Notes under the pieces: model-generated
Databases searched by the model: none
What the model was told of the DNA's origin: nothing
The model's input: only the letters and a program-made list of their open reading frames with translations
Translations under genes and position numbers: made by a program
Shown here: positions 1-64,000 of the stretch, in pieces
Position numbering within the stretch: position 1 is the first letter of the stretch
How the letters are laid out: the number at the start of each line of letters is the position of its first letter
Source of the DNA: an uncultured Oxalobacteraceae bacterium
GTDB taxonomy: Bacteria; Pseudomonadota; Gammaproteobacteria; Burkholderiales; Burkholderiaceae
Assembly: GCA_946480015.1 (NCBI GenBank)
Contig: CAMLIL010000012.1
Location: forward strand, 16,050-80,049
Length of the DNA: 64,000 nucleotides
Direction of reading: 5' to 3'

Positions 1-1
1 G

Positions 2-1276
2 GTCGAGGATCAGAGCGCCCGGATCAAATGGTGGCGCGAAGCCCGTTTCGGCATGTTCATTCACTGGGGCCTGTATTCCATCCCCGGGCGCGGCGAATGG
101 GTCCAGTGGAACGAGCAGATTCCGGTGAGCGAATACGCCAAGCTTGCCGACCAGTTCAAGCCCAAGGATTTCAATCCGGAGACATGGGCCGAGGTAGCGA
201 AGTCCGCAGGGATGAAGTACACGGTGCTCACGGCGCGCCACCACGACGGCTTCGCCTTATTCGACGATGGCGCCAATCCCTTCACCAGCGTGAATGCCGC
301 GGCCCACCGCGATTTCGTGGGGGAGTATGTCAAGGCCGTGCGCAAGGCGGGCCTGGGCGTGGGGCTGTACTACTCGCCGCTGGACTGGCGCTTTCCCGGC
401 TACATCATGCCCGATCTGCACAGCGATAGCGCGGAGGCCATGCGCGCACAGTATCACCGCCAGGTGCAGACCCTGCTGTCCAAATACGGGAAAATCGACG
501 TGCTGTGGTTCGACGGCGGCGAGACCGACTGGCTGAACTTCGGCGCCGACTGGAAGCCCGCAAGCTGGGCCAAGCGCCCGAACGGCGAGCACTACAAGGG
601 TAGCTTCAGCTGGGAACACGACAAGGTCCACACGATGCTGCGCCGTTTGCAGCCCGACGTCGTCATCAACGGCCGCGCCGATATGGAGGAGGATTTCCAC
701 GCGCGTGAAGGCGAGGGCGCGCTCGGCGACTTCGACAACCAGCACCCGTGGGAATTGTGCTCGACCATCGCCGGCGCGTGGGGCTACCAGCCCGGCAAAA
801 TGCCGCAACCGCTGGATCACTACATCCGTTTGCTCGTGAACGTGGTCGGGCGCGACGGCAACCTGCTGCTGAACGTCGGTCCCCGGCCGGACGGACAGAT
901 CGACCCGGCGCAAGTCGAACGCCTGCGCGAGATCGGCGCGTGGCTCGGCAAATACGGCCAGAGCATCTACGCGACCCGCGGCGGCCCGTTCCTGCCCGGC
1001 GAGTACGGCGCCTCCACGCACCGCGACAAGACGATCTACGTCCACGTCCTGAAATGGTCTGGCGACAAGCTGCTACTGCCTGCGATTCCCGCCAAGGTCG
1101 TCCAAGCACAGACCCTCACCGGCGGCAAGGCGAGTTTTATCCAGACCGGGCGCGGCATCGAACTCTCTGTACCGCCCGCAGGACGTAGCGACATGGACAC
1201 CATCATCGCATTGGAGCTGGACTCGCCGGCCAGCAGGATCAAACCAGTGCAGTTGGCGAGTACGCAGAACAAGTAA
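2..1276 (+). CDS. alpha-L-fucosidase, GH29 (5' end outside window)
   Basis: Hydrolyses terminal alpha-L-fucosyl residues from glycans. The reading frame is already open at base 2 (VEDQSARIKWWREARFGMF), so the true start lies upstream of the window and any signal peptide cannot be seen. GH29 hallmarks are present: FGMFIHWG at the N-terminal end of the barrel, TARHHDGFALF, and VLWFDGG, where the Asp is the expected catalytic nucleophile. A C-terminal beta-sandwich-like tail follows the LLLNVGPRPDG motif that closes the GH29 barrel. The next gene is another glycoside hydrolase on the same strand, so the two are probably co-transcribed in a plant- or host-glycan utilisation locus. The family call is firm; the natural substrate is not known. 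Confidence 0.93.
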   Translation, partial: VEDQSARIKWWREARFGMFIHWGLYSIPGRGEWVQWNEQIPVSEYAKLADQFKPKDFNPETWAEVAKSAGMKYTVLTARHHDGFALFDDGANPFTSVNAAAHRDFVGEYVKAVRKAGLGVGLYYSPLDWRFPGYIMPDLHSDSAEAMRAQYHRQVQTLLSKYGKIDVLWFDGGETDWLNFGADWKPASWAKRPNGEHYKGSFSWEHDKVHTMLRRLQPDVVINGRADMEEDFHAREGEGALGDFDNQHPWELCSTIAGAWGYQPGKMPQPLDHYIRLLVNVVGRDGNLLLNVGPRPDGQIDPAQVERLREIGAWLGKYGQSIYATRGGPFLPGEYGASTHRDKTIYVHVLKWSGDKLLLPAIPAKVVQAQTLTGGKASFIQTGRGIELSVPPAGRSDMDTIIALELDSPASRIKPVQLASTQNK

Positions 1277-1356
1277 GGATGAATGTCATGCATCGTCTCG
1301 CGGCGGCGCCGGCCCCAAGTACCGCGTTCAAACTACAACACAACCATACTTCATAC

Positions 1357-3291
1357 ATGATGAGACCACTTTTGACTGCAATGGCGGCTGCTGCTGCGAC
1401 CGTACTGATTCCGGCGGCATGGGCTGCGCCGGCGCCGGCAACTGTTTCGTCGCCGGACGGACGCATTTCCATCCGGATCGAACGCGACGCCAGCCGGTTC
1501 ACGGTTTCCCGCGCGGGTGAAACCGTCATCGCGCCGTCGCCGCTGGGCCTCGAACTCGACGGCGCGCCCGAGTTTGGCGAGCTCGCACTGGAACGCCGCG
1601 ACGATGTCAAAGTTGACCGGAACATCCCGCTGGTGGCCACCAAGGCCGCCATGGCGCGCGACCGTTATCGCGGCGCCACCCTGGTATTCCGCGAGCGCAC
1701 GCCTGCGGGCCGCCGGCTGTTGATCGACGTGCGTGCCTATGACGATGGGGTGGCGTTCCGTTACCGCATCGACGGTGCCGAGCCGGTGCGCCTGCGCGGC
1801 GAACGCACCGCGTTCGTTCCGGCAGGCGATCCCGAATGCCTGGTGTCGGTCGCTACAGGGGCGCACGAGGTGCCGTTCGAGCGTATGAACGTGTCGCAGC
1901 TGCGCACCGGAACGGCTTACGACGTGCCGGTGGTGTGCACGACGACTTCCGGGCGTACCTCGTACGCCATCACCCAGGCCCATCTCGCAGGCTACACCGG
2001 GGCGTCCCTGTGGCGCGAAGGCGACGCGTTGCGGGTACGGCTGTCGGCGGTGCCAAAGCGGCCCGGTCCGGCGTTCGTGTCGCCGGCAGGCCTGACGACG
2101 GCCTGGCGCGCGGTCATGCTGGGCGACCGGGCCGGCGACCTGATCGGCTCGCATCTGATCGGCAACCTGAATCCGCCGCCACAGGGCGACTTCAGCTGGG
2201 TGCGGCCGGGCAAGGCGGCGTGGGACTGGTGGTCGGGCCCCGTGGCTGGCATGAAACCAAGCATGGACAGCTACAAACGTTTCATCGATTTTGCCGCCTC
2301 AGCCGGGTTGCCGTATTACCTGATCGACGCGGGCTGGGCGTTGGGCTCCGGCCCCGATTGCTGGGTAGCGCTGCCGACGACCGATATCACCCGCGCCGCG
2401 GACGGAATCGACATGCCGGCGCTGGTGCGCTATGCGGCCGGCAAGGGTGTGCAGCTGCTGCTGTGGGCGCACTGGGAGCATGTTGCGCCGCGCATGGACG
2501 AGGTGCTTGATACCTACGCGCGCTGGGGCATCAAAGGTGTCAAGATCGATTTCATGAACCGCGACGACCAGGAGATGGTCGAATTCTATCAACGTGTCGC
2601 GCAGGCCACGGCCAAGCGCCACCTGCTGCTCGATCTGCACAGCGCCTACGTTCCGGACGGACTGCAGCGCACCTACCCGAACTTCATCACCCAGGAAAGC
2701 GTGATGGGCGCTGAGTGGCACAAGATGAACAACAAGATCACGCCCCGGCACAACCTGATGCTGCCGTACACGCGCATGCTTGCCGGCCCGATCGACTACA
2801 CGCCCGGGGGCTTTCATAATGGCACGCCGGCTACCTTCGCCGTGCGCGAGGTGATGCCCATGACCCAGAACACGCGCGGCCAGGCGCTGGCGATGTACGT
2901 GGTGTACGACAGCCCGCTGCAGATGGTGTCGGACGATCCGGACGTCTATCGCGACGCCGCCGGATTCGATTTCATCAAGCGCGTGCCGACGGCTTGGGAC
3001 GAGACGCGCTTCCTGTCCGGCACGCCGGGGCGCGACATCGTGCTGGCGCGGCGCAAGGGCAGCACCTGGTACCTCGGCGCGATGACGGCCGACGAAGCCG
3101 AAGTCGGCCGCATCGAGCGCGTATCGCTGCGCTTTTTGCCCGCCGGGCGCTACCGCGCCACGGTGTGGGAGGACGGCAACACGCCCAACGAGGTCCGGCG
3201 CGTGGAACGGGAGGTGACGCCCGGCGACGTGCTCTCACTGCACCTCGCGCCGGCAGGCGGCGCGGCGGTCATCCTGGAACGCATGAAGTGA
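1357..3291 (+). CDS. GH97 glycoside hydrolase, secreted
   Basis: A SusB-like GH97 enzyme acting on alpha-glucosides or alpha-galactosides. An N-terminal beta-sandwich is followed by a TIM barrel with YLIDAGWALG, GVKIDFMNRDDQ and FITQESVMGAEW. The Asp of KIDFM sits where retaining GH97 members carry their nucleophile, which favours an alpha-galactosidase-like retaining enzyme over an inverting SusB; this is inferred from the motif alone. The start at 1357 is preferred because it gives a clean signal peptide (MMRPLLTAMAAAAATVLIPA, cleavage near AWA-AP). An earlier in-frame ATG at 1288 has a better ribosome site (AAGGA at 1275) but would add 23 unusual residues. The gene lies directly behind the fucosidase and is convergent with the stomatin-like gene. 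Confidence 0.88.
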   Translation: MMRPLLTAMAAAAATVLIPAAWAAPAPATVSSPDGRISIRIERDASRFTVSRAGETVIAPSPLGLELDGAPEFGELALERRDDVKVDRNIPLVATKAAMARDRYRGATLVFRERTPAGRRLLIDVRAYDDGVAFRYRIDGAEPVRLRGERTAFVPAGDPECLVSVATGAHEVPFERMNVSQLRTGTAYDVPVVCTTTSGRTSYAITQAHLAGYTGASLWREGDALRVRLSAVPKRPGPAFVSPAGLTTAWRAVMLGDRAGDLIGSHLIGNLNPPPQGDFSWVRPGKAAWDWWSGPVAGMKPSMDSYKRFIDFAASAGLPYYLIDAGWALGSGPDCWVALPTTDITRAADGIDMPALVRYAAGKGVQLLLWAHWEHVAPRMDEVLDTYARWGIKGVKIDFMNRDDQEMVEFYQRVAQATAKRHLLLDLHSAYVPDGLQRTYPNFITQESVMGAEWHKMNNKITPRHNLMLPYTRMLAGPIDYTPGGFHNGTPATFAVREVMPMTQNTRGQALAMYVVYDSPLQMVSDDPDVYRDAAGFDFIKRVPTAWDETRFLSGTPGRDIVLARRKGSTWYLGAMTADEAEVGRIERVSLRFLPAGRYRATVWEDGNTPNEVRRVEREVTPGDVLSLHLAPAGGAAVILERMK

Positions 3292-3346
3292 GGAGTGCGT
3301 CGAGCTGATGGGAGGAGGCGGCACGCGGGCCAACCGGCATATTGGC

Positions 3347-4117
3347 TCAGGAAGGTTCGGCGCGCGCGGGGCGGGTCGCGCCGGGAAGCATATCGATCGG
3401 CAAGGGAAACACGATTGTCGAGGACTTGTCGCCGGCGATCGCGCCAAGCGTCTGCATGTAGCGCAGCTGCATGGCGCCGGGTTGTTGCGACAGTACGAAG
3501 GCGGCCTGCTGCAGTTTCTCCGATGCCTGCAGCTCACCTTCGGCATGAATGACTTTCGCGCGCCGTTCGCGCTCGGCCTCGGCCTGCCGTGCGATCGCCC
3601 GCACCATCGACTCGTCGAGGTCGACGTGCTTGATCTCCACGTTGGCGACCTTGATGCCCCAAGCATCGGTTTGCGCGTCCAGTACTTGCTGGATGTCCAG
3701 GTTCAGGCGTTCGCGTTCGGCCAGCATCTCGTCGAGTTCGTGTTTTCCGAGCACGGAGCGCAGGGTCGTCTGCGCGAGCTGGCTGGTGGCCTCCATGAAG
3801 TTGGCGACCTGGATGATGGCTTTGTCCGGATCGACAACGCGAAAGTAGAGGACGGCGTTCACCTTCACCGACACGTTGTCGCGTGAAATGACGTCCTGGG
3901 TGGGCACGTCGTGCACGATGGTCCGCAGATCGACGCGGACCATTTGCTGCAGTACCGGAATAAGGAGGATCAGGCCCGGCCCCCTCACGCCCCAGAAGCG
4001 GCCGAGCTGGAAGACCACGCCGCGCTCGTATTCACGCAGCACCCGGATCGCCGCCATGAGCAGCGGGACCAGCAGGAAGACGAGGGCGCCAATGCCGAAG
4101 CCGAAATTGATGATCAT
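3347..4117 (-). CDS. stomatin/slipin-family SPFH protein
   Basis: A membrane-associated SPFH (prohibitin-homology) protein thought to form ring scaffolds in the inner membrane. One N-terminal hydrophobic segment (about residues 2-22) is followed by [20 protein letters not shown], the typical slipin entry into the SPFH domain, then a charged coiled-coil stretch ([22 protein letters not shown]) and a short tail. The start at 4117 has GGAGG seven bases upstream and overlaps the stop of the NfeD gene (ATGA), so the pair is translationally coupled. Slipin and NfeD-type protease genes are a well-known conserved pair; the protease is reported to cleave the C-terminal part of its slipin partner. The exact cellular role here is unknown. 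Confidence 0.92.
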
Positions 4118-5517
4118 GGTGATCCTCCTGATGCTTGTTCGACGGGAACTACCTGCAAAACCAAGCCCTTCCTGCTCGCCACCCGTACCGTTTGCGACCG
4201 GTGGAGTGGAACCGGGCTCACGGCTTTCCACATTTCACCCTCGATGCGCACCCATCCTTCGCACCGGCCGGCCGCGCCGGCATGCTCGACCATGACGATG
4301 GCGCCGATCAGCGAATTGGCGCCGCTTGTCACGGGACGCCTGCGCGTCTTCACGGCAAGGCGGACAGTGCCAGTGATCAGCAGGGCGCTGGCTACCGCGA
4401 GCCCGGCAATCAGACCGGGGGGAATGCCGTAGCCCGGCATGTCGGTATCGATCAGCATCAGCGCACCGGCGATGAAGGCGACGACCCCGCCGAGGCCGAG
4501 CACGCCGAAGCTGGGCAGGAAGGCTTCAACCACCATGAACATCAGGCCAAGCATGATCAGCGCCAAGCCCGCGTAGTTCACCGGCAACAGCTGGAGGGCA
4601 TACATTCCCATCAGCAGGCAGATCGCGCCGATGACGCCGGGCGCGACGAACCCTGGATTCATGAATTCGAAGAGCAGGCCATAGATTCCGGCGGCCATCA
4701 GTAGGAGCGCGACACTCGGATTGGTGATCGCCGCCAGCAGGTTGGTGCGCCAGCCCGGCTCGAATGCGATTATTGGCGCGCCTTTCGTCGTCAGGCGTTG
4801 CGTTTGTCCCATCACCGTGACAGTCCGGCCATCCAGCTGGGCCACCAGGTCAGCGATGTCGGTGGCGACGTACTCGATCACATTTTGCTTGAGCGCCTCG
4901 CCGGCGGTCAGGCTGACCGATTCGCGCACAGCGCGTTCTGCCCAGTCTGCGTTGCGGCCGCGCAGCTGCGCCAGGCCGCGCAGGTAGGCGGCCGCATCGT
5001 GCATCTGTTTTCTTTCCATGGCCGACCGCGGCGCCGGCGCGGCCTCGTCGCGGCCGCCGTCCTTCCGTTCACGATTGCCTGGCGGACTGCCGGTTTCGGG
5101 CGGCCTTTCCTGCTCCGGCTGCGGCGCTCCTATCCCCACTTCGACCGGTGTTGCCGCGCCGAGGTTGGTGCCAGGCGCCATGGCGGCGATGTGGCTCGCG
5201 TATAGGATATAGGTGCCGGCGCTCGCGGCCCGCGCGCCGCCGGGTGCGACGAACGTGGCGACCGGTACCGGCGAAGTCAGGATCGCCTTGATCACGCTGC
5301 GCATCGACGTGTCGAGTCCACCCGGTGTGTCCATTTTCAGGATGACCAGCTGATGCCTTTCCTCGGCCGCACGGGCGATGCCGCGCGCCACGTAGTCCGC
5401 GCTCGCCGGTCCGATCGCACCGTCGAGCGTCAATAGCACCACGCCCTGGGATGCAAGCCCAATGCCTGGGAGAAGAAGCGCCAGCAGGAATGTCAGCGAA
5501 GCAAGGGACTTGTTCAT
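4114..5517 (-). CDS. NfeD-family membrane-bound ClpP-class serine protease
   Basis: A long-form NfeD protein of 467 residues with a signal peptide ([20 protein letters not shown]), an N-terminal ClpP-like protease domain, four or so membrane helices between about residues 240 and 390, and a C-terminal OB-fold NfeD domain. The protease shows [12 protein letters not shown] and [10 protein letters not shown], with the likely nucleophile at Ser99, and a [11 protein letters not shown] segment bearing the candidate Lys partner. A Pro/Glu/Arg-rich insertion (about residues 130-165) separates these elements. The start at 5517 is preceded by CGGAG and is favoured over the upstream in-frame ATG at 5628, which precedes the signal peptide. 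The gene is coupled to the downstream stomatin-like gene and lies 165 bases after cusA on the same strand. Confidence 0.9.
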
Positions 5518-5682
5518 GCATTCTCCGGAAGTTGCCCGAGTCGTAGCACGTCCGATCGCGGACATGGCTGGTCTCATCGCGTTTATCGGACCAGTCCCGA
5601 TGAGGCGGACGCACTTCAAGAGGACCATGAGTGCCAGCGCCTGTATCTGCTCCTCGCTGCATCGTGAGACTGCTCCCTTTGG

Positions 5683-8600
5683 TCAAAAGTTCGCCGGTTG
5701 CTTCAGATCCTGCTCGTCGCGATTGCGGCGGGCCGCGCCGTCGTCTCCACGGTGCAAGCGCCGGCGCCGCATCAGCAGGTACACGGCCGGCACCACGAAC
5801 ATCGACAGCAATGGCGCCGTGATCATGCCGCCGACCATCGGTGCCGCGATACGCTGCATGAGTTCCGACCCCGTGCCCGATCCAATCATGATCGGGACAA
5901 GGCCGGCGACAATGACGGCCACCGTCATGGCTTTGGGGCGCACGCGCAGGACAGCGCCGTCGCGAATCGCATCGAGCAGGTCGGCCTGCGTCGTCTTGCC
6001 TTGCTTCACGCGGACCTCCCAGGCGCTTTTCAGGTACAGCAGCATGATCACCCCGAACTCGGCCGACACCCCGGCCAGTGCGATGAAGCCGACCCCGCTG
6101 GCCACCGACAGGTGATAGCCGAGCGCCCACAGCAGCCAGACGCCGCCGGCCAGCGCGAACGGCAGCGTGGCCATGATCAGCGCCGCCTCGTCGATGCGCT
6201 GGAATGTCAGGTAGAGCAGCACGAAGATGATCAGGAGCGTGGCCGGCACCACGACCCGCAGTTTCGCCGTCGCCCGCTCCAGGTATTCGAACTGGCCGGA
6301 CCACGACACGGAATAGGCGGCCGGCAGCTTCACGGTCTTGGCAACGGCCTGCTGCATGTCGCGCACGGCCGAGCTCAAGTCGCGGCCGCGGATGTCCACG
6401 TAGACCCATCCGGCCAACCGGGCGTTCTCGCTCTTGAGCATGGGCGGTCCGTCATCAATCCGGATCGCCGCCACATCGCCCAGGCGGATCTGCGCTGCGC
6501 GTTCGGTCAGCACCGGCAACTGGCGCAGCTTCTCGACCGAGTCGCGCAGCTCGCGCGGATAGCGCACATTGATCGGGAAACGCTGCAGGCCCTCGACAGT
6601 TTCGCCGACATTGTCGCCGCCGATTGCGCTGGCGACGATGCTTTGCACGTCGGCGATGTTCAGGCCATAGCGCGCCGCCGCGTCGCGGTCGATCCGGATG
6701 TCGATGTAGCGTCCGCCGTTGAGCCGTTCGGCCAGGGCCGACGACACACCCGGCACAGCCTTGACGGCGCGCTCGATGTCGCCCGTGATACGGTCGATCT
6801 CCTGCAGGTTGGTCCCGGCCACCTTGATGCCGACCGGACTCTTGATGCCGGTGGCCAGCATGTCGATGCGGTTGCGGATGGGCGGCACCCAGATATTGGA
6901 CAAGCCGGGAACCTTGACCACGCGGTCGAGCTCTTCGACCAGCTTGTCCGGCGTCATGCCGGCACGCCACTGCTCGCGCGGCTTGAACTGGATGGTCGTC
7001 TCGAACATCTCGAGCGGGGCCGGATCGGTCGCCGACTCGGCCCGGCCAGCTTTGCCGAATACGCTGCGCACTTCCGGTACGGTCTTGATCAGCCGGTCGG
7101 TCTGCTGCAGCAGCTCGGCCACCTTGCCCGCGCCGATGCCCGGCAGCGCCGACGGCATGTACAGCACGTCGCCCTCGTCGAGCGGCGGCATGAACTCGCC
7201 GCCCAGCTGGGAAAGCGGCCACGCGGTGACGGCGGCAATCAAGCCGCCCGCCATCAGGGTCGCCTTTGGGAAACGCAGGACCTGTTCGAGCAGTGGCCGG
7301 TACACGGCGATCAGGGCACGGTTGAGCGGATTGCTGCGCTCGGCGGGAATGCGTCCACGGATCAGATAGCCCATCAGGACCGGAATGAGGGTCACCGCCA
7401 GGCCGGCCGCAGCGGCCATCGCATAGGTCTTGGTGAAGGCGAGCGGCGCGAACAGGCGTCCTTCCTGTGCTTCGAGCGTAAACACCGGCACGAAGGACAG
7501 CACGATGATCAACAGCGAGAAGAACAGCGCCGGGCCGACCTCGGCGGCGGCTTCTCCGATCACGTCCCAGTGCTCGGCGCCGCGCAGCATGCGCTGCGGA
7601 TGGGCGCGGTTCCAGGCCTCGATGTGCTTGTGCGCGTTCTCGATCATGACCACGGCCGCGTCCACCATCGCGCCGACGGCGATCGCGATGCCCCCGAGCG
7701 ACATGATGTTGGCATTGACGCCCTGGTAGTACATGACGACGTAGGCGGCCAGGATCCCGAGCGGCAGCGAGACAATGGCCACCAGCGCGGAGCGGACATG
7801 GAACAGAAAGGCCGCGCACACGAGCGCGACGACGATGAATTCCTCGACGAGCTTGTGCTTGAGGTTGGTGACGGCGCGCTGGATAAGGCTTGAGCGGTCG
7901 TAGACGGGGACGATCTCGACACCTGGCGGCAGGCCTGGCTTGAGTTGATCCAGTTTGGCCTTCACCGCGGCGATGGTCTCCAAGGCGTTCTTGCCCGAGC
8001 GCATGATAATGGCGGCCCCGGCGACCTCGCCCTTGCCGTCCAGCTCCGCGATGCCGCGCCGCATTTCCGGTCCCGTCTGAATAGTCGCAACCTCGCCCAG
8101 GCGCACCGGCACCCCGGCGGCGGTTGTCGTCAATGGGATATTGCGGAAGTCGTCCAGCGACTGCAGGTAACCGGAGGCGCGCACCATGTATTCCGCCTCG
8201 CCCAGCTCCAGCACCGAGCCGCCCGTCTCCTGGTTGGCCTTCCGCACCGCATCGATGACTCTGCCGTGCGGGATGTTGTAGGCGCGCAGCCTGTCCGGAT
8301 CGAGCACAATCTGATATTGCCGCACCATGCCCCCGATGCTGGCCACTTCGGCCACGTTCGGCACCGCCTTGAGCTCGAATTTCAGGTACCAGTCCTGCAG
8401 CGCGCGCAGCTCGGACAGGTCCATCCTGCCGCTCCGGTCGACCAGCGCGTACTCGTAGACCCAGCCCACGCCGGTGGCGTCCGGCCCCAGCGCGGCTTTC
8501 GCCTGGGCCGGCAGGCGCGACTGCACCTGGTTCAGGTATTCCAGCACCCGCGAGCGCGCCCAGTACGGATCGGTCCCATCTTCGAACAGGATATAGACGA

Positions 8601-8874
8601 AGGAGTCGCCGAAGAACGAATAGCCGCGCACCGTCTTCGCCCCCGGCACCGACAGCATCGTGGTGGTCAGGGGATAGGTGACCTGGTTCTCGACGATCTG
8701 CGGTGCCTGGCCCGGATAGCTGGTGCGGACGATGACCTGCACGTCGGACAGGTCGGGGATCGCGTCGAGCGGTGTTTTCGAAAGGGCCCAGGTGCCCCAG
8801 ACGATGATGATGGCGGTCGCCAGCAGGACCAGGAAGCGGTTGGCGATCGACCAGCGGATCAGTCTGGCGATCAT
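5683..8874 (-). CDS. cusA: CusA-type copper/silver RND efflux pump
   Basis: Inner-membrane HME-RND transporter of 1063 residues that takes Cu(I)/Ag(I) from the periplasm or cytosol to the outer-membrane channel, driven by protons. The N-terminus ([20 protein letters not shown]) and the two sets of membrane helices flanking large periplasmic loops are typical. The three Met positions that line the metal pathway of E. coli CusA appear conserved in their contexts: [18 protein letters not shown] and NRIDMLATG. This marks it as the monovalent Cu/Ag type rather than the divalent CzcA type. The start at 8874 overlaps the cusB stop (ATGA). The short C-terminal tail after LLMRRRRL is basic and Asp-rich. 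Confidence 0.94.
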
Positions 8875-10394
8875 TTGCCCGCTCCCGCCGTTGTTGCCGG
8901 CAGTGGCGCCCCTGCAGCCGGTGAAATGGAGGCGATCTCGAATTTGCCGTCCGCCCCCGCGCGGAACTCGAACACGACGGTGGCGCCGGCCCCGACATCG
9001 GGAGGCAGTCCGCCCGGCGGCGGCTTGAATTGCATCGTCATGGGCCCCCATTGCAGCGACGCGATCGGGCCATGGGAGATCGTGACTTCATCCTTGCCGA
9101 TATTCTCGACCTTGCCGGTGCCCCGGTGAATGGGCGCGGCCGTTTGCCCGCCTTCGACGGCGCGCATGCGGCTCGCGGTGCCCCGCAGGCTCGCATCCGA
9201 GTCGATCAAAAACTGGCCGGAGACGACCACTTTCTGGCCGGCCGCGAGGCCCGTGCGGATTTCGGTCTGGCCGTCCGCTTCGATGCCGGTACCAACGTCG
9301 ACGGGCAGGAACGTGCCGTCGCGCTCGACGACCATCACGACGCTGCGCGTACCGGTGCGGATCAGCGCCTCGGCCGGCACCAGCAGCACCTCCTTGCGCG
9401 CCGCCGCTGCGAAGCTGACTGTGGCGAACATGCCGGGCACCAGCTGGCCGGACGGATTGGCCAGCTCGATGCGTGCCTGGCGCGTGCGGGTGGCGGGATT
9501 GACCTCGGGCAGGATGGCGCCGACCTTGCCATTGAAAACTGTGCCGGGCAAGGCTGGCGTACGCGCCGCAACAGCGATGCCCGGATGCACCTGGGCTGCG
9601 AGGTTTTCCGGAATCTCGGCGTTGATCCACACGGTGCCCGTCCCGTTGATGCGAAACAGCGGCGCCCCGGATGTCACCGTCATGCCCTCGCGCGCGGCCA
9701 GGTCGGCAACGACGCCGCCGATCGGCGCCACGACGGTCATGCGCGGCTGCGCCTTGCCGCTCGCCTCCACATGCCGGATCTGGTCATCCGTCATGCCGGC
9801 CAGGCGCATGCGCTGGCGCGCGGCATCGGCCAATCCTTCCGTGGCCGGGGCGATGCCCATCCGCCTGACCGCCAGATACTCCTCCTGCGCGGCGACCCAG
9901 TCGGGCACATACAGCTCAAGCAGCGGCTGGCCCTTCCTGACCGCTGCGAGCGGTGCCCGCACGTGGAGCCGCTCCACATAGCCGTTGCCCCTGGCCTGTA
10001 CCAGCGCGACGTCGCGCTCGTTGTAAGCGACGTTGCCCACCGCCACCACCGCCGGCGCCAGCGCGCCTTTGACGACGTTGGCCGTTCGAATGCCGAGGTT
10101 CTGCTGGACGCGGGGGCTGATGCCGACCCCGCCCTCGTCGCCGGCATCGCCCGCGTACACGGGCACCAGCTGCATGTCCATGAAGGGCGACTTGCCCGGT
10201 TTGTCAAATCGCTGGCCGGGGACCATCGGGTCGTGCCAGTACAGTACTTTTTTATCCGGACTGCGGGCCGCAGTTGCGGGCGCAGCGGGCGCCATGGCCA
10301 TGCCGCGCTGAAGGCCCGTGTAATACAGCCCGTAACCGGCGGCGCCGAGGATGCCTGCCGCGGCAAGGGCGAGCAAGGTGAATGGCGGTTTCAT
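8871..10394 (-). CDS. cusB: CusB-type periplasmic adaptor with fused CusF-like domain
   Basis: Membrane fusion protein that links CusA to the outer-membrane channel and handles metal. From the N-terminus it shows a membrane anchor or signal segment, a heavy-metal-binding domain ([20 protein letters not shown]), barrel-sandwich and beta-barrel adaptor domains, and at the C-terminus a CusF-like domain (about residues 430-490). That tail keeps the ligand pattern of free CusF: His in SHGPIASL, then QWGPMTMQF with the Trp and two Met ligands. Fusion of the metallochaperone explains why no separate cusF gene is present. The start at 10394 has GGAG upstream and overlaps the stop of the channel gene. 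Confidence 0.93.
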
Positions 10395-11722
10395 CGCGAC
10401 TCCTTCGTGGTTAGCGCCGGCGTGCGCGCGGTCGGAAACAGGAAAGTGAGCTGCGCCCACAGCCGGGCCGTGTCTGCCTCCAGCCGCAGGGCCTGCAGGC
10501 GCACTTCGATTTCGCCGCGCCTTGCCGCCAGCACGTCGGCCAGGCCGGATTTTCCGCCCCGGTAGGCAGCCATCACGGCTGCCGTGCGTTCCCGCGCCAG
10601 CGGAATCAGTTCGCTCTCGTAACGGTCATGACGCTGCCGGTCGCTCTGCCATTCGTCCAGCATCGCGCCGGTGTCGGCAATACGCGTGCGCAAGGCTTCA
10701 ATGCGTTCCGCCCTGGCTTGCTCAAGCAGCGCGAGTTTGGCCGCTACCTCGCGGTCTTGCCGGTTTTTCCGGTCCCATTGCAGGGGAACCGACACGCCGA
10801 CTGAAATCATGTTCGAGTAGACGGGACCACGCTGCTGGAATGCCACTTCGACGCTCCAGTCGGCTGTCCGGTCGGCCTGGGCGAGCATTGCCTCGGTCGC
10901 GGCGATGTCTTGCTGCTTGTCCAGGACAGCAATAGCGGGATGATGGGCCAAGTCGAGCGCGAGCGCATCGCGCCCGAGGCGGAGGGCGCCGATATCCGGC
11001 CTGGCGGCCAGCGGCAGGGCGGCCGCCTCGCCAATCCAGCGCGCCAGCATGGTTTTGGCCGCATCGGCACGACGGCGGGCGTCGATGGCGCGGTCTTGCA
11101 CTGACCCGGCCGCGCTGCGGGCGGCCAGCAAGTCCGCCTGCGTGCCGCGTCCCGCCCGGTAGGCGGCTTGAGCCGCCTGCACTTCCAGCGTGGTCAGCTC
11201 GGCCTGCTCGGCGATCATTGCAGCGGAGTATTGCGCGTAATACCGTTCCAGCCAGGCCAGGGCGGTATCGCGCTCGATCGCCGCGGTCACCCTGTCTTTT
11301 TCGGCCAGGGATTTGTCTGCCTCCCGCACGTAGCGCTCGGCACGCAACTGGCGCTTGCCTGCACGGGTGAGTTCCTGCGAGACGCCAAGCCGGCGCATGG
11401 TCATAAAATCGTCGGCCAGACTGAAGCGGCCGGCACCATTGACCGGCAGGTTGTCGATGCCGGCCTTCAGCACCGGGTCCGGCAGCTGGCCGGCGGCGAC
11501 GGCCATGCCGCGCGAGGCGGCGATGGCAGCATCCTGCGCGGGCAAGGCCAGCGATCGCTTCACGGCAAGCCGCTGGGCGTCGGCCAGCGTGAGCGGCTGC
11601 TCGGCTGCACCGGCGACTGGCGGCAACACCAGCGCCGCGCCCAGGAGGGCGAGATTGATCAGCCGGCGGTGTCCCGGCATGGGAGAGCGCGCACGACCAG
11701 GCGCGAAAAATGGGGATGGCAT
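10391..11722 (-). CDS. cusC: CusC/TolC-type outer-membrane efflux channel
   Basis: TolC-family outer-membrane factor completing the tripartite CusCBA pump, 443 residues. Two repeated TolC-like halves rich in Ala, Gln and Arg heptads form the expected periplasmic coiled-coil tunnel. The start at 11722 is chosen because a strong ribosome site (GGAGG) lies six bases upstream; a further ATG 18 bases earlier lacks one. The signal segment RLINLALLGAALVLPPVAGA leads to mature AEQPLTLADA. No Cys is seen at the cleavage point, so this one appears not to be lipidated, unlike E. coli CusC. It is coupled by ATGA overlap to cusB. The symbol follows operon context; the sequence alone says TolC family. Confidence 0.87.
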   Translation of the reverse strand: MPSPFFAPGRARSPMPGHRRLINLALLGAALVLPPVAGAAEQPLTLADAQRLAVKRSLALPAQDAAIAASRGMAVAAGQLPDPVLKAGIDNLPVNGAGRFSLADDFMTMRRLGVSQELTRAGKRQLRAERYVREADKSLAEKDRVTAAIERDTALAWLERYYAQYSAAMIAEQAELTTLEVQAAQAAYRAGRGTQADLLAARSAAGSVQDRAIDARRRADAAKTMLARWIGEAAALPLAARPDIGALRLGRDALALDLAHHPAIAVLDKQQDIAATEAMLAQADRTADWSVEVAFQQRGPVYSNMISVGVSVPLQWDRKNRQDREVAAKLALLEQARAERIEALRTRIADTGAMLDEWQSDRQRHDRYESELIPLARERTAAVMAAYRGGKSGLADVLAARRGEIEVRLQALRLEADTARLWAQLTFLFPTARTPALTTKESR

Positions 11723-11793
11723 GAAACCTCCAGACGGCATTGAACAACATCGGCGCAGTGGCGCGACGATGACGGGCTAGGCGGTCTGGAGTG

Positions 11794-12171
11794 TCAAATT
11801 CGGAAACAGCAGTGTCGGATGATGAGCGGCGGCGCGGTCGACCGCTTCAACAGGGCGGCAGTCGGCGGGTCTTGCGCCGGGTCAAGCGCAAGGATGGCGC
11901 TTGCAAGCGTGACCGTCAGGCTGGTGGCCATGAACGGCTGCACCTGCGGAATCTCCGGCTTGTCGAGCGACTGGTGCCCGGAGTGAGCGTGCGTCCCGCA
12001 CATGGCCGGTTGCTCCATGTCCATCCCCGCGCAGTCCACCATCGCCTGACCCATGGCGGCCGGCGGCGTCAGCATCGGGCAGGTATACGAAGCCAGCGCA
12101 AGCTGCACGAACAGCATGCTGCACAGCGCGATCAGGGCGGCAACGAAGCGGGATGGACGGGACAGTTTCAT
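11794..12171 (-). CDS. small Met/His/Cys-rich exported protein of the copper operon
   Basis: First gene of the minus-strand copper operon, 125 residues, of no family I can name. It has a signal peptide (MKLSRPSRFVAALIALCSML...ALASYT), then a mature region with CPML, AMGQAMVDCAGMDMEQPAMC and GTHAHSGHQ, a density of Met, Cys and His suited to copper binding. A second hydrophobic stretch (MATSLTVTLASAILALDPAQ) and a C-terminal IIRHCCFRI follow. The start at 12171 gives the clean signal peptide; the frame stays open to 12345. It lies 71 bases ahead of the channel gene and probably shares its transcript. A role as copper chaperone or buffer is inferred from composition and position only. Confidence 0.7.
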   Translation of the reverse strand: MKLSRPSRFVAALIALCSMLFVQLALASYTCPMLTPPAAMGQAMVDCAGMDMEQPAMCGTHAHSGHQSLDKPEIPQVQPFMATSLTVTLASAILALDPAQDPPTAALLKRSTAPPLIIRHCCFRI

Positions 12172-12479
12172 GGTTTTCCAATTGTACGCCATGGATGGCG
12201 GCCCTGGCATGCGGACTACGAGAGTGGCGCTGGTCGAGGCCAGGCTGGGATGGTGAGCTTGCCCCAGTCGGCGACCGGGAGTGGCATCGACGGTAACTTG
12301 CAGCACGGAAAACAGGGGCCGCAATGTGGCGCACTGCACAGACACAACCGCAATTCTGCGATGTAGAATCCGGACGCGGACGTGCTCAACCTGCTCAAGC
12401 GGCCGCCCTGTTTAACTGGCCGGAAAGGCGCGGTTCTTTTCTAACTTTTGGCGGTCCGCCGCCGACATCAGAGGCAGCC

Positions 12480-12959
12480 ATGGCAAGTAAATCTGTGGCA
12501 GGTACGTGTCCTGTCGATACTGAGCTGCCGGCAACGCGGCCGGTGGCAGCCACCGGCAATCCGGCGTCGCAGCGGCTCTATCATGGAACACGGGCCGACC
12601 TGAAGCCCGGCGACCTCATCGAACCCGGCTATAGCTCCAACTACGGCAAGGGGAAGAAGGCGAACTGGGTCTACCTGTCAGCCACACTGGAGGCGGCGAC
12701 CTGGGGGGCGGAACTGGCACAGGGCGACGCGCCGGGCAGGATTTACATCGTGGAACCGACCGGCCCAATCATGGATGACCCCAATCTGACGGACAAAAAA
12801 TTCCCCGGCAACCCGACCAAGTCATACCGCTCGCGCGAACCACTGCGCGTCGTCGGGGAGGTCATGGAGTGGCAGGGGCATTCGCCCGAAACGCTCCAGG
12901 CGATGAAGGACCACGTCGAGCGCCTGAGGCAACTAGGCGTTGAGGCAGATGACGACTGA
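12480..12959 (+). CDS. arr: NAD(+)-rifampin ADP-ribosyltransferase
   Basis: Transfers ADP-ribose from NAD+ to rifamycins, inactivating them in the cytoplasm. The core from LYHGTRADLKPGDLIEPG through NYGKGKKANWVYLSATLEAA, RIYIVEPTGPIMDDPNLTDKKFPGNPTKSYRSREPLRVVGEV is the classical Arr fold sequence with the His and Tyr residues that hold NAD. At 159 residues it is slightly longer than typical Arr proteins (about 140-150) because of a Pro/Thr-rich N-terminal lead. The start at 12480 has GAGG five bases upstream and fits the family length better than the open frame back to 12324. It is a single gene between the divergent copper operon and the riboswitch locus, with no integron cassette or IS around it, so it looks like an intrinsic chromosomal copy. 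Confidence 0.93.
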   Translation: MASKSVAGTCPVDTELPATRPVAATGNPASQRLYHGTRADLKPGDLIEPGYSSNYGKGKKANWVYLSATLEAATWGAELAQGDAPGRIYIVEPTGPIMDDPNLTDKKFPGNPTKSYRSREPLRVVGEVMEWQGHSPETLQAMKDHVERLRQLGVEADDD

Positions 12960-13079
12960 TTGCGTGGCAGGACGCCCGGGGGCTTGGCCAAATCAAATCA
13001 TCAGCGCTATGCCTTGTCTGCCCGGCGCTATTAGGGTGGCAACGATGCCGCGTTCACTGTAAAATGCGCGGATTATGTG

Positions 13080-13265
13080 AATGGTGTCCTCCTGCTGGCC
13101 AGCGGGAGGGTGAAACGGGAAGCCGGTGATGCGCGAGATTTCATCTTGCGCCAGTCCGGCGCAGCCCCCGCTGCTGTAAGCCTGACGACCTTGATCGAAC
13201 GCCACTGTGCCGCGCACGGGAAGGCAGGATCAGGGAAGGATGAAGGCAAGCCAGAAGACCGGCCA
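13080..13265 (+). promoter_or_regulatory. cobalamin (AdoCbl) riboswitch
   Basis: The region carries the ordered landmarks of the cobalamin riboswitch: a G-rich start leading into GGTGAAACGGGAAGCCGGTG (13109-13128), the core GCGCAGCCCCCGCTGCTGTA (13158-13177), GCCACTG near 13200, GGGAAGGC near 13218, and the closing GCAAGCCAGAAGACC near 13248. Their spacing fits the usual length of about 190 bases. It is oriented toward the CobN-like gene that begins about 220 bases downstream, so that operon is expected to be repressed when B12 is abundant. Exact ends are approximate. Confidence 0.93.
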
Positions 13266-13280
13266 TTCATGCTTGATTGC

Positions 13281-13304
13281 GCAAAACCCGGGGTGTGGTT
13301 TTGC
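13281..13304 (+). promoter_or_regulatory. hairpin after the riboswitch, possible expression platform
   Basis: A perfect 8-bp inverted repeat, GCAAAACC and GGTTTTGC, around an 8-base loop, followed by a T-rich run (TGTTCGTTGTTTCTTCC). It sits about 20 bases after the riboswitch core and could be the regulated terminator or anti-terminator stem. The poly-T is interrupted, so the terminator call is tentative. The remaining leader (13305-13485) shows no convincing gene. Confidence 0.4.
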
Positions 13305-13485
13305 CTGTTGGCTGTTCGTTGTTTCTTCCTTCGTTGGTAATGCTGCCGCTCGCTGCGGCCGTGCATTTGTTCGCGCGCGCGGTCACCCGCCGGCTGCCTG
13401 CATGCGCGCTGTGCCCTTCCTGGAAAAAACACGGCTGCCTGGTTTTCATGCGTGCCCGGCGCGCAGTCACAGGTCAAAACATACA

Positions 13486-16400
13486 TTGAGTTCCTTTACA
13501 CTTTTTCGGTTAGTCGTCGCGATGCTGTGCGCCGTCGCCTGCGCACCCGTCCAGGCGGACACCCTGTTCGCCATCGTCACCGAGCGCGCCGCGCCAACGG
13601 CCATCGAAGCGGCCCACCGCCATCTTCTCAAGCATCCACAGGACCGCATTGTGCTGCGCACGCCGGCCCAATGGATGGCCGCGAGCGATCGCCAGGCAGG
13701 TCTCTGGGTAGCACAGGCCGGCAGCGTGCTGGCCGTTTCGCTGTTTGGCGACCCGGCGCGCCGCCTGAAGGAAGTCTTGCCGCGCCATGCAAGGGCGCGC
13801 TCGGCCGTTCTAGCCTTCAACGGCGAAGCCAGCCTCAGCCTGATGAGCCGCGACGCGCGCGGCGGCCTGCTCGACTTCCCGCCCGAGACGCTGCGTGAAC
13901 TGGCGTCGGATGCGCCGCCGGAAGCGGCCCTGAAAACGGCGCAAGCCCATCCCGCCGCCAGCCATTGGCTAGACGCGCGCCGCCTGTGGCAGGGCGGCGG
14001 CACCGACAACACCGCCGCGCTGTTCGCGCATCTGCTCAATCCGGCCGTGGCACTGGCCGCGCCGCTGCCGGAACCGACACTGCGCGTGCGCGTGGGCCAG
14101 CGCGAGCTGACCGGCGCCGCCGCCTGGGGCAACGCGGCGCAACTGGGCCTGAAGGCGCAGAGCGCCGTGGTGATATTGGACCTGGCGAATATGGACAGCG
14201 CCGTTCCGGCCGCCGTCTGCCAGCGCATCGAGCAGCGCGGCCAGCCTTGCGTGCAGGTGCTCACGCGCTGGGGCGGCGCCTCGCGCGAAGCGCTGGAACG
14301 CTTGCCCGAGCTGATCGCGCCGGCACAAGCAGGGGCGCTGATCGTGCTGCAGGATTTCGTGGTGGGCGCCGCCGAAGGCCGCGAAGCCGTCACGGAAGCG
14401 TTCAAGCGGATCAACGTGCCCGTCTTCAAGGCCATCCGCCTGTCCGACCGCACCGCCGTGCAATGGCGCCTGTCGCCGGACGGCTTGCCGCCCGATTCGG
14501 TTCAGTACCGCGTGGCGCTGCCGGAACTGCAAGGCATCGGCCAGCCCATCGTGGTGGCCGCGCTGGGCCAGGCCCAGCTCGACCGCCAAACCGGCATCGA
14601 GAACCGTCCGCCGGTGGTGCTGGCGGCGGAAGCGGACCGGCTGTCCGCGCGCGTGGGCCGCTGGCTGGCGCTGCGCACCAAGGCCAATCGCGACAAGCGG
14701 GTGGCGCTGATCTATTACAACCATCCTCCGGGCCGCCAGAACATCGGCGCCGACAACCTGGACGTGCCGGCCTCGCTGTTCGACATGCTGCACGCGATGA
14801 AAAACGCCGGCTACACCGTCGGCACGCTGCCGGCAACCCCGGAAGCACTGCTGGACATGATCATGGCGCACGGCGTCAACCTGCCGGAAGACCGCGCCGC
14901 GCTGCGTGAGCTGAGCGGTACCGTCAACAGTGTCTCCGCCGCCGACTACGCGCGCTGGTTCGGCACGCTGTCGCCGCGCGTGCAAGGGGAAATGACCAGT
15001 GGCCTGCTGGGCCGGCTGCATGCCGACGTGCTGGAAGCGGAGGCCAGCGGCGAGCGGCTGCTGGGCCGCAAGCAGGGCGCTGTCATCATCAAGGAATTGC
15101 AGCACCTGGCCGAAGGCGCCGACCACCCGCAGCGTGACGCCGCGATCGCTGACCTGGCGGCGCTGGCGCAAGGCTACAATGACTGCCTGGAAGTGCGCGC
15201 CGCGCGCCGCTGCGCCGCGCTGGCTCCGCTCGTCCGGCGCCTGGGCAGTTACGGCATCGAAGGCTTGAAGGGCTGGGGCGCCGCACCCGGCAAGATCATG
15301 GTCGACAGCGGCAAGCTGCTGGTGCCGGGCCTGGTCTTCGGCAATGTGTTCATCGGCCCGCAGCCGCCGCGCGGCTGGGAAGTGGACGAGGAACTGCTGC
15401 ATGCCAACACCAGTATCACGCCACCGCACCAGTACCTGGCCTTCTACCACTGGGTGCGCGACCGCTTCAAGGCCGACGCGCTGGTGCACATCGGACGCCA
15501 CTCCACCTACGAATTCTTGCCGGGCAAAGCCGTCGGCCTGGCTTCGGACGACTACCCCAGCCTGATTGCTGGCGATCTGCCGGGAATCTATCCGTATATC
15601 GTGGACGGCGTCGGCGAAGGCACCCAGGCCAAGCGGCGCGGACTGGCGGTGATTGTCGACCACCTGACGCCACCGTTGGCCACCACCCCGCTGTACGACG
15701 AGCTGCTGGCACTGCGCCAGGTGGTCGAGAGTTTCGAGGCCGCCAACTCGGAGTCGCTCAAGGCACAGGCCGCGCACCTGATGCGCGAACGGGTCAACGC
15801 ACTGAACCTGAAGGCGGAACTGGAAGCCTCGATGGCCGACGTGCTGGCGGTGCGCGGCATCGGCTTCGACGCGGCGGACGACGATTTGCTGGCGCACGAA
15901 GTCGGCCATTATCTGACCAAGCTGCAGGAGAAATTCATGCCCTTCGGCCTGCACATTTTCGGCCGCCCCTGGACGCAGCAATCCATCGCTCTGATGCTCG
16001 ACTCGATGACGAAAGGAGGCATCGACGCACCGGACATTGCCGCCAGGCTGGCCGATTCGCCGCGCCGCGAGATGCTGGCCCTGCTGGCCGGCCTGGATGG
16101 CCAGTACATTGAACCGGGCAAGGGTAACGACCCGCTGCGCTCGCCCGAAGCGCTGCCCACCGGACGCAACTTCCACGCCGTCGACGGCGACATCTTGCCG
16201 ACCCGCCTGGGCTACCAGCTGGGTGCGCGCATGGCCGCCAAAGCCGGCGCGCGCGACACTGTGCTCAAGGGCAGCGAAGGCATCATCCTGTGGGCGTCCG
16301 ATGCGGTCCGCGATGAAGGCGTGATGGTGGCGTTCGCGCTGGCCATGATGGGGGCCGAGCCGGTGTGGAATGCGCGCGGTATCGTCACCGATGTGCGGCT

Positions 16401-17844
16401 CAAGCCCGGCGCCATACGGCGCGACGCCCTGGTGACAACCTCGGGCCTGTTCCGCGACCTGTATCCCAACCTGATCCGCCTGATCGACCGCGCCGGCCGC
16501 CTGGCGCTGGCCGCATCTGCCACCGCCCTGGCCGAGCGGGATCCGGCGCTGAAGGAAGCCTTGCAGGCGGCGCTCGCGCCGGTGCCCGGCGCGGCCTGGG
16601 GCAGCGAAGACCTGGCGCGCAACCGCGTGGCGGCCGAATGGCTGGTGCGCCAGCGCACCCTGGCCAGCTCCGGCATGCCCGCCAGCGAGGCGGGCCGCGC
16701 CGCCGCGCAGCGCGTGTTCGGCGATGCGCCTGGCGCCTACGGCACCGGCGTCAACCGCCTGACCGAGCGCTCAGGCGCATGGCGCGAGCGCGACGAGATC
16801 GGTCGCGCTTACCGCAACCGCATGGGCCACGCCTACGGACTGGACGCCAGCGGCGAGGCCAGCCACGGCGCATTCGACGCGGCGCTGGATGGCATCGAAC
16901 GCACCTACCACGGCCGCGCCAGCAATTTATACGGCCTGCTCGACAACAACGACGCCTTTGATTACCTGGGCGGCCTGTCGCTGGCCATCGAGGGGCGCAC
17001 CGGACGGGTGCCGGAGGCCTTCATCCTGCAGCATGCGCAGCCAGGCCGCGCCGACGTCGAACCGCTGGCCGCCGCCCTGCTGGGCGAACTGCGCGGGCGT
17101 TTCCTCAATCCGGCCTGGCTCAAGCCGCTGATGGGACATGGCTACGCCGGCGCGCGCACCATGGGCCAGGAATTCGTGGAAAATCTGTGGGGCTGGCAAG
17201 TGACGCGGCCCGACCTGGTAAAGAGCTGGGCGTGGGACGAGGTGAAATCGGTGTACGTCGACGATGCGCACAAACTGGGCCTGCCGCAATTTCTCGGCCA
17301 AGGCCACAACGCGCACGTCAAGGCGCACATGCTGGCCATCTTCATGGTCGCCGCCGAGAAGGGATTCTGGAAGACCGACCCGGCCACCATCAGGAAAATG
17401 GGCGGCGAGCTGGCGCGGCTGGTGGCCAGCAACGGCTTGCCGGGCAGCGGCCATGCCGCGCCCAATCACCCGATGTGGGACTGGCTGGCGCCGCAGCTGG
17501 ACGGCGCCGATGCGCAAGCGCTCGGCGTGGCGCTGGCCAAGGCGCGCGGCGAAATGCTGCCCGCCGCCGCCCAGTCCGAGGCCAGGCAATCCGGCCAGCG
17601 GCGCCATGCGCAAGCGGCCAATGCGGCCAATGCGGCCAATGGGGCCGAAGCGGCCAAGCCCGCCGCGCAGCCCGCCACTGCGCCCCCCCGCATGTATGAA
17701 TTGCACCAGAAGTCCGCTCCGCCGGCGGCCGCGGCCGTGCGCGTGGCCAAGCTGCTCGGCGCGCTGGCCGCCGGCCTCGCCCTGTTCGCACTCGGCCTGT
17801 GGCGCGGCCGTCACGTATCTCAACCTGTAAGGAGTTCCACATGA
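13486..17844 (+). CDS. CobN-like chelatase, predicted exported and membrane-anchored
   Basis: A member of the CobN/BchH/ChlH large chelatase subunit family, about 1450 residues. Classical CobN is a cytoplasmic cobalt chelatase of B12 synthesis, but this one begins with a signal peptide (SSFTLFRLVVAMLCAVACAP, cleavage near VQA-DT) and ends with a hydrophobic anchor (LLGALAAGLALFALGLW) preceded by an Ala/Asn/Pro linker, so the body should lie in the periplasm. The CobN body is clear: HQYLAFYHWVRDRFKADALVHIG, GDLPGIYPYIVDGVGEGTQ, DHLTPPLATTPLYDELLALR. The usual HGxLEWLPGK motif reads HSTYEFLPGK. Start: TTG at 13486 gives the signal peptide; the next ATG (13522) cuts into it. It is riboswitch-controlled and coupled to ExbB-like and DUF2149 genes. 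Bacteroides HmuS, a related protein with the same partners, is reported to act on haem. Confidence 0.85.
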   Translation: MSSFTLFRLVVAMLCAVACAPVQADTLFAIVTERAAPTAIEAAHRHLLKHPQDRIVLRTPAQWMAASDRQAGLWVAQAGSVLAVSLFGDPARRLKEVLPRHARARSAVLAFNGEASLSLMSRDARGGLLDFPPETLRELASDAPPEAALKTAQAHPAASHWLDARRLWQGGGTDNTAALFAHLLNPAVALAAPLPEPTLRVRVGQRELTGAAAWGNAAQLGLKAQSAVVILDLANMDSAVPAAVCQRIEQRGQPCVQVLTRWGGASREALERLPELIAPAQAGALIVLQDFVVGAAEGREAVTEAFKRINVPVFKAIRLSDRTAVQWRLSPDGLPPDSVQYRVALPELQGIGQPIVVAALGQAQLDRQTGIENRPPVVLAAEADRLSARVGRWLALRTKANRDKRVALIYYNHPPGRQNIGADNLDVPASLFDMLHAMKNAGYTVGTLPATPEALLDMIMAHGVNLPEDRAALRELSGTVNSVSAADYARWFGTLSPRVQGEMTSGLLGRLHADVLEAEASGERLLGRKQGAVIIKELQHLAEGADHPQRDAAIADLAALAQGYNDCLEVRAARRCAALAPLVRRLGSYGIEGLKGWGAAPGKIMVDSGKLLVPGLVFGNVFIGPQPPRGWEVDEELLHANTSITPPHQYLAFYHWVRDRFKADALVHIGRHSTYEFLPGKAVGLASDDYPSLIAGDLPGIYPYIVDGVGEGTQAKRRGLAVIVDHLTPPLATTPLYDELLALRQVVESFEAANSESLKAQAAHLMRERVNALNLKAELEASMADVLAVRGIGFDAADDDLLAHEVGHYLTKLQEKFMPFGLHIFGRPWTQQSIALMLDSMTKGGIDAPDIAARLADSPRREMLALLAGLDGQYIEPGKGNDPLRSPEALPTGRNFHAVDGDILPTRLGYQLGARMAAKAGARDTVLKGSEGIILWASDAVRDEGVMVAFALAMMGAEPVWNARGIVTDVRLKPGAIRRDALVTTSGLFRDLYPNLIRLIDRAGRLALAASATALAERDPALKEALQAALAPVPGAAWGSEDLARNRVAAEWLVRQRTLASSGMPASEAGRAAAQRVFGDAPGAYGTGVNRLTERSGAWRERDEIGRAYRNRMGHAYGLDASGEASHGAFDAALDGIERTYHGRASNLYGLLDNNDAFDYLGGLSLAIEGRTGRVPEAFILQHAQPGRADVEPLAAALLGELRGRFLNPAWLKPLMGHGYAGARTMGQEFVENLWGWQVTRPDLVKSWAWDEVKSVYVDDAHKLGLPQFLGQGHNAHVKAHMLAIFMVAAEKGFWKTDPATIRKMGGELARLVASNGLPGSGHAAPNHPMWDWLAPQLDGADAQALGVALAKARGEMLPAAAQSEARQSGQRRHAQAANAANAANGAEAAKPAAQPATAPPRMYELHQKSAPPAAAAVRVAKLLGALAAGLALFALGLWRGRHVSQPVRSST
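17614..17658 (+). repeat. 9-bp tandem repeat in the linker of the CobN-like gene
   Basis: Five consecutive 9-base units, three of them exact copies of GCGGCCAAT and two variants, encode an Ala-Ala-Asn type stretch just before the C-terminal membrane anchor. It lies in the flexible linker, where unit number could change without harming the fold. Confidence 0.7.
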
Positions 17845-18284
17845 TCGAAACCTTGTCCTATGCCTGGCTGCACGACGCGGTCCGCTGGCTGCTCGCGCCG
17901 GCCTTGGCCGCTCTGCTGATCGGCTGTGCGATCGCGCTGGTTGAAGCCGGCATCGCCGTGGGCGAGCGCTTCCACGGCCTGGCCAAACTGGGGGCGGGCG
18001 GAAACCTGGCGCAAGTGCAAGCCATCGCCCGCCATCGCCTGGAGCGCGCCGACCTGCTGGCGCGGATACCGCCGATGCTGGGCCTGATGGCCACGATCAT
18101 TCCACTCGGGCCCGGACTGGCCGCGCTGGGGCAGGGCGATCCCGCCCAGCTTGCAAGCGCCGTGACGGTCGCGTTCGATGCGACCGTGCTGGGCCTGGTG
18201 GCCGGCATCGCCGGCCTGGTGATCGGCAAGCTGCGCCGCCGCTGGTACGAAGAAACGCTGGAAGCCATGGAGCAGGCAGCATGA
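17841..18284 (+). CDS. MotA/TolQ/ExbB-type proton channel protein
   Basis: A short (147-residue) ExbB/TolQ/MotA-family membrane protein. It has an N-terminal membrane helix (WLLAPALAALLIGCAIALVEAGIA), a short cytoplasmic stretch with RHRLERADLLARIPPMLGLMATIIPLGPGLAALGQGD, matching the TolQ/ExbB signature, and two closely spaced C-terminal helices (AVTVAFDATVLGLVAGIAGLVIG). The start ATG overlaps the stop of the CobN-like gene (ATGA), with AAGGAG upstream. In the family, these proteins pair with an ExbD/TolR-like partner to turn proton flow into mechanical work on envelope proteins; the DUF2149 product next door fits the partner role. The likely client is the CobN-like chelatase, an inference from gene coupling. 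Confidence 0.85.
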   Translation: MIETLSYAWLHDAVRWLLAPALAALLIGCAIALVEAGIAVGERFHGLAKLGAGGNLAQVQAIARHRLERADLLARIPPMLGLMATIIPLGPGLAALGQGDPAQLASAVTVAFDATVLGLVAGIAGLVIGKLRRRWYEETLEAMEQAA

Positions 18285-18625
18285 GCGGCGGCCAGCCCGC
18301 GCGCCGGCGCATGCGCCTGTACTCCCGCCTCGACGCCCGCTTCGACGACGGCGACGAAGATCCGCGCGCCAGCCTGGTCAACCTGGTCGACGTGATGCTG
18401 GTGTTCGCCTGCGGCTTGATCGCAGCCATCGCCGGCGCGCAGGGCGCGCTGAAGGCGCCGAAACCGGTGGAGAAGGGGCGCCAGATTGAACGCCCCGTGT
18501 CGGGCGTGACACAGGACGGTAGCGGCTACGACCGGGTCGGCGAAGTCTTTCGCGACCCGAACACGGGCCAGCTCATGCTCATTGAGCCAGCCAGGAAGAA
18601 CCCCGCCGCCAAAACGGCGCCATAA
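18281..18625 (+). CDS. DUF2149 protein, possible ExbD-like partner
   Basis: A 114-residue DUF2149 protein. After a basic, charged N-terminus (RRRMRLYSRLDARFDDGDEDPRASLVNLVDVMLVFACGLIAAIAG) comes one membrane helix, then a periplasmic tail with PVSGVTQDGSGYDRVGEVFRDPNTGQLMLIEP. The ASLVNLVDVMLVF segment resembles the plug/TM Asp motif of ExbD/TolR, where an Asp in the helix takes part in proton flow. Its ATG overlaps the ExbB-like stop, so all three genes of this locus are translationally chained. The same trio of CobN-like, ExbB/MotA-like and DUF2149 genes recurs in other bacteria and archaea, which supports a working complex. The biochemical role of DUF2149 is not established. Confidence 0.85.
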   Translation: MSGGQPARRRMRLYSRLDARFDDGDEDPRASLVNLVDVMLVFACGLIAAIAGAQGALKAPKPVEKGRQIERPVSGVTQDGSGYDRVGEVFRDPNTGQLMLIEPARKNPAAKTAP

Positions 18626-18721
18626 CGAGCGCAACAAACAGAAAAAACCCTGGTACGGCTATAAGCGCGACAGTGTCGACATCGTCGATGCGGTCGCGGT
18701 GGAACGCGAGCGGGCGGGACA

Positions 18722-18751
18722 AAACACTCCCACTAAGTGTTTGCTAAGTGT
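18722..18751. repeat. inverted and direct repeats downstream of the DUF2149 gene
   Basis: AAACACT (18722-18728) and AGTGTTT (18736-18742) form a 7-bp stem, and CTAAGTGT occurs twice 11 bases apart (18733 and 18744). This lies in the 270-base gap between the riboswitch operon and the next gene. It could be a weak terminator or an operator of the downstream operon. No other feature was seen in the gap. Confidence 0.35.
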
Positions 18752-18895
18752 CGAACGGTAGCATGACCTTTCCTTTGGGAATTCCGCTTCGCGGCATTGC
18801 CTTCTTTGTCCATATCGCTCGCCTGGCAGCCTGACACTCATGCCGTCCGCATAACGCCGGCGTGCTGCCATGCCTGATAAAGGAACCTAGCTCAA

Positions 18896-19960
18896 GTGCC
18901 GATTTCGTTGTTTCGCCCGCGCCGTGCGTGCGCGGCCGCCTGCCGCTCGTACCTGGCAGCCCTGTACGCCACAACCATGCTGACCGGTGCTGCGGCGGCC
19001 CATGCGGGCCCCGACCCCGACCCCGACCTGGTTGGCAGCTTCGCCGACCTGGCTACGATGCGCCCGCGCGCCTGCGCGGGCACCAACACGTCCGCGCCGG
19101 TGCCCGGCTGGGATTCCCGGCCCGCCGAATGCGCATGGCAGGGACGGCTGCGGCTGGACCGCTGGAGCATGCGTGCGCCGCCTGCCAATCCCTGCGTCAG
19201 CCCGCAGGCCATCTGGTGGGCCGGGGCGCGCCAGCGCCACTCCCTGCACCCGTACGGCGCCTGGCAGAGCGACTGGACGTCCCAGACGATGCGCGACGAC
19301 CGCGCACCGGCCAAGCGGCTGGCCGTGATCCGCCAGGACCAGGACGGCGGCTGGAGCGCGTACGAATGGACCTGGCTGCCATCCGAACGTGCCGCCACGC
19401 GCGTGTGGCAGCAGGGACGCTGGGCGCAGCTGGCCGCCCAGGCCGGGCAGCTGGCGCAGCCGTCGCGCATCGCGGCCGGCGCGCCGGCCGCGCCGCTGTT
19501 GACCGTGTGGGAGCAGCACCTCGGTCCCCGCGCCGGCGAAATTCGCGCCGGCGTCGGCTATTGGGTGCTGGCCAATCGCTGCATGGTGCTGGATATGGCG
19601 GGCATCGCCGACAAGGGCTTCCAGCTGCCCTATCTGCTCGACGACAGCCGTCTGGAGCAGCGTTCGGCGATGCAGCTGCAGCTGGCGCGGCGCTATCCCA
19701 AGGCCAAGTGGCTGCGGACCTTCCGCGCGCTGTCGGCCGAGCCGGACGTTCAGCACGGGCGCGCCAGTTATCTCGCGGTGTGGCGCGAGGCGCCGTGGAT
19801 CCGCGGCCAGCTGTGGATTCCGGCCAAGGACGACGGTCCCGTGCTGCGCATGCGGATCGGGACCGTTCCGCTGCCGGGAGAAGCGTTTGAACCGAACGCC
19901 GACCTGATCGAAGACGAACTTGCAGGCCTGGCCCGCCGCTGGAGGAGGTCCCATGATTGA
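18896..19960 (+). CDS. secreted protein of unknown function, head of antiporter operon
   Basis: I do not recognise this 354-residue protein. It starts at GTG 18896 with AAGGAA about 12 bases upstream and has a basic, slightly long signal peptide ending near AAAHAG. The mature part is rich in Trp and Arg (WQGRLRLDRWSM, GGWSAYEWTWLPSERAATRVWQQGRW) and contains four or more Cys, so a folded periplasmic domain is likely. No catalytic motif stands out. The gene overlaps the following antiporter by eight bases, and four further genes continue in the same fashion, so it belongs to one operon with a transporter, a YbdK-type ligase and a two-component system. A sensor or accessory role at the envelope is possible but unproven. 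Confidence 0.6.
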   Translation: MPISLFRPRRACAAACRSYLAALYATTMLTGAAAAHAGPDPDPDLVGSFADLATMRPRACAGTNTSAPVPGWDSRPAECAWQGRLRLDRWSMRAPPANPCVSPQAIWWAGARQRHSLHPYGAWQSDWTSQTMRDDRAPAKRLAVIRQDQDGGWSAYEWTWLPSERAATRVWQQGRWAQLAAQAGQLAQPSRIAAGAPAAPLLTVWEQHLGPRAGEIRAGVGYWVLANRCMVLDMAGIADKGFQLPYLLDDSRLEQRSAMQLQLARRYPKAKWLRTFRALSAEPDVQHGRASYLAVWREAPWIRGQLWIPAKDDGPVLRMRIGTVPLPGEAFEPNADLIEDELAGLARRWRRSHD

Positions 19961-21167
19961 CGAACCATCGCGCGCCCAGCTGATGCTGCTGTCGCCGCTG
20001 GCGACGATCGGAGCGGCGCTGATGCTGGCCCAGGTGCTGGGCGTCGTGCTGCAGAAACACCGCCTGCCGAAGCTGTACGGTGCCGTCATCGCCGGCCTGT
20101 TGCTGGGCACCAGCGGAGCAGGGGCGGTGGACGGGCCGCTGCTGTCGCAGTTCCAGGAACTATTCAACGCCGCCTCGGCGCTGGTACTGTTCGAGGTCGG
20201 CCGCAAGATGGACCTGGGCTGGCTGTGGAAGAGCCGGGTGCAGGGGATGGCCTTGCTGGCCGGCTGCCTGGCGCGCGGGATCGGCAGTTTCGCCTTGCTT
20301 GCCATGGCGGGGGTGCCGGCCGCCCAGGCTGGCCTGATCGGCGCCCTGGTCATCGCCGTCAATCCGGTGGTGGTGGCGTCGATGACCTCGGACCAGAATG
20401 CAAGCGGGGTGGTCACTTACGCCGGGGGCAATACGGTGGGGGTATCGAACCTGATCGCCTTGCTGTTCTTGACGGTGACCTTGGCCTGGGCGCGCAGCCA
20501 CGCAGGCGCCACCGGCCTCACCTTCATCGGCGAACTGCAGCGCCAGTCCTTGCAGCTGCTGCTGGGGGCGGCCATCGCGTTGCTGTGCTATGGGCTGTAT
20601 GCACTGGCCACGCGCCTGTCGCGTGCACGGGCGGCGACTCGCCCTGGCATCCTGCTGGCGGCGCTGCTGATGGACCTCGGCCTGTGTTCGGTCAGCTCGG
20701 CCAGCGCGCTGCTGTCCTTGCTGCTGATGGGGCTGCTGCTGCGCAACGCCGAGAACCGCGAGAACGTGTTCCAGGCACAGGTGAAGACCGGCCAGGACAT
20801 CGGCTACGCGCTGCTGTTCCTGATGTCGGCCGCGCTGGTGGATTTGCACCAGCTGCTGCAGTGGCAGGCGCTGGCCATTGCGCTGGCGGTATTCGCGCTG
20901 CGCATCGGCGCCACGCGTCTCGCGCTCGCGCCCAGTTCCGCCTGGAGCCCGATCAAGAAGCACGCGCTGGCACTGTCGATGTGCTCGCTGGTGGGCGTGG
21001 GCTCGATGGTGGTCGACAGTTCGATGGACAACACGGCCGGCATGGATGGACTGGGCGCGAGCGTAATGGGGGTGCTGCTGGCCCTGAACGTGTTGCTGGC
21101 GCCCGCACTGACCTGGTATGGACTGCGCCTGGCGGGCGAAACCCACGCGGGAGAAACCGATGACTGA
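19953..21167 (+). CDS. CPA-type cation:proton antiporter
   Basis: A 404-residue membrane protein with about 11-12 hydrophobic segments, matching the Na+/H+ exchanger (PF00999-like) domain. Typical pieces are LGVVLQKHRLPKLYGAVIAGLLLG, SALVLFEVGRKMDLGWLW and a SSASALLSLLLMGLLLRNAENRE stretch. It lacks the C-terminal RCK/TrkA domain of KefB/KefC. The start at 19953 has GGAGGAGG directly upstream and overlaps the previous gene. The next gene, overlapping by eight bases, is a glutamate-cysteine-ligase homologue, which recalls the glutathione-gated Kef potassium efflux systems. Given the kup and kdp genes nearby, potassium is a reasonable guess for the ion, but sodium cannot be excluded. Confidence 0.8.
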   Translation: MIDEPSRAQLMLLSPLATIGAALMLAQVLGVVLQKHRLPKLYGAVIAGLLLGTSGAGAVDGPLLSQFQELFNAASALVLFEVGRKMDLGWLWKSRVQGMALLAGCLARGIGSFALLAMAGVPAAQAGLIGALVIAVNPVVVASMTSDQNASGVVTYAGGNTVGVSNLIALLFLTVTLAWARSHAGATGLTFIGELQRQSLQLLLGAAIALLCYGLYALATRLSRARAATRPGILLAALLMDLGLCSVSSASALLSLLLMGLLLRNAENRENVFQAQVKTGQDIGYALLFLMSAALVDLHQLLQWQALAIALAVFALRIGATRLALAPSSAWSPIKKHALALSMCSLVGVGSMVVDSSMDNTAGMDGLGASVMGVLLALNVLLAPALTWYGLRLAGETHAGETDD

Positions 21168-22380
21168 ACATTTACTCGACAAACGCGCCGCCCAGGCGCA
21201 AGCCGTGGCGGGGGACGGACCGGCTTTCCTGCCGCCGTTCGAGCGCTCGGCCCTGGGCACCATTGGGATCGAGCTGGAACTGATGGTGCTGGACCGCTTG
21301 ACGTACGACCTGCTGCCGGCAGCGCCCGATATCCTGCGCATCCTGGAGCGCCAGGACAAGCGCTGGGTGGCCACGCCGGAAATCACCACCTCGATGCTGG
21401 AGGTGGCAACCTCGGTCCTGGACGGCTTCGGCCCGGCGCTCGATCAGCTGGAGGAAATCCGCACCAGCGTCCTGCGCGCGGCGTTCGAGGTAGGCGCGGC
21501 CATTTCCGGCGGCGGCGCCCATCCGTTCCAGAAGTGGAGCGAGCAGCGGATCTATCCGAAGGAGCGCTACCGCGCTTCGGCACGCAAGTACGGCTACCTG
21601 GCCAAGCTGTTCACGGTGTTCGGCATGCACGTGCATATCGGCATTCCCGACGCGGACGAAGCGGTCCGCATCTGCGCCTTGCTGACCCAGCGCGCGCCGC
21701 TGTTCATCGCCTTGTCAGGCAACTCGCCGTGCTGGCAGGGCGAATCGTCGGGCTTTTGCAGCGCGCGCAGCAACGTGGTGGGCGCGTTCCCGATGAGCGG
21801 TACAATGGCGCCACACCTGCGCACCTGGAATGACTTCCGCCTCCACTTCGAGCGCCTCGCGGGACACGGCATCGTCAACAGCATCAAGGATTTTTACTGG
21901 GACGTCCGGCCAAAGCCGGAATACGGCACAATCGAACTGCGTGTGCTCGACACCCCGCTGCACCCGGCTTACGCGGCGGCGCTGGCCAGTTACGCGCGAG
22001 AGCTGTGCATCGAAGCGTTTGAAACGCCGGACGCCTGGCCGGGCGACCAGACACGCGAGTTGTACGCATGGAACCGGTTCAATGCGGCCAAGGAGGGTGT
22101 GGAAGCAATGTGGATCAATCCGGACGATGGACGGGCGCGCACGGTACGGGCGGCGGTGCTGGACGACCTTGCGCGGCTGGCCGGCCGCACCCGCGACCCC
22201 CACTTCGGCGCGGCGTGCCGCTTGATTGAAGCGCTGATGCGGGACGGCGGCCAGGCCCGCTGGCTGATCTCGCACATCAGCGAAGGGACTGGCATGAACG
22301 ATGTGGCGCGCCTGTCCAGTGAAGCGTTCGAGCAGCCTCTGGCCGAGGTCCTGGCAGGTGCCAATGAAGGGAGGCGCTGA
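21160..22380 (+). CDS. YbdK-type carboxylate-amine ligase (GCS2 family)
   Basis: A glutamate-cysteine ligase family 2 protein of 406 residues. Hallmarks are LGTIGIELELMVLD near the N-terminus, ATPEITTSMLEVATS, FGMHVHIGIPD, LSGNSPCWQGESSGFCSARS and YGTIELRVLDTP, which build the ATP- and glutamate-binding site. E. coli YbdK shows only weak gamma-glutamylcysteine synthetase activity, so the true substrate pair is open. The start at 21160 has GGGAGAAA upstream and lies inside the end of the antiporter gene. Its stop overlaps the response regulator start (TGATG). Location between an antiporter and a sensor system suggests it makes a small ligand or thiol used by that transporter; this is inference. 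Confidence 0.9.
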   Translation: MTEHLLDKRAAQAQAVAGDGPAFLPPFERSALGTIGIELELMVLDRLTYDLLPAAPDILRILERQDKRWVATPEITTSMLEVATSVLDGFGPALDQLEEIRTSVLRAAFEVGAAISGGGAHPFQKWSEQRIYPKERYRASARKYGYLAKLFTVFGMHVHIGIPDADEAVRICALLTQRAPLFIALSGNSPCWQGESSGFCSARSNVVGAFPMSGTMAPHLRTWNDFRLHFERLAGHGIVNSIKDFYWDVRPKPEYGTIELRVLDTPLHPAYAAALASYARELCIEAFETPDAWPGDQTRELYAWNRFNAAKEGVEAMWINPDDGRARTVRAAVLDDLARLAGRTRDPHFGAACRLIEALMRDGGQARWLISHISEGTGMNDVARLSSEAFEQPLAEVLAGANEGRR

Positions 22381-23045
22381 TGCGGGTGCTACTGGTGGAA
22401 GACGACTACATGATCGGCAACGTGGTTCAGCAGGCGCTGCGCGACGCCAGCTATGGCGTCGACTGGGTGGTGGACGGCAAGGCCGCGCTCGACAGCGTGG
22501 CGGCGCTGCGCTACGACCTGGTACTGCTGGACCTTGGGCTGCCAAAGCGCGACGGGATGTCGGTGCTGCACGCCTTGCGTGCCAGCGGCAATCCGGTGCC
22601 CGTCCTGGTGCTGAGCGCGCGCGACGGCACCGAGGAACGGGTGGCGGGCCTGGACGGCGGTGCGGACGACTACCTGGTCAAGCCGTTTGAGCTGTCCGAA
22701 CTGCTGGCACGGATGCGCGCCGTCACGCGCCGCCAGAGTCCGGTCGCCGGCCCATCGTTGACAAACGGGAGCATCACGCTCGATCCGGCCACCCATGAGG
22801 CGACCGGGCCGAACGGTACGGCGATGCGCCTGACCGGACGCGAGTTCGCGTTGCTGCAAGCGCTGCTGCAGCGCCCCGGCGCCATCCTGTCGCGCGGCGA
22901 TCTGGAAACCCGCATCTATGGCTGGAACGAAGAGGTGGAGAGCAACGCGGTCGAATTCCTCATTCACTCCCTGCGCAAGAAGCTGGGCGCCGACACGATC
23001 AAGAACGTACGGGGGGTTGGATGGATGGTGCCAAAGGCGTCGTGA
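22380..23045 (+). CDS. OmpR/PhoB-family response regulator (QseB-like)
   Basis: A 221-residue DNA-binding response regulator. The receiver domain shows the acidic pocket VEDD at residues 6-9, phospho-acceptor Asp51 in LLDLGLP and Lys101 in YLVKPF. The C-terminal winged helix contains LTGREFALLQALLQRPGAILSR and VEFLIHSLRKKLG, typical of OmpR/PhoB proteins of the QseB/PmrA type. Its start overlaps the stop of the YbdK gene, and its end overlaps the sensor kinase, so all members of this run are made from one message. It likely controls its own operon and perhaps neighbouring ion genes. Confidence 0.92.
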   Translation: MRVLLVEDDYMIGNVVQQALRDASYGVDWVVDGKAALDSVAALRYDLVLLDLGLPKRDGMSVLHALRASGNPVPVLVLSARDGTEERVAGLDGGADDYLVKPFELSELLARMRAVTRRQSPVAGPSLTNGSITLDPATHEATGPNGTAMRLTGREFALLQALLQRPGAILSRGDLETRIYGWNEEVESNAVEFLIHSLRKKLGADTIKNVRGVGWMVPKAS

Positions 23046-24358
23046 CGGGTTCGCTGCAGTTCAGGCTGTCGCTGTTTCTGACGCTGGCGATCCTGGCGAT
23101 CGCCGGTGGCGCTGGCGTGTTCACCTATGTGGCGGCGATGGACGAAGCCCACGAACAGCAGGACAAGCAGCTGCGCCAGATCGCCCACCTGATCATGCGC
23201 TTTCAGACCGGCCCCGTCACCCTGGCCGCGTGGAAGCGCATCGCCGGCGTGCGCCTGGAGGAGCGTCTGGTGGTTCGTTTTCTTCAAGACAACGCGCCGC
23301 CCGTCGCGCCAAGCCAACCGCACTTTTCCAATTTGTTGCGCGACGGGCTGCAGACGGTCTACGAGGGGGCGGAGCCCTGGCGGGTGTTCGTCAAGACCGA
23401 AGGCACGGGAGTGCGCATCGCTGTTGCCCAGCAAACTGCGGCGCGCGATGCCGCCGCCCGTGGCGCGGCGCTGCGCTCGCTGCTGCCGTTCGCGCTGTCG
23501 GCGCCGGTGCTGATCGTCCTGGTAGGGATGCTGATAGGCCGCATGTTCCGGCCGCTGCGCACACTGTCCGAGGAATTGCGCCAGCGAGGTGAACACAATC
23601 TGGCCCAGCTCCACCCCGACGCATTGCCTTCCGAAATCCAGCCTTTTATCACCGAGATCAACCGCTTGCTGCAGCGGGTCGATCGCGCGCTGTCGCACCA
23701 GCGCCGTTTCGTGGCCGACGCCGCCCATGAGCTGCGCTCGCCGCTGACGGCCATGACGCTGCAGGCCGAACGCCTCGCCGCGGCCGAGATGCCGCATGAA
23801 GCGCGCCAGCGCCTGCAGACGCTGTCGAGCGGGCTGCAGCGCACCCGCGGCCTGCTTGACCAGTTGCTGGCCCTGGCGCGCTCGCAGCAGGCAGAGGTGG
23901 CCGAGCCGCGGCCGGTGTCGCTACAGCACGTACTGCGCGGCGTGATCGAGGAATTTTTCCCGCTGGCGGAAAACCGGCGCATCGACCTGGGTGTGATTGC
24001 GAGCGACGATGCGGCCATTCTAGCCGACCAACTGGACCTGACTGTGCTGGTCAAGAACCTGGTGGACAATGCAATCCGCTTCACGCCACCGGGTGGGCGG
24101 GTCGACATCTCGGTCACCACTGGAGATGGCAGTGCAACGCTCCTGGTCGAGGACACCGGCCCGGGCATTGCGCCGGAGGAGCGCGAACGGGTGTTTGACC
24201 CGTTCTATCGGGTGCTCGGCAATAACGCGCCCGGTTCGGGCCTGGGCCTGGCAATCGTAGGCGCCATTGCGACCAAGCTCGGCGCGCATATCGCACTGGA
24301 AGACGGGGCGAACGGCAGCGGATTGCGCGTACGAGTGCTGTTTCCCCATCGTCAGTGA
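23021..24358 (+). CDS. QseC-like sensor histidine kinase
   Basis: Inner-membrane sensor kinase, 445 residues from the ATG at 23021. Two membrane segments (about residues 14-38 and 155-172) enclose a roughly 115-residue periplasmic domain. A HAMP-like region, the phospho-acceptor His236 in VADAAHELRSPLTAM, the N box LVKNLVDNAIRFTP, and the ATP-lid boxes EDTGPGIAPEERERVFDPFYR and GSGLGLAIV follow. An alternative GTG start at 23042 would overlap the regulator stop as GTGA; both are plausible and differ by seven residues. It pairs with the QseB-like regulator just upstream. The signal sensed is unknown. Confidence 0.9.
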   Translation: MDGAKGVVTGSLQFRLSLFLTLAILAIAGGAGVFTYVAAMDEAHEQQDKQLRQIAHLIMRFQTGPVTLAAWKRIAGVRLEERLVVRFLQDNAPPVAPSQPHFSNLLRDGLQTVYEGAEPWRVFVKTEGTGVRIAVAQQTAARDAAARGAALRSLLPFALSAPVLIVLVGMLIGRMFRPLRTLSEELRQRGEHNLAQLHPDALPSEIQPFITEINRLLQRVDRALSHQRRFVADAAHELRSPLTAMTLQAERLAAAEMPHEARQRLQTLSSGLQRTRGLLDQLLALARSQQAEVAEPRPVSLQHVLRGVIEEFFPLAENRRIDLGVIASDDAAILADQLDLTVLVKNLVDNAIRFTPPGGRVDISVTTGDGSATLLVEDTGPGIAPEERERVFDPFYRVLGNNAPGSGLGLAIVGAIATKLGAHIALEDGANGSGLRVRVLFPHRQ

Positions 24359-24576
24359 GCGCAGCGCCTGGCCCGCCGACTTTCCCAACAGATCGCAGCA
24401 CATCAGGAAGCGGCGCAGCAGGCAGGGGCCATGCGGGACCCAAGCTGCGGCCGCCGCAGCAAAGGCCGATGCATCCGCCGCCTGGGTGCGGGAGCTCGAC
24501 TGGCGCTGGAAACGGCGCAGGCCACCCTGTACTTCTGGGCATTCCGATCGATTGGGGCCACCGTGGCAACCGAATT
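24359..24576. other. gap between sensor kinase and kup, no gene seen
   Basis: GC-rich sequence after the kinase stop. Open frames here have compositions unlike neighbouring proteins and no recognisable domain. The only structured element before kup is the AT-rich box listed separately. Confidence 0.5.
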
Positions 24577-24591
24577 TTTACAAAATTTTTA
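24577..24591 (+). promoter_or_regulatory. AT-rich box upstream of kup, shared with kdp
   Basis: TTTACAAAATTTTTA, 71 bases before the kup start, matches the box in front of the kdp operon at 14 of 15 positions. The context is strongly AT-rich against a GC-rich background. KdpE sites in E. coli are also T/A-rich tracts upstream of kdpF. It may instead include a -35 element (TTTACA). Confidence 0.5.
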
Positions 24592-24662
24592 TGCTTCAAT
24601 CGGTAAACTTCGCTGACGAACCTTCATCTTGGAGGCGTACCAACACTGGGAAATAGCGAAAA

Positions 24663-26543
24663 TTGACAACCGAACAAAACAAGAAAAGCAAGCTGATTGC
24701 GCTGACATTGGCGGCCGTCGGCATCGTATACGGCGATATTGGCACCAGTCCGCTCTACACGCTCAAGACAATCTTTGATCCGACCCACGGCTTGGCGCTC
24801 AATGCACCCAACCTGCTCGGTGTCGTGTCCCTGATTTTCTGGGGCCTGACCATCATCGTCTCGCTCAAGTACGTCACGCTGGTGCTGCGCGCGGACAACC
24901 GGGGCGAAGGCGGCATCATCGCGCTCATGGCGCTCGCGCTTGGCTCCGTCAGCAAGGATTCGCGGCTGTACGTGGCGCTGCTGATGACCGGGGTGTTCGG
25001 CGCCGCCCTGTTTTACGGGGACAGCGTGATTACGCCTGCCATTTCCGTGTTGTCCGCGATTGAGGGCCTGGAAGTTGCCACTCCCGCCATGAAGGCCTAT
25101 GTGGTGCCGCTAACCATTATTGTGCTCGTCATGCTGTATTCGGTGCAATCGCATGGCACCGCGGGCATCGGCCGCTGGTTTGGACCGATCATGGCGCTGT
25201 GGTTCCTGGTGCTTGCCGCCATGGGCGTGGTCAACATCGCCGAGACTCCGCAAATCCTCGCGGCGCTCAATCCGATGCACGCACTCGCGTTCATGGTCGA
25301 CAACCGGTTCATCGCCTTCATCGCGCTCGGTGCGATTGTCCTGGCGTTCACCGGCGCCGAGGCCCTATATGCCGACATGGGGCATTTCGGCAAAGGTCCG
25401 ATTCGGATGGCCTGGTTTTTCATCACATTCCCCGCGCTGGCGCTCAATTATCTGGGCCAAGGCGGATTGCTGTTGGCGCATCCCGAAGCCATCTCGAATC
25501 CCTTCTATCAGCAGTTGGGCTCATGGAGCGTTTATCCGCTCGTGGCGCTATCCACGGTCGCGACCGTGATTGCATCGCAGGCAACGATTTCTGGCACATT
25601 TTCCATGACCAAGCAGGCGATGGCGCTAGGCTTTCTGCCGCGTATGCGCGTTTTGCACACCTCGGAAAGCGAAATCGGGCAGATCTACCTTCCTGCGGTA
25701 AACTGGCTGCAACTGGTCGTGGTGCTGATGGCGGTAATCGGCTTCGGATCGTCGGAAAATCTGGCGGCTGCCTATGGGATCGCGGTCACGGCCACGATGC
25801 TGGCGACCACCATCCTGACCTTCTTCGTCATCCGCTACCGCTGGAAAATGAATTTGCTGTTGTGCTGGGCGGCAACCGGCTTTTTCCTCGTCATTGATAT
25901 CGCCTTCTTCTCCGCCAATGCGCTTAAGCTGTTCCACGGCGGCTGGTTCCCGCTGCTGCTCGGCGCGGTCCTCTTTACCCTCATGCTGACCTGGAAGCGT
26001 GGACGTCAACTGGTATTTCAGAACTTGCAAAAGCACGCCGTCCCGCTTGAGGAGTTTCTTGAATCGTTGTTCATTGCGCCGCCAGCGCGCGTGCCGGGTA
26101 CAGCGATATTCCTGCGTGGCGCGAGTGACGGTGTGCCGCACGCGATGCTGCACAATCTCTCGCACAACAAGGTACTGCATGAGCGCGTCGTGTTCCTGAC
26201 GATAAACATCGCCGATACGCCATGGGTGGCTGCATCCGAGCGGGTGCAGGTCGTGCCCCTCGGACATGCGTGTTACCAGTTGAACGCGCACTACGGATTT
26301 AAGGATGAGCCGGATGTTCCAACCGTGCTGGCGATGTGTACGGATGTGGGCTTGCCATTTGAAATGATGGAGACATCATTTTTCATAGCGCGCCAGACAG
26401 TGATCTCAACCCCGGGTGAGGGAATGATGCCTTGGCGCGAACACTTGTTCGCCACCATGTCGCGCAATGCGCGCGACGCTGCGGACTATTTCCGAATTCC
26501 GACCAACCGGGTCATCGAACTGGGCACCCAGGTCGAGATCTGA
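24663..26543 (+). CDS. kup: Kup-type potassium uptake permease
   Basis: Low-affinity K+/H+ symporter of the KUP/HAK/KT family, 626 residues. The opening LTLAAVGIVYGDIGTSPLYTLKTIF and the DNRGEGGIIALMAL segment are diagnostic, followed by about twelve membrane helices and a cytoplasmic C-terminal domain. Start is TTG at 24663, as no ATG fits the conserved N-terminus; the ribosome site is weak. The gene stands alone between the antiporter operon and kdp. Its upstream AT-rich box is nearly identical to that of kdp, which hints at shared control by KdpE. Confidence 0.94.
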   Translation: MTTEQNKKSKLIALTLAAVGIVYGDIGTSPLYTLKTIFDPTHGLALNAPNLLGVVSLIFWGLTIIVSLKYVTLVLRADNRGEGGIIALMALALGSVSKDSRLYVALLMTGVFGAALFYGDSVITPAISVLSAIEGLEVATPAMKAYVVPLTIIVLVMLYSVQSHGTAGIGRWFGPIMALWFLVLAAMGVVNIAETPQILAALNPMHALAFMVDNRFIAFIALGAIVLAFTGAEALYADMGHFGKGPIRMAWFFITFPALALNYLGQGGLLLAHPEAISNPFYQQLGSWSVYPLVALSTVATVIASQATISGTFSMTKQAMALGFLPRMRVLHTSESEIGQIYLPAVNWLQLVVVLMAVIGFGSSENLAAAYGIAVTATMLATTILTFFVIRYRWKMNLLLCWAATGFFLVIDIAFFSANALKLFHGGWFPLLLGAVLFTLMLTWKRGRQLVFQNLQKHAVPLEEFLESLFIAPPARVPGTAIFLRGASDGVPHAMLHNLSHNKVLHERVVFLTINIADTPWVAASERVQVVPLGHACYQLNAHYGFKDEPDVPTVLAMCTDVGLPFEMMETSFFIARQTVISTPGEGMMPWREHLFATMSRNARDAADYFRIPTNRVIELGTQVEI

Positions 26544-26700
26544 TGTGACCGTGGTCATGGGCGCACTCTGGCGCGCCCATTCGCGCTTCGCACAATGCAC
26601 AACCATGACGGTCATGGTGCCGCGCGATGTCGGCCAGGTCTGCCTGGACGCAGATCGCTCTGGCAGATTTTATCTCCTGTTTACGCACCCTCCCGAAGTC

Positions 26701-26715
26701 TTTACAAAGTTTTTA
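26701..26715 (+). promoter_or_regulatory. AT-rich box upstream of the kdp operon, candidate KdpE site
   Basis: TTTACAAAGTTTTTA, 53 bases before the first small gene of the kdp operon, inside an AT-rich patch. One mismatch to the box before kup. Position and composition suit a KdpE operator overlapping or just upstream of the promoter. Confidence 0.55.
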
Positions 26716-26768
26716 GACTTTAGCGGATACGCTTTGCCATATCAAAACAAGAACTGCATGAGGACGAT

Positions 26769-26858
26769 ATGGACGCAATTTACATCGGGGCAATCCTTCT
26801 CATCTGCGCACTAACATGCGCTCTCGCGGCAGGCTGCGAGAAATTGGGGGGCAAATGA
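26769..26858 (+). CDS. 29-residue membrane peptide heading the kdp operon
   Basis: A tiny gene, [21 protein letters not shown] then GCEKLGGK, with AGGA five bases before the ATG. One hydrophobic helix with a short polar tail. Its stop overlaps the kdpF start (ATGA), so it is translationally coupled to the pump genes. It is about the size of KdpF but distinct from it. A role as a pump subunit, assembly factor or translational leader is possible. Confidence 0.6.
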
Positions 26859-26944
26859 TGAACGCCTATTTCATTTCCGCAGTTGTGGCCCTGGGCCTGC
26901 TGGTCTACCTGATCCATGCATTGTTGAACGCGGAGGACCTGTGA
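26855..26944 (+). CDS. kdpF: KdpF, small subunit of the K+-ATPase
   Basis: A 29-residue single-helix protein ([19 protein letters not shown], ending NAEDL) directly before kdpA, overlapping it as TGATG. KdpF stabilises the KdpABC complex in the membrane. The pattern of a hydrophobic helix followed by a PE/AED-type end and immediate kdpA start is standard for KdpF. The first of two adjacent ATGs is used because it overlaps the preceding stop. Confidence 0.88.
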
Positions 26945-28749
26945 TGACGATCCAATCACTGGTGCTGCTGGGCGTGTTCCTGGCTAGCCTGCTGGCGCTC
27001 GCCTATCCGCTGGGTATCGTGCTGGCGCGCATCGGCGACGGCGGCGCGGTCCCCGGACTTGGCTGGCTGTCCGGGCTGGAACGCTTGCTCTACCGTGCCG
27101 GCGGGGTGAAGCCTGACGCGGACATGGGCTGGAAACCGTACGCAATCGCGCTGCTGGTCTTTAATGGGATCGGCGCATTGTTCGTGTTTGCCATCCAGCG
27201 CCTGCAGGGCTGGCTGCCGCTCAATCCACAAGCGCTAGCCGGTATCGGCGCCGATTCCGCGTTCGATACCGCAGTCAGTTTCGTCAGCAATACCAACTGG
27301 CAGGGCTATAGCGGCGAGCAGACCATGAGCTACCTGACCCAGATGGTGGCGCTGACGGGCCAGAACTTCTTCTCGGCCGCGACCGGCATGGCCGTGGCGT
27401 TTGCCCTGGTGCGCGGCTTCAGCGCGCGCTCGTCCAGGTCGATCGGCAATTTCTGGGTCGATATCACGCGCTCGACCTTGTATGTGCTGCTGCCCCTGTC
27501 ACTGCTGTTCTCGGTATTTTTGATGGGACAAGGCGTCATCCAGAACTTCTCCGCCTACCAGGACGTGCAGCTGATCGATCCGGTGACGTATTCGCTCCCG
27601 AAACCGGGCGCGGACGGCCAGGCCCTCAAGGGTGCCGGGGGCGAACCGGTGATGGAACACCTGACCGCCACGACGCAGACAATCGCCATGGGTCCGGTCG
27701 CGTCGCAGGAAGCGATCAAGATGCTCGGCACCAACGGCGGCGGCTTCTTCAATGCCAACTCGGCCCACCCGTACGAAAATCCGACTCCGCTGTCCAATTT
27801 CATGCAGATGCTGTCGATCTTCCTGATCCCGGCCGGGCTGTGTTTCGCCTTTGGCCGTATGGTCGGCGACCGGCGCCAGGGCGTGGCCCTGCTGGCGGCG
27901 ATGAGCCTGATCTTCGTCGTCTTCGCGGTCATTGTGATCGGCGCCGAGCAGGCCGCCCACCCGCAACTGGCGGCGCTTGGTGTCGACCAAGGGGCGGGCG
28001 CCCTGCAGGCCGGCGGCAATATGGAAGGCAAGGAGACCCGATTCGGCATTTCCGCGTCAGCGCTGTTCGCTGCCGTCACGACGGCGGCGTCCTGTGGCGC
28101 CGTCAATGCCATGCACGATTCGTTTTCGCCAGTCGGCGGAATGGTGCCCTTGCTGCTGATCCAGCTCGGCGAAGTCGTCTTCGGCGGCGTCGGTTCCGGC
28201 CTGTACGGCATGCTCGTGTTCGCCGTCATGGCGGTGTTCATTGCCGGCCTGATGATTGGCCGCACCCCTGAATACCTGGGCAAGAAAATCCAGGCGTACG
28301 AGACGAAGATGACCTCGATCGCGATCCTGGTGACGCCGGTGCTGGTGTTGGGAGGGACGGCAATGGCCGTGATGCTCGACGCGGGCAAGGCCGGCATCGC
28401 CAATCCGGGCGCGCATGGCTTTACCGAGATCCTGTATGCGTTCAGTTCCGCCGCCAACAACAACGGCAGCGCCTTCGCCGGCCTGTCGGCCAATACGCCG
28501 TTCTACAACAGCATGCTGGCGCTCGCCATGTGGTTCGGCCGTTTCGCGATGATCGTGCCGATCCTGGCGATTGCCGGTTCGCTGGCGGCCAAGCCCCGCC
28601 TGGAAGCCAATTCCGGCACCATGCCGACCCACGGACCGATCTTCATCGGCCTGCTGATCGCGGTGGTGGTGCTGGTGGGGGTGCTGAACTATGTGCCCGC
28701 GCTGGCGCTCGGGCCTGTCGTTGAACACCTTCAGCTCTATACCAAGTAA
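26944..28749 (+). CDS. kdpA: KdpA, K+-translocating subunit
   Basis: The channel-like subunit of the high-affinity KdpFABC ATPase, 601 residues with about ten membrane helices. Signature segments include [19 protein letters not shown] and [23 protein letters not shown], which form the selectivity filter region, plus [14 protein letters not shown]. The ATG at 26944 overlaps the kdpF stop; a GTG one codon earlier is also open. The order F-A-B-C followed by D-E is the standard one. Confidence 0.97.
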
Positions 28750-28767
28750 CTTTGGAGCGCAGCGGCA

Positions 28768-30900
28768 ATGGCCGCAGCGCCCGTGACCACGGAGTCCATG
28801 ATGTCGCACGCAAGCACGCTGCCCCCGGCAGCAACGTCACGCAAGACGCTCACCTTGTTCGATGCCACGCTGGTTTGGCCGGCAATGATCGACGCGGTCT
28901 TGAAACTTGGCCCACGCACCCAGGCGCGCAGCCCGGTCATGTTCGTGGTGTATGTCGGGAGCATCCTGACCACCCTGATGTATCTCCAGTCCCTGCGCGG
29001 CACGGGGCAGGCCGACAGCGGGTTTATCCTGGCCATTTCGATCTGGCTATGGTCTACGATCCTGTTCGCCAACTTCGCCGAAGCGCTGGCCGAGGGACGC
29101 AGCAAGGCGCAAGCGGCCTCGCTGCGGGGCCTGAAACAGAGCGTGATGGCCAAGAAGCTGGCCGCGCCGAAGCACGGCACACCCTGGCTTTCCGTGGCCG
29201 GGACCGAATTGCGCAAGGGGCATGTCATCCTGGTCGAGGCGGGCGACGTGATTCCGATCGACGGCGAGGTGATCGAAGGCGTGGCCTCGGTCGACGAGAG
29301 CGCCATCACGGGTGAATCGGCCCCTGTCATCCGCGAGTCGGGCGGTGATTTTTCAGCCGTCACCGGCGGCACCCGCGTGCTGTCGGACTGGCTGGTGGTG
29401 CGCGTGTCGGTCAACCCCGGCGAGACCTTCCTCGACCGCATGATTTCAATGGTCGAAGGCGCCAAGCGCCAGAAAACCCCGAACGAGATCGCGCTGACGA
29501 TCCTGCTGGTGGCGCTGACCATCGTATTTCTGGTCGTGACCGTCACGCTGCTGCCGTTCTCGCTGTTTGGCGTGGCCGCGGCCGGCGCCGGAGCACCGGT
29601 CAGCATCACCGTGCTGATCGCGCTGCTGGTGTGCCTGATTCCGACCACCATCGGCGCGCTGCTGTCGTCGATCGGCGTGGCCGGCATGAGCCGCATGATG
29701 GGCGCCAACGTCATTGCCACCTCCGGCCGCGCGGTCGAGGCGGCGGGCGACGTCGACGTGCTCCTGCTCGACAAGACCGGCACCATCACCCTTGGCAACC
29801 GCCAGGCGGCGGCCTTCTTTGCCGCACCCGGCGTCAGCGAGCAGCAATTGGCCGATGTCGCCCAGCTCGCGTCGCTGGCCGACGAAACGCCGGAAGGGCG
29901 CTCGATTGCGATTCTGGCCAAGCAGAAATTCAACATCCGCGAGCGCGAAATGGCCGCACTGCATGCGGTGTTCCTGCCGTATAGCGCCAACACGCGCATG
30001 AGCGGCATCGATATCGGCGAGCGCCAGATCCGCAAAGGCGCGGCCGATTCGGTGCGCAAGTACGTCGAAGCGCTGGGCCTGCCGTATCCGGCGGAAATGG
30101 CGCGCCTGGTCGACGAGGTGTCGCGCCGCGGCAGCACACCGCTGGTGGTGGCCGATGCCGGCCGTGTGATGGGCGTGGTCGAACTGAAGGACATCGTCAA
30201 GGGCGGCATCAAGGAACGCTTCGCCGAGCTGCGCAGGATGGGCATCAAGACCGTCATGATCACCGGCGACAACAAGCTGACCGCCGCCGCCATCGCCGCC
30301 GAAGCCGGCGTCGACGATTTCCTGGCCGAGGCCACGCCCGAGGACAAGCTTAAGCTGATCCGCAGCTACCAGGCGCAAGGCCGGCTGGTGGCGATGACCG
30401 GCGACGGCACCAACGACGCGCCGGCATTGGCCCAGGCCGACGTGGCCGTGGCCATGAACTCCGGCACCCAGGCGGCCAAGGAAGCGGGCAACATGGTCGA
30501 CCTCGATTCGAATCCGACCAAGCTGCTCGAGATCGTGGAGATCGGCAAACAGATGCTGATGACGCGCGGCTCCTTGACCACGTTTTCGATCGCCAACGAT
30601 ATCGCCAAATATTTTGCCATCATTCCGGCCGCCTTCGTCGGCACCTATCCGCAGTTGAAAGCGCTCGACATCATGCAGCTGAGCAGCCCGAATTCGGCGA
30701 TCATGTCGGCGGTCGTCTTCAACGCCCTGATCATCATCGCCTTGATCCCGCTGGCCCTGAAGGGCGTGCCATACCGGCCCGTCGGCGCCGCCGCACTGCT
30801 GCGCAGAAATATTCTGATTTACGGCGTCGGCGGCATCGCGCTTCCGTTTGTCGGCATCAAGCTGATCGACATGGTCCTGGCGGCCATGCACCTGGTTTAA
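28768..30900 (+). CDS. kdpB: KdpB, catalytic P-type ATPase subunit
   Basis: Energises K+ uptake by ATP hydrolysis through an aspartyl-phosphate. The phosphorylation motif [10 protein letters not shown] (Asp335 from this start), the TGES actuator motif, and the [22 protein letters not shown] hinge are all intact. Length is 710 residues from ATG 28768. A second start at 28801 (MSHAS), with GGAG six bases upstream, would give 699 residues and is equally credible. It follows kdpA by 18 bases. Confidence 0.97.
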
Positions 30901-30912
30901 AGGAGACCTGAG

Positions 30913-31497
30913 ATGAAATCCACACTGCGCCCCGCGCTCGTGCTGTTCGCCGCACTGACCCTGCTGGTGGGCGTACTGTATCCGCTGGCCGTGACCGGGA
31001 TCGGCAAGCTGGCCTTCGCCGGCCGGGCCGATGGCAGCCTGATCGTACGCGGCGGCAAGGCCGTTGGCTCGAGCCTGATCGGGCAGGCCTTTACCGCGCC
31101 CCGTTACTTCTGGGGCCGCCCCTCGGCCACCGGGCCAATGGCCAACAATGCCGCCGGCAGTTCCGGCTCCAATCAGGGCCCCCTCAATCCGGCCCTGATC
31201 GATGCGGTGAAGGCGCGCATCGCCGCCCTGCAAGCGGCCGACCCGTCCAACAAGGCGGCGATCCCGGTCGACCTGGTGACGGCGTCGGCCAGTGGCCTTG
31301 ACCCCGAGATCAGTGTGGCCGGTGCGCGCTACCAGGCAGCGCGCGTGGCCGCTGCGCGCCATCTGCCGCAGGCCCGGGTCGAAACACTGATCAATGAGTA
31401 CACGGTCGAGCCGGCTTTGGGCTTTTTGGGTGAGGCACGCGTCAATGTGCTTAAATTGAATTTGGCCCTGGACGCCGAACCGGCGCCGCAACGCTAA
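30913..31497 (+). CDS. kdpC: KdpC, assembly/ATP-affinity subunit
   Basis: KdpC, 194 residues, with one N-terminal membrane helix (ALVLFAALTLLVGVLYPLAVTGIG) and a periplasmic domain containing SLIGQAFTAPRYFWGRPSAT and ASASGLDPEISVAGARYQAARVA, the family signatures. KdpC helps hold KdpA and KdpB together and raises ATP affinity. A good ribosome site (AAGGAGA) precedes the ATG. It sits 12 bases after kdpB and 21 before kdpD. Confidence 0.96.
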   Translation: MKSTLRPALVLFAALTLLVGVLYPLAVTGIGKLAFAGRADGSLIVRGGKAVGSSLIGQAFTAPRYFWGRPSATGPMANNAAGSSGSNQGPLNPALIDAVKARIAALQAADPSNKAAIPVDLVTASASGLDPEISVAGARYQAARVAAARHLPQARVETLINEYTVEPALGFLGEARVNVLKLNLALDAEPAPQR

Positions 31498-31518
31498 GCT
31501 GCAAGGACATCGCCACCC

Positions 31519-34239
31519 ATGCTTCCCAATGAGGTACAACGCCCCGACCCCGATGCGCTGCTGGCGCAGGTGCTGTCGCAGGAGCGCAATGCGGCGCGCG
31601 GCAAGCTGCGTATTTACTTCGGGGCCTCGGCGGGCGTGGGCAAGACCTACGCCATGCTGGCGGCCGCGCGCAAACTGCGCGCCGAAGGCCGGCCGGTCCT
31701 GGTGGGTGTGCTGGAGACGCATGGGCGGGCCGAAACAGCGGCCATGCTCGACGGGCTTGATGCGTTGCCGCGGAAGCGCATCGCCTACCGCGGCAAGACG
31801 CTCACCGAATTCGATCTGGACGCGGCACTGGAGCGGCATCCTGAACTGATTCTGGTCGACGAACTGGCCCATTCCAACGCCCCCGGTTCGCGCCATCCCA
31901 AGCGCTGGCAGGACGTGGAGGAATTGCTGGACGCCGGCATTGACGTCTTTAGCACCGTCAATGTTCAGCACCTGGAGAGCCTGAACGACGTGGTTGGCGC
32001 AATTACCGGAGTGCGGGTCGCTGAAACGGTGCCGGACACGGTATTCGACGCCGCCGACGAAGTCGTGATGGTCGACATCCCCGCCGATGAATTGCTCACG
32101 CGTCTAAAAACCGGCAAGGTGTACCAGGAACAACAAGCCGACCGCGCCTCCAAAAATTTCTTCCGCAAGGGCAATCTGATCGCCTTGCGCGAGCTCGCCT
32201 TGCGGCGCACAGCCGACCGCATCGAAGACGACGTGCGCGCCTATCGGGTGGAAAAATCGATCGACACGGTCTGGAAAACCGGCGGCGCTTTGCTTGCCTG
32301 CGTCGGCCCGCGTGCCGGCGAACATGTAGTTCGCAGCACGGCCCGCCTGGCCGGACAGCTTGGCGTCGACTGGCATGCGGTCTACGTCGAGACCCCGTCG
32401 CTGCAGCGCCTGCCGGCGCAACGGCGCGAACAGATTCTGGTCACGCTGCGCCTGGCCGAGAAGCTCGGGGCAAGTACCGAAGTATTGGCGGGCGGCGATA
32501 TCGCCGAAGCCATTGTCGGCTATGCACGCGACCATAACCTGTCCAAGATCGTGATGGCGCGCGCCCATACCAACTGGCCGTGGCGCGCCCCGCACATCCG
32601 GCGCATTGCTGCCAAAGCGCCGGACATTGATGTGGTGGAAATCGGCGACGCCGGCGGCGCCAAGGCCGGCGGACCGCTCGCGCGCAACGGCGAGGAGGCG
32701 CTGGCCGGCGCGCTCGTCAACGGGAAGCGCCGGATCTGGGCGTATGCCATCGCGGCGGCCAGCAGTCTCGCCGCCGCGCTGATTCTGACACCCCTGTTGC
32801 CCACGCTTGACCTGGCAAACATCGCCATGCTCTTCCTGCTGGTGGTGGTGCTGGTGGCGTTCAAGTTCGGACGCGGGCCATCGGTGATGGCGACCTGCGT
32901 CAGCGTGGGCTGTTTCGACTTCTTCTTTGTGCCACCGCGCTTTACCTTTGCGGTGGCCGACCTGCAATACCTGGTGACATTCGGCGTCATGCTGGTGGTC
33001 GGCCTGATTACCGGGCACCTGACCGCTGGCCTGCGATTTCAGGCGCAAGTGGCGGCACACCGGGAACGGCGCTCGCGCGCGCTGTACGAGTTCGCCCGCG
33101 AACTGTCCGGAGCGCTGCAGCCGGAACAGGTCTTCGATACGACCGGCGATTTTATTCAGCGCACTTTCCGCGCCCGCGCCATGCTGCTGCTCCCGGATCA
33201 GGATGGGCACTTGCAGGCGCCTTCCGGCGACAGCGGGCTGGTTCAGCCGGATGTGGGAATCGCCCAGTGGACATTCGACCACGCGGAAAGCGCGGGAATG
33301 GGTACCGATACCCTGCCGGCAAGCCCATTTTTCTATTTGCCGCTCGTGGCCCCCATGCGCACCCGCGGTGTCCTGGCGATCGAACCCGAACACCAGCGCT
33401 GGATCCTGATCCCCGAGCAGCGTACCCAGCTCGACACTTTCGCCGCGCTGGCGGCAATCGCGCTCGAACGCGTGCACTATATCGAGGTGGCACAAAACGC
33501 CTTGCTGAGTATGGAATCGGAACGCCTGCGCAATTCCTTGCTGGCAGCCTTGTCGCACGACCTGCGTACGCCATTGACGTTGCTGGTGGGACTGTCCGAA
33601 TCGCTGGTACGCGCCAAACCGCCGCTACCGCAAGGCCACACCGATACCGCGCAAGTGTTGCATAACGAGGCGCTGCGAATGCATGCCCTGGTTGCCAACC
33701 TGCTCGACATGGCGCGCATTCAGAGCGGCGAGGTCAAACTCGACATGCAATGGCAGGCGCCCGAGGAAGTCATCGGCACTTCGCTCAACCTGTGCGCCGC
33801 GCAGCTGCGCGAACACGTCGTCAGCACCGGCATGCCGGCGGATATGCCGCTGGTGCGCTTCGATGCCGTGCTGATCGAACGTGTCCTGTGCAACCTGCTC
33901 GAGAACGCGGCGAAGTACACGCCTGCCGGCTCCATGATCGACGTGTCGGCAACTATCCACGGCGCCTGGTTGAGCCTGACGGTGTCCGACGACGGTCCCG
34001 GCGTGCCGCATGGGCTGGAGCAAGCCATCTTCGAGAAATTTACCCGCGGCGAACGCGAGTCGGCCATGCCGGGAGTGGGCCTGGGACTAGCAATCTGCCG
34101 CGCCATTGTCGAGGCCCACGGGGGCAAGATCAGTGCCGGGAGGTCGGACATGGGCGGGGCCGCTTTCGTCGTGACGCTTCCTTTGGGCCAGCCGCCGGCC
34201 GGACCGGAAATCGAAATTGAGACCCTGAACGCCGAATGA
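31519..34239 (+). CDS. kdpD: KdpD, K+-limitation sensor histidine kinase
   Basis: Sensor of the kdp system, 906 residues. It begins with the KdpD N-terminal domain with a Walker A site (GASAGVGKT, residues 35-43) and the LILVDELAHSNAPGSRHPKRWQDV motif, then a universal-stress-protein-like domain, four close membrane helices (about 410-500), a GAF-like region, and the kinase core with His680 in ALSHDLRTPLT and a complete ATP site (SDDGPGVP, GVGLGLAIC). The domain order and length match the E. coli protein. It phosphorylates KdpE when K+ is short. The stop overlaps the kdpE start. Confidence 0.96.
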   Translation: MLPNEVQRPDPDALLAQVLSQERNAARGKLRIYFGASAGVGKTYAMLAAARKLRAEGRPVLVGVLETHGRAETAAMLDGLDALPRKRIAYRGKTLTEFDLDAALERHPELILVDELAHSNAPGSRHPKRWQDVEELLDAGIDVFSTVNVQHLESLNDVVGAITGVRVAETVPDTVFDAADEVVMVDIPADELLTRLKTGKVYQEQQADRASKNFFRKGNLIALRELALRRTADRIEDDVRAYRVEKSIDTVWKTGGALLACVGPRAGEHVVRSTARLAGQLGVDWHAVYVETPSLQRLPAQRREQILVTLRLAEKLGASTEVLAGGDIAEAIVGYARDHNLSKIVMARAHTNWPWRAPHIRRIAAKAPDIDVVEIGDAGGAKAGGPLARNGEEALAGALVNGKRRIWAYAIAAASSLAAALILTPLLPTLDLANIAMLFLLVVVLVAFKFGRGPSVMATCVSVGCFDFFFVPPRFTFAVADLQYLVTFGVMLVVGLITGHLTAGLRFQAQVAAHRERRSRALYEFARELSGALQPEQVFDTTGDFIQRTFRARAMLLLPDQDGHLQAPSGDSGLVQPDVGIAQWTFDHAESAGMGTDTLPASPFFYLPLVAPMRTRGVLAIEPEHQRWILIPEQRTQLDTFAALAAIALERVHYIEVAQNALLSMESERLRNSLLAALSHDLRTPLTLLVGLSESLVRAKPPLPQGHTDTAQVLHNEALRMHALVANLLDMARIQSGEVKLDMQWQAPEEVIGTSLNLCAAQLREHVVSTGMPADMPLVRFDAVLIERVLCNLLENAAKYTPAGSMIDVSATIHGAWLSLTVSDDGPGVPHGLEQAIFEKFTRGERESAMPGVGLGLAICRAIVEAHGGKISAGRSDMGGAAFVVTLPLGQPPAGPEIEIETLNAE

Positions 34240-34934
34240 ACAAGATCAATCCGACAGCCTTGCTGGTTGAAGACGAGCCGCAGATCCGCCGTTTCGTGCG
34301 TACCTCGCTGGAAGAGGTGGGCTGGCAGGTGCATGAAGCGGAGACCATGCAGCGCGGCCTGGTCGAAGCTGGCACGCGCACCCCGGACCTGATCGTTCTC
34401 GACCTCGGTTTGCCCGATGGCGACGGCATCAATTTCATCATTGAACTTCGTAAGTGGTCTCCCGTCCCGGTCATCGTCCTGTCGGCGCGCGCGAGAGAGG
34501 CGGACAAGGTGAGTGCCCTCGATGCCGGGGCCGATGATTATCTGACCAAACCTTTCGGCGTGGATGAGTTGCACGCCCGGGTGCGCGCGACATTACGCCG
34601 TCAGCGCAACCCCGGCGCCGACAGCGATGGTGTGATTCGGTTCGGCAACGTCGCTGTCGACATGAAGAACAGACTGGTGACTAAAGCCGGGGAGAAAGTG
34701 CATTTGACGCCGATCGAGTACAAGCTCCTGGCGGTGATGGTCAGTAACGCCGGTCGGGTCGTCACCAATCCGCAACTGCTGCTGGCAGTATGGGGGCCGT
34801 CCCATGTGGATGACGCACACTACCTGCGCATCTATATGGGGCATTTGCGTCACAAGCTGGAGGACAATCCGACCCAGCCGAAATTTTTCCTGACCGAGAC
34901 GGCCGTAGGATACCGCTTATTGACGACCGGCTAG
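34236..34934 (+). CDS. kdpE: KdpE response regulator
   Basis: OmpR-family regulator of kdp, 232 residues. The receiver has VEDE (residues 11-14), Asp56 in VLDLGLP and Lys105 in YLTKPF; the C-terminal winged helix carries LTPIEYKLLAVMVSNAGRVVTN and YLRIYMGHLRHKLE, as in KdpE. It is coupled to kdpD by an ATGA overlap. Expected target is the AT-rich box at 26701 and perhaps the twin box before kup. Confidence 0.95.
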   Translation: MNKINPTALLVEDEPQIRRFVRTSLEEVGWQVHEAETMQRGLVEAGTRTPDLIVLDLGLPDGDGINFIIELRKWSPVPVIVLSARAREADKVSALDAGADDYLTKPFGVDELHARVRATLRRQRNPGADSDGVIRFGNVAVDMKNRLVTKAGEKVHLTPIEYKLLAVMVSNAGRVVTNPQLLLAVWGPSHVDDAHYLRIYMGHLRHKLEDNPTQPKFFLTETAVGYRLLTTG

Positions 34935-35591
34935 TATCGGCGGAGTTCATGACATGCTGCTTCTGTCGCTGCGAGTGCATGCTTTCTGCTCGAGACGCGC
35001 TGATCGGATTTGGCCGTTGGCGCAGCACCGTTCGCCACCAACGCGAGCAGCCCGATCGCGTCGGTCGTTGGTGAGGTCTTCGGTGACCTGTTCGAGATGA
35101 GTGATCGTCATGACGGCATGCCGGACATCGGCGGCAGCCCCTGAGGATCGTTCTGGCCTGAAGCTGGCACCGATAGCGTCAGGTTGCCGGCGGCGGCAAT
35201 GCGCGCAGAAGATGCCGGTGTAAAGCTGATCGGCAACGCCTTTGGCATGCATGCGCACGCTGAGTTCATGCTCGTGTGAGCCGTATCGGATGCCGGCGAC
35301 CGAGGCTGTACGAATACTCAACCGTGAGGGCAAAGGTGGCTGAACGCGGCGGGGCGTAAATCCTTAAAAACCAATGGCTTGCGTCAATTTGCAGCAATTT
35401 TTACACGAATCCCGGCCGACCCTCAATCAATGTCATTCCGCTTATCCACGACGTTGGTGCAGCGCTTTGTGGATACTCCCTCATAAAATTCTCCTTCCAG
35501 CCAACAGGGCTGGCTGAAGAAGAATATGCAAACTAGAACAGACTACAAGTTCGCCGCGCACGTGGCCAAGCACCTTCCAACGAGAACTCGA
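34935..35591. other. long gap after kdpE, no firm gene
   Basis: About 650 bases with no recognisable gene. A minus-strand frame (34947-35333, 128 codons) and a short plus-strand frame ending near 35143 are open, but neither shows a known domain, and they overlap. Composition becomes AT-rich after 35340. A 16-base repeat core (35403) and a small hairpin with arms CCAGCC/GGCTGG near 35500 are the only structures noted. This looks like eroded sequence at the edge of an accessory segment. Confidence 0.5.
35403..35418 (+). repeat. core copy of dispersed repeat
   Basis: ACACGAATCCCGGCCG, identical to the core of the repeat at 35592-35658 and one base different from the copy near 45.1 kb. Flanks resemble the other copies only weakly (preceding T-run, following CCCTC). 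Confidence 0.6.
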
Positions 35592-35658
35592 ATTCTGGAA
35601 TCCTTTTTTAAATCATCAACTTAACTTCGCTTTGGCGAAAAAACACGAATCCCGGCCG
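35592..35658 (+). repeat. 67-bp direct repeat, left copy
   Basis: Starts ATTCTGGAATCC and ends ACACGAATCCCGGCCG. The copy at 45085-45151 has the same length, matching ends and an ATCATC/TTCATC-like centre. It sits 11 bases beyond the stop of the minus-strand AraC gene. Includes a TTCGC-TTTG-GCGAA hairpin. Confidence 0.65.
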
Positions 35659-35668
35659 CACCTCCACT

Positions 35669-36604
35669 TCATCCATAGCCGTTGGCGGATCGGAATTGCA
35701 AGGGAGTGCACCCAACCATGTTTCGGAAGAATTTGCTGAAATGCGTTGCTTCTTTGAATCCAAGCTTGTCGGCTATGACGCCAACGGGGCAATCGGTGTG
35801 AATGAGTAGACGCTTGGCCTCCAGACCTAGCCGCCTTGAAACGAATTGCTTGGCGCTGATGCCCTCGACTTCGAGCACCGCACGCGTCAGGCTCCTTTCG
35901 GTGCAGCCAATTTCGGCGGCGTAAATGTTGATGCTTTTCCACTCGGCGACATGCTGCTCAACCAGATCCCTGAAAAGATAGAAGCGCTTGAGTGCCGGCC
36001 CCCTGTGCTGTTCGTCCAGGTGTTTGTGGCCGTAGGCCACGATGAGCCAGGACACCAGCGCATACATCGCGTGGCGCAGATGCGCCTGAACGTTCTTGAT
36101 CCATTCTGTAGCCTTACCCGTACCTAGCTGCACTGGCCCTAGGCAGCCCGGGGCGAGAAGTGCGACATCCTCCCGCATCCACTGGATGGTGGTTGTTGCG
36201 CGCTCCAGGCCATAGGCATCGATTTGGAGGAACTCCGGCAAACGCTTAATATCGAGTTCCGTACTAAGGCTTTCGCGCGATGACGCGGGCCGGAGAAACT
36301 CAGGGCGCATCAGCAATATCCAGCCGTCCCAATCCTCTCGTTCTCCGAAGTTGTGGACCTGTCCGGGGCGAACCACGAGTAGGCTCCCGGCCTGGCTGGA
36401 GCGCGGCTCAAAATCCAGCAATTGGGTGCATTGTCCCTCGGTCACCAGGATTAGCATGTAGAACGTATAGCCATACGTTCGGCGCATTCCTTCCCGGCTG
36501 GTTCTCTGGCGCAGCTCCGAAACCCGAAAAGTCTCCAAATCATAAGGGTACGAACCTTCGGGCTGGTAGTGGACTTTCTGAACATTTCTTGTGAATTTAT
36601 TCAT
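35669..36604 (-). CDS. AraC-family transcriptional regulator
   Basis: A 311-residue regulator with an N-terminal cupin-like sensing domain (GQCTQLLDFEPRSSQAGSLL, VVRPGQVHNFG) and a C-terminal double helix-turn-helix: INIYAAEIGCTERSLTRAVLEVEG and CPVGVIADKLGFKEATHFSKFFRNMVGCTPLQFR. The ligand is unknown. It is divergent from a truncated SnoaL-like gene, and its native target may have been lost. Its composition is less GC-rich than the kdp genes, in line with an acquired segment. The ribosome site is weak; the start is the first ATG of the frame. Confidence 0.88.
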   Translation of the reverse strand: MNKFTRNVQKVHYQPEGSYPYDLETFRVSELRQRTSREGMRRTYGYTFYMLILVTEGQCTQLLDFEPRSSQAGSLLVVRPGQVHNFGEREDWDGWILLMRPEFLRPASSRESLSTELDIKRLPEFLQIDAYGLERATTTIQWMREDVALLAPGCLGPVQLGTGKATEWIKNVQAHLRHAMYALVSWLIVAYGHKHLDEQHRGPALKRFYLFRDLVEQHVAEWKSINIYAAEIGCTERSLTRAVLEVEGISAKQFVSRRLGLEAKRLLIHTDCPVGVIADKLGFKEATHFSKFFRNMVGCTPLQFRSANGYG

Positions 36605-36747
36605 TTTTACTTCTACCCGCTTTCGGCAAACTCAAACGCTATCATTGTATGCTCTGTCCGAAAAGTGTCACATTTAATCGGTATTTCGCCTTTATTCGGC
36701 GACACTATTGCGTTAACCTGTCATTTTCATTCCAGGGAGCCCTTACG

Positions 36748-36981
36748 ATGAACAGCAACCTTCAGACCATCAGTCAGGAAGCGCTCGAATTGGAGCGAGC
36801 CGGTGGCCTGGCCGTTCTGAGCTACAACCTGGGGACCTATGTTGCGGCCGAGCACGGTGGCGAGAAACTGCTTCGCGCCTGGAACGCGACAGAGGTCTAC
36901 CGCAGGATTGCCGGTGCTTGGCGCATCGTGCATTCGAACTGGGCCATCACGCAGTCCATGACGACGGCCTCGGTCTCCTGA
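36748..36981 (+). CDS. truncated SnoaL/DUF4440-like protein
   Basis: A 77-residue product. Its second half (RAWNATEVYRRIAGAWRIVHSNWA) closely resembles the C-terminal strands of NTF2-fold SnoaL/DUF4440 proteins, normally about 130 residues. The N-terminal helices and first strands are missing, replaced by a short lead (MNSNLQTISQEALELE). A ribosome site (GGGAG) lies nine bases upstream, so the remnant may still be translated. Probably a decayed gene beside the divergent AraC regulator. Confidence 0.55.
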   Translation: MNSNLQTISQEALELERAGGLAVLSYNLGTYVAAEHGGEKLLRAWNATEVYRRIAGAWRIVHSNWAITQSMTTASVS

Positions 36982-37039
36982 ACGCAGAATCGGCTGCGTG
37001 TCGCACTGAATGCGGAACCAACCGATTGGGAGAGGCCGC

Positions 37040-37810
37040 ATGGACGTAGGCGCACTATTCGATTGGGCCGACAAGGCCGCCCGGCCGCGCCCTGGGGTAC
37101 GCGTTGATGACTCGTTCGGCGCAGACTGGCACGCCTACAAGGTGGGTGGTCGGGTCTTCATGCTGGCCAGTAGCGCGCCGGGGAATGATGTGCGGGTGAT
37201 CGTCAAGGTCGACCCGATTCGGTCGGAAGTGCTGCGCCTGCAGTATCCGGACATCACTGCGGGCGGCCATCGACTGAGCAAACGCCACTGGATCTCCATC
37301 GCTCCCGGCAACACCATCACCCGGCCGCTGATCGAGAGCGAAGTGCGCGAATCCTACCGGCTGGTTCGGGAGGCGCTTCCGGTGAAGGCACGCGCCGCCC
37401 AAGGTCAGGAGCCCGGTGAGAAGAAGCTCTCTGATCGGAAGTTCCAGCCACTCGCGCGCAAGGTGGCGCTGTCGCTGCCGGAGGTGAGCCACGCCCGACC
37501 CTTCGTGGAGAAGCTAGACGTCTACAAGGTCGGCGGCAAAGTCTTCATGATCGTCACCGACGACCCCAACGAGCAGATCATCACCCTAAAAGCCGACCCG
37601 CAGCAGGCGCAGGCGCTGCGCGAACGCTTCGACACGGTGACCGCCGGACGCTACCTCGACAAGGGCCACTGGATTTCCGTTGGCGCGGGCCGGGGCATCA
37701 CCCGGCAGTTGGTCACCGAACTGGTCAAGACTTCCTACCGGTCGGTCGTCGAGACGATGTCGGCACACGATCGGCCCAAGGAGGGTGGGTCGCAGGAAGG
37801 CGGAACGTGA
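37040..37810 (+). CDS. tandem MmcQ/YjbR-domain protein
   Basis: Two MmcQ/YjbR-like domains in one 256-residue chain, about residues 1-115 and 135-245. Each repeats the pattern of an Arg/Pro-rich lead, WHAYKVGGRVFMLAS or LDVYKVGGKVFMIVT, a TITLKADP-like strand, then KRHWISIAPG or KGHWISVGAG and a final helix with ESYRLV or TSYRSV. Single-domain members are small proteins of uncertain role, sometimes described as DNA-binding. The start at 37040 has GGGAGAGG upstream. It is followed by a TfoX-N gene, another small family often found beside YjbR genes. Confidence 0.85.
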   Translation: MDVGALFDWADKAARPRPGVRVDDSFGADWHAYKVGGRVFMLASSAPGNDVRVIVKVDPIRSEVLRLQYPDITAGGHRLSKRHWISIAPGNTITRPLIESEVRESYRLVREALPVKARAAQGQEPGEKKLSDRKFQPLARKVALSLPEVSHARPFVEKLDVYKVGGKVFMIVTDDPNEQIITLKADPQQAQALRERFDTVTAGRYLDKGHWISVGAGRGITRQLVTELVKTSYRSVVETMSAHDRPKEGGSQEGGT

Positions 37811-37922
37811 TCAAGAACACACCGGTGACCGCGCGCTACCTGTGCGACGCCACAAGATCATCGAAGACGACCCGCTCGCGGCAACAGGCCCGTAAGACCA
37901 TTTCAAGGAAGGAAGCTCAGCA

Positions 37923-38273
37923 ATGACTCAGCAATCCCGCAAGAGCCAAGCACTGGCAGATCACTACGTCGACCAGCTCTCGCCTTGGGCGAAGACCACC
38001 ACGCGGCCGCTGTTCGGTGCCGTTGCGCTCTACCGGCACGAGCACGTCTTCGCGATGGTTTGGCATGGCGGCCTGTACTTCAAGGTCGATGACGACTCAC
38101 GCCCGGACTACGAGGCCGCCGGCTCCCATGCACTGGGATATGTGAGCGAAGGCGAGCAGCATGCGCTGAAGTCCTACTGGGAAGTGCCCGCCGACGTGGT
38201 CGAGGATCGCGCACAACTGCAGCAGTGGGCCGAGCGGGCTTACCGCGCGGCGGTCAAGATGGCAAAGACCTGA
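37923..38273 (+). CDS. TfoX N-terminal-domain protein
   Basis: A 116-residue TfoX/Sxy N-terminal domain protein: RPLFGAVALYRHEHVFAMVWHGGLYFKVDDDSRPDYEAAGS and LKSYWEVPADVVEDRAQLQQWAERAYRAA. The C-terminal domain of full TfoX, linked to competence control, is absent, so a regulatory role in DNA uptake should not be assumed. AAGGAAGG lies ahead of the ATG. The 112 bases before it (37811-37922) hold only a short broken frame. It ends ten bases before the lhr-like gene. Confidence 0.85.
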   Translation: MTQQSRKSQALADHYVDQLSPWAKTTTRPLFGAVALYRHEHVFAMVWHGGLYFKVDDDSRPDYEAAGSHALGYVSEGEQHALKSYWEVPADVVEDRAQLQQWAERAYRAAVKMAKT

Positions 38274-38282
38274 CCGACGGGG

Positions 38283-41200
38283 ATGGTGCTCCCTGACACA
38301 GCAAAGGCTGACCCGCTCGAACACTTTGCGCCCGCCACCCGCGCCTGGTTCGGCTCCGCCTTCCCATCGCCCACGGCCGTCCAGGCGGCGGCCTGGGCGG
38401 CTATTGGCGACGGCCGGAACGCCCTGGTGATCGCGCCCACTGGCTCGGGAAAAACGCTGGCGGCGTTCATGCAAGCCATCGACCAGCTCTTCCGGGAACG
38501 CGAGGCGCAGCACGGGACTGCCGCTAGCGTCGCCAAAGCGGCCACACGCATCCTCTACATCTCGCCGGTCAAAGCGCTGGGCGCGGACGTACAGCGTAAC
38601 CTGAGCGAACCGCTCCAGGGCATCACCGCGCAGCGCAAGCGCCATGGCGATATCCCTGTAGAGATCAAGGTCGGTATGCGTACCGGCGACACGCCACCGG
38701 CCGAGCGCGCGCGTCTGCTGCGTCGTCCGCCCGACATCCTCATCACCACGCCCGAGTCGCTCTACCTGATGCTCACGTCCAAGGCGCGGGACACCCTGCG
38801 CGGCGTCCGGACCGTGATCGTGGACGAGGTCCATGCGGTCGCTGGCGGCAAGCGCGGTTCGCATCTGGCGCTCAGCCTGGAGCGCCTCGATGCCTTGCTG
38901 TCAGCGCCGGTACAGCGCGTCGGGTTGTCGGCGACGGTGCGTCCGGTGGAGCGGGTCGCGCAATTCCTGGGCGGAGCGCGACCGGTGGCGGTGGTGAACC
39001 CGCCCTCCAGCCGCCAGTTCGACCTGCGGATCGTGGTGCCTGTCGAGGACATGGCCGACATTCCGCCCCGCAACAGTAGCGCTGCCAGCGATGCCCCCCA
39101 GGACAGGCAAGGCTCGATCTGGCCCCATATCGAAGCCAGCATCCTCGAACAGGTGCTGCGTCGGCATTCGACGATCGTGTTCGCCAACTCCCGCGGCCAG
39201 GCCGAGAAGCTGACCGCGCGTCTCAATGAACTCTATGCCGAGCGCCTGACGGAGGAGGACCCCAGCGCACCGGCGGCGCCCGGCGATACAGCCATTCACT
39301 ACCCATCGTCCGTTGGCGGCACCGACGGCCGGTCCGCTGGGGGCGCGCCCCTGATCGCCCGCTCCCACCACGGCTCGGTCTCCAAGGAGCAGCGCGGCGA
39401 GATCGAGCGGGCGCTGAAGTCGGGCGAACTGCGCTGTGTGGTGGCGACCTCCAGCCTGGAACTGGGCATCGACATGGGCATGGTCGACCTGGTGATCCAG
39501 GTCGCCGCGCCCCCTTCGGTGGCGAGTGCCTTGCAACGGGTCGGCCGCGCCGGTCACCAGGTGGGTGGGACCTCCGCTGGGTTGATCTATCCGCGCACCC
39601 GGCGCGACCTGATCGACGCCGCCGTCACCATCGACTGCATGTTGGCCGGGCGCATCGAGGCCGTCGATCCGCCCCGCAATCCGCTCGACGTCCTGGCACA
39701 ACAGACGGTGGCGGCGGTCGCCATGGAAGCGATCGACGTTGATACTTGGTATGCCACGGTGCGCCGCGCGGCGCCGTTCCATACTTTGCCGCGCAACGTG
39801 TTCGATGCGGTGCTAGACATGCTGTCCGGGCGCTATCCCTCCGACGATTTCGCCGAGTTCCGCCCACGCCTTGTGTGGCACCGTGAAACTGGCCAACTGA
39901 CCGCGCGCCCAGGCGCCAAGCAACTGGCTGTCACCAGTGGTGGCACCATCCCGGACCGGGGCATGTTCAGCGTCGTCCTGCCCGAAGGCGAGGAACAGGC
40001 CGGCTCGCGCCGGGTTGGCGAACTCGACGAGGAGATGGTCTACGAATCCCGGGTTAACGACATCATCACGCTGGGAACATCTTCCTGGCGCATCCAGCAA
40101 ATCACCAATGACCAGGTGGTGGTAACGCCGGCGCCGGGACGCTCTGCCCGGCTGCCGTTCTGGCGCGGCGACGGACTGGGCCGGCCGGCCGAGCTGGGAG
40201 AGGCCATCGGTGCCTTCCTCGCGCTGCTGGAGGGCGCCGCCGGGTTCGATGGCAGCTTGGATATCGACCTCGCGCTGAAGGAACGCCTAGGGACGGCCGG
40301 GCTCGACCGCAACGCGATGAATAATCTGCGCAGGCTCGCCGGCGAGCAGCGCGAGGCAACCGGTATATTGCCCACCGACCGCGCCCTGGTGTTGGAGCGC
40401 TGCCGCGACGAGACCGGGGACTGGCGAGCCATCCTGCACTCTCCCTACGGGCGGCGCGTCCATGACCCCTGGGCGCTGGCCATCGCCGAGCGCATCCGCC
40501 ACCGTTTGAAGGTCGATCCTTCGGTCGTCGCCAGTGACGACGGCATCATCGCGCGCATACCCGACACCGCCGGCCGCGTGCCCGGCGCCGAACTGTTTCT
40601 CTGCGATCCTCAGACCCTGCGCAAGACCGTTACCGATGCCGTGGCTGGCTCGGCGCTGTTCGCCGCGCGTTTCCGCGAATGCGCAGCGCGGGCGCTGTTG
40701 CTGCCTCGCCGTATGCCGGGGCGCCGTGCCCCCCTGTGGCAGCAACGGCTGCGCGCCGGGCAGTTGCTGCAGATCGCGCAAGGCTATCCCGATTTTCCGA
40801 TCCTGATCGAAACCGCGCGCGAGTGTCTGCAGGATGTCTACGATCTGCCCGCACTCGATGCACTGATGCAGCGCCTGCAGGACGGTACGGTGCAGATTGC
40901 CGAGGTCACCACGGAAGTGCCGTCTCCTTTCGCTGTGAGCCTGCTGTTCGGATACGTGGCGGAGTTCATGTACGAGACCGACGTACCATTGGCTGAGCGG
41001 CGTACCTCGGTTCTTTCGCTGGACAGCGGCTTGCTCGGCGAGCTACTCGGGCAGGCCGACCTTGGGGAACTTCTCGATCCCGTCATCGTTGATCGCGTAG
41101 GGGGCGAACTGCAGCGGCTCGTGCCCAGCCATCAGGCCAGGGGGCTGGAGGGAGTGGCGGATTTCCTGCGCCAGCTCGGGCCATTGACCGCAGAAGAGGT

Positions 41201-43046
41201 GGCAGAACGGCTCAGCGACGGAGACCAAGCCAAGGTTTACCTTGCCGACTTGGAGGGTCAGCGACGCATCATTCGAGTGTCGGTCGCCGGCAAAGTGCAT
41301 TGGGCTGCCGTCGAAGATGCCGCGCGGCTGCGCGATGCCCTCGGCGTCACGCTGCCAGTCGGCTTGCCTGGAGTCTTCCTGGAGCCGACGCACGCGCCGC
41401 TGCGCGATCTGTTGGCGCGCTACGCGCGCACCCGTGCGCCTTTCAGCACCGGCGAGGCGGCTGACCGATTCGGCCTCGGTGTGGCCGTGGCGGACGAGGT
41501 GCTGGAACAATTGCGCGAGCAAGGCAAGCTCCTCAAGGGCAACTTCGGCGTCGAGCTCCGCCTCGACATGCAGAAGCCCGATGCCGGCATCCATCCGCTG
41601 GCCCGCCACGAATGGATAGGCGACGAGGTGTTCAAGCGCTTGCGGCTGCGCTCCCTGCAGGCCGCGCGCGAGGCAACCCGGCCGGTCTCGCAACAAGCCT
41701 ATGCACGCCTGCTGCTGGAACGCCAGGGCCTGGTGCCCGAGGCCATGGGGAATGCCGCCGTTCCTGCCCGACACGCCGCCGACGGTACGCTAGAAGGAGT
41801 CGGAGGGGTGACCCGAGTCATTGAACAACTCGCCGGCCTCCCTATGCCAGCCTCGCTGTGGGAAAGCCAGGTGCTTCCCGCTCGCGTGCGGGACTACACC
41901 CCGGGCATGCTCGATGAACTGATTGCGTCGGGCACGGTGCTGTGGTCTGGCCACGGACAGCTCGGCCGGGACGACGGCCTGGTGGGGCTGCACCTTCAGG
42001 AGTTCGCATCTGAGACGCTGTCGCCTCTGCCCGGCAACGATTCGGCAGACGATCTGTCCGTCCTGCAACAGCAGATCCTCGGCAGCTTGGCCAATGGCGG
42101 CGCCTTTTTCGTGCGCCAACTCGCGGCGCTGGCGGCATCCGGCTTGCAGTCCGGAGAACCGGCGCCCACGCCCTCGGACATCCACGCCGCACTCTGGGAT
42201 CTCGCCTGGAGCGGCTATGTCACTGCCGATACCTGGTCGCCCCTACGGGCCTACTACGGCGGGAGTTTAGTGAAGCGCTCCCGCGCCGTTTACGTGTCGC
42301 GGCGACGTCGAGCGCTTCACGGGTTGCCTTCCGACGAGCGCATATCCACGGCTTCTGATTCGACACTCAGTGATCCGACACTGGCGGGCCGCTGGTCGCT
42401 ACTGCACCCTGAGCCGGTGAATGACACCGCTCGGGCGCTGGCACACGTGGAGGGCCTTCTCGACCGCTACGGGGTAGTCACCCGCAGTGCGGCAGTGACT
42501 GAAGACATCCCCGGTGGCTTTCCGGCCTTGCGGCCGGTGTTACGCGGCATGGAGGACGTGGGCCGGGTGCTGCGCGGGCGCTTCGTCGAGGGCCTCGGGG
42601 CAGCTCAGTTCGCCGAGCGCGTGACAGTGGACCGGCTGCGCGAACTCGCTGGTGCGCTGCCTGCCGAGCCTGTCGCGGCGGCCTTGTGCGCAGCAGATCC
42701 CGCGAATCCCTTCGGAACGTTCATGCCTTGGCCATCTCATCGATCGAGCGTGCGCCCAGCTCGACGTACCGGAGCATTCGTCGTTCTGGTCGATGGGCGT
42801 CTGATGTTCTACCTCGCTCAGGGCGGGCGCCACTTGCTCAGCTATGGCGATGCAGACGCCGTCGCCATGGCAAGGCCGCTTGCCATTGGCCTCACGGCAC
42901 TGGCTGGCGCACTGCAACGCGCAAAGTTCGCAAGCTTTACCCTTGAGCGCGTGGACGATCAAACGCCATTCAAAAGCCCGCTGTACGCCGCGCTTCGTGC
43001 CGTCGGGTTTTCCAGTGTGCCTAAGGGCTTGGCCTGGTATCCATGA
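38283..43046 (+). CDS. lhr: Lhr-type large DEAD/DEAH-like helicase
   Basis: A 1587-residue ATP-dependent superfamily 2 helicase of the long Lhr type. The first third holds the RecA-like motor: Walker A APTGSGKT (residues 51-58), TTPESL, DEVH box (181-184), GLSATVRPVE, and VVATSSLELGIDMG and ALQRVGRAGH of the second lobe. The Lhr core winged-helix and bundle follow (RTRRDLIDAAVTIDCML). The long C-terminal half resembles the Lhr tail, which in E. coli gives an oligomeric DNA-repair helicase. The start at 38283 follows the TfoX gene by ten bases. It is full length with no break. Confidence 0.93.
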   Translation: MVLPDTAKADPLEHFAPATRAWFGSAFPSPTAVQAAAWAAIGDGRNALVIAPTGSGKTLAAFMQAIDQLFREREAQHGTAASVAKAATRILYISPVKALGADVQRNLSEPLQGITAQRKRHGDIPVEIKVGMRTGDTPPAERARLLRRPPDILITTPESLYLMLTSKARDTLRGVRTVIVDEVHAVAGGKRGSHLALSLERLDALLSAPVQRVGLSATVRPVERVAQFLGGARPVAVVNPPSSRQFDLRIVVPVEDMADIPPRNSSAASDAPQDRQGSIWPHIEASILEQVLRRHSTIVFANSRGQAEKLTARLNELYAERLTEEDPSAPAAPGDTAIHYPSSVGGTDGRSAGGAPLIARSHHGSVSKEQRGEIERALKSGELRCVVATSSLELGIDMGMVDLVIQVAAPPSVASALQRVGRAGHQVGGTSAGLIYPRTRRDLIDAAVTIDCMLAGRIEAVDPPRNPLDVLAQQTVAAVAMEAIDVDTWYATVRRAAPFHTLPRNVFDAVLDMLSGRYPSDDFAEFRPRLVWHRETGQLTARPGAKQLAVTSGGTIPDRGMFSVVLPEGEEQAGSRRVGELDEEMVYESRVNDIITLGTSSWRIQQITNDQVVVTPAPGRSARLPFWRGDGLGRPAELGEAIGAFLALLEGAAGFDGSLDIDLALKERLGTAGLDRNAMNNLRRLAGEQREATGILPTDRALVLERCRDETGDWRAILHSPYGRRVHDPWALAIAERIRHRLKVDPSVVASDDGIIARIPDTAGRVPGAELFLCDPQTLRKTVTDAVAGSALFAARFRECAARALLLPRRMPGRRAPLWQQRLRAGQLLQIAQGYPDFPILIETARECLQDVYDLPALDALMQRLQDGTVQIAEVTTEVPSPFAVSLLFGYVAEFMYETDVPLAERRTSVLSLDSGLLGELLGQADLGELLDPVIVDRVGGELQRLVPSHQARGLEGVADFLRQLGPLTAEEVAERLSDGDQAKVYLADLEGQRRIIRVSVAGKVHWAAVEDAARLRDALGVTLPVGLPGVFLEPTHAPLRDLLARYARTRAPFSTGEAADRFGLGVAVADEVLEQLREQGKLLKGNFGVELRLDMQKPDAGIHPLARHEWIGDEVFKRLRLRSLQAAREATRPVSQQAYARLLLERQGLVPEAMGNAAVPARHAADGTLEGVGGVTRVIEQLAGLPMPASLWESQVLPARVRDYTPGMLDELIASGTVLWSGHGQLGRDDGLVGLHLQEFASETLSPLPGNDSADDLSVLQQQILGSLANGGAFFVRQLAALAASGLQSGEPAPTPSDIHAALWDLAWSGYVTADTWSPLRAYYGGSLVKRSRAVYVSRRRRALHGLPSDERISTASDSTLSDPTLAGRWSLLHPEPVNDTARALAHVEGLLDRYGVVTRSAAVTEDIPGGFPALRPVLRGMEDVGRVLRGRFVEGLGAAQFAERVTVDRLRELAGALPAEPVAAALCAADPANPFGTFMPWPSHRSSVRPARRTGAFVVLVDGRLMFYLAQGGRHLLSYGDADAVAMARPLAIGLTALAGALQRAKFASFTLERVDDQTPFKSPLYAALRAVGFSSVPKGLAWYP

Positions 43047-43205
43047 AATCGACGACTACACGCTGGGGAAGCTCGGCCAACAGCATCGTGATGGCACAAG
43101 TGGAATGAAATGCACTCGAAGGACCATCATGCCTATTATGTTTTTCTGTTGTCCCCTTTTCTAATGACGAATCACCCAAATCTCTACTTACAGAGGCTCG
43201 ACCAC

Positions 43206-44639
43206 ATGATTGACTCCAATACCAATACCCCTGCCCACCCGACGCGAGCCTGGCTAGGCATCCCATACGCTACTGCGCAACGTTTCCGCCGGCCGACCTT
43301 GCTGCCGTTCGATCAAGACCGGCCCTACGACCAGAAGGGACCCGCGCCGATTCAGGCTGGCGACACAAGCTGGCTGGAAGCCGACAACGGTTTGAGCGAG
43401 GACTGCCTGAACCTCAACGTCTGGGCACCGGAGGACGTCGGCGACGAACCACTTCCCGTCATCGTCTACATCTTCGGGGGAGGCTTCGAGCTCGGCGCCA
43501 ACACCCAGATCACCTCAAACGCCTCGGGTTTGGCCGCGACCGGTCGCGCGATCGGAGTGTCCCTGAACTATAGGCTAGGCCCGTTCGGGTGGCTCTCGCT
43601 CTCACAGTACGGGGGCTTATTAGCAGACGCCACCAACCTTGGCTTACAGGACATCATCACCGCACTCAAGTGGGTGCGGGAGAACATCTCGCGCTTCGGT
43701 GGTGACCCGCAGAACGTCACCGTCGCTGGACATAGCGCTGGAGCATACTCGGCGACCGCACTCCTAGCAGCCCCGGCGGCGGACGGCCTTTACAACCGGG
43801 TTGCGGCGTTCTCCGGCGGTGCGTCGCGCATTGTGCCTGCCTGGTGGGCAGAAGAGCTCGCGATCACGTTCCTCACCGAGCTCGGTATCGCGGACGATCC
43901 CGAACAACTACTCACTTTGGATGCGAAGCTTCTCGCCGAGACCCTCATCAGGGTCAGTCCGCGTGAGTTCGGACAAAGGCACGGCATTGATTGCACCACA
44001 ATCAGCATCGTCGATGATCACGCGCAGCCTGGTGCCGTTCTTACAGACCACCCCCTGCGTATACTGGAGGCAGGGAGGAGATCTGACATCGACATCATGT
44101 TCAGCAGCACCACCAACGAAGTTGATTGGTATGTCATCAACGACCCAGCGTTCGACCCGGGCAGCATCAATCATATTGTCGATGTGTTCGCCTTGAAAGG
44201 CCGCATCCCACGAAGTCGTGCGCGGGGCGTCGTTGCCGCATATGACGTCGGTGGACGCACTCCGGCAGAGGTTCGTGGAGCACTATATACGGACTATTCC
44301 TTTACCCTACCAGCCGCTCGTGGTGCGCTCGCCCACGCTGCCGCAGGCGGAAACGCCCACTTGCTCACCATCGGCCCTGTCGAAGGTGCCCACGCGATAC
44401 ACGGCACCGAGATGTACGGCATCGTCGGGAAACAATGTCCAGGATGCAGCGGCGAGCAAGCCAGCCGAGATAAAGTCGTCCGAAACATCCTTCTAGATTT
44501 CGCCGCAGGCAATCACGACCGGCTCTGGAAGGCCGTGACGATGGAGCCCACTTCCAGGGGCATCGGTAACCCACCATACGACCCCACGGCCCATGCTGCC
44601 GAAGTCCTGCGCACCTTCGAAGGCATCGAACGAACCTGA
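43206..44639 (+). CDS. type-B carboxylesterase
   Basis: An alpha/beta-hydrolase of the carboxylesterase type-B family, 477 residues. It shows SEDCLNLNVWAPED, the oxyanion-hole segment VYIFGGGFELGAN, NYRLGPFGWLS, NLGLQDIITALKWVRENISRFGGDPQNVTVAGHSAG with nucleophile Ser177, and a late EGAHAIHGTEM region with candidate catalytic His. No signal peptide is seen from 43206, so it is likely cytoplasmic. That start has GAGG nine bases upstream; the frame is open to 43110 but earlier ATGs lack ribosome sites. Codon use differs somewhat from the helicase (more A/T-ending codons), consistent with a separate origin. Confidence 0.88.
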   Translation: MIDSNTNTPAHPTRAWLGIPYATAQRFRRPTLLPFDQDRPYDQKGPAPIQAGDTSWLEADNGLSEDCLNLNVWAPEDVGDEPLPVIVYIFGGGFELGANTQITSNASGLAATGRAIGVSLNYRLGPFGWLSLSQYGGLLADATNLGLQDIITALKWVRENISRFGGDPQNVTVAGHSAGAYSATALLAAPAADGLYNRVAAFSGGASRIVPAWWAEELAITFLTELGIADDPEQLLTLDAKLLAETLIRVSPREFGQRHGIDCTTISIVDDHAQPGAVLTDHPLRILEAGRRSDIDIMFSSTTNEVDWYVINDPAFDPGSINHIVDVFALKGRIPRSRARGVVAAYDVGGRTPAEVRGALYTDYSFTLPAARGALAHAAAGGNAHLLTIGPVEGAHAIHGTEMYGIVGKQCPGCSGEQASRDKVVRNILLDFAAGNHDRLWKAVTMEPTSRGIGNPPYDPTAHAAEVLRTFEGIERT

Positions 44640-45084
44640 ACGGCCCTACCGGGCACGATCTGATGGGAGGCGGATGGAGGCTTATGCTTCGGTGAGGCTT
44701 TGGGAGGGCTCGTTCACGGAAGAGCGGCCTGGTGATCGCGCTGCGGGTGCTGGGCCACCACGCTGCTTGGCGCGATACGCTCGATGCTTACCGGAAAATT
44801 CGAAATCCACCACAGCACTGTTCAGTTAGAGAAGACGCCGTGCGAACAGGAAAGCGATGTACACGGCTTTGGCCCGGCCGAGCTAGCACACGATAAAAGC
44901 GTGTCGCATTCGCACTGAAGCGCTGAAGACAAAGTCGCAGCAGCTTTTGTGGCGGCTGAGCCAGCGGACAGGGTAGACCAGGGGTGCGCGATAAAAGTAA
45001 TAAGAAATGGTGGCTTAATTACTTTTTCGCTTATGTGCTATTTCTGGCTTTATCCCGGCATGCCCTCTTACAATGCGAGCGAAA
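44640..45084. other. gap after the esterase, no gene recognised
   Basis: The first 200 bases are GC-rich with short open frames of no known family. After about 44970 the sequence turns clearly AT-rich. No terminator with a good T-run was found. The stretch ends at the right copy of the 67-bp repeat. Confidence 0.5.
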
Positions 45085-45151
45085 ATTCTGGATTCCTATT
45101 TCATTTCATCAAGTTAGCCTAACTTCGGCACAAAAACACGAATTCCGGCCG
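45085..45151 (+). repeat. 67-bp direct repeat, right copy
   Basis: Same length and ends as the copy at 35592-35658 (ATTCTGGATTCC to ACACGAATTCCGGCCG), same orientation, about 9.5 kb apart. It sits 20 bases past the stop of the minus-strand hybrid kinase gene. Confidence 0.65.
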
Positions 45152-45170
45152 TCCCTCCCTCCCTCTATGG

Positions 45171-51356
<6,186 letters not shown>

Positions 51357-51535
51357 CCAACTGCACTCACTTTCTCAAGTGCTCCTCGCCCGCGGCGGCA
51401 TCGCTACGCAATTAAACGCCGTCCTTTACTTCAGTGGAAATTTGACCACGCGCCAGAAGATAAGTTTGGCCCGCCATAGAACCAATCGCCGGGCCTCATG
51501 TCAAAAAAATCAACCCACCACAGAGGAGCCATCGT

Positions 51536-53293
51536 ATGAACTCGAACGCTGATGACGGGAAGGCCGAACGTTTTTCTTGCCGACACCATGCCCCACTGGC
51601 GCTCGCCGCTGTCCTTGTATCGCTGGGGGCAATGCCAGTGGCCCGGGCATCCGAGATCGCAACCAGCAATCCGGACTTGACCGTGCGTTGGGATAATACC
51701 GTCAAGTACAGCGCCGCCGCGCGCGTGAAGGGCCGCTCGCCGGTCCTGACGGCCAATTCCAATCTGAACGACGGCGACCTCAACTTCACCCGCGGGCTCA
51801 TTTCCAATCGCCTCGACCTGCTCTCCGAGTTCGACCTCACCTACAGGCAGATGGGCCTGCGGCTCAGTGCCGCCGCCTGGTACGACGACGTCTACAACCG
51901 CAGGAACGATCATCCTGACGATGGCACGGCCAACCCGCTGTCCGTGCCCTACAACAGCTTCACGCACGATACGCGGGCCATCCATGGCCGCAAGGCGGAA
52001 CTGCTCGACGCCTTCGTCTTCAGCAAGTTCAACCTCGGCGACAAGCCGGCCGCGGTGCGGGCCGGCAGGCATGCGCAGGTCTGGGGCGAATCGCTGTTCT
52101 TCGGCGGCAACGCCATTGCCGGCGGCATGATGCCGATCGATGCCGTCAAGCTGTTGTCGGTCCCCAATACCCAGTTCAAGGAAGCCCTCCGTCCGGTGCC
52201 GATGCTGTCCGGCCAGGTGCAGCTGACGCCCGACGTGGCCGTGGCCGCCTACTACCAGCTCCGGTGGGAGGCCAACCGCCTGCCGGCGGTGGGCAGCTAT
52301 TTCTCCCAGGCCGACTTCCTCCCGGAAGGCGGCGAACAAATTCTGCTTGGCCTGCCGACTGTGGCCCAAGGAGGGCCCTTCCTGCAAGACAACGCGCCGC
52401 GCGTCGCCGACGAGAGGGCCGTGAACTCCGGCCAGGGCGGGCTCAGGGTCGGCATCCGGCACGAGGGGACCGACTACGGGCTTTACGCCATCCGCTTTCA
52501 CAACAAGAGCCCGCAACTGGTCACCAACCTGGGCCTGAGGCCGGTAACCGGCGCCTTCCCGGGGCCGGGCTGCACGGTGCCGGGATCGGTTCAGACCGGG
52601 GCCGCCAGCTGCGCCCTGGCGGGCCCCGTCTCCTACCGGCTCGTCTACCATGAGGGCATCACGGCCTTTGGCGCCAGTGCCAGCCATACCTTCAACAACG
52701 TGAATCTGGCGGTGGAAGCCTCGATTCGCCACAACCAGGACCTGGCGAGCAGCGGGGCGGTCGATACCAGCGCCCTGGGCGGCATTGCCACCAACAACAG
52801 CGGCAGTCCCGCCTACGCCACGGGCCGAACCGCGCACGTAAATTTTTCCGCTCTCTGGAGCCTGCAGCCGTCGGCCCTGTTCAGGGAAGCCAATTTCGCC
52901 GGAGAAGTCATGTGGAACCGCGTGCTCAAGGTGAAGAAGAACGCCGCGGTGGTGAGCACCACGGCGACGCGCGATGCGTTTGCGCTGCGGGGATCGTTCG
53001 AGCCGGTGTACCGCCAGGTCGTCAACGGCCTCGACCTGTCCGTTCCCATCGGCCTGGGCTATGCACCCAAGGGCTCGCGTTCCATGGCGCTCGGCCCGGG
53101 CACACCGGAAGGCGGCGGCGACATCAATATCGGCCTGAACGGCACCTACCTCAATACCTGGAACCTCAGCCTTTTATATACCCATTATTACGGGAAGGAG
53201 CAGCCCCTCGCGGACGTCAACGGTAACCTCACCTACGCACAAAGCCTGAAGGACCGCGACTTCGTGGCGTTCTCCATTCGCCGCACGTTCTGA
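51536..53293 (+). CDS. DUF1302 outer-membrane-type protein
   Basis: A DUF1302 protein of 585 residues with an N-terminal signal segment (HAPLALAAVLVSLGAMPVARA-SE) and a mature chain of alternating strands ending in aromatic IRRTF, as expected of an outer-membrane beta-barrel. Family segments include NTVKYSAAARV, AGRHAQVWGESLFFGGNAIAGGMMPIDAVKLLSVPN and KDRDFVAFSIRRTF. GAGGAG lies eight bases before the ATG. It leads a four-gene run with DUF1329, YCF48-type and MMPL proteins. Members are thought to be porin-like; the cargo is unknown. Confidence 0.88.
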   Translation: MNSNADDGKAERFSCRHHAPLALAAVLVSLGAMPVARASEIATSNPDLTVRWDNTVKYSAAARVKGRSPVLTANSNLNDGDLNFTRGLISNRLDLLSEFDLTYRQMGLRLSAAAWYDDVYNRRNDHPDDGTANPLSVPYNSFTHDTRAIHGRKAELLDAFVFSKFNLGDKPAAVRAGRHAQVWGESLFFGGNAIAGGMMPIDAVKLLSVPNTQFKEALRPVPMLSGQVQLTPDVAVAAYYQLRWEANRLPAVGSYFSQADFLPEGGEQILLGLPTVAQGGPFLQDNAPRVADERAVNSGQGGLRVGIRHEGTDYGLYAIRFHNKSPQLVTNLGLRPVTGAFPGPGCTVPGSVQTGAASCALAGPVSYRLVYHEGITAFGASASHTFNNVNLAVEASIRHNQDLASSGAVDTSALGGIATNNSGSPAYATGRTAHVNFSALWSLQPSALFREANFAGEVMWNRVLKVKKNAAVVSTTATRDAFALRGSFEPVYRQVVNGLDLSVPIGLGYAPKGSRSMALGPGTPEGGGDINIGLNGTYLNTWNLSLLYTHYYGKEQPLADVNGNLTYAQSLKDRDFVAFSIRRTF

Positions 53294-53304
53294 GGAGACG
53301 AAAG

Positions 53305-54678
53305 ATGCTTCCCAAGCTGCAAGCCGGCCTGCGGGCCGTACTCGTCGCGGTGGCCGCTGCCGCAGCCGCCGCCACCGCCTTCGCCGGCGTCTCGTCCGAG
53401 GAGGCTGCGCGGCTCAAGGCCGACCTGACCCCGTTCGGCGCCGAGAAAGCCGGCAACCAGGAGGGCACGATCCCGGCCTGGACCGGCGGCTACACCACGC
53501 CGGACCCGAACTTCAGGAACGGTGGCCGGCGCCCCGACCCCTTCGCCAGCGAAAAGCCCCTGCTCTCCATCAGCGCCAGGAACATGGGCCAGTACGCCGA
53601 CAAGTTGGCCGAGGGCGTCAAGGCGCTGATGAAGAAGTATCCGGACTTCCGCATCGACGTCTATCCGACCCACCGCACGGCCGTGGCGCCGCAGTGGGTC
53701 TACGACAACACCTTCAGGAACGCCACCCGCGCCAGGATAATCGAAGGCGGCGCCGGACCGCAACCGGAAGGCGCCTACGGCGGCATTCCCTTTCCCATCG
53801 CCAAAAGCGGCATCGAAGCCATCTACAACCATGAGTTGCGTTGGCGCCCGCCCGCGTTGGAGCTGGAGAAGCTGCGCAGCTACCAGGTGACCGCCGACGG
53901 CCGCGTGGTGACAATGGCGGAAGGCACCTACCATCTACAGATGCCGTATTACGCCAAGGACGGCGAGGGCCGGTTCCGGAGCGAATACTGGCTGCTGCGC
54001 GGCATCTTCAGCGGCCCGCCGTTGCGCGTCGGGGAGGGCGCCGCGGCACGCCTCAATCTCGACGATTCCAAGAGCAGTACCTGGGTCTACCTGCCCGGCC
54101 AGCGCCGCGTGCGCAGGCTGCCCAACGCCTGCTGCGACACGGCAACACCGCAGTCGGGCGGCATCGCCACCATCGACGAAGTGAACGTGTTCACCGCCCG
54201 CAAGGACCGCTTTGACTGGAAGCTGGTGGGCAAGAAGGAGATGTACATCCCCTACAACGGCAACCGCATCCTGGTCCCGACCCGGGATGCGGACGTGCTG
54301 GGCAAGCACTTCCTCAACCCCGATCATGTGCGCTGGGAACTGCACCGGGTCTGGGTCGTCGAGGCCACCCTCAGGCCGGGGCAGCGCCATACCTCGCCGC
54401 GAAGCCGCTATTACCTCGACGAGGACACCTGGACCGCGCTCCTGGCCGACCGCTGGGACGCCAGCGGCCAGTTGGCGCGGATGCCGATCGCCATTCCCGT
54501 GGTCTTGCCGGATTTGCCGGGGCAGTATTCCCTCTATTACGGCGTCTATGACCTGATCTCCGGCTCCATGTACATGGAGGTGATGATGAACCAGAGCCCG
54601 AGCCAGCTCAAGCTGACCGCGCCCCTCCCGGACGAGGTATTTACGCCGGACGGGCTGATCGGCGAGGGCCTGCGCTGA
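53305..54678 (+). CDS. DUF1329 periplasmic protein (LolA-like fold family)
   Basis: A DUF1329 protein, 457 residues, with a signal peptide ending near TAFA-GVSSEE. Typical segments are LKADLTPFGAEKAGNQEGTIPAWTGGY, GGIPFPIAKSGIEAIYNHELRW, YLPGQRRVRRLPNACCDTATPQSGG and RSRYYLDEDTW. The family is regarded as outer-membrane-associated with a LolA/LolB-like fold able to carry a lipid. It starts eleven bases after the DUF1302 gene. These two families occur side by side very often, which suggests a channel plus carrier. No lipobox was seen. Confidence 0.9.
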   Translation: MLPKLQAGLRAVLVAVAAAAAAATAFAGVSSEEAARLKADLTPFGAEKAGNQEGTIPAWTGGYTTPDPNFRNGGRRPDPFASEKPLLSISARNMGQYADKLAEGVKALMKKYPDFRIDVYPTHRTAVAPQWVYDNTFRNATRARIIEGGAGPQPEGAYGGIPFPIAKSGIEAIYNHELRWRPPALELEKLRSYQVTADGRVVTMAEGTYHLQMPYYAKDGEGRFRSEYWLLRGIFSGPPLRVGEGAAARLNLDDSKSSTWVYLPGQRRVRRLPNACCDTATPQSGGIATIDEVNVFTARKDRFDWKLVGKKEMYIPYNGNRILVPTRDADVLGKHFLNPDHVRWELHRVWVVEATLRPGQRHTSPRSRYYLDEDTWTALLADRWDASGQLARMPIAIPVVLPDLPGQYSLYYGVYDLISGSMYMEVMMNQSPSQLKLTAPLPDEVFTPDGLIGEGLR

Positions 54679-54701
54679 GCCGGGCCCGCGGCAGCGATGG
54701 C

Positions 54702-55787
54702 ATGGCCTACGCCGACAGTTCGATGAAGTTCCCGCAGCTGATTTGCCGGGCCGCGCTGGCCGCGCTGGCCCCGGCAGCCTGCTTCGGCGCCGCCCCGGTC
54801 GCCGACCCGCTTGAGCGGCCGGCGCTAATTTCCAGGCGTGCCAACGCCGCCTTGCTGCTCGACATCGCGCGTGCCGGCCAGCGTCTGGTGGCGGTCGGCG
54901 AGCGGGGTACGGTGCTGCTTTCCGACGACGATGGCAAAAGCTGGCGCCAGGCCAGGCACGTGCCGGTGGCGGTGAGCCTCACCCGGGTCGCGTTTCCGGT
55001 CGCCACGTCGGGCTGGGCGGTAGGCCACGCGGGCGTCGTGCTGGCCAGCGGCGACGGCGGCGAGACCTGGAACCGGCGCCTCGACGGCCGCAGCGCCGCC
55101 GCCATCGCCCTCAAGGCGGCGCAAGCCGCGCTTGCCCGCCGCGACAGCGCGGCCAAGCGGCGCTCGCTGCGGGAGGCCGAGCGCCTGGTCGCCGACGGCC
55201 CGGACAAGCCCTTCCTCGACCTGCGTTTCACGACGCCGCGGCGCGGCTTCGTCGTCGGCGCCTACGGCATCATCTTCCGCACCGAAGACGGCGGCGCGAG
55301 TTGGCAGCCCTGGATGTCCCATCTGGATAATCCCAAGGGCTACCACCTCAACGCCATCGCCGCCGTCGAAGGCGTGCTCTACATCGTCGGCGAGCATGGC
55401 CTGGTGCTGCGCTCGACGGACGGCGGCGAGCATTTCGCCACCCTCAAGCTGCCCTATGAAGGCAGCTTCTTCACCGTCGCGCCAGAGGGCCGCAAGGCGG
55501 TGCTCGGCGGCCTGCGCGGCAATGCCTTCGTCAGCGAGGACCAGGGCCAAGCATGGAAGCGGATCGACGTCGCCGTGCCGGCCAGCCTTGCGCATGTCGC
55601 GCCGCTGTCCGGCGGCGGCCTGCTCTTCATCAACCAGGCCGGGCAAGCGCTGCGGGGCGGCGGCGAGGGTGTGCGGCTGTTGCGCATGCCGCCGCTACCG
55701 CCGCTGACGGCGGCGATCGAGGCGGCGGACGGCGCCATCGTCGCCGCCACCTACCGGGGCGCGCGGCGCTTGCCTGCGCCCCCTTGA
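54702..55787 (+). CDS. YCF48-like beta-propeller protein
   Basis: An exported protein of 361 residues with YCF48/BNR-type propeller blades: LVAVGERGTVLLSDDDGKSWRQ, GWAVGHAGVVLASGDGGETWNR, GFVVGAYGIIFRTEDGGASWQP, YIVGEHGLVLRSTDGGEHF and AFVSEDQGQAWKRI. Each blade has the G-x-I/V-x-x-S/T-x-D-G-G-x-x-W pattern. In cyanobacteria YCF48 aids photosystem II assembly; outside phototrophs such proteins commonly sit beside RND/MMPL transporters with unknown role. The signal segment (LICRAALAALAPAACFGAAP) follows either ATG 54702 or 54723; the choice is uncertain. Confidence 0.8.
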   Translation: MAYADSSMKFPQLICRAALAALAPAACFGAAPVADPLERPALISRRANAALLLDIARAGQRLVAVGERGTVLLSDDDGKSWRQARHVPVAVSLTRVAFPVATSGWAVGHAGVVLASGDGGETWNRRLDGRSAAAIALKAAQAALARRDSAAKRRSLREAERLVADGPDKPFLDLRFTTPRRGFVVGAYGIIFRTEDGGASWQPWMSHLDNPKGYHLNAIAAVEGVLYIVGEHGLVLRSTDGGEHFATLKLPYEGSFFTVAPEGRKAVLGGLRGNAFVSEDQGQAWKRIDVAVPASLAHVAPLSGGGLLFINQAGQALRGGGEGVRLLRMPPLPPLTAAIEAADGAIVAATYRGARRLPAPP

Positions 55788-55816
55788 ATCCCGGGCCAGC
55801 CCGAAGAAAGCCGCGT

Positions 55817-58219
55817 ATGACAGCCCACGACAGCATGTCGGATCAGAAAGTGGTCGGCAAGCTCGCCGATTTCGACATCCATTCCGGTTCCCGCACCGAA
55901 CGCATCCTCTTCAACAACCGGGTGGCCATCCTGGCCGTCTGCCTGCTGGTGACCCTGGTCCTGGGCTTTGAGGCGACCATGCTGCGCCTGAACGCCAGCT
56001 TCGAGGAGATGATCCCGACCGGCCACCCCTACATTGCCAACTACCTGGCGCACAAGCGCGATGTTGCCGGCCTCGGCAATACCTTGCGCATCGCCGTCGA
56101 GAACACGCGCGGAGACATTTACGATGCCGGCTACCTGGCGACACTGCAAAAGCTGAACGACGCCATCTTCCTGCTGCCCGGCGTGGACCGCGCCCAGATG
56201 AAGTCGCTGTGGACACCCGCCACCCGCTGGGTCGGCGTTACCGAAGAGGGCCTGGAAGGCGGCCCGGTGATTCCCCCGGACTACACCGGCACGCCGCAAA
56301 ATTTCGTCCAACTGCGCCGCAACATCGAGCGTTCGGGCGAGATCGGCCAGCTCGTCGCCCTCGACGGCAGATCCAGCGTCATCTCCGCGCCGCTGCTGGC
56401 CGCCTATCCGGACGGCACGCCACTCGACTACGCCAAGGTCAATGCGGGCGTGGAGGCGCTGCGCGAGCGCTTCGAAAGCGACCGCGTACGCATCCATGTC
56501 ACCGGCTTCGCCAAGGTGGTCGGCGAACTGATCGACGGCGTGCGCGCGATCATGCTTTTTTTCGGCGCCGCCGTTGTGCTGGCCAGCGTCGCGCTCTACG
56601 GCTACACGCGCTGCGTGCGCAGTACCCTGCTGGTCGTGGCCTGCTCGCTCGCGGCGGTGATCTGGCAGCTCGGCCTGCTCACCCTGTCAGGCTATGAACT
56701 CGACCCCTATTCGGTGCTGGTGCCTTTCCTGGTCTTTGCCATCGGCATGAGCCACGGGGCGCAAAAGATGAACGGCATCATGCAGGACATCGGGCGCGGC
56801 ACCCACCGGCTCGTCGCTTCCCGCTATACCTTCCGCCGCCTGTTCCTCGCCGGCTTGACCGCGCTGCTTTGCGATGCCGTCGGCTTCGCCGCACTGGCAA
56901 TCATCCAGATCCAGGCGATCCGGAATCTCGCCCTCATTGCCAGCATCGGTGTCGCCGTGCTGATCTTTACCAACCTGATCCTGCTGCCCATCCTGCTGTC
57001 CTTCGTCGGGGTCAGCCCGGCCGCGGCGCAGCGCAGCCTGCGTACGGAAGTCGCCGAGCGGACGGGCACGGGGATCAACCCGGTGTGGCACTTCCTGGGC
57101 CGGTTTGCGCAGCCCCGCTGGGCGCTCGGCGCGCTGGTGGCGGCGGCGCTGCTCGGGGCCGGCGGCTATGTTGTCGGCAGCAATCTCAAGATCGGCGATC
57201 TCGATCCTGGAGCGCCGGAACTGCGTCCCGATTCCCGCTACAACCGGGATGTGGCCTTCCTCGGCAGCCATTACGGGGCCAGCAGCGATGTGTTCGCCGT
57301 CATGGTGACGACGCCGGAAAGCGCCTGCTCGGCCTACGACACGCTGATGCGCATCGACGCCCTGGAGCAGGAACTGCAGCAGCTCGACGGCGTCGATTCC
57401 ACCTATAGCCTGGCGCAGCTCAACCGCCGCGTCATCGTCGGCCTCAACGAGGGCGATCCGCGCTGGTCGGACCTGCTGCACAGCCAGGACATGCTGAACG
57501 CGGTCAGCGCCCGCGCACCGCGCGGGCTCTACAACGATACGTGCAGCCTGCTGACGGTGTACATCTACCTGACCGACCACAAGGCCGACACGCTCGCCCG
57601 CGTGGTGGAAAAGGTCGAAGCCTTCGGCGCCGCCAATGATTCCGGCCGGGCACGCTTCATCCTCGCCGCCGGCAACGCCGGCATCGAGGCGGCCACCAAC
57701 AGCGTCGTCAAAAAGGCCAGCCGCGCGATGCTGTTCTGGGTCTACGGCGCCGTCATCCTGCTGTGCCTCGTCACATTCCGCTCCTGGCGGGCGGTTGTCT
57801 GCGCCGTTCTGCCGCTGGTGCTGACGTCGGTGCTGTGCGAGGCGCTGATGGTCCTGCTGGGCATCGGCGTCAAGGTCGGCACGCTGCCGGTAATCGCGCT
57901 GGGCGTCGGCATCGGCATCGACTACGCCCTCTACGTCATGAGCATCATGCTGGCCCAGTTGCGCCGGGGCGCAACGTTGGCCGAGGCCTACCACAAGGCA
58001 TTGCTGTTTACCGGCAAGGTCGTCATGCTGACGGCGGTGACGCTGGCGGTCGGCGTTGCCACCTGGACCTTCTCGCCGATCAAGTTCCAGGCCGACATGG
58101 GGATACTGCTTGCCTTCATGTTTTTCTGGAACATGATGGGGGCCCTCGTCCTGCTCCCGGCCTTGGCCTGCTTTTTGCTGCCGCCCGGGCAATACGCCGA
58201 GAGACAAGTCAGTGGCTAG
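55817..58219 (+). CDS. MMPL/RND-superfamily transporter
   Basis: An inner-membrane RND-superfamily protein of 800 residues with two copies of a unit made of one helix, a large periplasmic loop and five helices, as in MmpL and hopanoid/lipid exporters rather than drug pumps. Segments include NNRVAILAVCLLVTLVLGF, DPYSVLVPFLVFAIGMSHGAQKMNGI and LPVIALGVGIGIDYALYVMSIML, where the Asp of GIDYALY takes part in proton relay. No adaptor or TolC gene is adjacent; instead the DUF1302, DUF1329 and YCF48 genes precede it. Together they look like an export route for a hydrophobic compound. Start at 55817 is preceded by GAAGAAAG. Confidence 0.88.
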   Translation: MTAHDSMSDQKVVGKLADFDIHSGSRTERILFNNRVAILAVCLLVTLVLGFEATMLRLNASFEEMIPTGHPYIANYLAHKRDVAGLGNTLRIAVENTRGDIYDAGYLATLQKLNDAIFLLPGVDRAQMKSLWTPATRWVGVTEEGLEGGPVIPPDYTGTPQNFVQLRRNIERSGEIGQLVALDGRSSVISAPLLAAYPDGTPLDYAKVNAGVEALRERFESDRVRIHVTGFAKVVGELIDGVRAIMLFFGAAVVLASVALYGYTRCVRSTLLVVACSLAAVIWQLGLLTLSGYELDPYSVLVPFLVFAIGMSHGAQKMNGIMQDIGRGTHRLVASRYTFRRLFLAGLTALLCDAVGFAALAIIQIQAIRNLALIASIGVAVLIFTNLILLPILLSFVGVSPAAAQRSLRTEVAERTGTGINPVWHFLGRFAQPRWALGALVAAALLGAGGYVVGSNLKIGDLDPGAPELRPDSRYNRDVAFLGSHYGASSDVFAVMVTTPESACSAYDTLMRIDALEQELQQLDGVDSTYSLAQLNRRVIVGLNEGDPRWSDLLHSQDMLNAVSARAPRGLYNDTCSLLTVYIYLTDHKADTLARVVEKVEAFGAANDSGRARFILAAGNAGIEAATNSVVKKASRAMLFWVYGAVILLCLVTFRSWRAVVCAVLPLVLTSVLCEALMVLLGIGVKVGTLPVIALGVGIGIDYALYVMSIMLAQLRRGATLAEAYHKALLFTGKVVMLTAVTLAVGVATWTFSPIKFQADMGILLAFMFFWNMMGALVLLPALACFLLPPGQYAERQVSG

Positions 58220-58258
58220 GATATGGGGGGGAGTCAAGGCCTCGACAGGCGGCTGCGA

Positions 58259-58731
58259 TCAGATGTCGAGCGGTACGACGATCATCGCCGGCCCCGTTTG
58301 ATCTGTCATCAACACATTGCCTTGCAAAATCATGATCACGACCTCCCGATTTGAAAGCGGGGCGGCGGTATTGTTTCCCTTGTTGCCACCGTACGATTGC
58401 GCGACCGCGCCGCCGTAGCGCCACGCAGGGCGCCAACGCCCGCCCACTCCGAAGTCACCGGGTTGATCAATGCCACTGTTGGAAAGACCAACACGCCCAC
58501 GGCGCCGGACACAAGTTCGCGCGAGGAGGGGGCTGCAAGGTAGCAGCGGGCCAATGTGGTATCGAACGCTGCTTCGATGTTCCGGCGCTGACGGGCGCGG
58601 GTTACCTCCGTGCTTCCGGGGCCAACACAGCCCGGCATCAGCGGGAGCGACAGGGCCAGCCCCACGAGATTTCGCCAGAAGCGGCGTCGACCCACGCCGT
58701 CGTGAGAAAGTATTGTATCGATCATAACCAT
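58259..58731 (-). pseudogene. frameshifted SYLF-domain lipoprotein
   Basis: A lipoprotein signal (LVGLALSLPLMPGC, lipobox Cys) begins a chain whose next part (DTTLARCYLAAPSSRELVSGAVGVLVFPTV) matches the start of SYLF (YSC84-like) domains. Right after it the matching continuation (GDFGVGGRWRPAW, YGGAVAQSYGG) is in another frame, and the usual C-terminal half is missing. Minus strand, convergent with the MMPL gene. Probably dead. Confidence 0.5.
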
Positions 58732-58971
58732 CGGTCCGTTCCTGATGTTCAGCCTGATAGGATGACAACGCACACACCTCTCTGACCGCCCGCGCGCCAG
58801 CTTCGTTCCTGCCCTTGTGCCACCCGAGCAAGCCCGGCATTCCGTTTCCGTCAACGACAAACGCGCCGCCGTGCCCGGCGCGATGACGTGCGTGCGTCGC
58901 TGCGTGGAGCGCGAACAATTGGAGGTCAGGGGACTCTAACCAGCCTAAGGATGACGACGAGGGTAGCGCCG

Positions 58972-59853
58972 ATGGAGCCGATTGCATCGCAACAAGTCTT
59001 CGCAGCCTGGGTACAAGCGGCAGGCATTGTCGCCGCCGCGCTGATTGCGGCCTTGATCTATGGACTTGTGAGTTACCGCGCCTTCCGGCGCGCGCGCCGG
59101 GAGGATCTGCAATACTTTGACCGACTACTCATGCTGGCACAACAAATTAGAAAACTGTTTCATAAGGCGGAACTGGCATGCTCGGGCTCGGAAGCGATGC
59201 CGGCGATCTGGCTGCTGGCCACGTTCGAGACCGAACGGCGATGCCTGACCCAGGCGCTTCAGTCATTGCCTCTGGAACATGCGCCCGACCAGGCGCTCTT
59301 CACTCCTGTTTTGAAGCTGAGCGTGTGCTTGACGGACATGGGTGAAGGACCATCCGGCGCATCGCGGGGCGATGCCAGGCAGATGTTCAGGCGCCTCCAT
59401 CGCCGGGCGGACAGCGCTATTGAGCGCATCCGTTCGCTGCGCAAACTTCATTGCGACCCGCCACGATTTCCCCTGAAGCGCGTCAGCGAGGCCGGTATGC
59501 CGACTACAACCGTCGACCGATATGCCACTTTCAAGTTCAGCGAAGAAATCTATCTGGAACAAGACAGCGTGGATTTCGAAATCCTGGTTAACAATCAAAG
59601 CGTGCGTTGCACCGTCAGGCATGAAGAACTGGACCGGCTGGCCGAAGCGAGTCATCTAAGCGTCGGAACCGATTTTCGACGGTACGCAACAATCTTCCGG
59701 CAGCAGCGCGAACTGATTTGGCTTGCTGCCGAATGTTTGATCCGGGCAGGCGCGAGGTCGCCGGTCGCCGTGAAGGCTTCCGACGTCAGCAGCGCGCTAT
59801 CCGTCAAGCCGAGCCAGCGGAACTCCCTGGAGGTAGTCAGCCCCGCTTCCTGA
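58972..59853 (+). CDS. membrane protein with DUF1488-like C-terminal domain
   Basis: A 293-residue protein with one N-terminal membrane helix (WVQAAGIVAAALIAALIYGLVSY), a basic helical middle (FRRARREDLQYFDRLLMLAQQIRKLF) and a C-terminal domain (about 205-280) that resembles DUF1488: FEILVNNQSVRCTVRHEELDRL, then FRQQRELIWLAAECLIRAG and PVAVKASDV. DUF1488 is normally a free-standing protein of about 90 residues, so the membrane fusion is unusual. The start at 58972 has GAGGG eight bases upstream; earlier in-frame ATGs lack proper spacing. Function unknown. Confidence 0.6.
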   Translation: MEPIASQQVFAAWVQAAGIVAAALIAALIYGLVSYRAFRRARREDLQYFDRLLMLAQQIRKLFHKAELACSGSEAMPAIWLLATFETERRCLTQALQSLPLEHAPDQALFTPVLKLSVCLTDMGEGPSGASRGDARQMFRRLHRRADSAIERIRSLRKLHCDPPRFPLKRVSEAGMPTTTVDRYATFKFSEEIYLEQDSVDFEILVNNQSVRCTVRHEELDRLAEASHLSVGTDFRRYATIFRQQRELIWLAAECLIRAGARSPVAVKASDVSSALSVKPSQRNSLEVVSPAS

Positions 59854-59999
59854 CCATGCGTTAGAACGGGTAAGCGCCACTGTTGCGCAGGGCTGCTATA
59901 CTCTTGCCGGGGTGCGAACATCAAATTGCAGGTGTCGCAGGTTTTGCGTCAGGTCGGGCCGCCGCGCTGACCGTGCTCGACCAACGAAAGACCGCGCCC

Positions 60000-61208
60000 A
60001 TGGCTGCTTTTGAACAGGCCCTCTCCCTGAGTTTCAACCGCTTTGTCGCCTCTAAAAAGGCTGGTGGAATGGTGCTCATCATATGCACCTTCGTTTCACT
60101 GGTCCTTGCAAATTCGGACGTGTCGGACACTTACCTCGGCTTCTGGCATCAACAGGTGCTGGGCATGAGCGTGGAACATTGGGTCAACGACGCGCTGATG
60201 GCGATCTTCTTCCTGTTGATCGGCCTTGAACTGGAACGAGAGCTCTACAATGGCGAACTCTCGAACTTCCGGCAGGCTCTGCTGCCAATCGTCGCGGCTG
60301 CCGGAGGCATCGCCGCACCTGCAGGCATTCACTTCTTGCTTAACAACGGTACGCCGACCCAGGCCGGAATGGGGATACCGATGGCGACCGACATCGCGTT
60401 CGCTCTCGGCGTTCTGGCGCTGGTGGGAAGCCGTGTACCTGCCTCCTTGAAGATCTTCCTGACGGCATTGGCGGTAATGGATGACTTGGGGGCAATCATC
60501 GTCATTGCTGTGTTTTATACCAAGAGTGTATCGCTGGCTTATCTGGCCGGCGCCGCCGCAGTGTTCGCTCTGCTGCTGGCAATGAACCGGCTGCTGCGCA
60601 TCATGGCGCTCGCACCGTATCTGGCTGGCGGTGCGCTGATGTGGTTTCTCATGCTGCAATCCGGAGTGCACGCGACGATCGCCGGGGTTCTGCTGGCCTT
60701 TGCGATTCCGTACTCCGCTGTGCAGGATGATCCGCAGTCGCCCTCGCACAAGCTTGAGTCCGCCTTGCATACACCGGTGGGCTTTATTATTTTGCCGATC
60801 TTCGCGCTCGCAAACACGGGTGTGGTAATCGGCGTCGATTGGGCGCGTGAGCTTGTGTCGGCCAACAGTGTCGGAATTGCCGCCGGGCTGGCCATAGGGA
60901 AGCCACTCGGCATAGGCCTTGCAAGCCTGGTGGCTGTGTCATTGGGGATCTGTCGTCTTCCACTCGACCTTGGCTGGCGCCACGTAATCGGTGCCGGGCT
61001 GCTTGGCGGCATTGGCTTCACCATGTCAATTTTCATCACCAACCTGGCATTTGCCGGCGAGGCGGACGCTATCAACAATTCGAAAATCGCCATCCTTGCC
61101 GCTTCGCTGTTTGCTGGAGCAATCGGATTCGCCTGGCTCAAGGCGTTCGGCGAGCCGCTCGCAGCGGATCGCAATCCGGAGACGATGGCGCGATCTTGCC
61201 GGCTTTGA
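60000..61208 (+). CDS. nhaA: NhaA-type Na+/H+ antiporter, 3' end altered
   Basis: An NhaA family antiporter, 402 residues, that exchanges Na+ for two protons and protects against sodium and alkaline stress. Clear motifs include NDALMAIFFLLIGLELERELYNGELS, PMATDIAFALGVLALVG, and the paired Asp site in ALAVMDDLGAIIVIAVFY. About twelve helices are present through FAGAIGFAWLKAF. The last nine or so codons (from about 61182) lie in sequence that is transposase on the other strand, so the natural C-terminus has been replaced by a short accidental tail. Transport residues are intact and function is probably kept. Confidence 0.92.
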   Translation: MAAFEQALSLSFNRFVASKKAGGMVLIICTFVSLVLANSDVSDTYLGFWHQQVLGMSVEHWVNDALMAIFFLLIGLELERELYNGELSNFRQALLPIVAAAGGIAAPAGIHFLLNNGTPTQAGMGIPMATDIAFALGVLALVGSRVPASLKIFLTALAVMDDLGAIIVIAVFYTKSVSLAYLAGAAAVFALLLAMNRLLRIMALAPYLAGGALMWFLMLQSGVHATIAGVLLAFAIPYSAVQDDPQSPSHKLESALHTPVGFIILPIFALANTGVVIGVDWARELVSANSVGIAAGLAIGKPLGIGLASLVAVSLGICRLPLDLGWRHVIGAGLLGGIGFTMSIFITNLAFAGEADAINNSKIAILAASLFAGAIGFAWLKAFGEPLAADRNPETMARSCRL

Positions 61209-61870
61209 TCGAGATGACAACACGCAGCATGTCTTTCAGGTGCAGCTCGATCAGGTCCCAGTCGATGGTGCCGCGGAACAGGCTGCCAATGTGCTCCAAA
61301 TTATCTTCCCGGTCGGCACGGTAGAATGTGAGGTCCTTGATGTTGCGGATGCGCGGCATGAGGTCGATGCCCAGCAGGTAGGCCAGGCCAAAGACGGGCG
61401 TGCTCTGCGCCTAGGTGTCGCCATGCAGCGTGTCAGGCTGTATGACGGACTGGTTGTTAATCAGGCCGTCGAGGATATAGACGGCCTCGTAAACGCCGCA
61501 CGGGATGAAGTGGCTAAACAGTGCGATGTACTTGTCGGAGACGTGATAGTAGCCGATCCCGCCGTATCCGCCGTATCGATGTGGTACTCGGAGAGCAGGT
61601 TCCGCTCGTACATATTCCACTTGGTGCCGTCTGCAGAGGCGCTCTTGCCCGAGCCCCAGTAGCGCGACAGCGCGAAGCGATTATACGCATTGATGACCTT
61701 GAAAATGGCCTTGTCCAGGCGCTGCTCGGTCACATGCTTCAGATTAAGCCAGGCCTCGTCCAGCGGGAGCAATGCGCGGATGCCGACGAACTCGCGCAAG
61801 TGTGCACGGTGACGCTGCTTCGTGCCCGATTTGTCATACCGGGCCAGCGCCGATTTCGTGGGCGCCCTGA
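61183..61870 (-). pseudogene. Tn3-family transposase fragment, broken
   Basis: The DDE region of a Tn3-family transposase: ALARYDKSGTKQRH, LREFVGIRALLPLDEAWLNL, GSGKSASADGTKWNMYERNLLSEYHI, then in another frame RYGGYGGIGYYHVSDKYIALFSHFIPCG and NNQSVIQPDTLHGDT, then LMPRIRNIKDLTFYRAD and VVISIKAGKIAPS. A one-base loss near 61590 shifts the frame, and TAG at 61411-61413 interrupts it where CAG (Gln) is expected. Both ends are missing and no terminal inverted repeats or resolvase were seen. Confidence 0.85.
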
Positions 61871-61882
61871 CTTGGGCGCAAG

Positions 61883-62044
61883 CCGCTCGCCGGTTCGGGA
61901 ACCTGCGTTGACCTCATCAAGGAATATGTGACAGGGCTGAAGGGCCTCCCGACGACGGCCTGGAAAGCCGGCGTCAATGTCATGGAGGCGGGGAACAAAG
62001 TCGTCAGGGGAACGGCGATAGCAACTTTTGAAAATGGCCGTTAG
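61883..62044 (+). pseudogene. fragment resembling a BPSL0067-family protein
   Basis: A 53-codon open stretch without its own start: GSGTCVDLIKEYVTGLKGLP, then TAWKAGVNVMEAGNKVVRG, TAIATFENGR and stop. It resembles the N-terminal part, with catalytic-type Cys, of BPSL0067-like small proteins associated with type VI secretion effectors in Burkholderiales. The His-containing remainder is absent. It abuts the transposase remnant. Family match is from memory and moderate. Confidence 0.45.
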
Positions 62045-62154
62045 CCTGAACAGGCTGTCGCGTTCATTGTCGCCATCTCTAGAAACCTACTATGATGTGG
62101 ACAGGGCGCTTGGCAAGCGTTGGGGCCTCATGATAGTTCAGTCAATATTACATA

Positions 62155-63363
62155 ATGCAAGAGATATATAAGAAGGCGCTGCTCGCACTCATCCTCCTCG
62201 TGGCCGCGAATGCGCTGATGGTGTCTTTTTTCACTTATCAGAGCTATCTCTCGCTTTCCCTGTTGCCTTGGGCGGGAGACGGGGTTCGCCTGCAAGCGAC
62301 CGGTTGGACGGATAGCGGGATGGGCGGCACCTCGATCGTCCGCATCCACCATGACCAGCCGGACAAACTGCGTTTCGACATGAAACTGACGAAAGCGGTG
62401 GCATTCCCGTCCGCTATTGCCGACCTGATGCTCATCGACGCGACAGGACAGCGAGTGCTGGCGGACTGGTCGAAGTACACCAGCATCACCTTCCTGGCCA
62501 AATGCACTCCCTCGAATTCGATGGTATTTTCCATTACCACCTTCGACGAGAAGATCTCGAAGAAGGGTGACTTCCAAACCTACCGAGTTCCGGCCACCTA
62601 TTTTTCCTGCAATACGAATGGGGTGCCGGTTTCCCTGGACCTGACCCGGCTCGCCCTGCCTGACTGGTGGCTCAAAAAGATGAAGCTGGACTTGTCGAGC
62701 CAGGGTTATGCCCTCAACAAGGTGGCAAAGCTTTCCTTCGGCGCCAATTTGAATACTCCCCCGGACGTCGAATCCCAAGCGGAAATCAGCGAACTCGTGC
62801 TGCATGGTCGCGACTATCACTCTTTCGTATCGCTGGCCGTGACGCTGTTGGCCAGCTGGGCCGTATTTGCGGTCTGGTTTTTCCGGGCCCATTCGCGCGC
62901 GCTGGTTGCCAGCGTGGCGACCAGCCTGAGAAAAGATGTTCCCCTGGCGGCCTACCGTCAATTAACCCTGGAACCGTATAAGGATAAGGAAAAGGCGGGG
63001 CTTCTGAAATATATTGCCACCAATTACACCGATAGCGACCTGGTCTTGGAGTCGGTTGTCACCGCGACCGGGATCAACCGAACCAAAGTCAATGATCTAT
63101 TGAAATCGGAACTGGGCATGACTTTCACCGGCTACCTGAATAAATTGCGGCTGACGGAAGCGGCCCGCTTACTGTCCGAAAATAGCGGCGCCGCGATCTT
63201 GGAGATTGCGTATTCCGTCGGATATGCCAATGTTTCCTACTTCAATAAGTTGTTCAAGGAAGAGTATGGCTGCACCCCGAAAGTGTTTCGATCGATTTCG
63301 GCCCAACAAGCAGCGCCCGTCGAGGATTTCCCGGCGAAGTCAGCGGCCGACTCGCCGCCCTGA
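62155..63363 (+). CDS. membrane-anchored AraC-family regulator
   Basis: A 402-residue regulator with an unusual layout: two membrane helices (about 8-28 and 222-242) around a periplasmic domain of some 190 residues, then a cytoplasmic AraC-type DNA-binding domain (about 290-385; LVLESVVTATGINRTKVNDLLKSE and AAILEIAYSVGYANVSYFNKLFKEEYGCTPKVFR). The periplasmic part (TSIVRIHHDQPDKLRFDMKL, TSITFLAKCTP) has the strand pattern of a carbohydrate-binding jelly roll, though this is a guess. It lies 440 bases before a secreted alpha-galactosidase on the same strand and may sense released sugars to control it. Confidence 0.85.
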   Translation: MQEIYKKALLALILLVAANALMVSFFTYQSYLSLSLLPWAGDGVRLQATGWTDSGMGGTSIVRIHHDQPDKLRFDMKLTKAVAFPSAIADLMLIDATGQRVLADWSKYTSITFLAKCTPSNSMVFSITTFDEKISKKGDFQTYRVPATYFSCNTNGVPVSLDLTRLALPDWWLKKMKLDLSSQGYALNKVAKLSFGANLNTPPDVESQAEISELVLHGRDYHSFVSLAVTLLASWAVFAVWFFRAHSRALVASVATSLRKDVPLAAYRQLTLEPYKDKEKAGLLKYIATNYTDSDLVLESVVTATGINRTKVNDLLKSELGMTFTGYLNKLRLTEAARLLSENSGAAILEIAYSVGYANVSYFNKLFKEEYGCTPKVFRSISAQQAAPVEDFPAKSAADSPP

Positions 63364-63804
63364 CCCTCTTCCACTCCTGACAGTAACACTCGCAATTTCT
63401 ACAGTTTTATAGAGGTTGCGCTTGTATCATCAGATTCTCTTGGCCCCTCTATCTATGCTCGGGCTGTCGGTCGACGTCCGTCGTCGAGAAAACGCACTGA
63501 AAAAAGCGCACTGAATTGTATTTCGTATATGTAAAACAGTGGGTATGTGCGCCGATATATTCTTCCTGTAAGAATATAAATGGCGAGACGATTATGCCCT
63601 TCGGTATTTTGTATGCGCAGGTGCGGCTGTTTTCATCTTTTCGGAAATGCTTTGCAAGCATTCAAGTCAAATAGGCGCAATCAGCAGCCTCTCGCACCTG
63701 GAGCTAGATCCAATCCGCCGGATTTCACGTTTTGAAACATTAGCATTTTTTTTGCTTCATGGATTTGTACGATGTTCCCCACCTTTTTTGCGAGTGATTT
63801 AGAA
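63364..63804 (+). promoter_or_regulatory. long AT-rich leader upstream of the alpha-galactosidase gene
   Basis: No gene seen. It contains a 9-bp inverted repeat (TATATTCTT 63556-63564 and AAGAATATA 63570-63578, 5-base loop) and two direct copies of CGCACTGAA (63493 and 63507, 14 bases apart). These are candidate operators for the upstream AraC-type regulator. The region is AT-rich compared with its surroundings. Confidence 0.4.
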
Positions 63805-64000
63805 ATGAAAACAAAGCACATAACACACAAGCCGCTGTGGCTGAGCAAGGCAATGATGGCGGCCGCCGCGGCGTTGACCCTATTCGTTGGCTCGGCGGGC
63901 AATTGCTGGGCTCAAAAGGCTGAAGGCCTGGCCAGCACCCCGCAGATGGGCTGGAACAGCTGGAACAAATTTGCCTGCGAAATCGACGAGCGCCTGATCC
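63805..64000 (+). CDS. GH27 alpha-galactosidase, 5' part (runs out of window)
   Basis: Start of a secreted GH27 melibiase. A signal peptide ([22 protein letters not shown]) is followed by [20 protein letters not shown], the opening barrel motif of GH27 enzymes, which release terminal alpha-galactose. Only 65 codons are visible. The ATG at 63805 is the first that gives a signal peptide; the ribosome site is weak. Probably controlled by the AraC-type regulator just upstream. Confidence 0.87.

Follow-up and report, generated by a model that had tools for sequence, protein, structure and literature searches.

The window, meaning the whole analyzed stretch of 64,000 nucleotides from a soil bacterium, contains an operon in which a cobalamin riboswitch and the genes for a CobN-like protein, an ExbB-like protein, and a DUF2149 protein span positions 13065–18625. 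Its features are as follows.

13036–13065, plus strand: candidate sigma-70-like promoter directly 5' of the riboswitch (9 of 12 consensus matches; weak)
13065–13281, plus strand: cobalamin riboswitch aptamer (RF00174, 118.6 bits, E 4e-29)
13281–13304, plus strand: hairpin 3' of the aptamer, probably the P13/L13 kissing-loop (stem pairing across loci)
13486–17844, plus strand: BtuS-type exported protein of the CobN/ChlH/HmuS family (1452 aa; TTG as likely start codon)
13486–13557, plus strand: predicted signal peptide, residues 1–24 (hydropathy only)
15487–15501, plus strand: HxGxH motif, H668–H672, with H672 equivalent to HmuS His538 (both His invariant)
15895–15909, plus strand: HExGH motif, residues 804–808, candidate clade-specific metal site (clade invariance)
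16951–16953, plus strand: D1156, aligned with HmuS His1209
17752–17802, plus strand: predicted C-terminal transmembrane anchor, residues ~1423–1439 (hydropathy)
17841–18284, plus strand: ExbB/TolQ/MotA-like channel protein, 147 aa (PF01618)
18281–18625, plus strand: DUF2149 protein, ExbD-like, with one transmembrane helix (PF09919)

Control and unity of the operon

A sequence-only reading of this DNA had placed a cobalamin riboswitch at the head of the operon, and an Rfam search bears this out, with the full-length RF00174 model matched at almost four times its gathering score of 31.5 bits. The hairpin that follows, probably the P13/L13 kissing-loop, has a CGGGGTG loop complementary to CCCCCG of the aptamer. 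In the 36 loci where this loop occurs close to the aptamer, base pairing is kept at 256 of 288 stem positions, and most show several pair types. The folding energy of the leader is uninformative (z −0.96), and sigma-70-like sites of the quality of the candidate promoter are a weak signal, with 2 per 6.2 kb versus 0.6 in shuffled sequences.

A same-strand B12 riboswitch above the gathering score lies within ~6.1 kb upstream of the CobN-like gene in 75 of 81 loci (80 related loci and the window). A regular expression was rejected as sole marker owing to false positives (L120, not confirmed by Rfam; a nearer match in L041), and the count is therefore based on Rfam coordinates, matched by hand to the loci. 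Two other loci have weak same-strand riboswitches below threshold (L050, 29.8 bits; L054, 25.1 bits), two have none above threshold in less than 1.4 kb of upstream sequence each (L071, L080), and in two the Rfam search found none on the strand of the gene (L056, L062).

All three genes are joined by ATGA overlaps (17841–17844 and 18281–18284). DNA similarity to the 24-kb locus of the nearest relative (L001) is limited to 13058–13323 and 13428–18628, and because it is confined to the riboswitch and the trio, these appear to travel together as a single unit. All three genes are present in 78 of the 80 related loci (MotA-like gene in 79, DUF2149 gene in 78), a sample picked by likeness to the window protein and hence not independent. 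The Pfam DUF2149 model was discarded as a trio marker after missing one genome that has the trio (G001), and was kept only for distinguishing strong and weak kinds.

The CobN-like protein and its channel pair

CobN and ChlH are ATP-driven chelatases of the cytoplasm, and CobN–CobST is a cytoplasmic complex with an AAA+ motor that serves de novo B12 synthesis. The CobN-like protein and its relatives share with CobN the common fold, the HxGxH motif, and an Asp at the second metal-site position, but are predicted to be exported and are accompanied by an ion-motor-like pair. The reading frame is open from 13207 to 17844, and the likely TTG start at 13486, kept in 5 of 8 aligned close relatives (the window counted), yields MSSFTLFRLVVAMLCAVACAPVQA as the predicted signal peptide. 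By hydropathy, 79 of 81 proteins have a signal-like N-terminus, 66 of 81 with cleavage-like residues ahead of the mature start. A C-terminal transmembrane helix is predicted in 72 of 81 (22 of 24 sampled rows) versus 0 of 6 CobN and 0 of 5 BchH proteins, at a hydropathy threshold that some inner stretch also passes in 27 of the 81. The CobN-like protein is thus predicted to reside in the cell envelope, as had been proposed, rather than to be soluble and cytoplasmic as CobN is.

In the tree, the 24 clade rows share one branch with a support of 100, and the clade is separate from CobN (6 rows), BchH, and another exported type. HmuS also falls outside it, with a partial row and an end branch of 3.05 that leave its placement unsure.

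Chelatase active-site residues are invariant in the 81 clade proteins. The HxGxH His pair is found in all of them and in every one of the 60 jointly aligned sequences, and His672, Glu711, Arg717, and Arg718 are kept. Cys245 and Cys255 are likewise invariant in 81 of 81. The HExGH motif is present in 81 of 81 clade proteins and at the aligned place in 0 of 35 others, with HmuS not covered there. HExxH occurs elsewhere in 4 of those 35 proteins, 11 of the 81 clade members have more than one copy, and other histidines occupy the HExGH place in many proteins of the other exported type. Asp occupies the D1156 position in all 24 clade rows, all 6 CobN rows, and 18 of 24 proteins of the other exported type, the last of which rules it out as special to CobN and the clade.

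The channel protein matches PF01618 (MotA/ExbB) at 35.6 bits and the DUF2149 protein PF09919 at 31.0 bits, both above cut-off. With both overlaps real, the ATGA-chained ExbB/MotA-like and DUF2149 pair stands as first described. The model of the channel protein (pLDDT 90.6) has three long helices, and its closest PDB folds are ExbB/TolQ, each at E 0.016 or worse. Thr85 and Thr115, which presumably correspond to ExbB Thr148 and Thr181, are present in 79 of 80 loci. For the DUF2149 protein, a PDB profile search found no relative. Its Asp37, within a hydrophobic stretch, is invariant (79 of 79) and resembles ExbD Asp25. The pair has the sequence and predicted fold features of an ExbB/ExbD-type ion motor and is regarded as a putative one.

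B12 genes in hosts and neighborhoods

Of 28 host genomes, 4 have a match to the corrin-ring marker CbiC and 24 do not. CobT was found in 4 of 28 as well, with no overlap between the two lists, but G021 has CbiC and a CobN-clade protein with no CobT match. Most hosts checked seem unable to build B12 themselves. CobB exceeds its cut-off in 25 of the 28, as it also does in 62 of 200 genomes of the order to which G001 belongs; CbiC is found in 13 of those 200. This comparison is uncorrected for relatedness between genomes. With CobB that common in the order, the idea that it signals an unusual route of early salvage was dropped; it marks late-pathway salvage generally, and no more than a suggestive tie to the trio is left.

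B12 uptake or salvage families lie within 10 kb in at least 36 of 80 loci, and 44 of 80 show no such cluster by gene calls. BtuB-, BtuC-, and BtuF-like neighbors occur in at least 29, 12, and 15 of the loci, respectively; at least 45 of 80 have a gene from one or more of three TonB-receptor clusters. These counts are lower bounds since gene calling misses genes, such as the CobN-like gene of L001, and the name of each neighbor cluster comes from a single representative, those of the BtuB-, BtuC-, and BtuF-like clusters scoring below NCBIfam cut-offs. The window resembles the 44 loci without a B12 cluster. Nine tblastn queries taken from relatives (BtuB-, BtuC-, and BtuF-like, CobA, CobB, CobU, CbiB, CobD, and BluB) gave 0 matches in the 64-kb window at E 1e-3, in agreement with the earlier remark that no btuB is nearby.

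Known relatives and possible function

Related trios are known, as had been noted. HmuS, the haem dechelatase of Bacteroides thetaiotaomicron (PDB 9d26), is a characterized exported relative that removes metal (PMC12583661). Its removal of iron from haem is NADH-dependent. It likewise has the class-I chelatase fold on the periplasmic side, and its published operon includes the ExbB-like and DUF2149/ExbD-like partners HmuU and HmuV. The catalytic His538 of HmuS is kept as His672, the motif HFG(T/A)HG reading HIGRHS here. In contrast, His1209 and Glu1212 (LSLDHxxEFMGG) are replaced in all 24 clade rows by Asp1156 and Asp1159. Of the HmuS haem ligands Met79 and His254, the aligned stretches reach the latter, which falls opposite Glu297; an alternative alignment also lacks a His there. 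HmuS is under iron control rather than a B12 riboswitch, and its predicted anchor is described as N-terminal, whereas that of the clade is C-terminal.

In Pseudomonas aeruginosa, PA1922–PA1925 is described as Zur-regulated and responsive to zinc starvation (PMC4542158, PMC9431628), and there too a CobN-like protein is accompanied by ExbD/channel and DUF2149 partners (PMC9431628). The other exported type is tentatively labeled PA1923-type from its DUF2149 neighbors (17 of 24 loci), NF004644 (cut-off exceeded by two proteins), and weak Zur-like boxes allowed up to 4 mismatches. A chelatase was seen in 24 of the 25 loci fetched, the exception being L122. The PA1923-type resembles the clade in its C-terminal transmembrane helix (22 of 24 proteins), but its DUF2149 matches are stronger (~76–107 bits, one partial at 64, versus ~24–48), it lacks HExGH at the clade's place, and no B12 riboswitch was found in the 25 loci (upstream cover ~2–9 kb).

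Rocha 2018 describes exported CobN-like BtuS proteins, credits the family to Rodionov 2003, and reports poor growth on haem iron of a B. fragilis BtuS1 BtuS2 double mutant (PMC6460266). By that description, BtuS proteins are CobN-related, exported, and membrane-anchored like the clade, and the CobN-like protein fits BtuS as a third CobN-related type. B. fragilis BtuS1 is possibly a riboswitch-led member. Mesle 2023 points to hmu-like operons led by cobalamin riboswitches in some Bacteroidetes and proposes a function for them tied to cobalamin (PMC10100974). The claim that an envelope enzyme of this sort would be new does not stand in its general form, since HmuS, BtuS, and the riboswitch-led hmu-like operons precede it (PMC6460266, PMC10100974). 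No description of the proteobacterial B12-riboswitch clade, of its setting among salvage genes, or of its distinctive motifs was found in the literature examined, most subscription papers being beyond reach.

The trio looks like a means of corrinoid acquisition rather than B12 synthesis, and probably helps hosts capture or finish B12-type molecules. Our preferred reading, held with about even confidence, is that trio and riboswitch form a B12-controlled corrinoid-acquisition module in which an exported, C-terminally anchored BtuS-type protein of class-I chelatase fold would act in the periplasm on corrinoids as they come in. It would be powered by a dedicated ExbB/ExbD-like ion motor, replacing the cytoplasmic AAA+ motor (CobST, ChlID) of CobN and ChlH. 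Three points of this are inferred: a motor that acts on the chelatase rather than on an outer-membrane receptor, a corrinoid as the ligand, and chemistry at the metal site. Present in the sequences are the riboswitch, export and anchor signals by hydropathy, the fixed trio, motor-type residues, a separate clade, and salvage genes near many loci. Counted against the module are metal removal by HmuS, the 44 loci without a B12 cluster, the 6 of 81 without a riboswitch above threshold, the 3 of 28 genomes without CobB over cut-off and 4 with CbiC, and the haem-iron phenotype reported for BtuS1 and BtuS2.

If chemistry occurs, B12 control and hosts without ring synthesis favor making or completing a usable cobalt-corrin over stripping it. 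In one rather improbable form of this, a cobaltochelatase relative would have moved to the periplasm and exchanged its ATP-driven AAA+ motor for a proton-driven ExbBD-like one. Bacteria unable to make the corrin ring could then add cobalt to corrins from neighbors that lack the metal or are incomplete, and the HExGH site would hold or deliver it. Confidence in both the module and cobalt insertion is slightly lowered by the counts of loci with B12 neighbors (36 of 80) and with some TonB receptor (45 of 80) and by the wider sharing of Asp1156.

Alternatively, the trio may be a transport machine without metal chemistry, in which the pair energizes the uptake of corrinoids, with the CobN-like protein serving in the periplasm as their receptor or as a TonB-like transducer. 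The ExbB/TolQ-like fold, the ExbD-like Asp, and the Btu-like and TonB-receptor neighbors agree with this, as does the assignment of HmuU/HmuV to powering the receptor HmuR (PMC12583661, PMC10100974). We consider it unlikely, though worth keeping in view, given that the chelatase active site is invariant, that loci almost always keep the full trio but vary in their receptor genes, and that Pfam found no TonB domain. De-metallation of corrinoids when B12 is scarce, as first suggested, would make the protein a periplasmic HmuS-like dechelatase that strips cobalt or destroys unusable corrinoids. This proposal is weakened to the point of being rather improbable: a B12 riboswitch is expected to repress at plentiful B12, cobalt or bare corrin would be of little use to the 24 hosts in which CbiC was not found, and His1209 and His254 of HmuS are not kept, Glu1212 being Asp. 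Action on another tetrapyrrole or metal chelate, such as haem or a zinc chelate, with indirect B12 control has precedents in HmuS and in PA1922–PA1925 (PMC4542158, PMC9431628); it is very unlikely in view of the B12 riboswitch at 75 of 81 clade loci versus none in 25 loci of the other exported type. That the protein is the cobaltochelatase CobN of B12 biosynthesis is barely credible despite a CobN-Mg_chel (PF02514) match of 805.7 bits and the shared Asp1156, as scores fall far below the NCBIfam CobN cut-offs (best 589 versus 1619; TIGR02257 502 versus a cut-off of 822; true CobN control L084, 1568), the clade is separate and carries export signals, CbiC is rare in hosts, and in Azotobacter (G021/L116) a clade protein coexists with a CobN-clade protein.

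As a corrinoid-acquisition module, the clade would add a further use of the CobN/ChlH fold beside haem iron (HmuS) and zinc response (PA1923), and it suggests a corrinoid-salvage step missing from pathway maps. The trio also offers a compact system bearing on whether ion motors drive tetrapyrrole chelatases. In public records many clade proteins carry the name cobaltochelatase CobN, and such labels could make B12 auxotrophs look like producers.

Riboswitch and gene layout in the window

The sequence-only reading placed a B12 riboswitch at the head of a CobN-like/ExbB-like/DUF2149 operon, and profile searches bear this out: an RF00174 match is followed by three overlapping genes ending at 18625. 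The first encodes a CobN/Mg-chelatase family protein of 1452 residues (PF02514, 805.7 bits). Pfam matches assign the product of the second gene to MotA/TolQ/ExbB and that of the third to DUF2149. The RNA elements are:

13065-13281, + strand: B12 riboswitch, 118.6 bits
13281-13304, + strand: stem-loop immediately 3' of the aptamer

The stem-loop probably corresponds to the L5-L13 kissing loop known from AdoCbl riboswitches, a class that usually acts by AdoCbl repression. Across the 36 loci with a CGGGGTG-loop pattern close to the aptamer, the set to which the count is confined, 256 of 288 stem positions are paired, with several pair types at most positions; the fit is poor in a few loci, such as L078 (3/8 stem positions) and L038 (4/8).

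The best named match, at 88% identity, comes from Pseudoduganella namucuonensis, whose 24-kb locus shares DNA similarity with the window over the riboswitch and three genes only. Upstream, the window has efflux genes of the CusB-like and outer-membrane kinds together with one resembling rifampin ADP-ribosyltransferase; downstream lie a gene of the Na+/H+ exchanger family and one of the GCS2 family. The ADP-ribosyltransferase-like gene (12324-12959, +; PF12120 Arr-ms, 165 bits) stands directly 5' of the riboswitch, outside the stretch similar to the nearest relative's locus. The CusB-like membrane-fusion protein (8874-10370, −) carries a fused C-terminal CusF domain. Elsewhere in the window, an nhaA-I RNA motif at 59910-59966 (+) scores 39.3 bits, barely over the gathering score of 37.

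Conservation and control across the clade

The trio is nearly constant among the 80 related loci: 79 have an ExbB-like gene after the chelatase gene and 78 have a DUF2149 gene, and the exceptions, L038 and L040, both sit at contig ends. An Asp in the DUF2149 hydrophobic stretch is invariant (79/79), and T85 and T115 of the channel protein are kept in 79 of 80 rows. The predicted model of the channel protein (pLDDT 90.6) has ExbB and TolQ as its closest folds, each at an E-value of 0.016 or worse, and a profile search returned one PDB match, a MotA (E 0.0022).

By hydropathy measures rather than SignalP, 79 of the 81 CobN-like proteins have a hydrophobic signal-like stretch ahead of the mature part, 66 have cleavage-like residues and 72 have a C-terminal transmembrane segment, at a threshold that is not fully specific, as some inner stretch also passes it in 27/81. 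By group, the C-terminal segment is found in 22/24 clade members, 22/24 proteins of the other (PA1923-type) exported type, 0/6 CobN and 0/5 BchH, and a simple N-terminal measure gives 18/24, 17/24, 1/6 and 0/5, respectively. Cysteines are fewer in the two exported groups (5.4 and 3.6 per protein) than in the others (9.0 and 12.4). Every one of the 81 clade sequences keeps both C245 and C255, the pattern expected if they form a periplasmic disulphide. An HExGH motif (window 15895-15909) is likewise invariant in 81/81, and none of the 35 proteins used for comparison (CobN, BchH and the other exported type) has it at the aligned place.

In 75 of 81 loci (the 80 plus the window), an RF00174 match on the same strand exceeds the gathering score and lies at most ~6.1 kb upstream; this tally was made by pairing Rfam coordinates with loci by hand and describes the clade only, as loci were selected by likeness to the window protein. 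By motif scan, the riboswitch is within 350 nt in 37 loci. The six loci without a qualifying riboswitch are L050 (29.8 bits), L054 (25.1 bits), L056, L062, and L071 and L080, which lie at contig edges. No B12 riboswitch was found in 25 loci retrieved for the other exported type, where upstream cover is shorter than the clade's; 24 of these hold that type of chelatase and one, L122, does not. L061:9261-9815 holds a back-to-back pair of cobalamin riboswitches, one per strand, of which the + copy precedes the trio.

Gene context and proposed function

At least one B12 uptake or salvage cluster lies within 10 kb, on either side or strand, in 36 of 80 loci; by the gene calls made here, the other 44 and the window have none within that distance.

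Loci (n = 80) with each B12 gene cluster within 10 kb
BtuB-like 29, BtuF-like 15, BtuC-like 12
CobA 22, CobB 19, BluB 15, CobD decarboxylase 12, CobU 12
CbiB 11, CobT/DBI_PRT 7, CobQ-type amidotransferase 7

This gene context points to corrinoid acquisition or salvage. Host bacteria seem mostly to lack corrin ring synthesis. Among 28 host genomes, whose assemblies may be incomplete, CbiC was found in 4, CobT in 4 and CobB over the cut-off in 25. In a set of 200 genomes from the order to which one relative's genome, G001, belongs, the clade match pattern was seen in 4, including G001, and these have CbiC in 0/4 and CobB in 4/4.

The ExbB-like/DUF2149 motor would drive the chelatase much as an AAA+ motor drives CobN or ChlH. 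Gene linkage suggests this partner rather than a receptor, because the chelatase-motor tie is near-constant and ties to receptors are looser (some TonB receptor in 45/80 loci). Here the proposal differs from the Bacteroides haem system, where the literature assigns HmuU/HmuV to the receptor HmuR instead (PMC12583661, PMC10100974).

Removal of cobalt from corrinoids had been proposed from the sequence. Its envelope (by hydropathy), motor and riboswitch setting is supported; the stripping step does not fare as well, since taking cobalt from B12 under B12 control brings no clear gain to hosts that mostly seem unable to build the ring. If metal chemistry occurs, we therefore favour insertion into, or completion of, a corrinoid. 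Cobyrinic or hydrogenobyrinic acid could not be the route for such a step in every host, given that 3/28 hosts lack CobB over the cut-off.

Known relatives and database names

HmuS has been shown by experiment to be a haem dechelatase (PMC12583661), and the P. aeruginosa operon PA1922-PA1925 is Zur-regulated with an unsettled role (PMC4542158, PMC8456098, PMC11761036, PMC8531726, PMC9431628, PMC13083405). BtuS, a third CobN-related type, was named by Rodionov 2003 according to PMC6460266, which also describes B. fragilis BtuS1, possibly riboswitch-led, as tested for haem iron. Cobalamin riboswitches at hmu-like operons have been noted in Bacteroidetes (PMC10100974). Within the portions of the literature found, no family member appears as tested for a B12 role. 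Exported CobN-like proteins and riboswitch-led hmu-like operons are thus already known from these sources, and the clade adds a variant with a testable function.

One protein of the other exported type (L099:2161-6645) passes the NCBIfam CobN equivalog NF004644 (1510 vs 1248), so annotation pipelines may give proteins like it the name cobaltochelatase CobN. In public records, clade members P0006, P0010 and P0049 carry the label 'hydrogenase expression protein HypE', likely a naming error.
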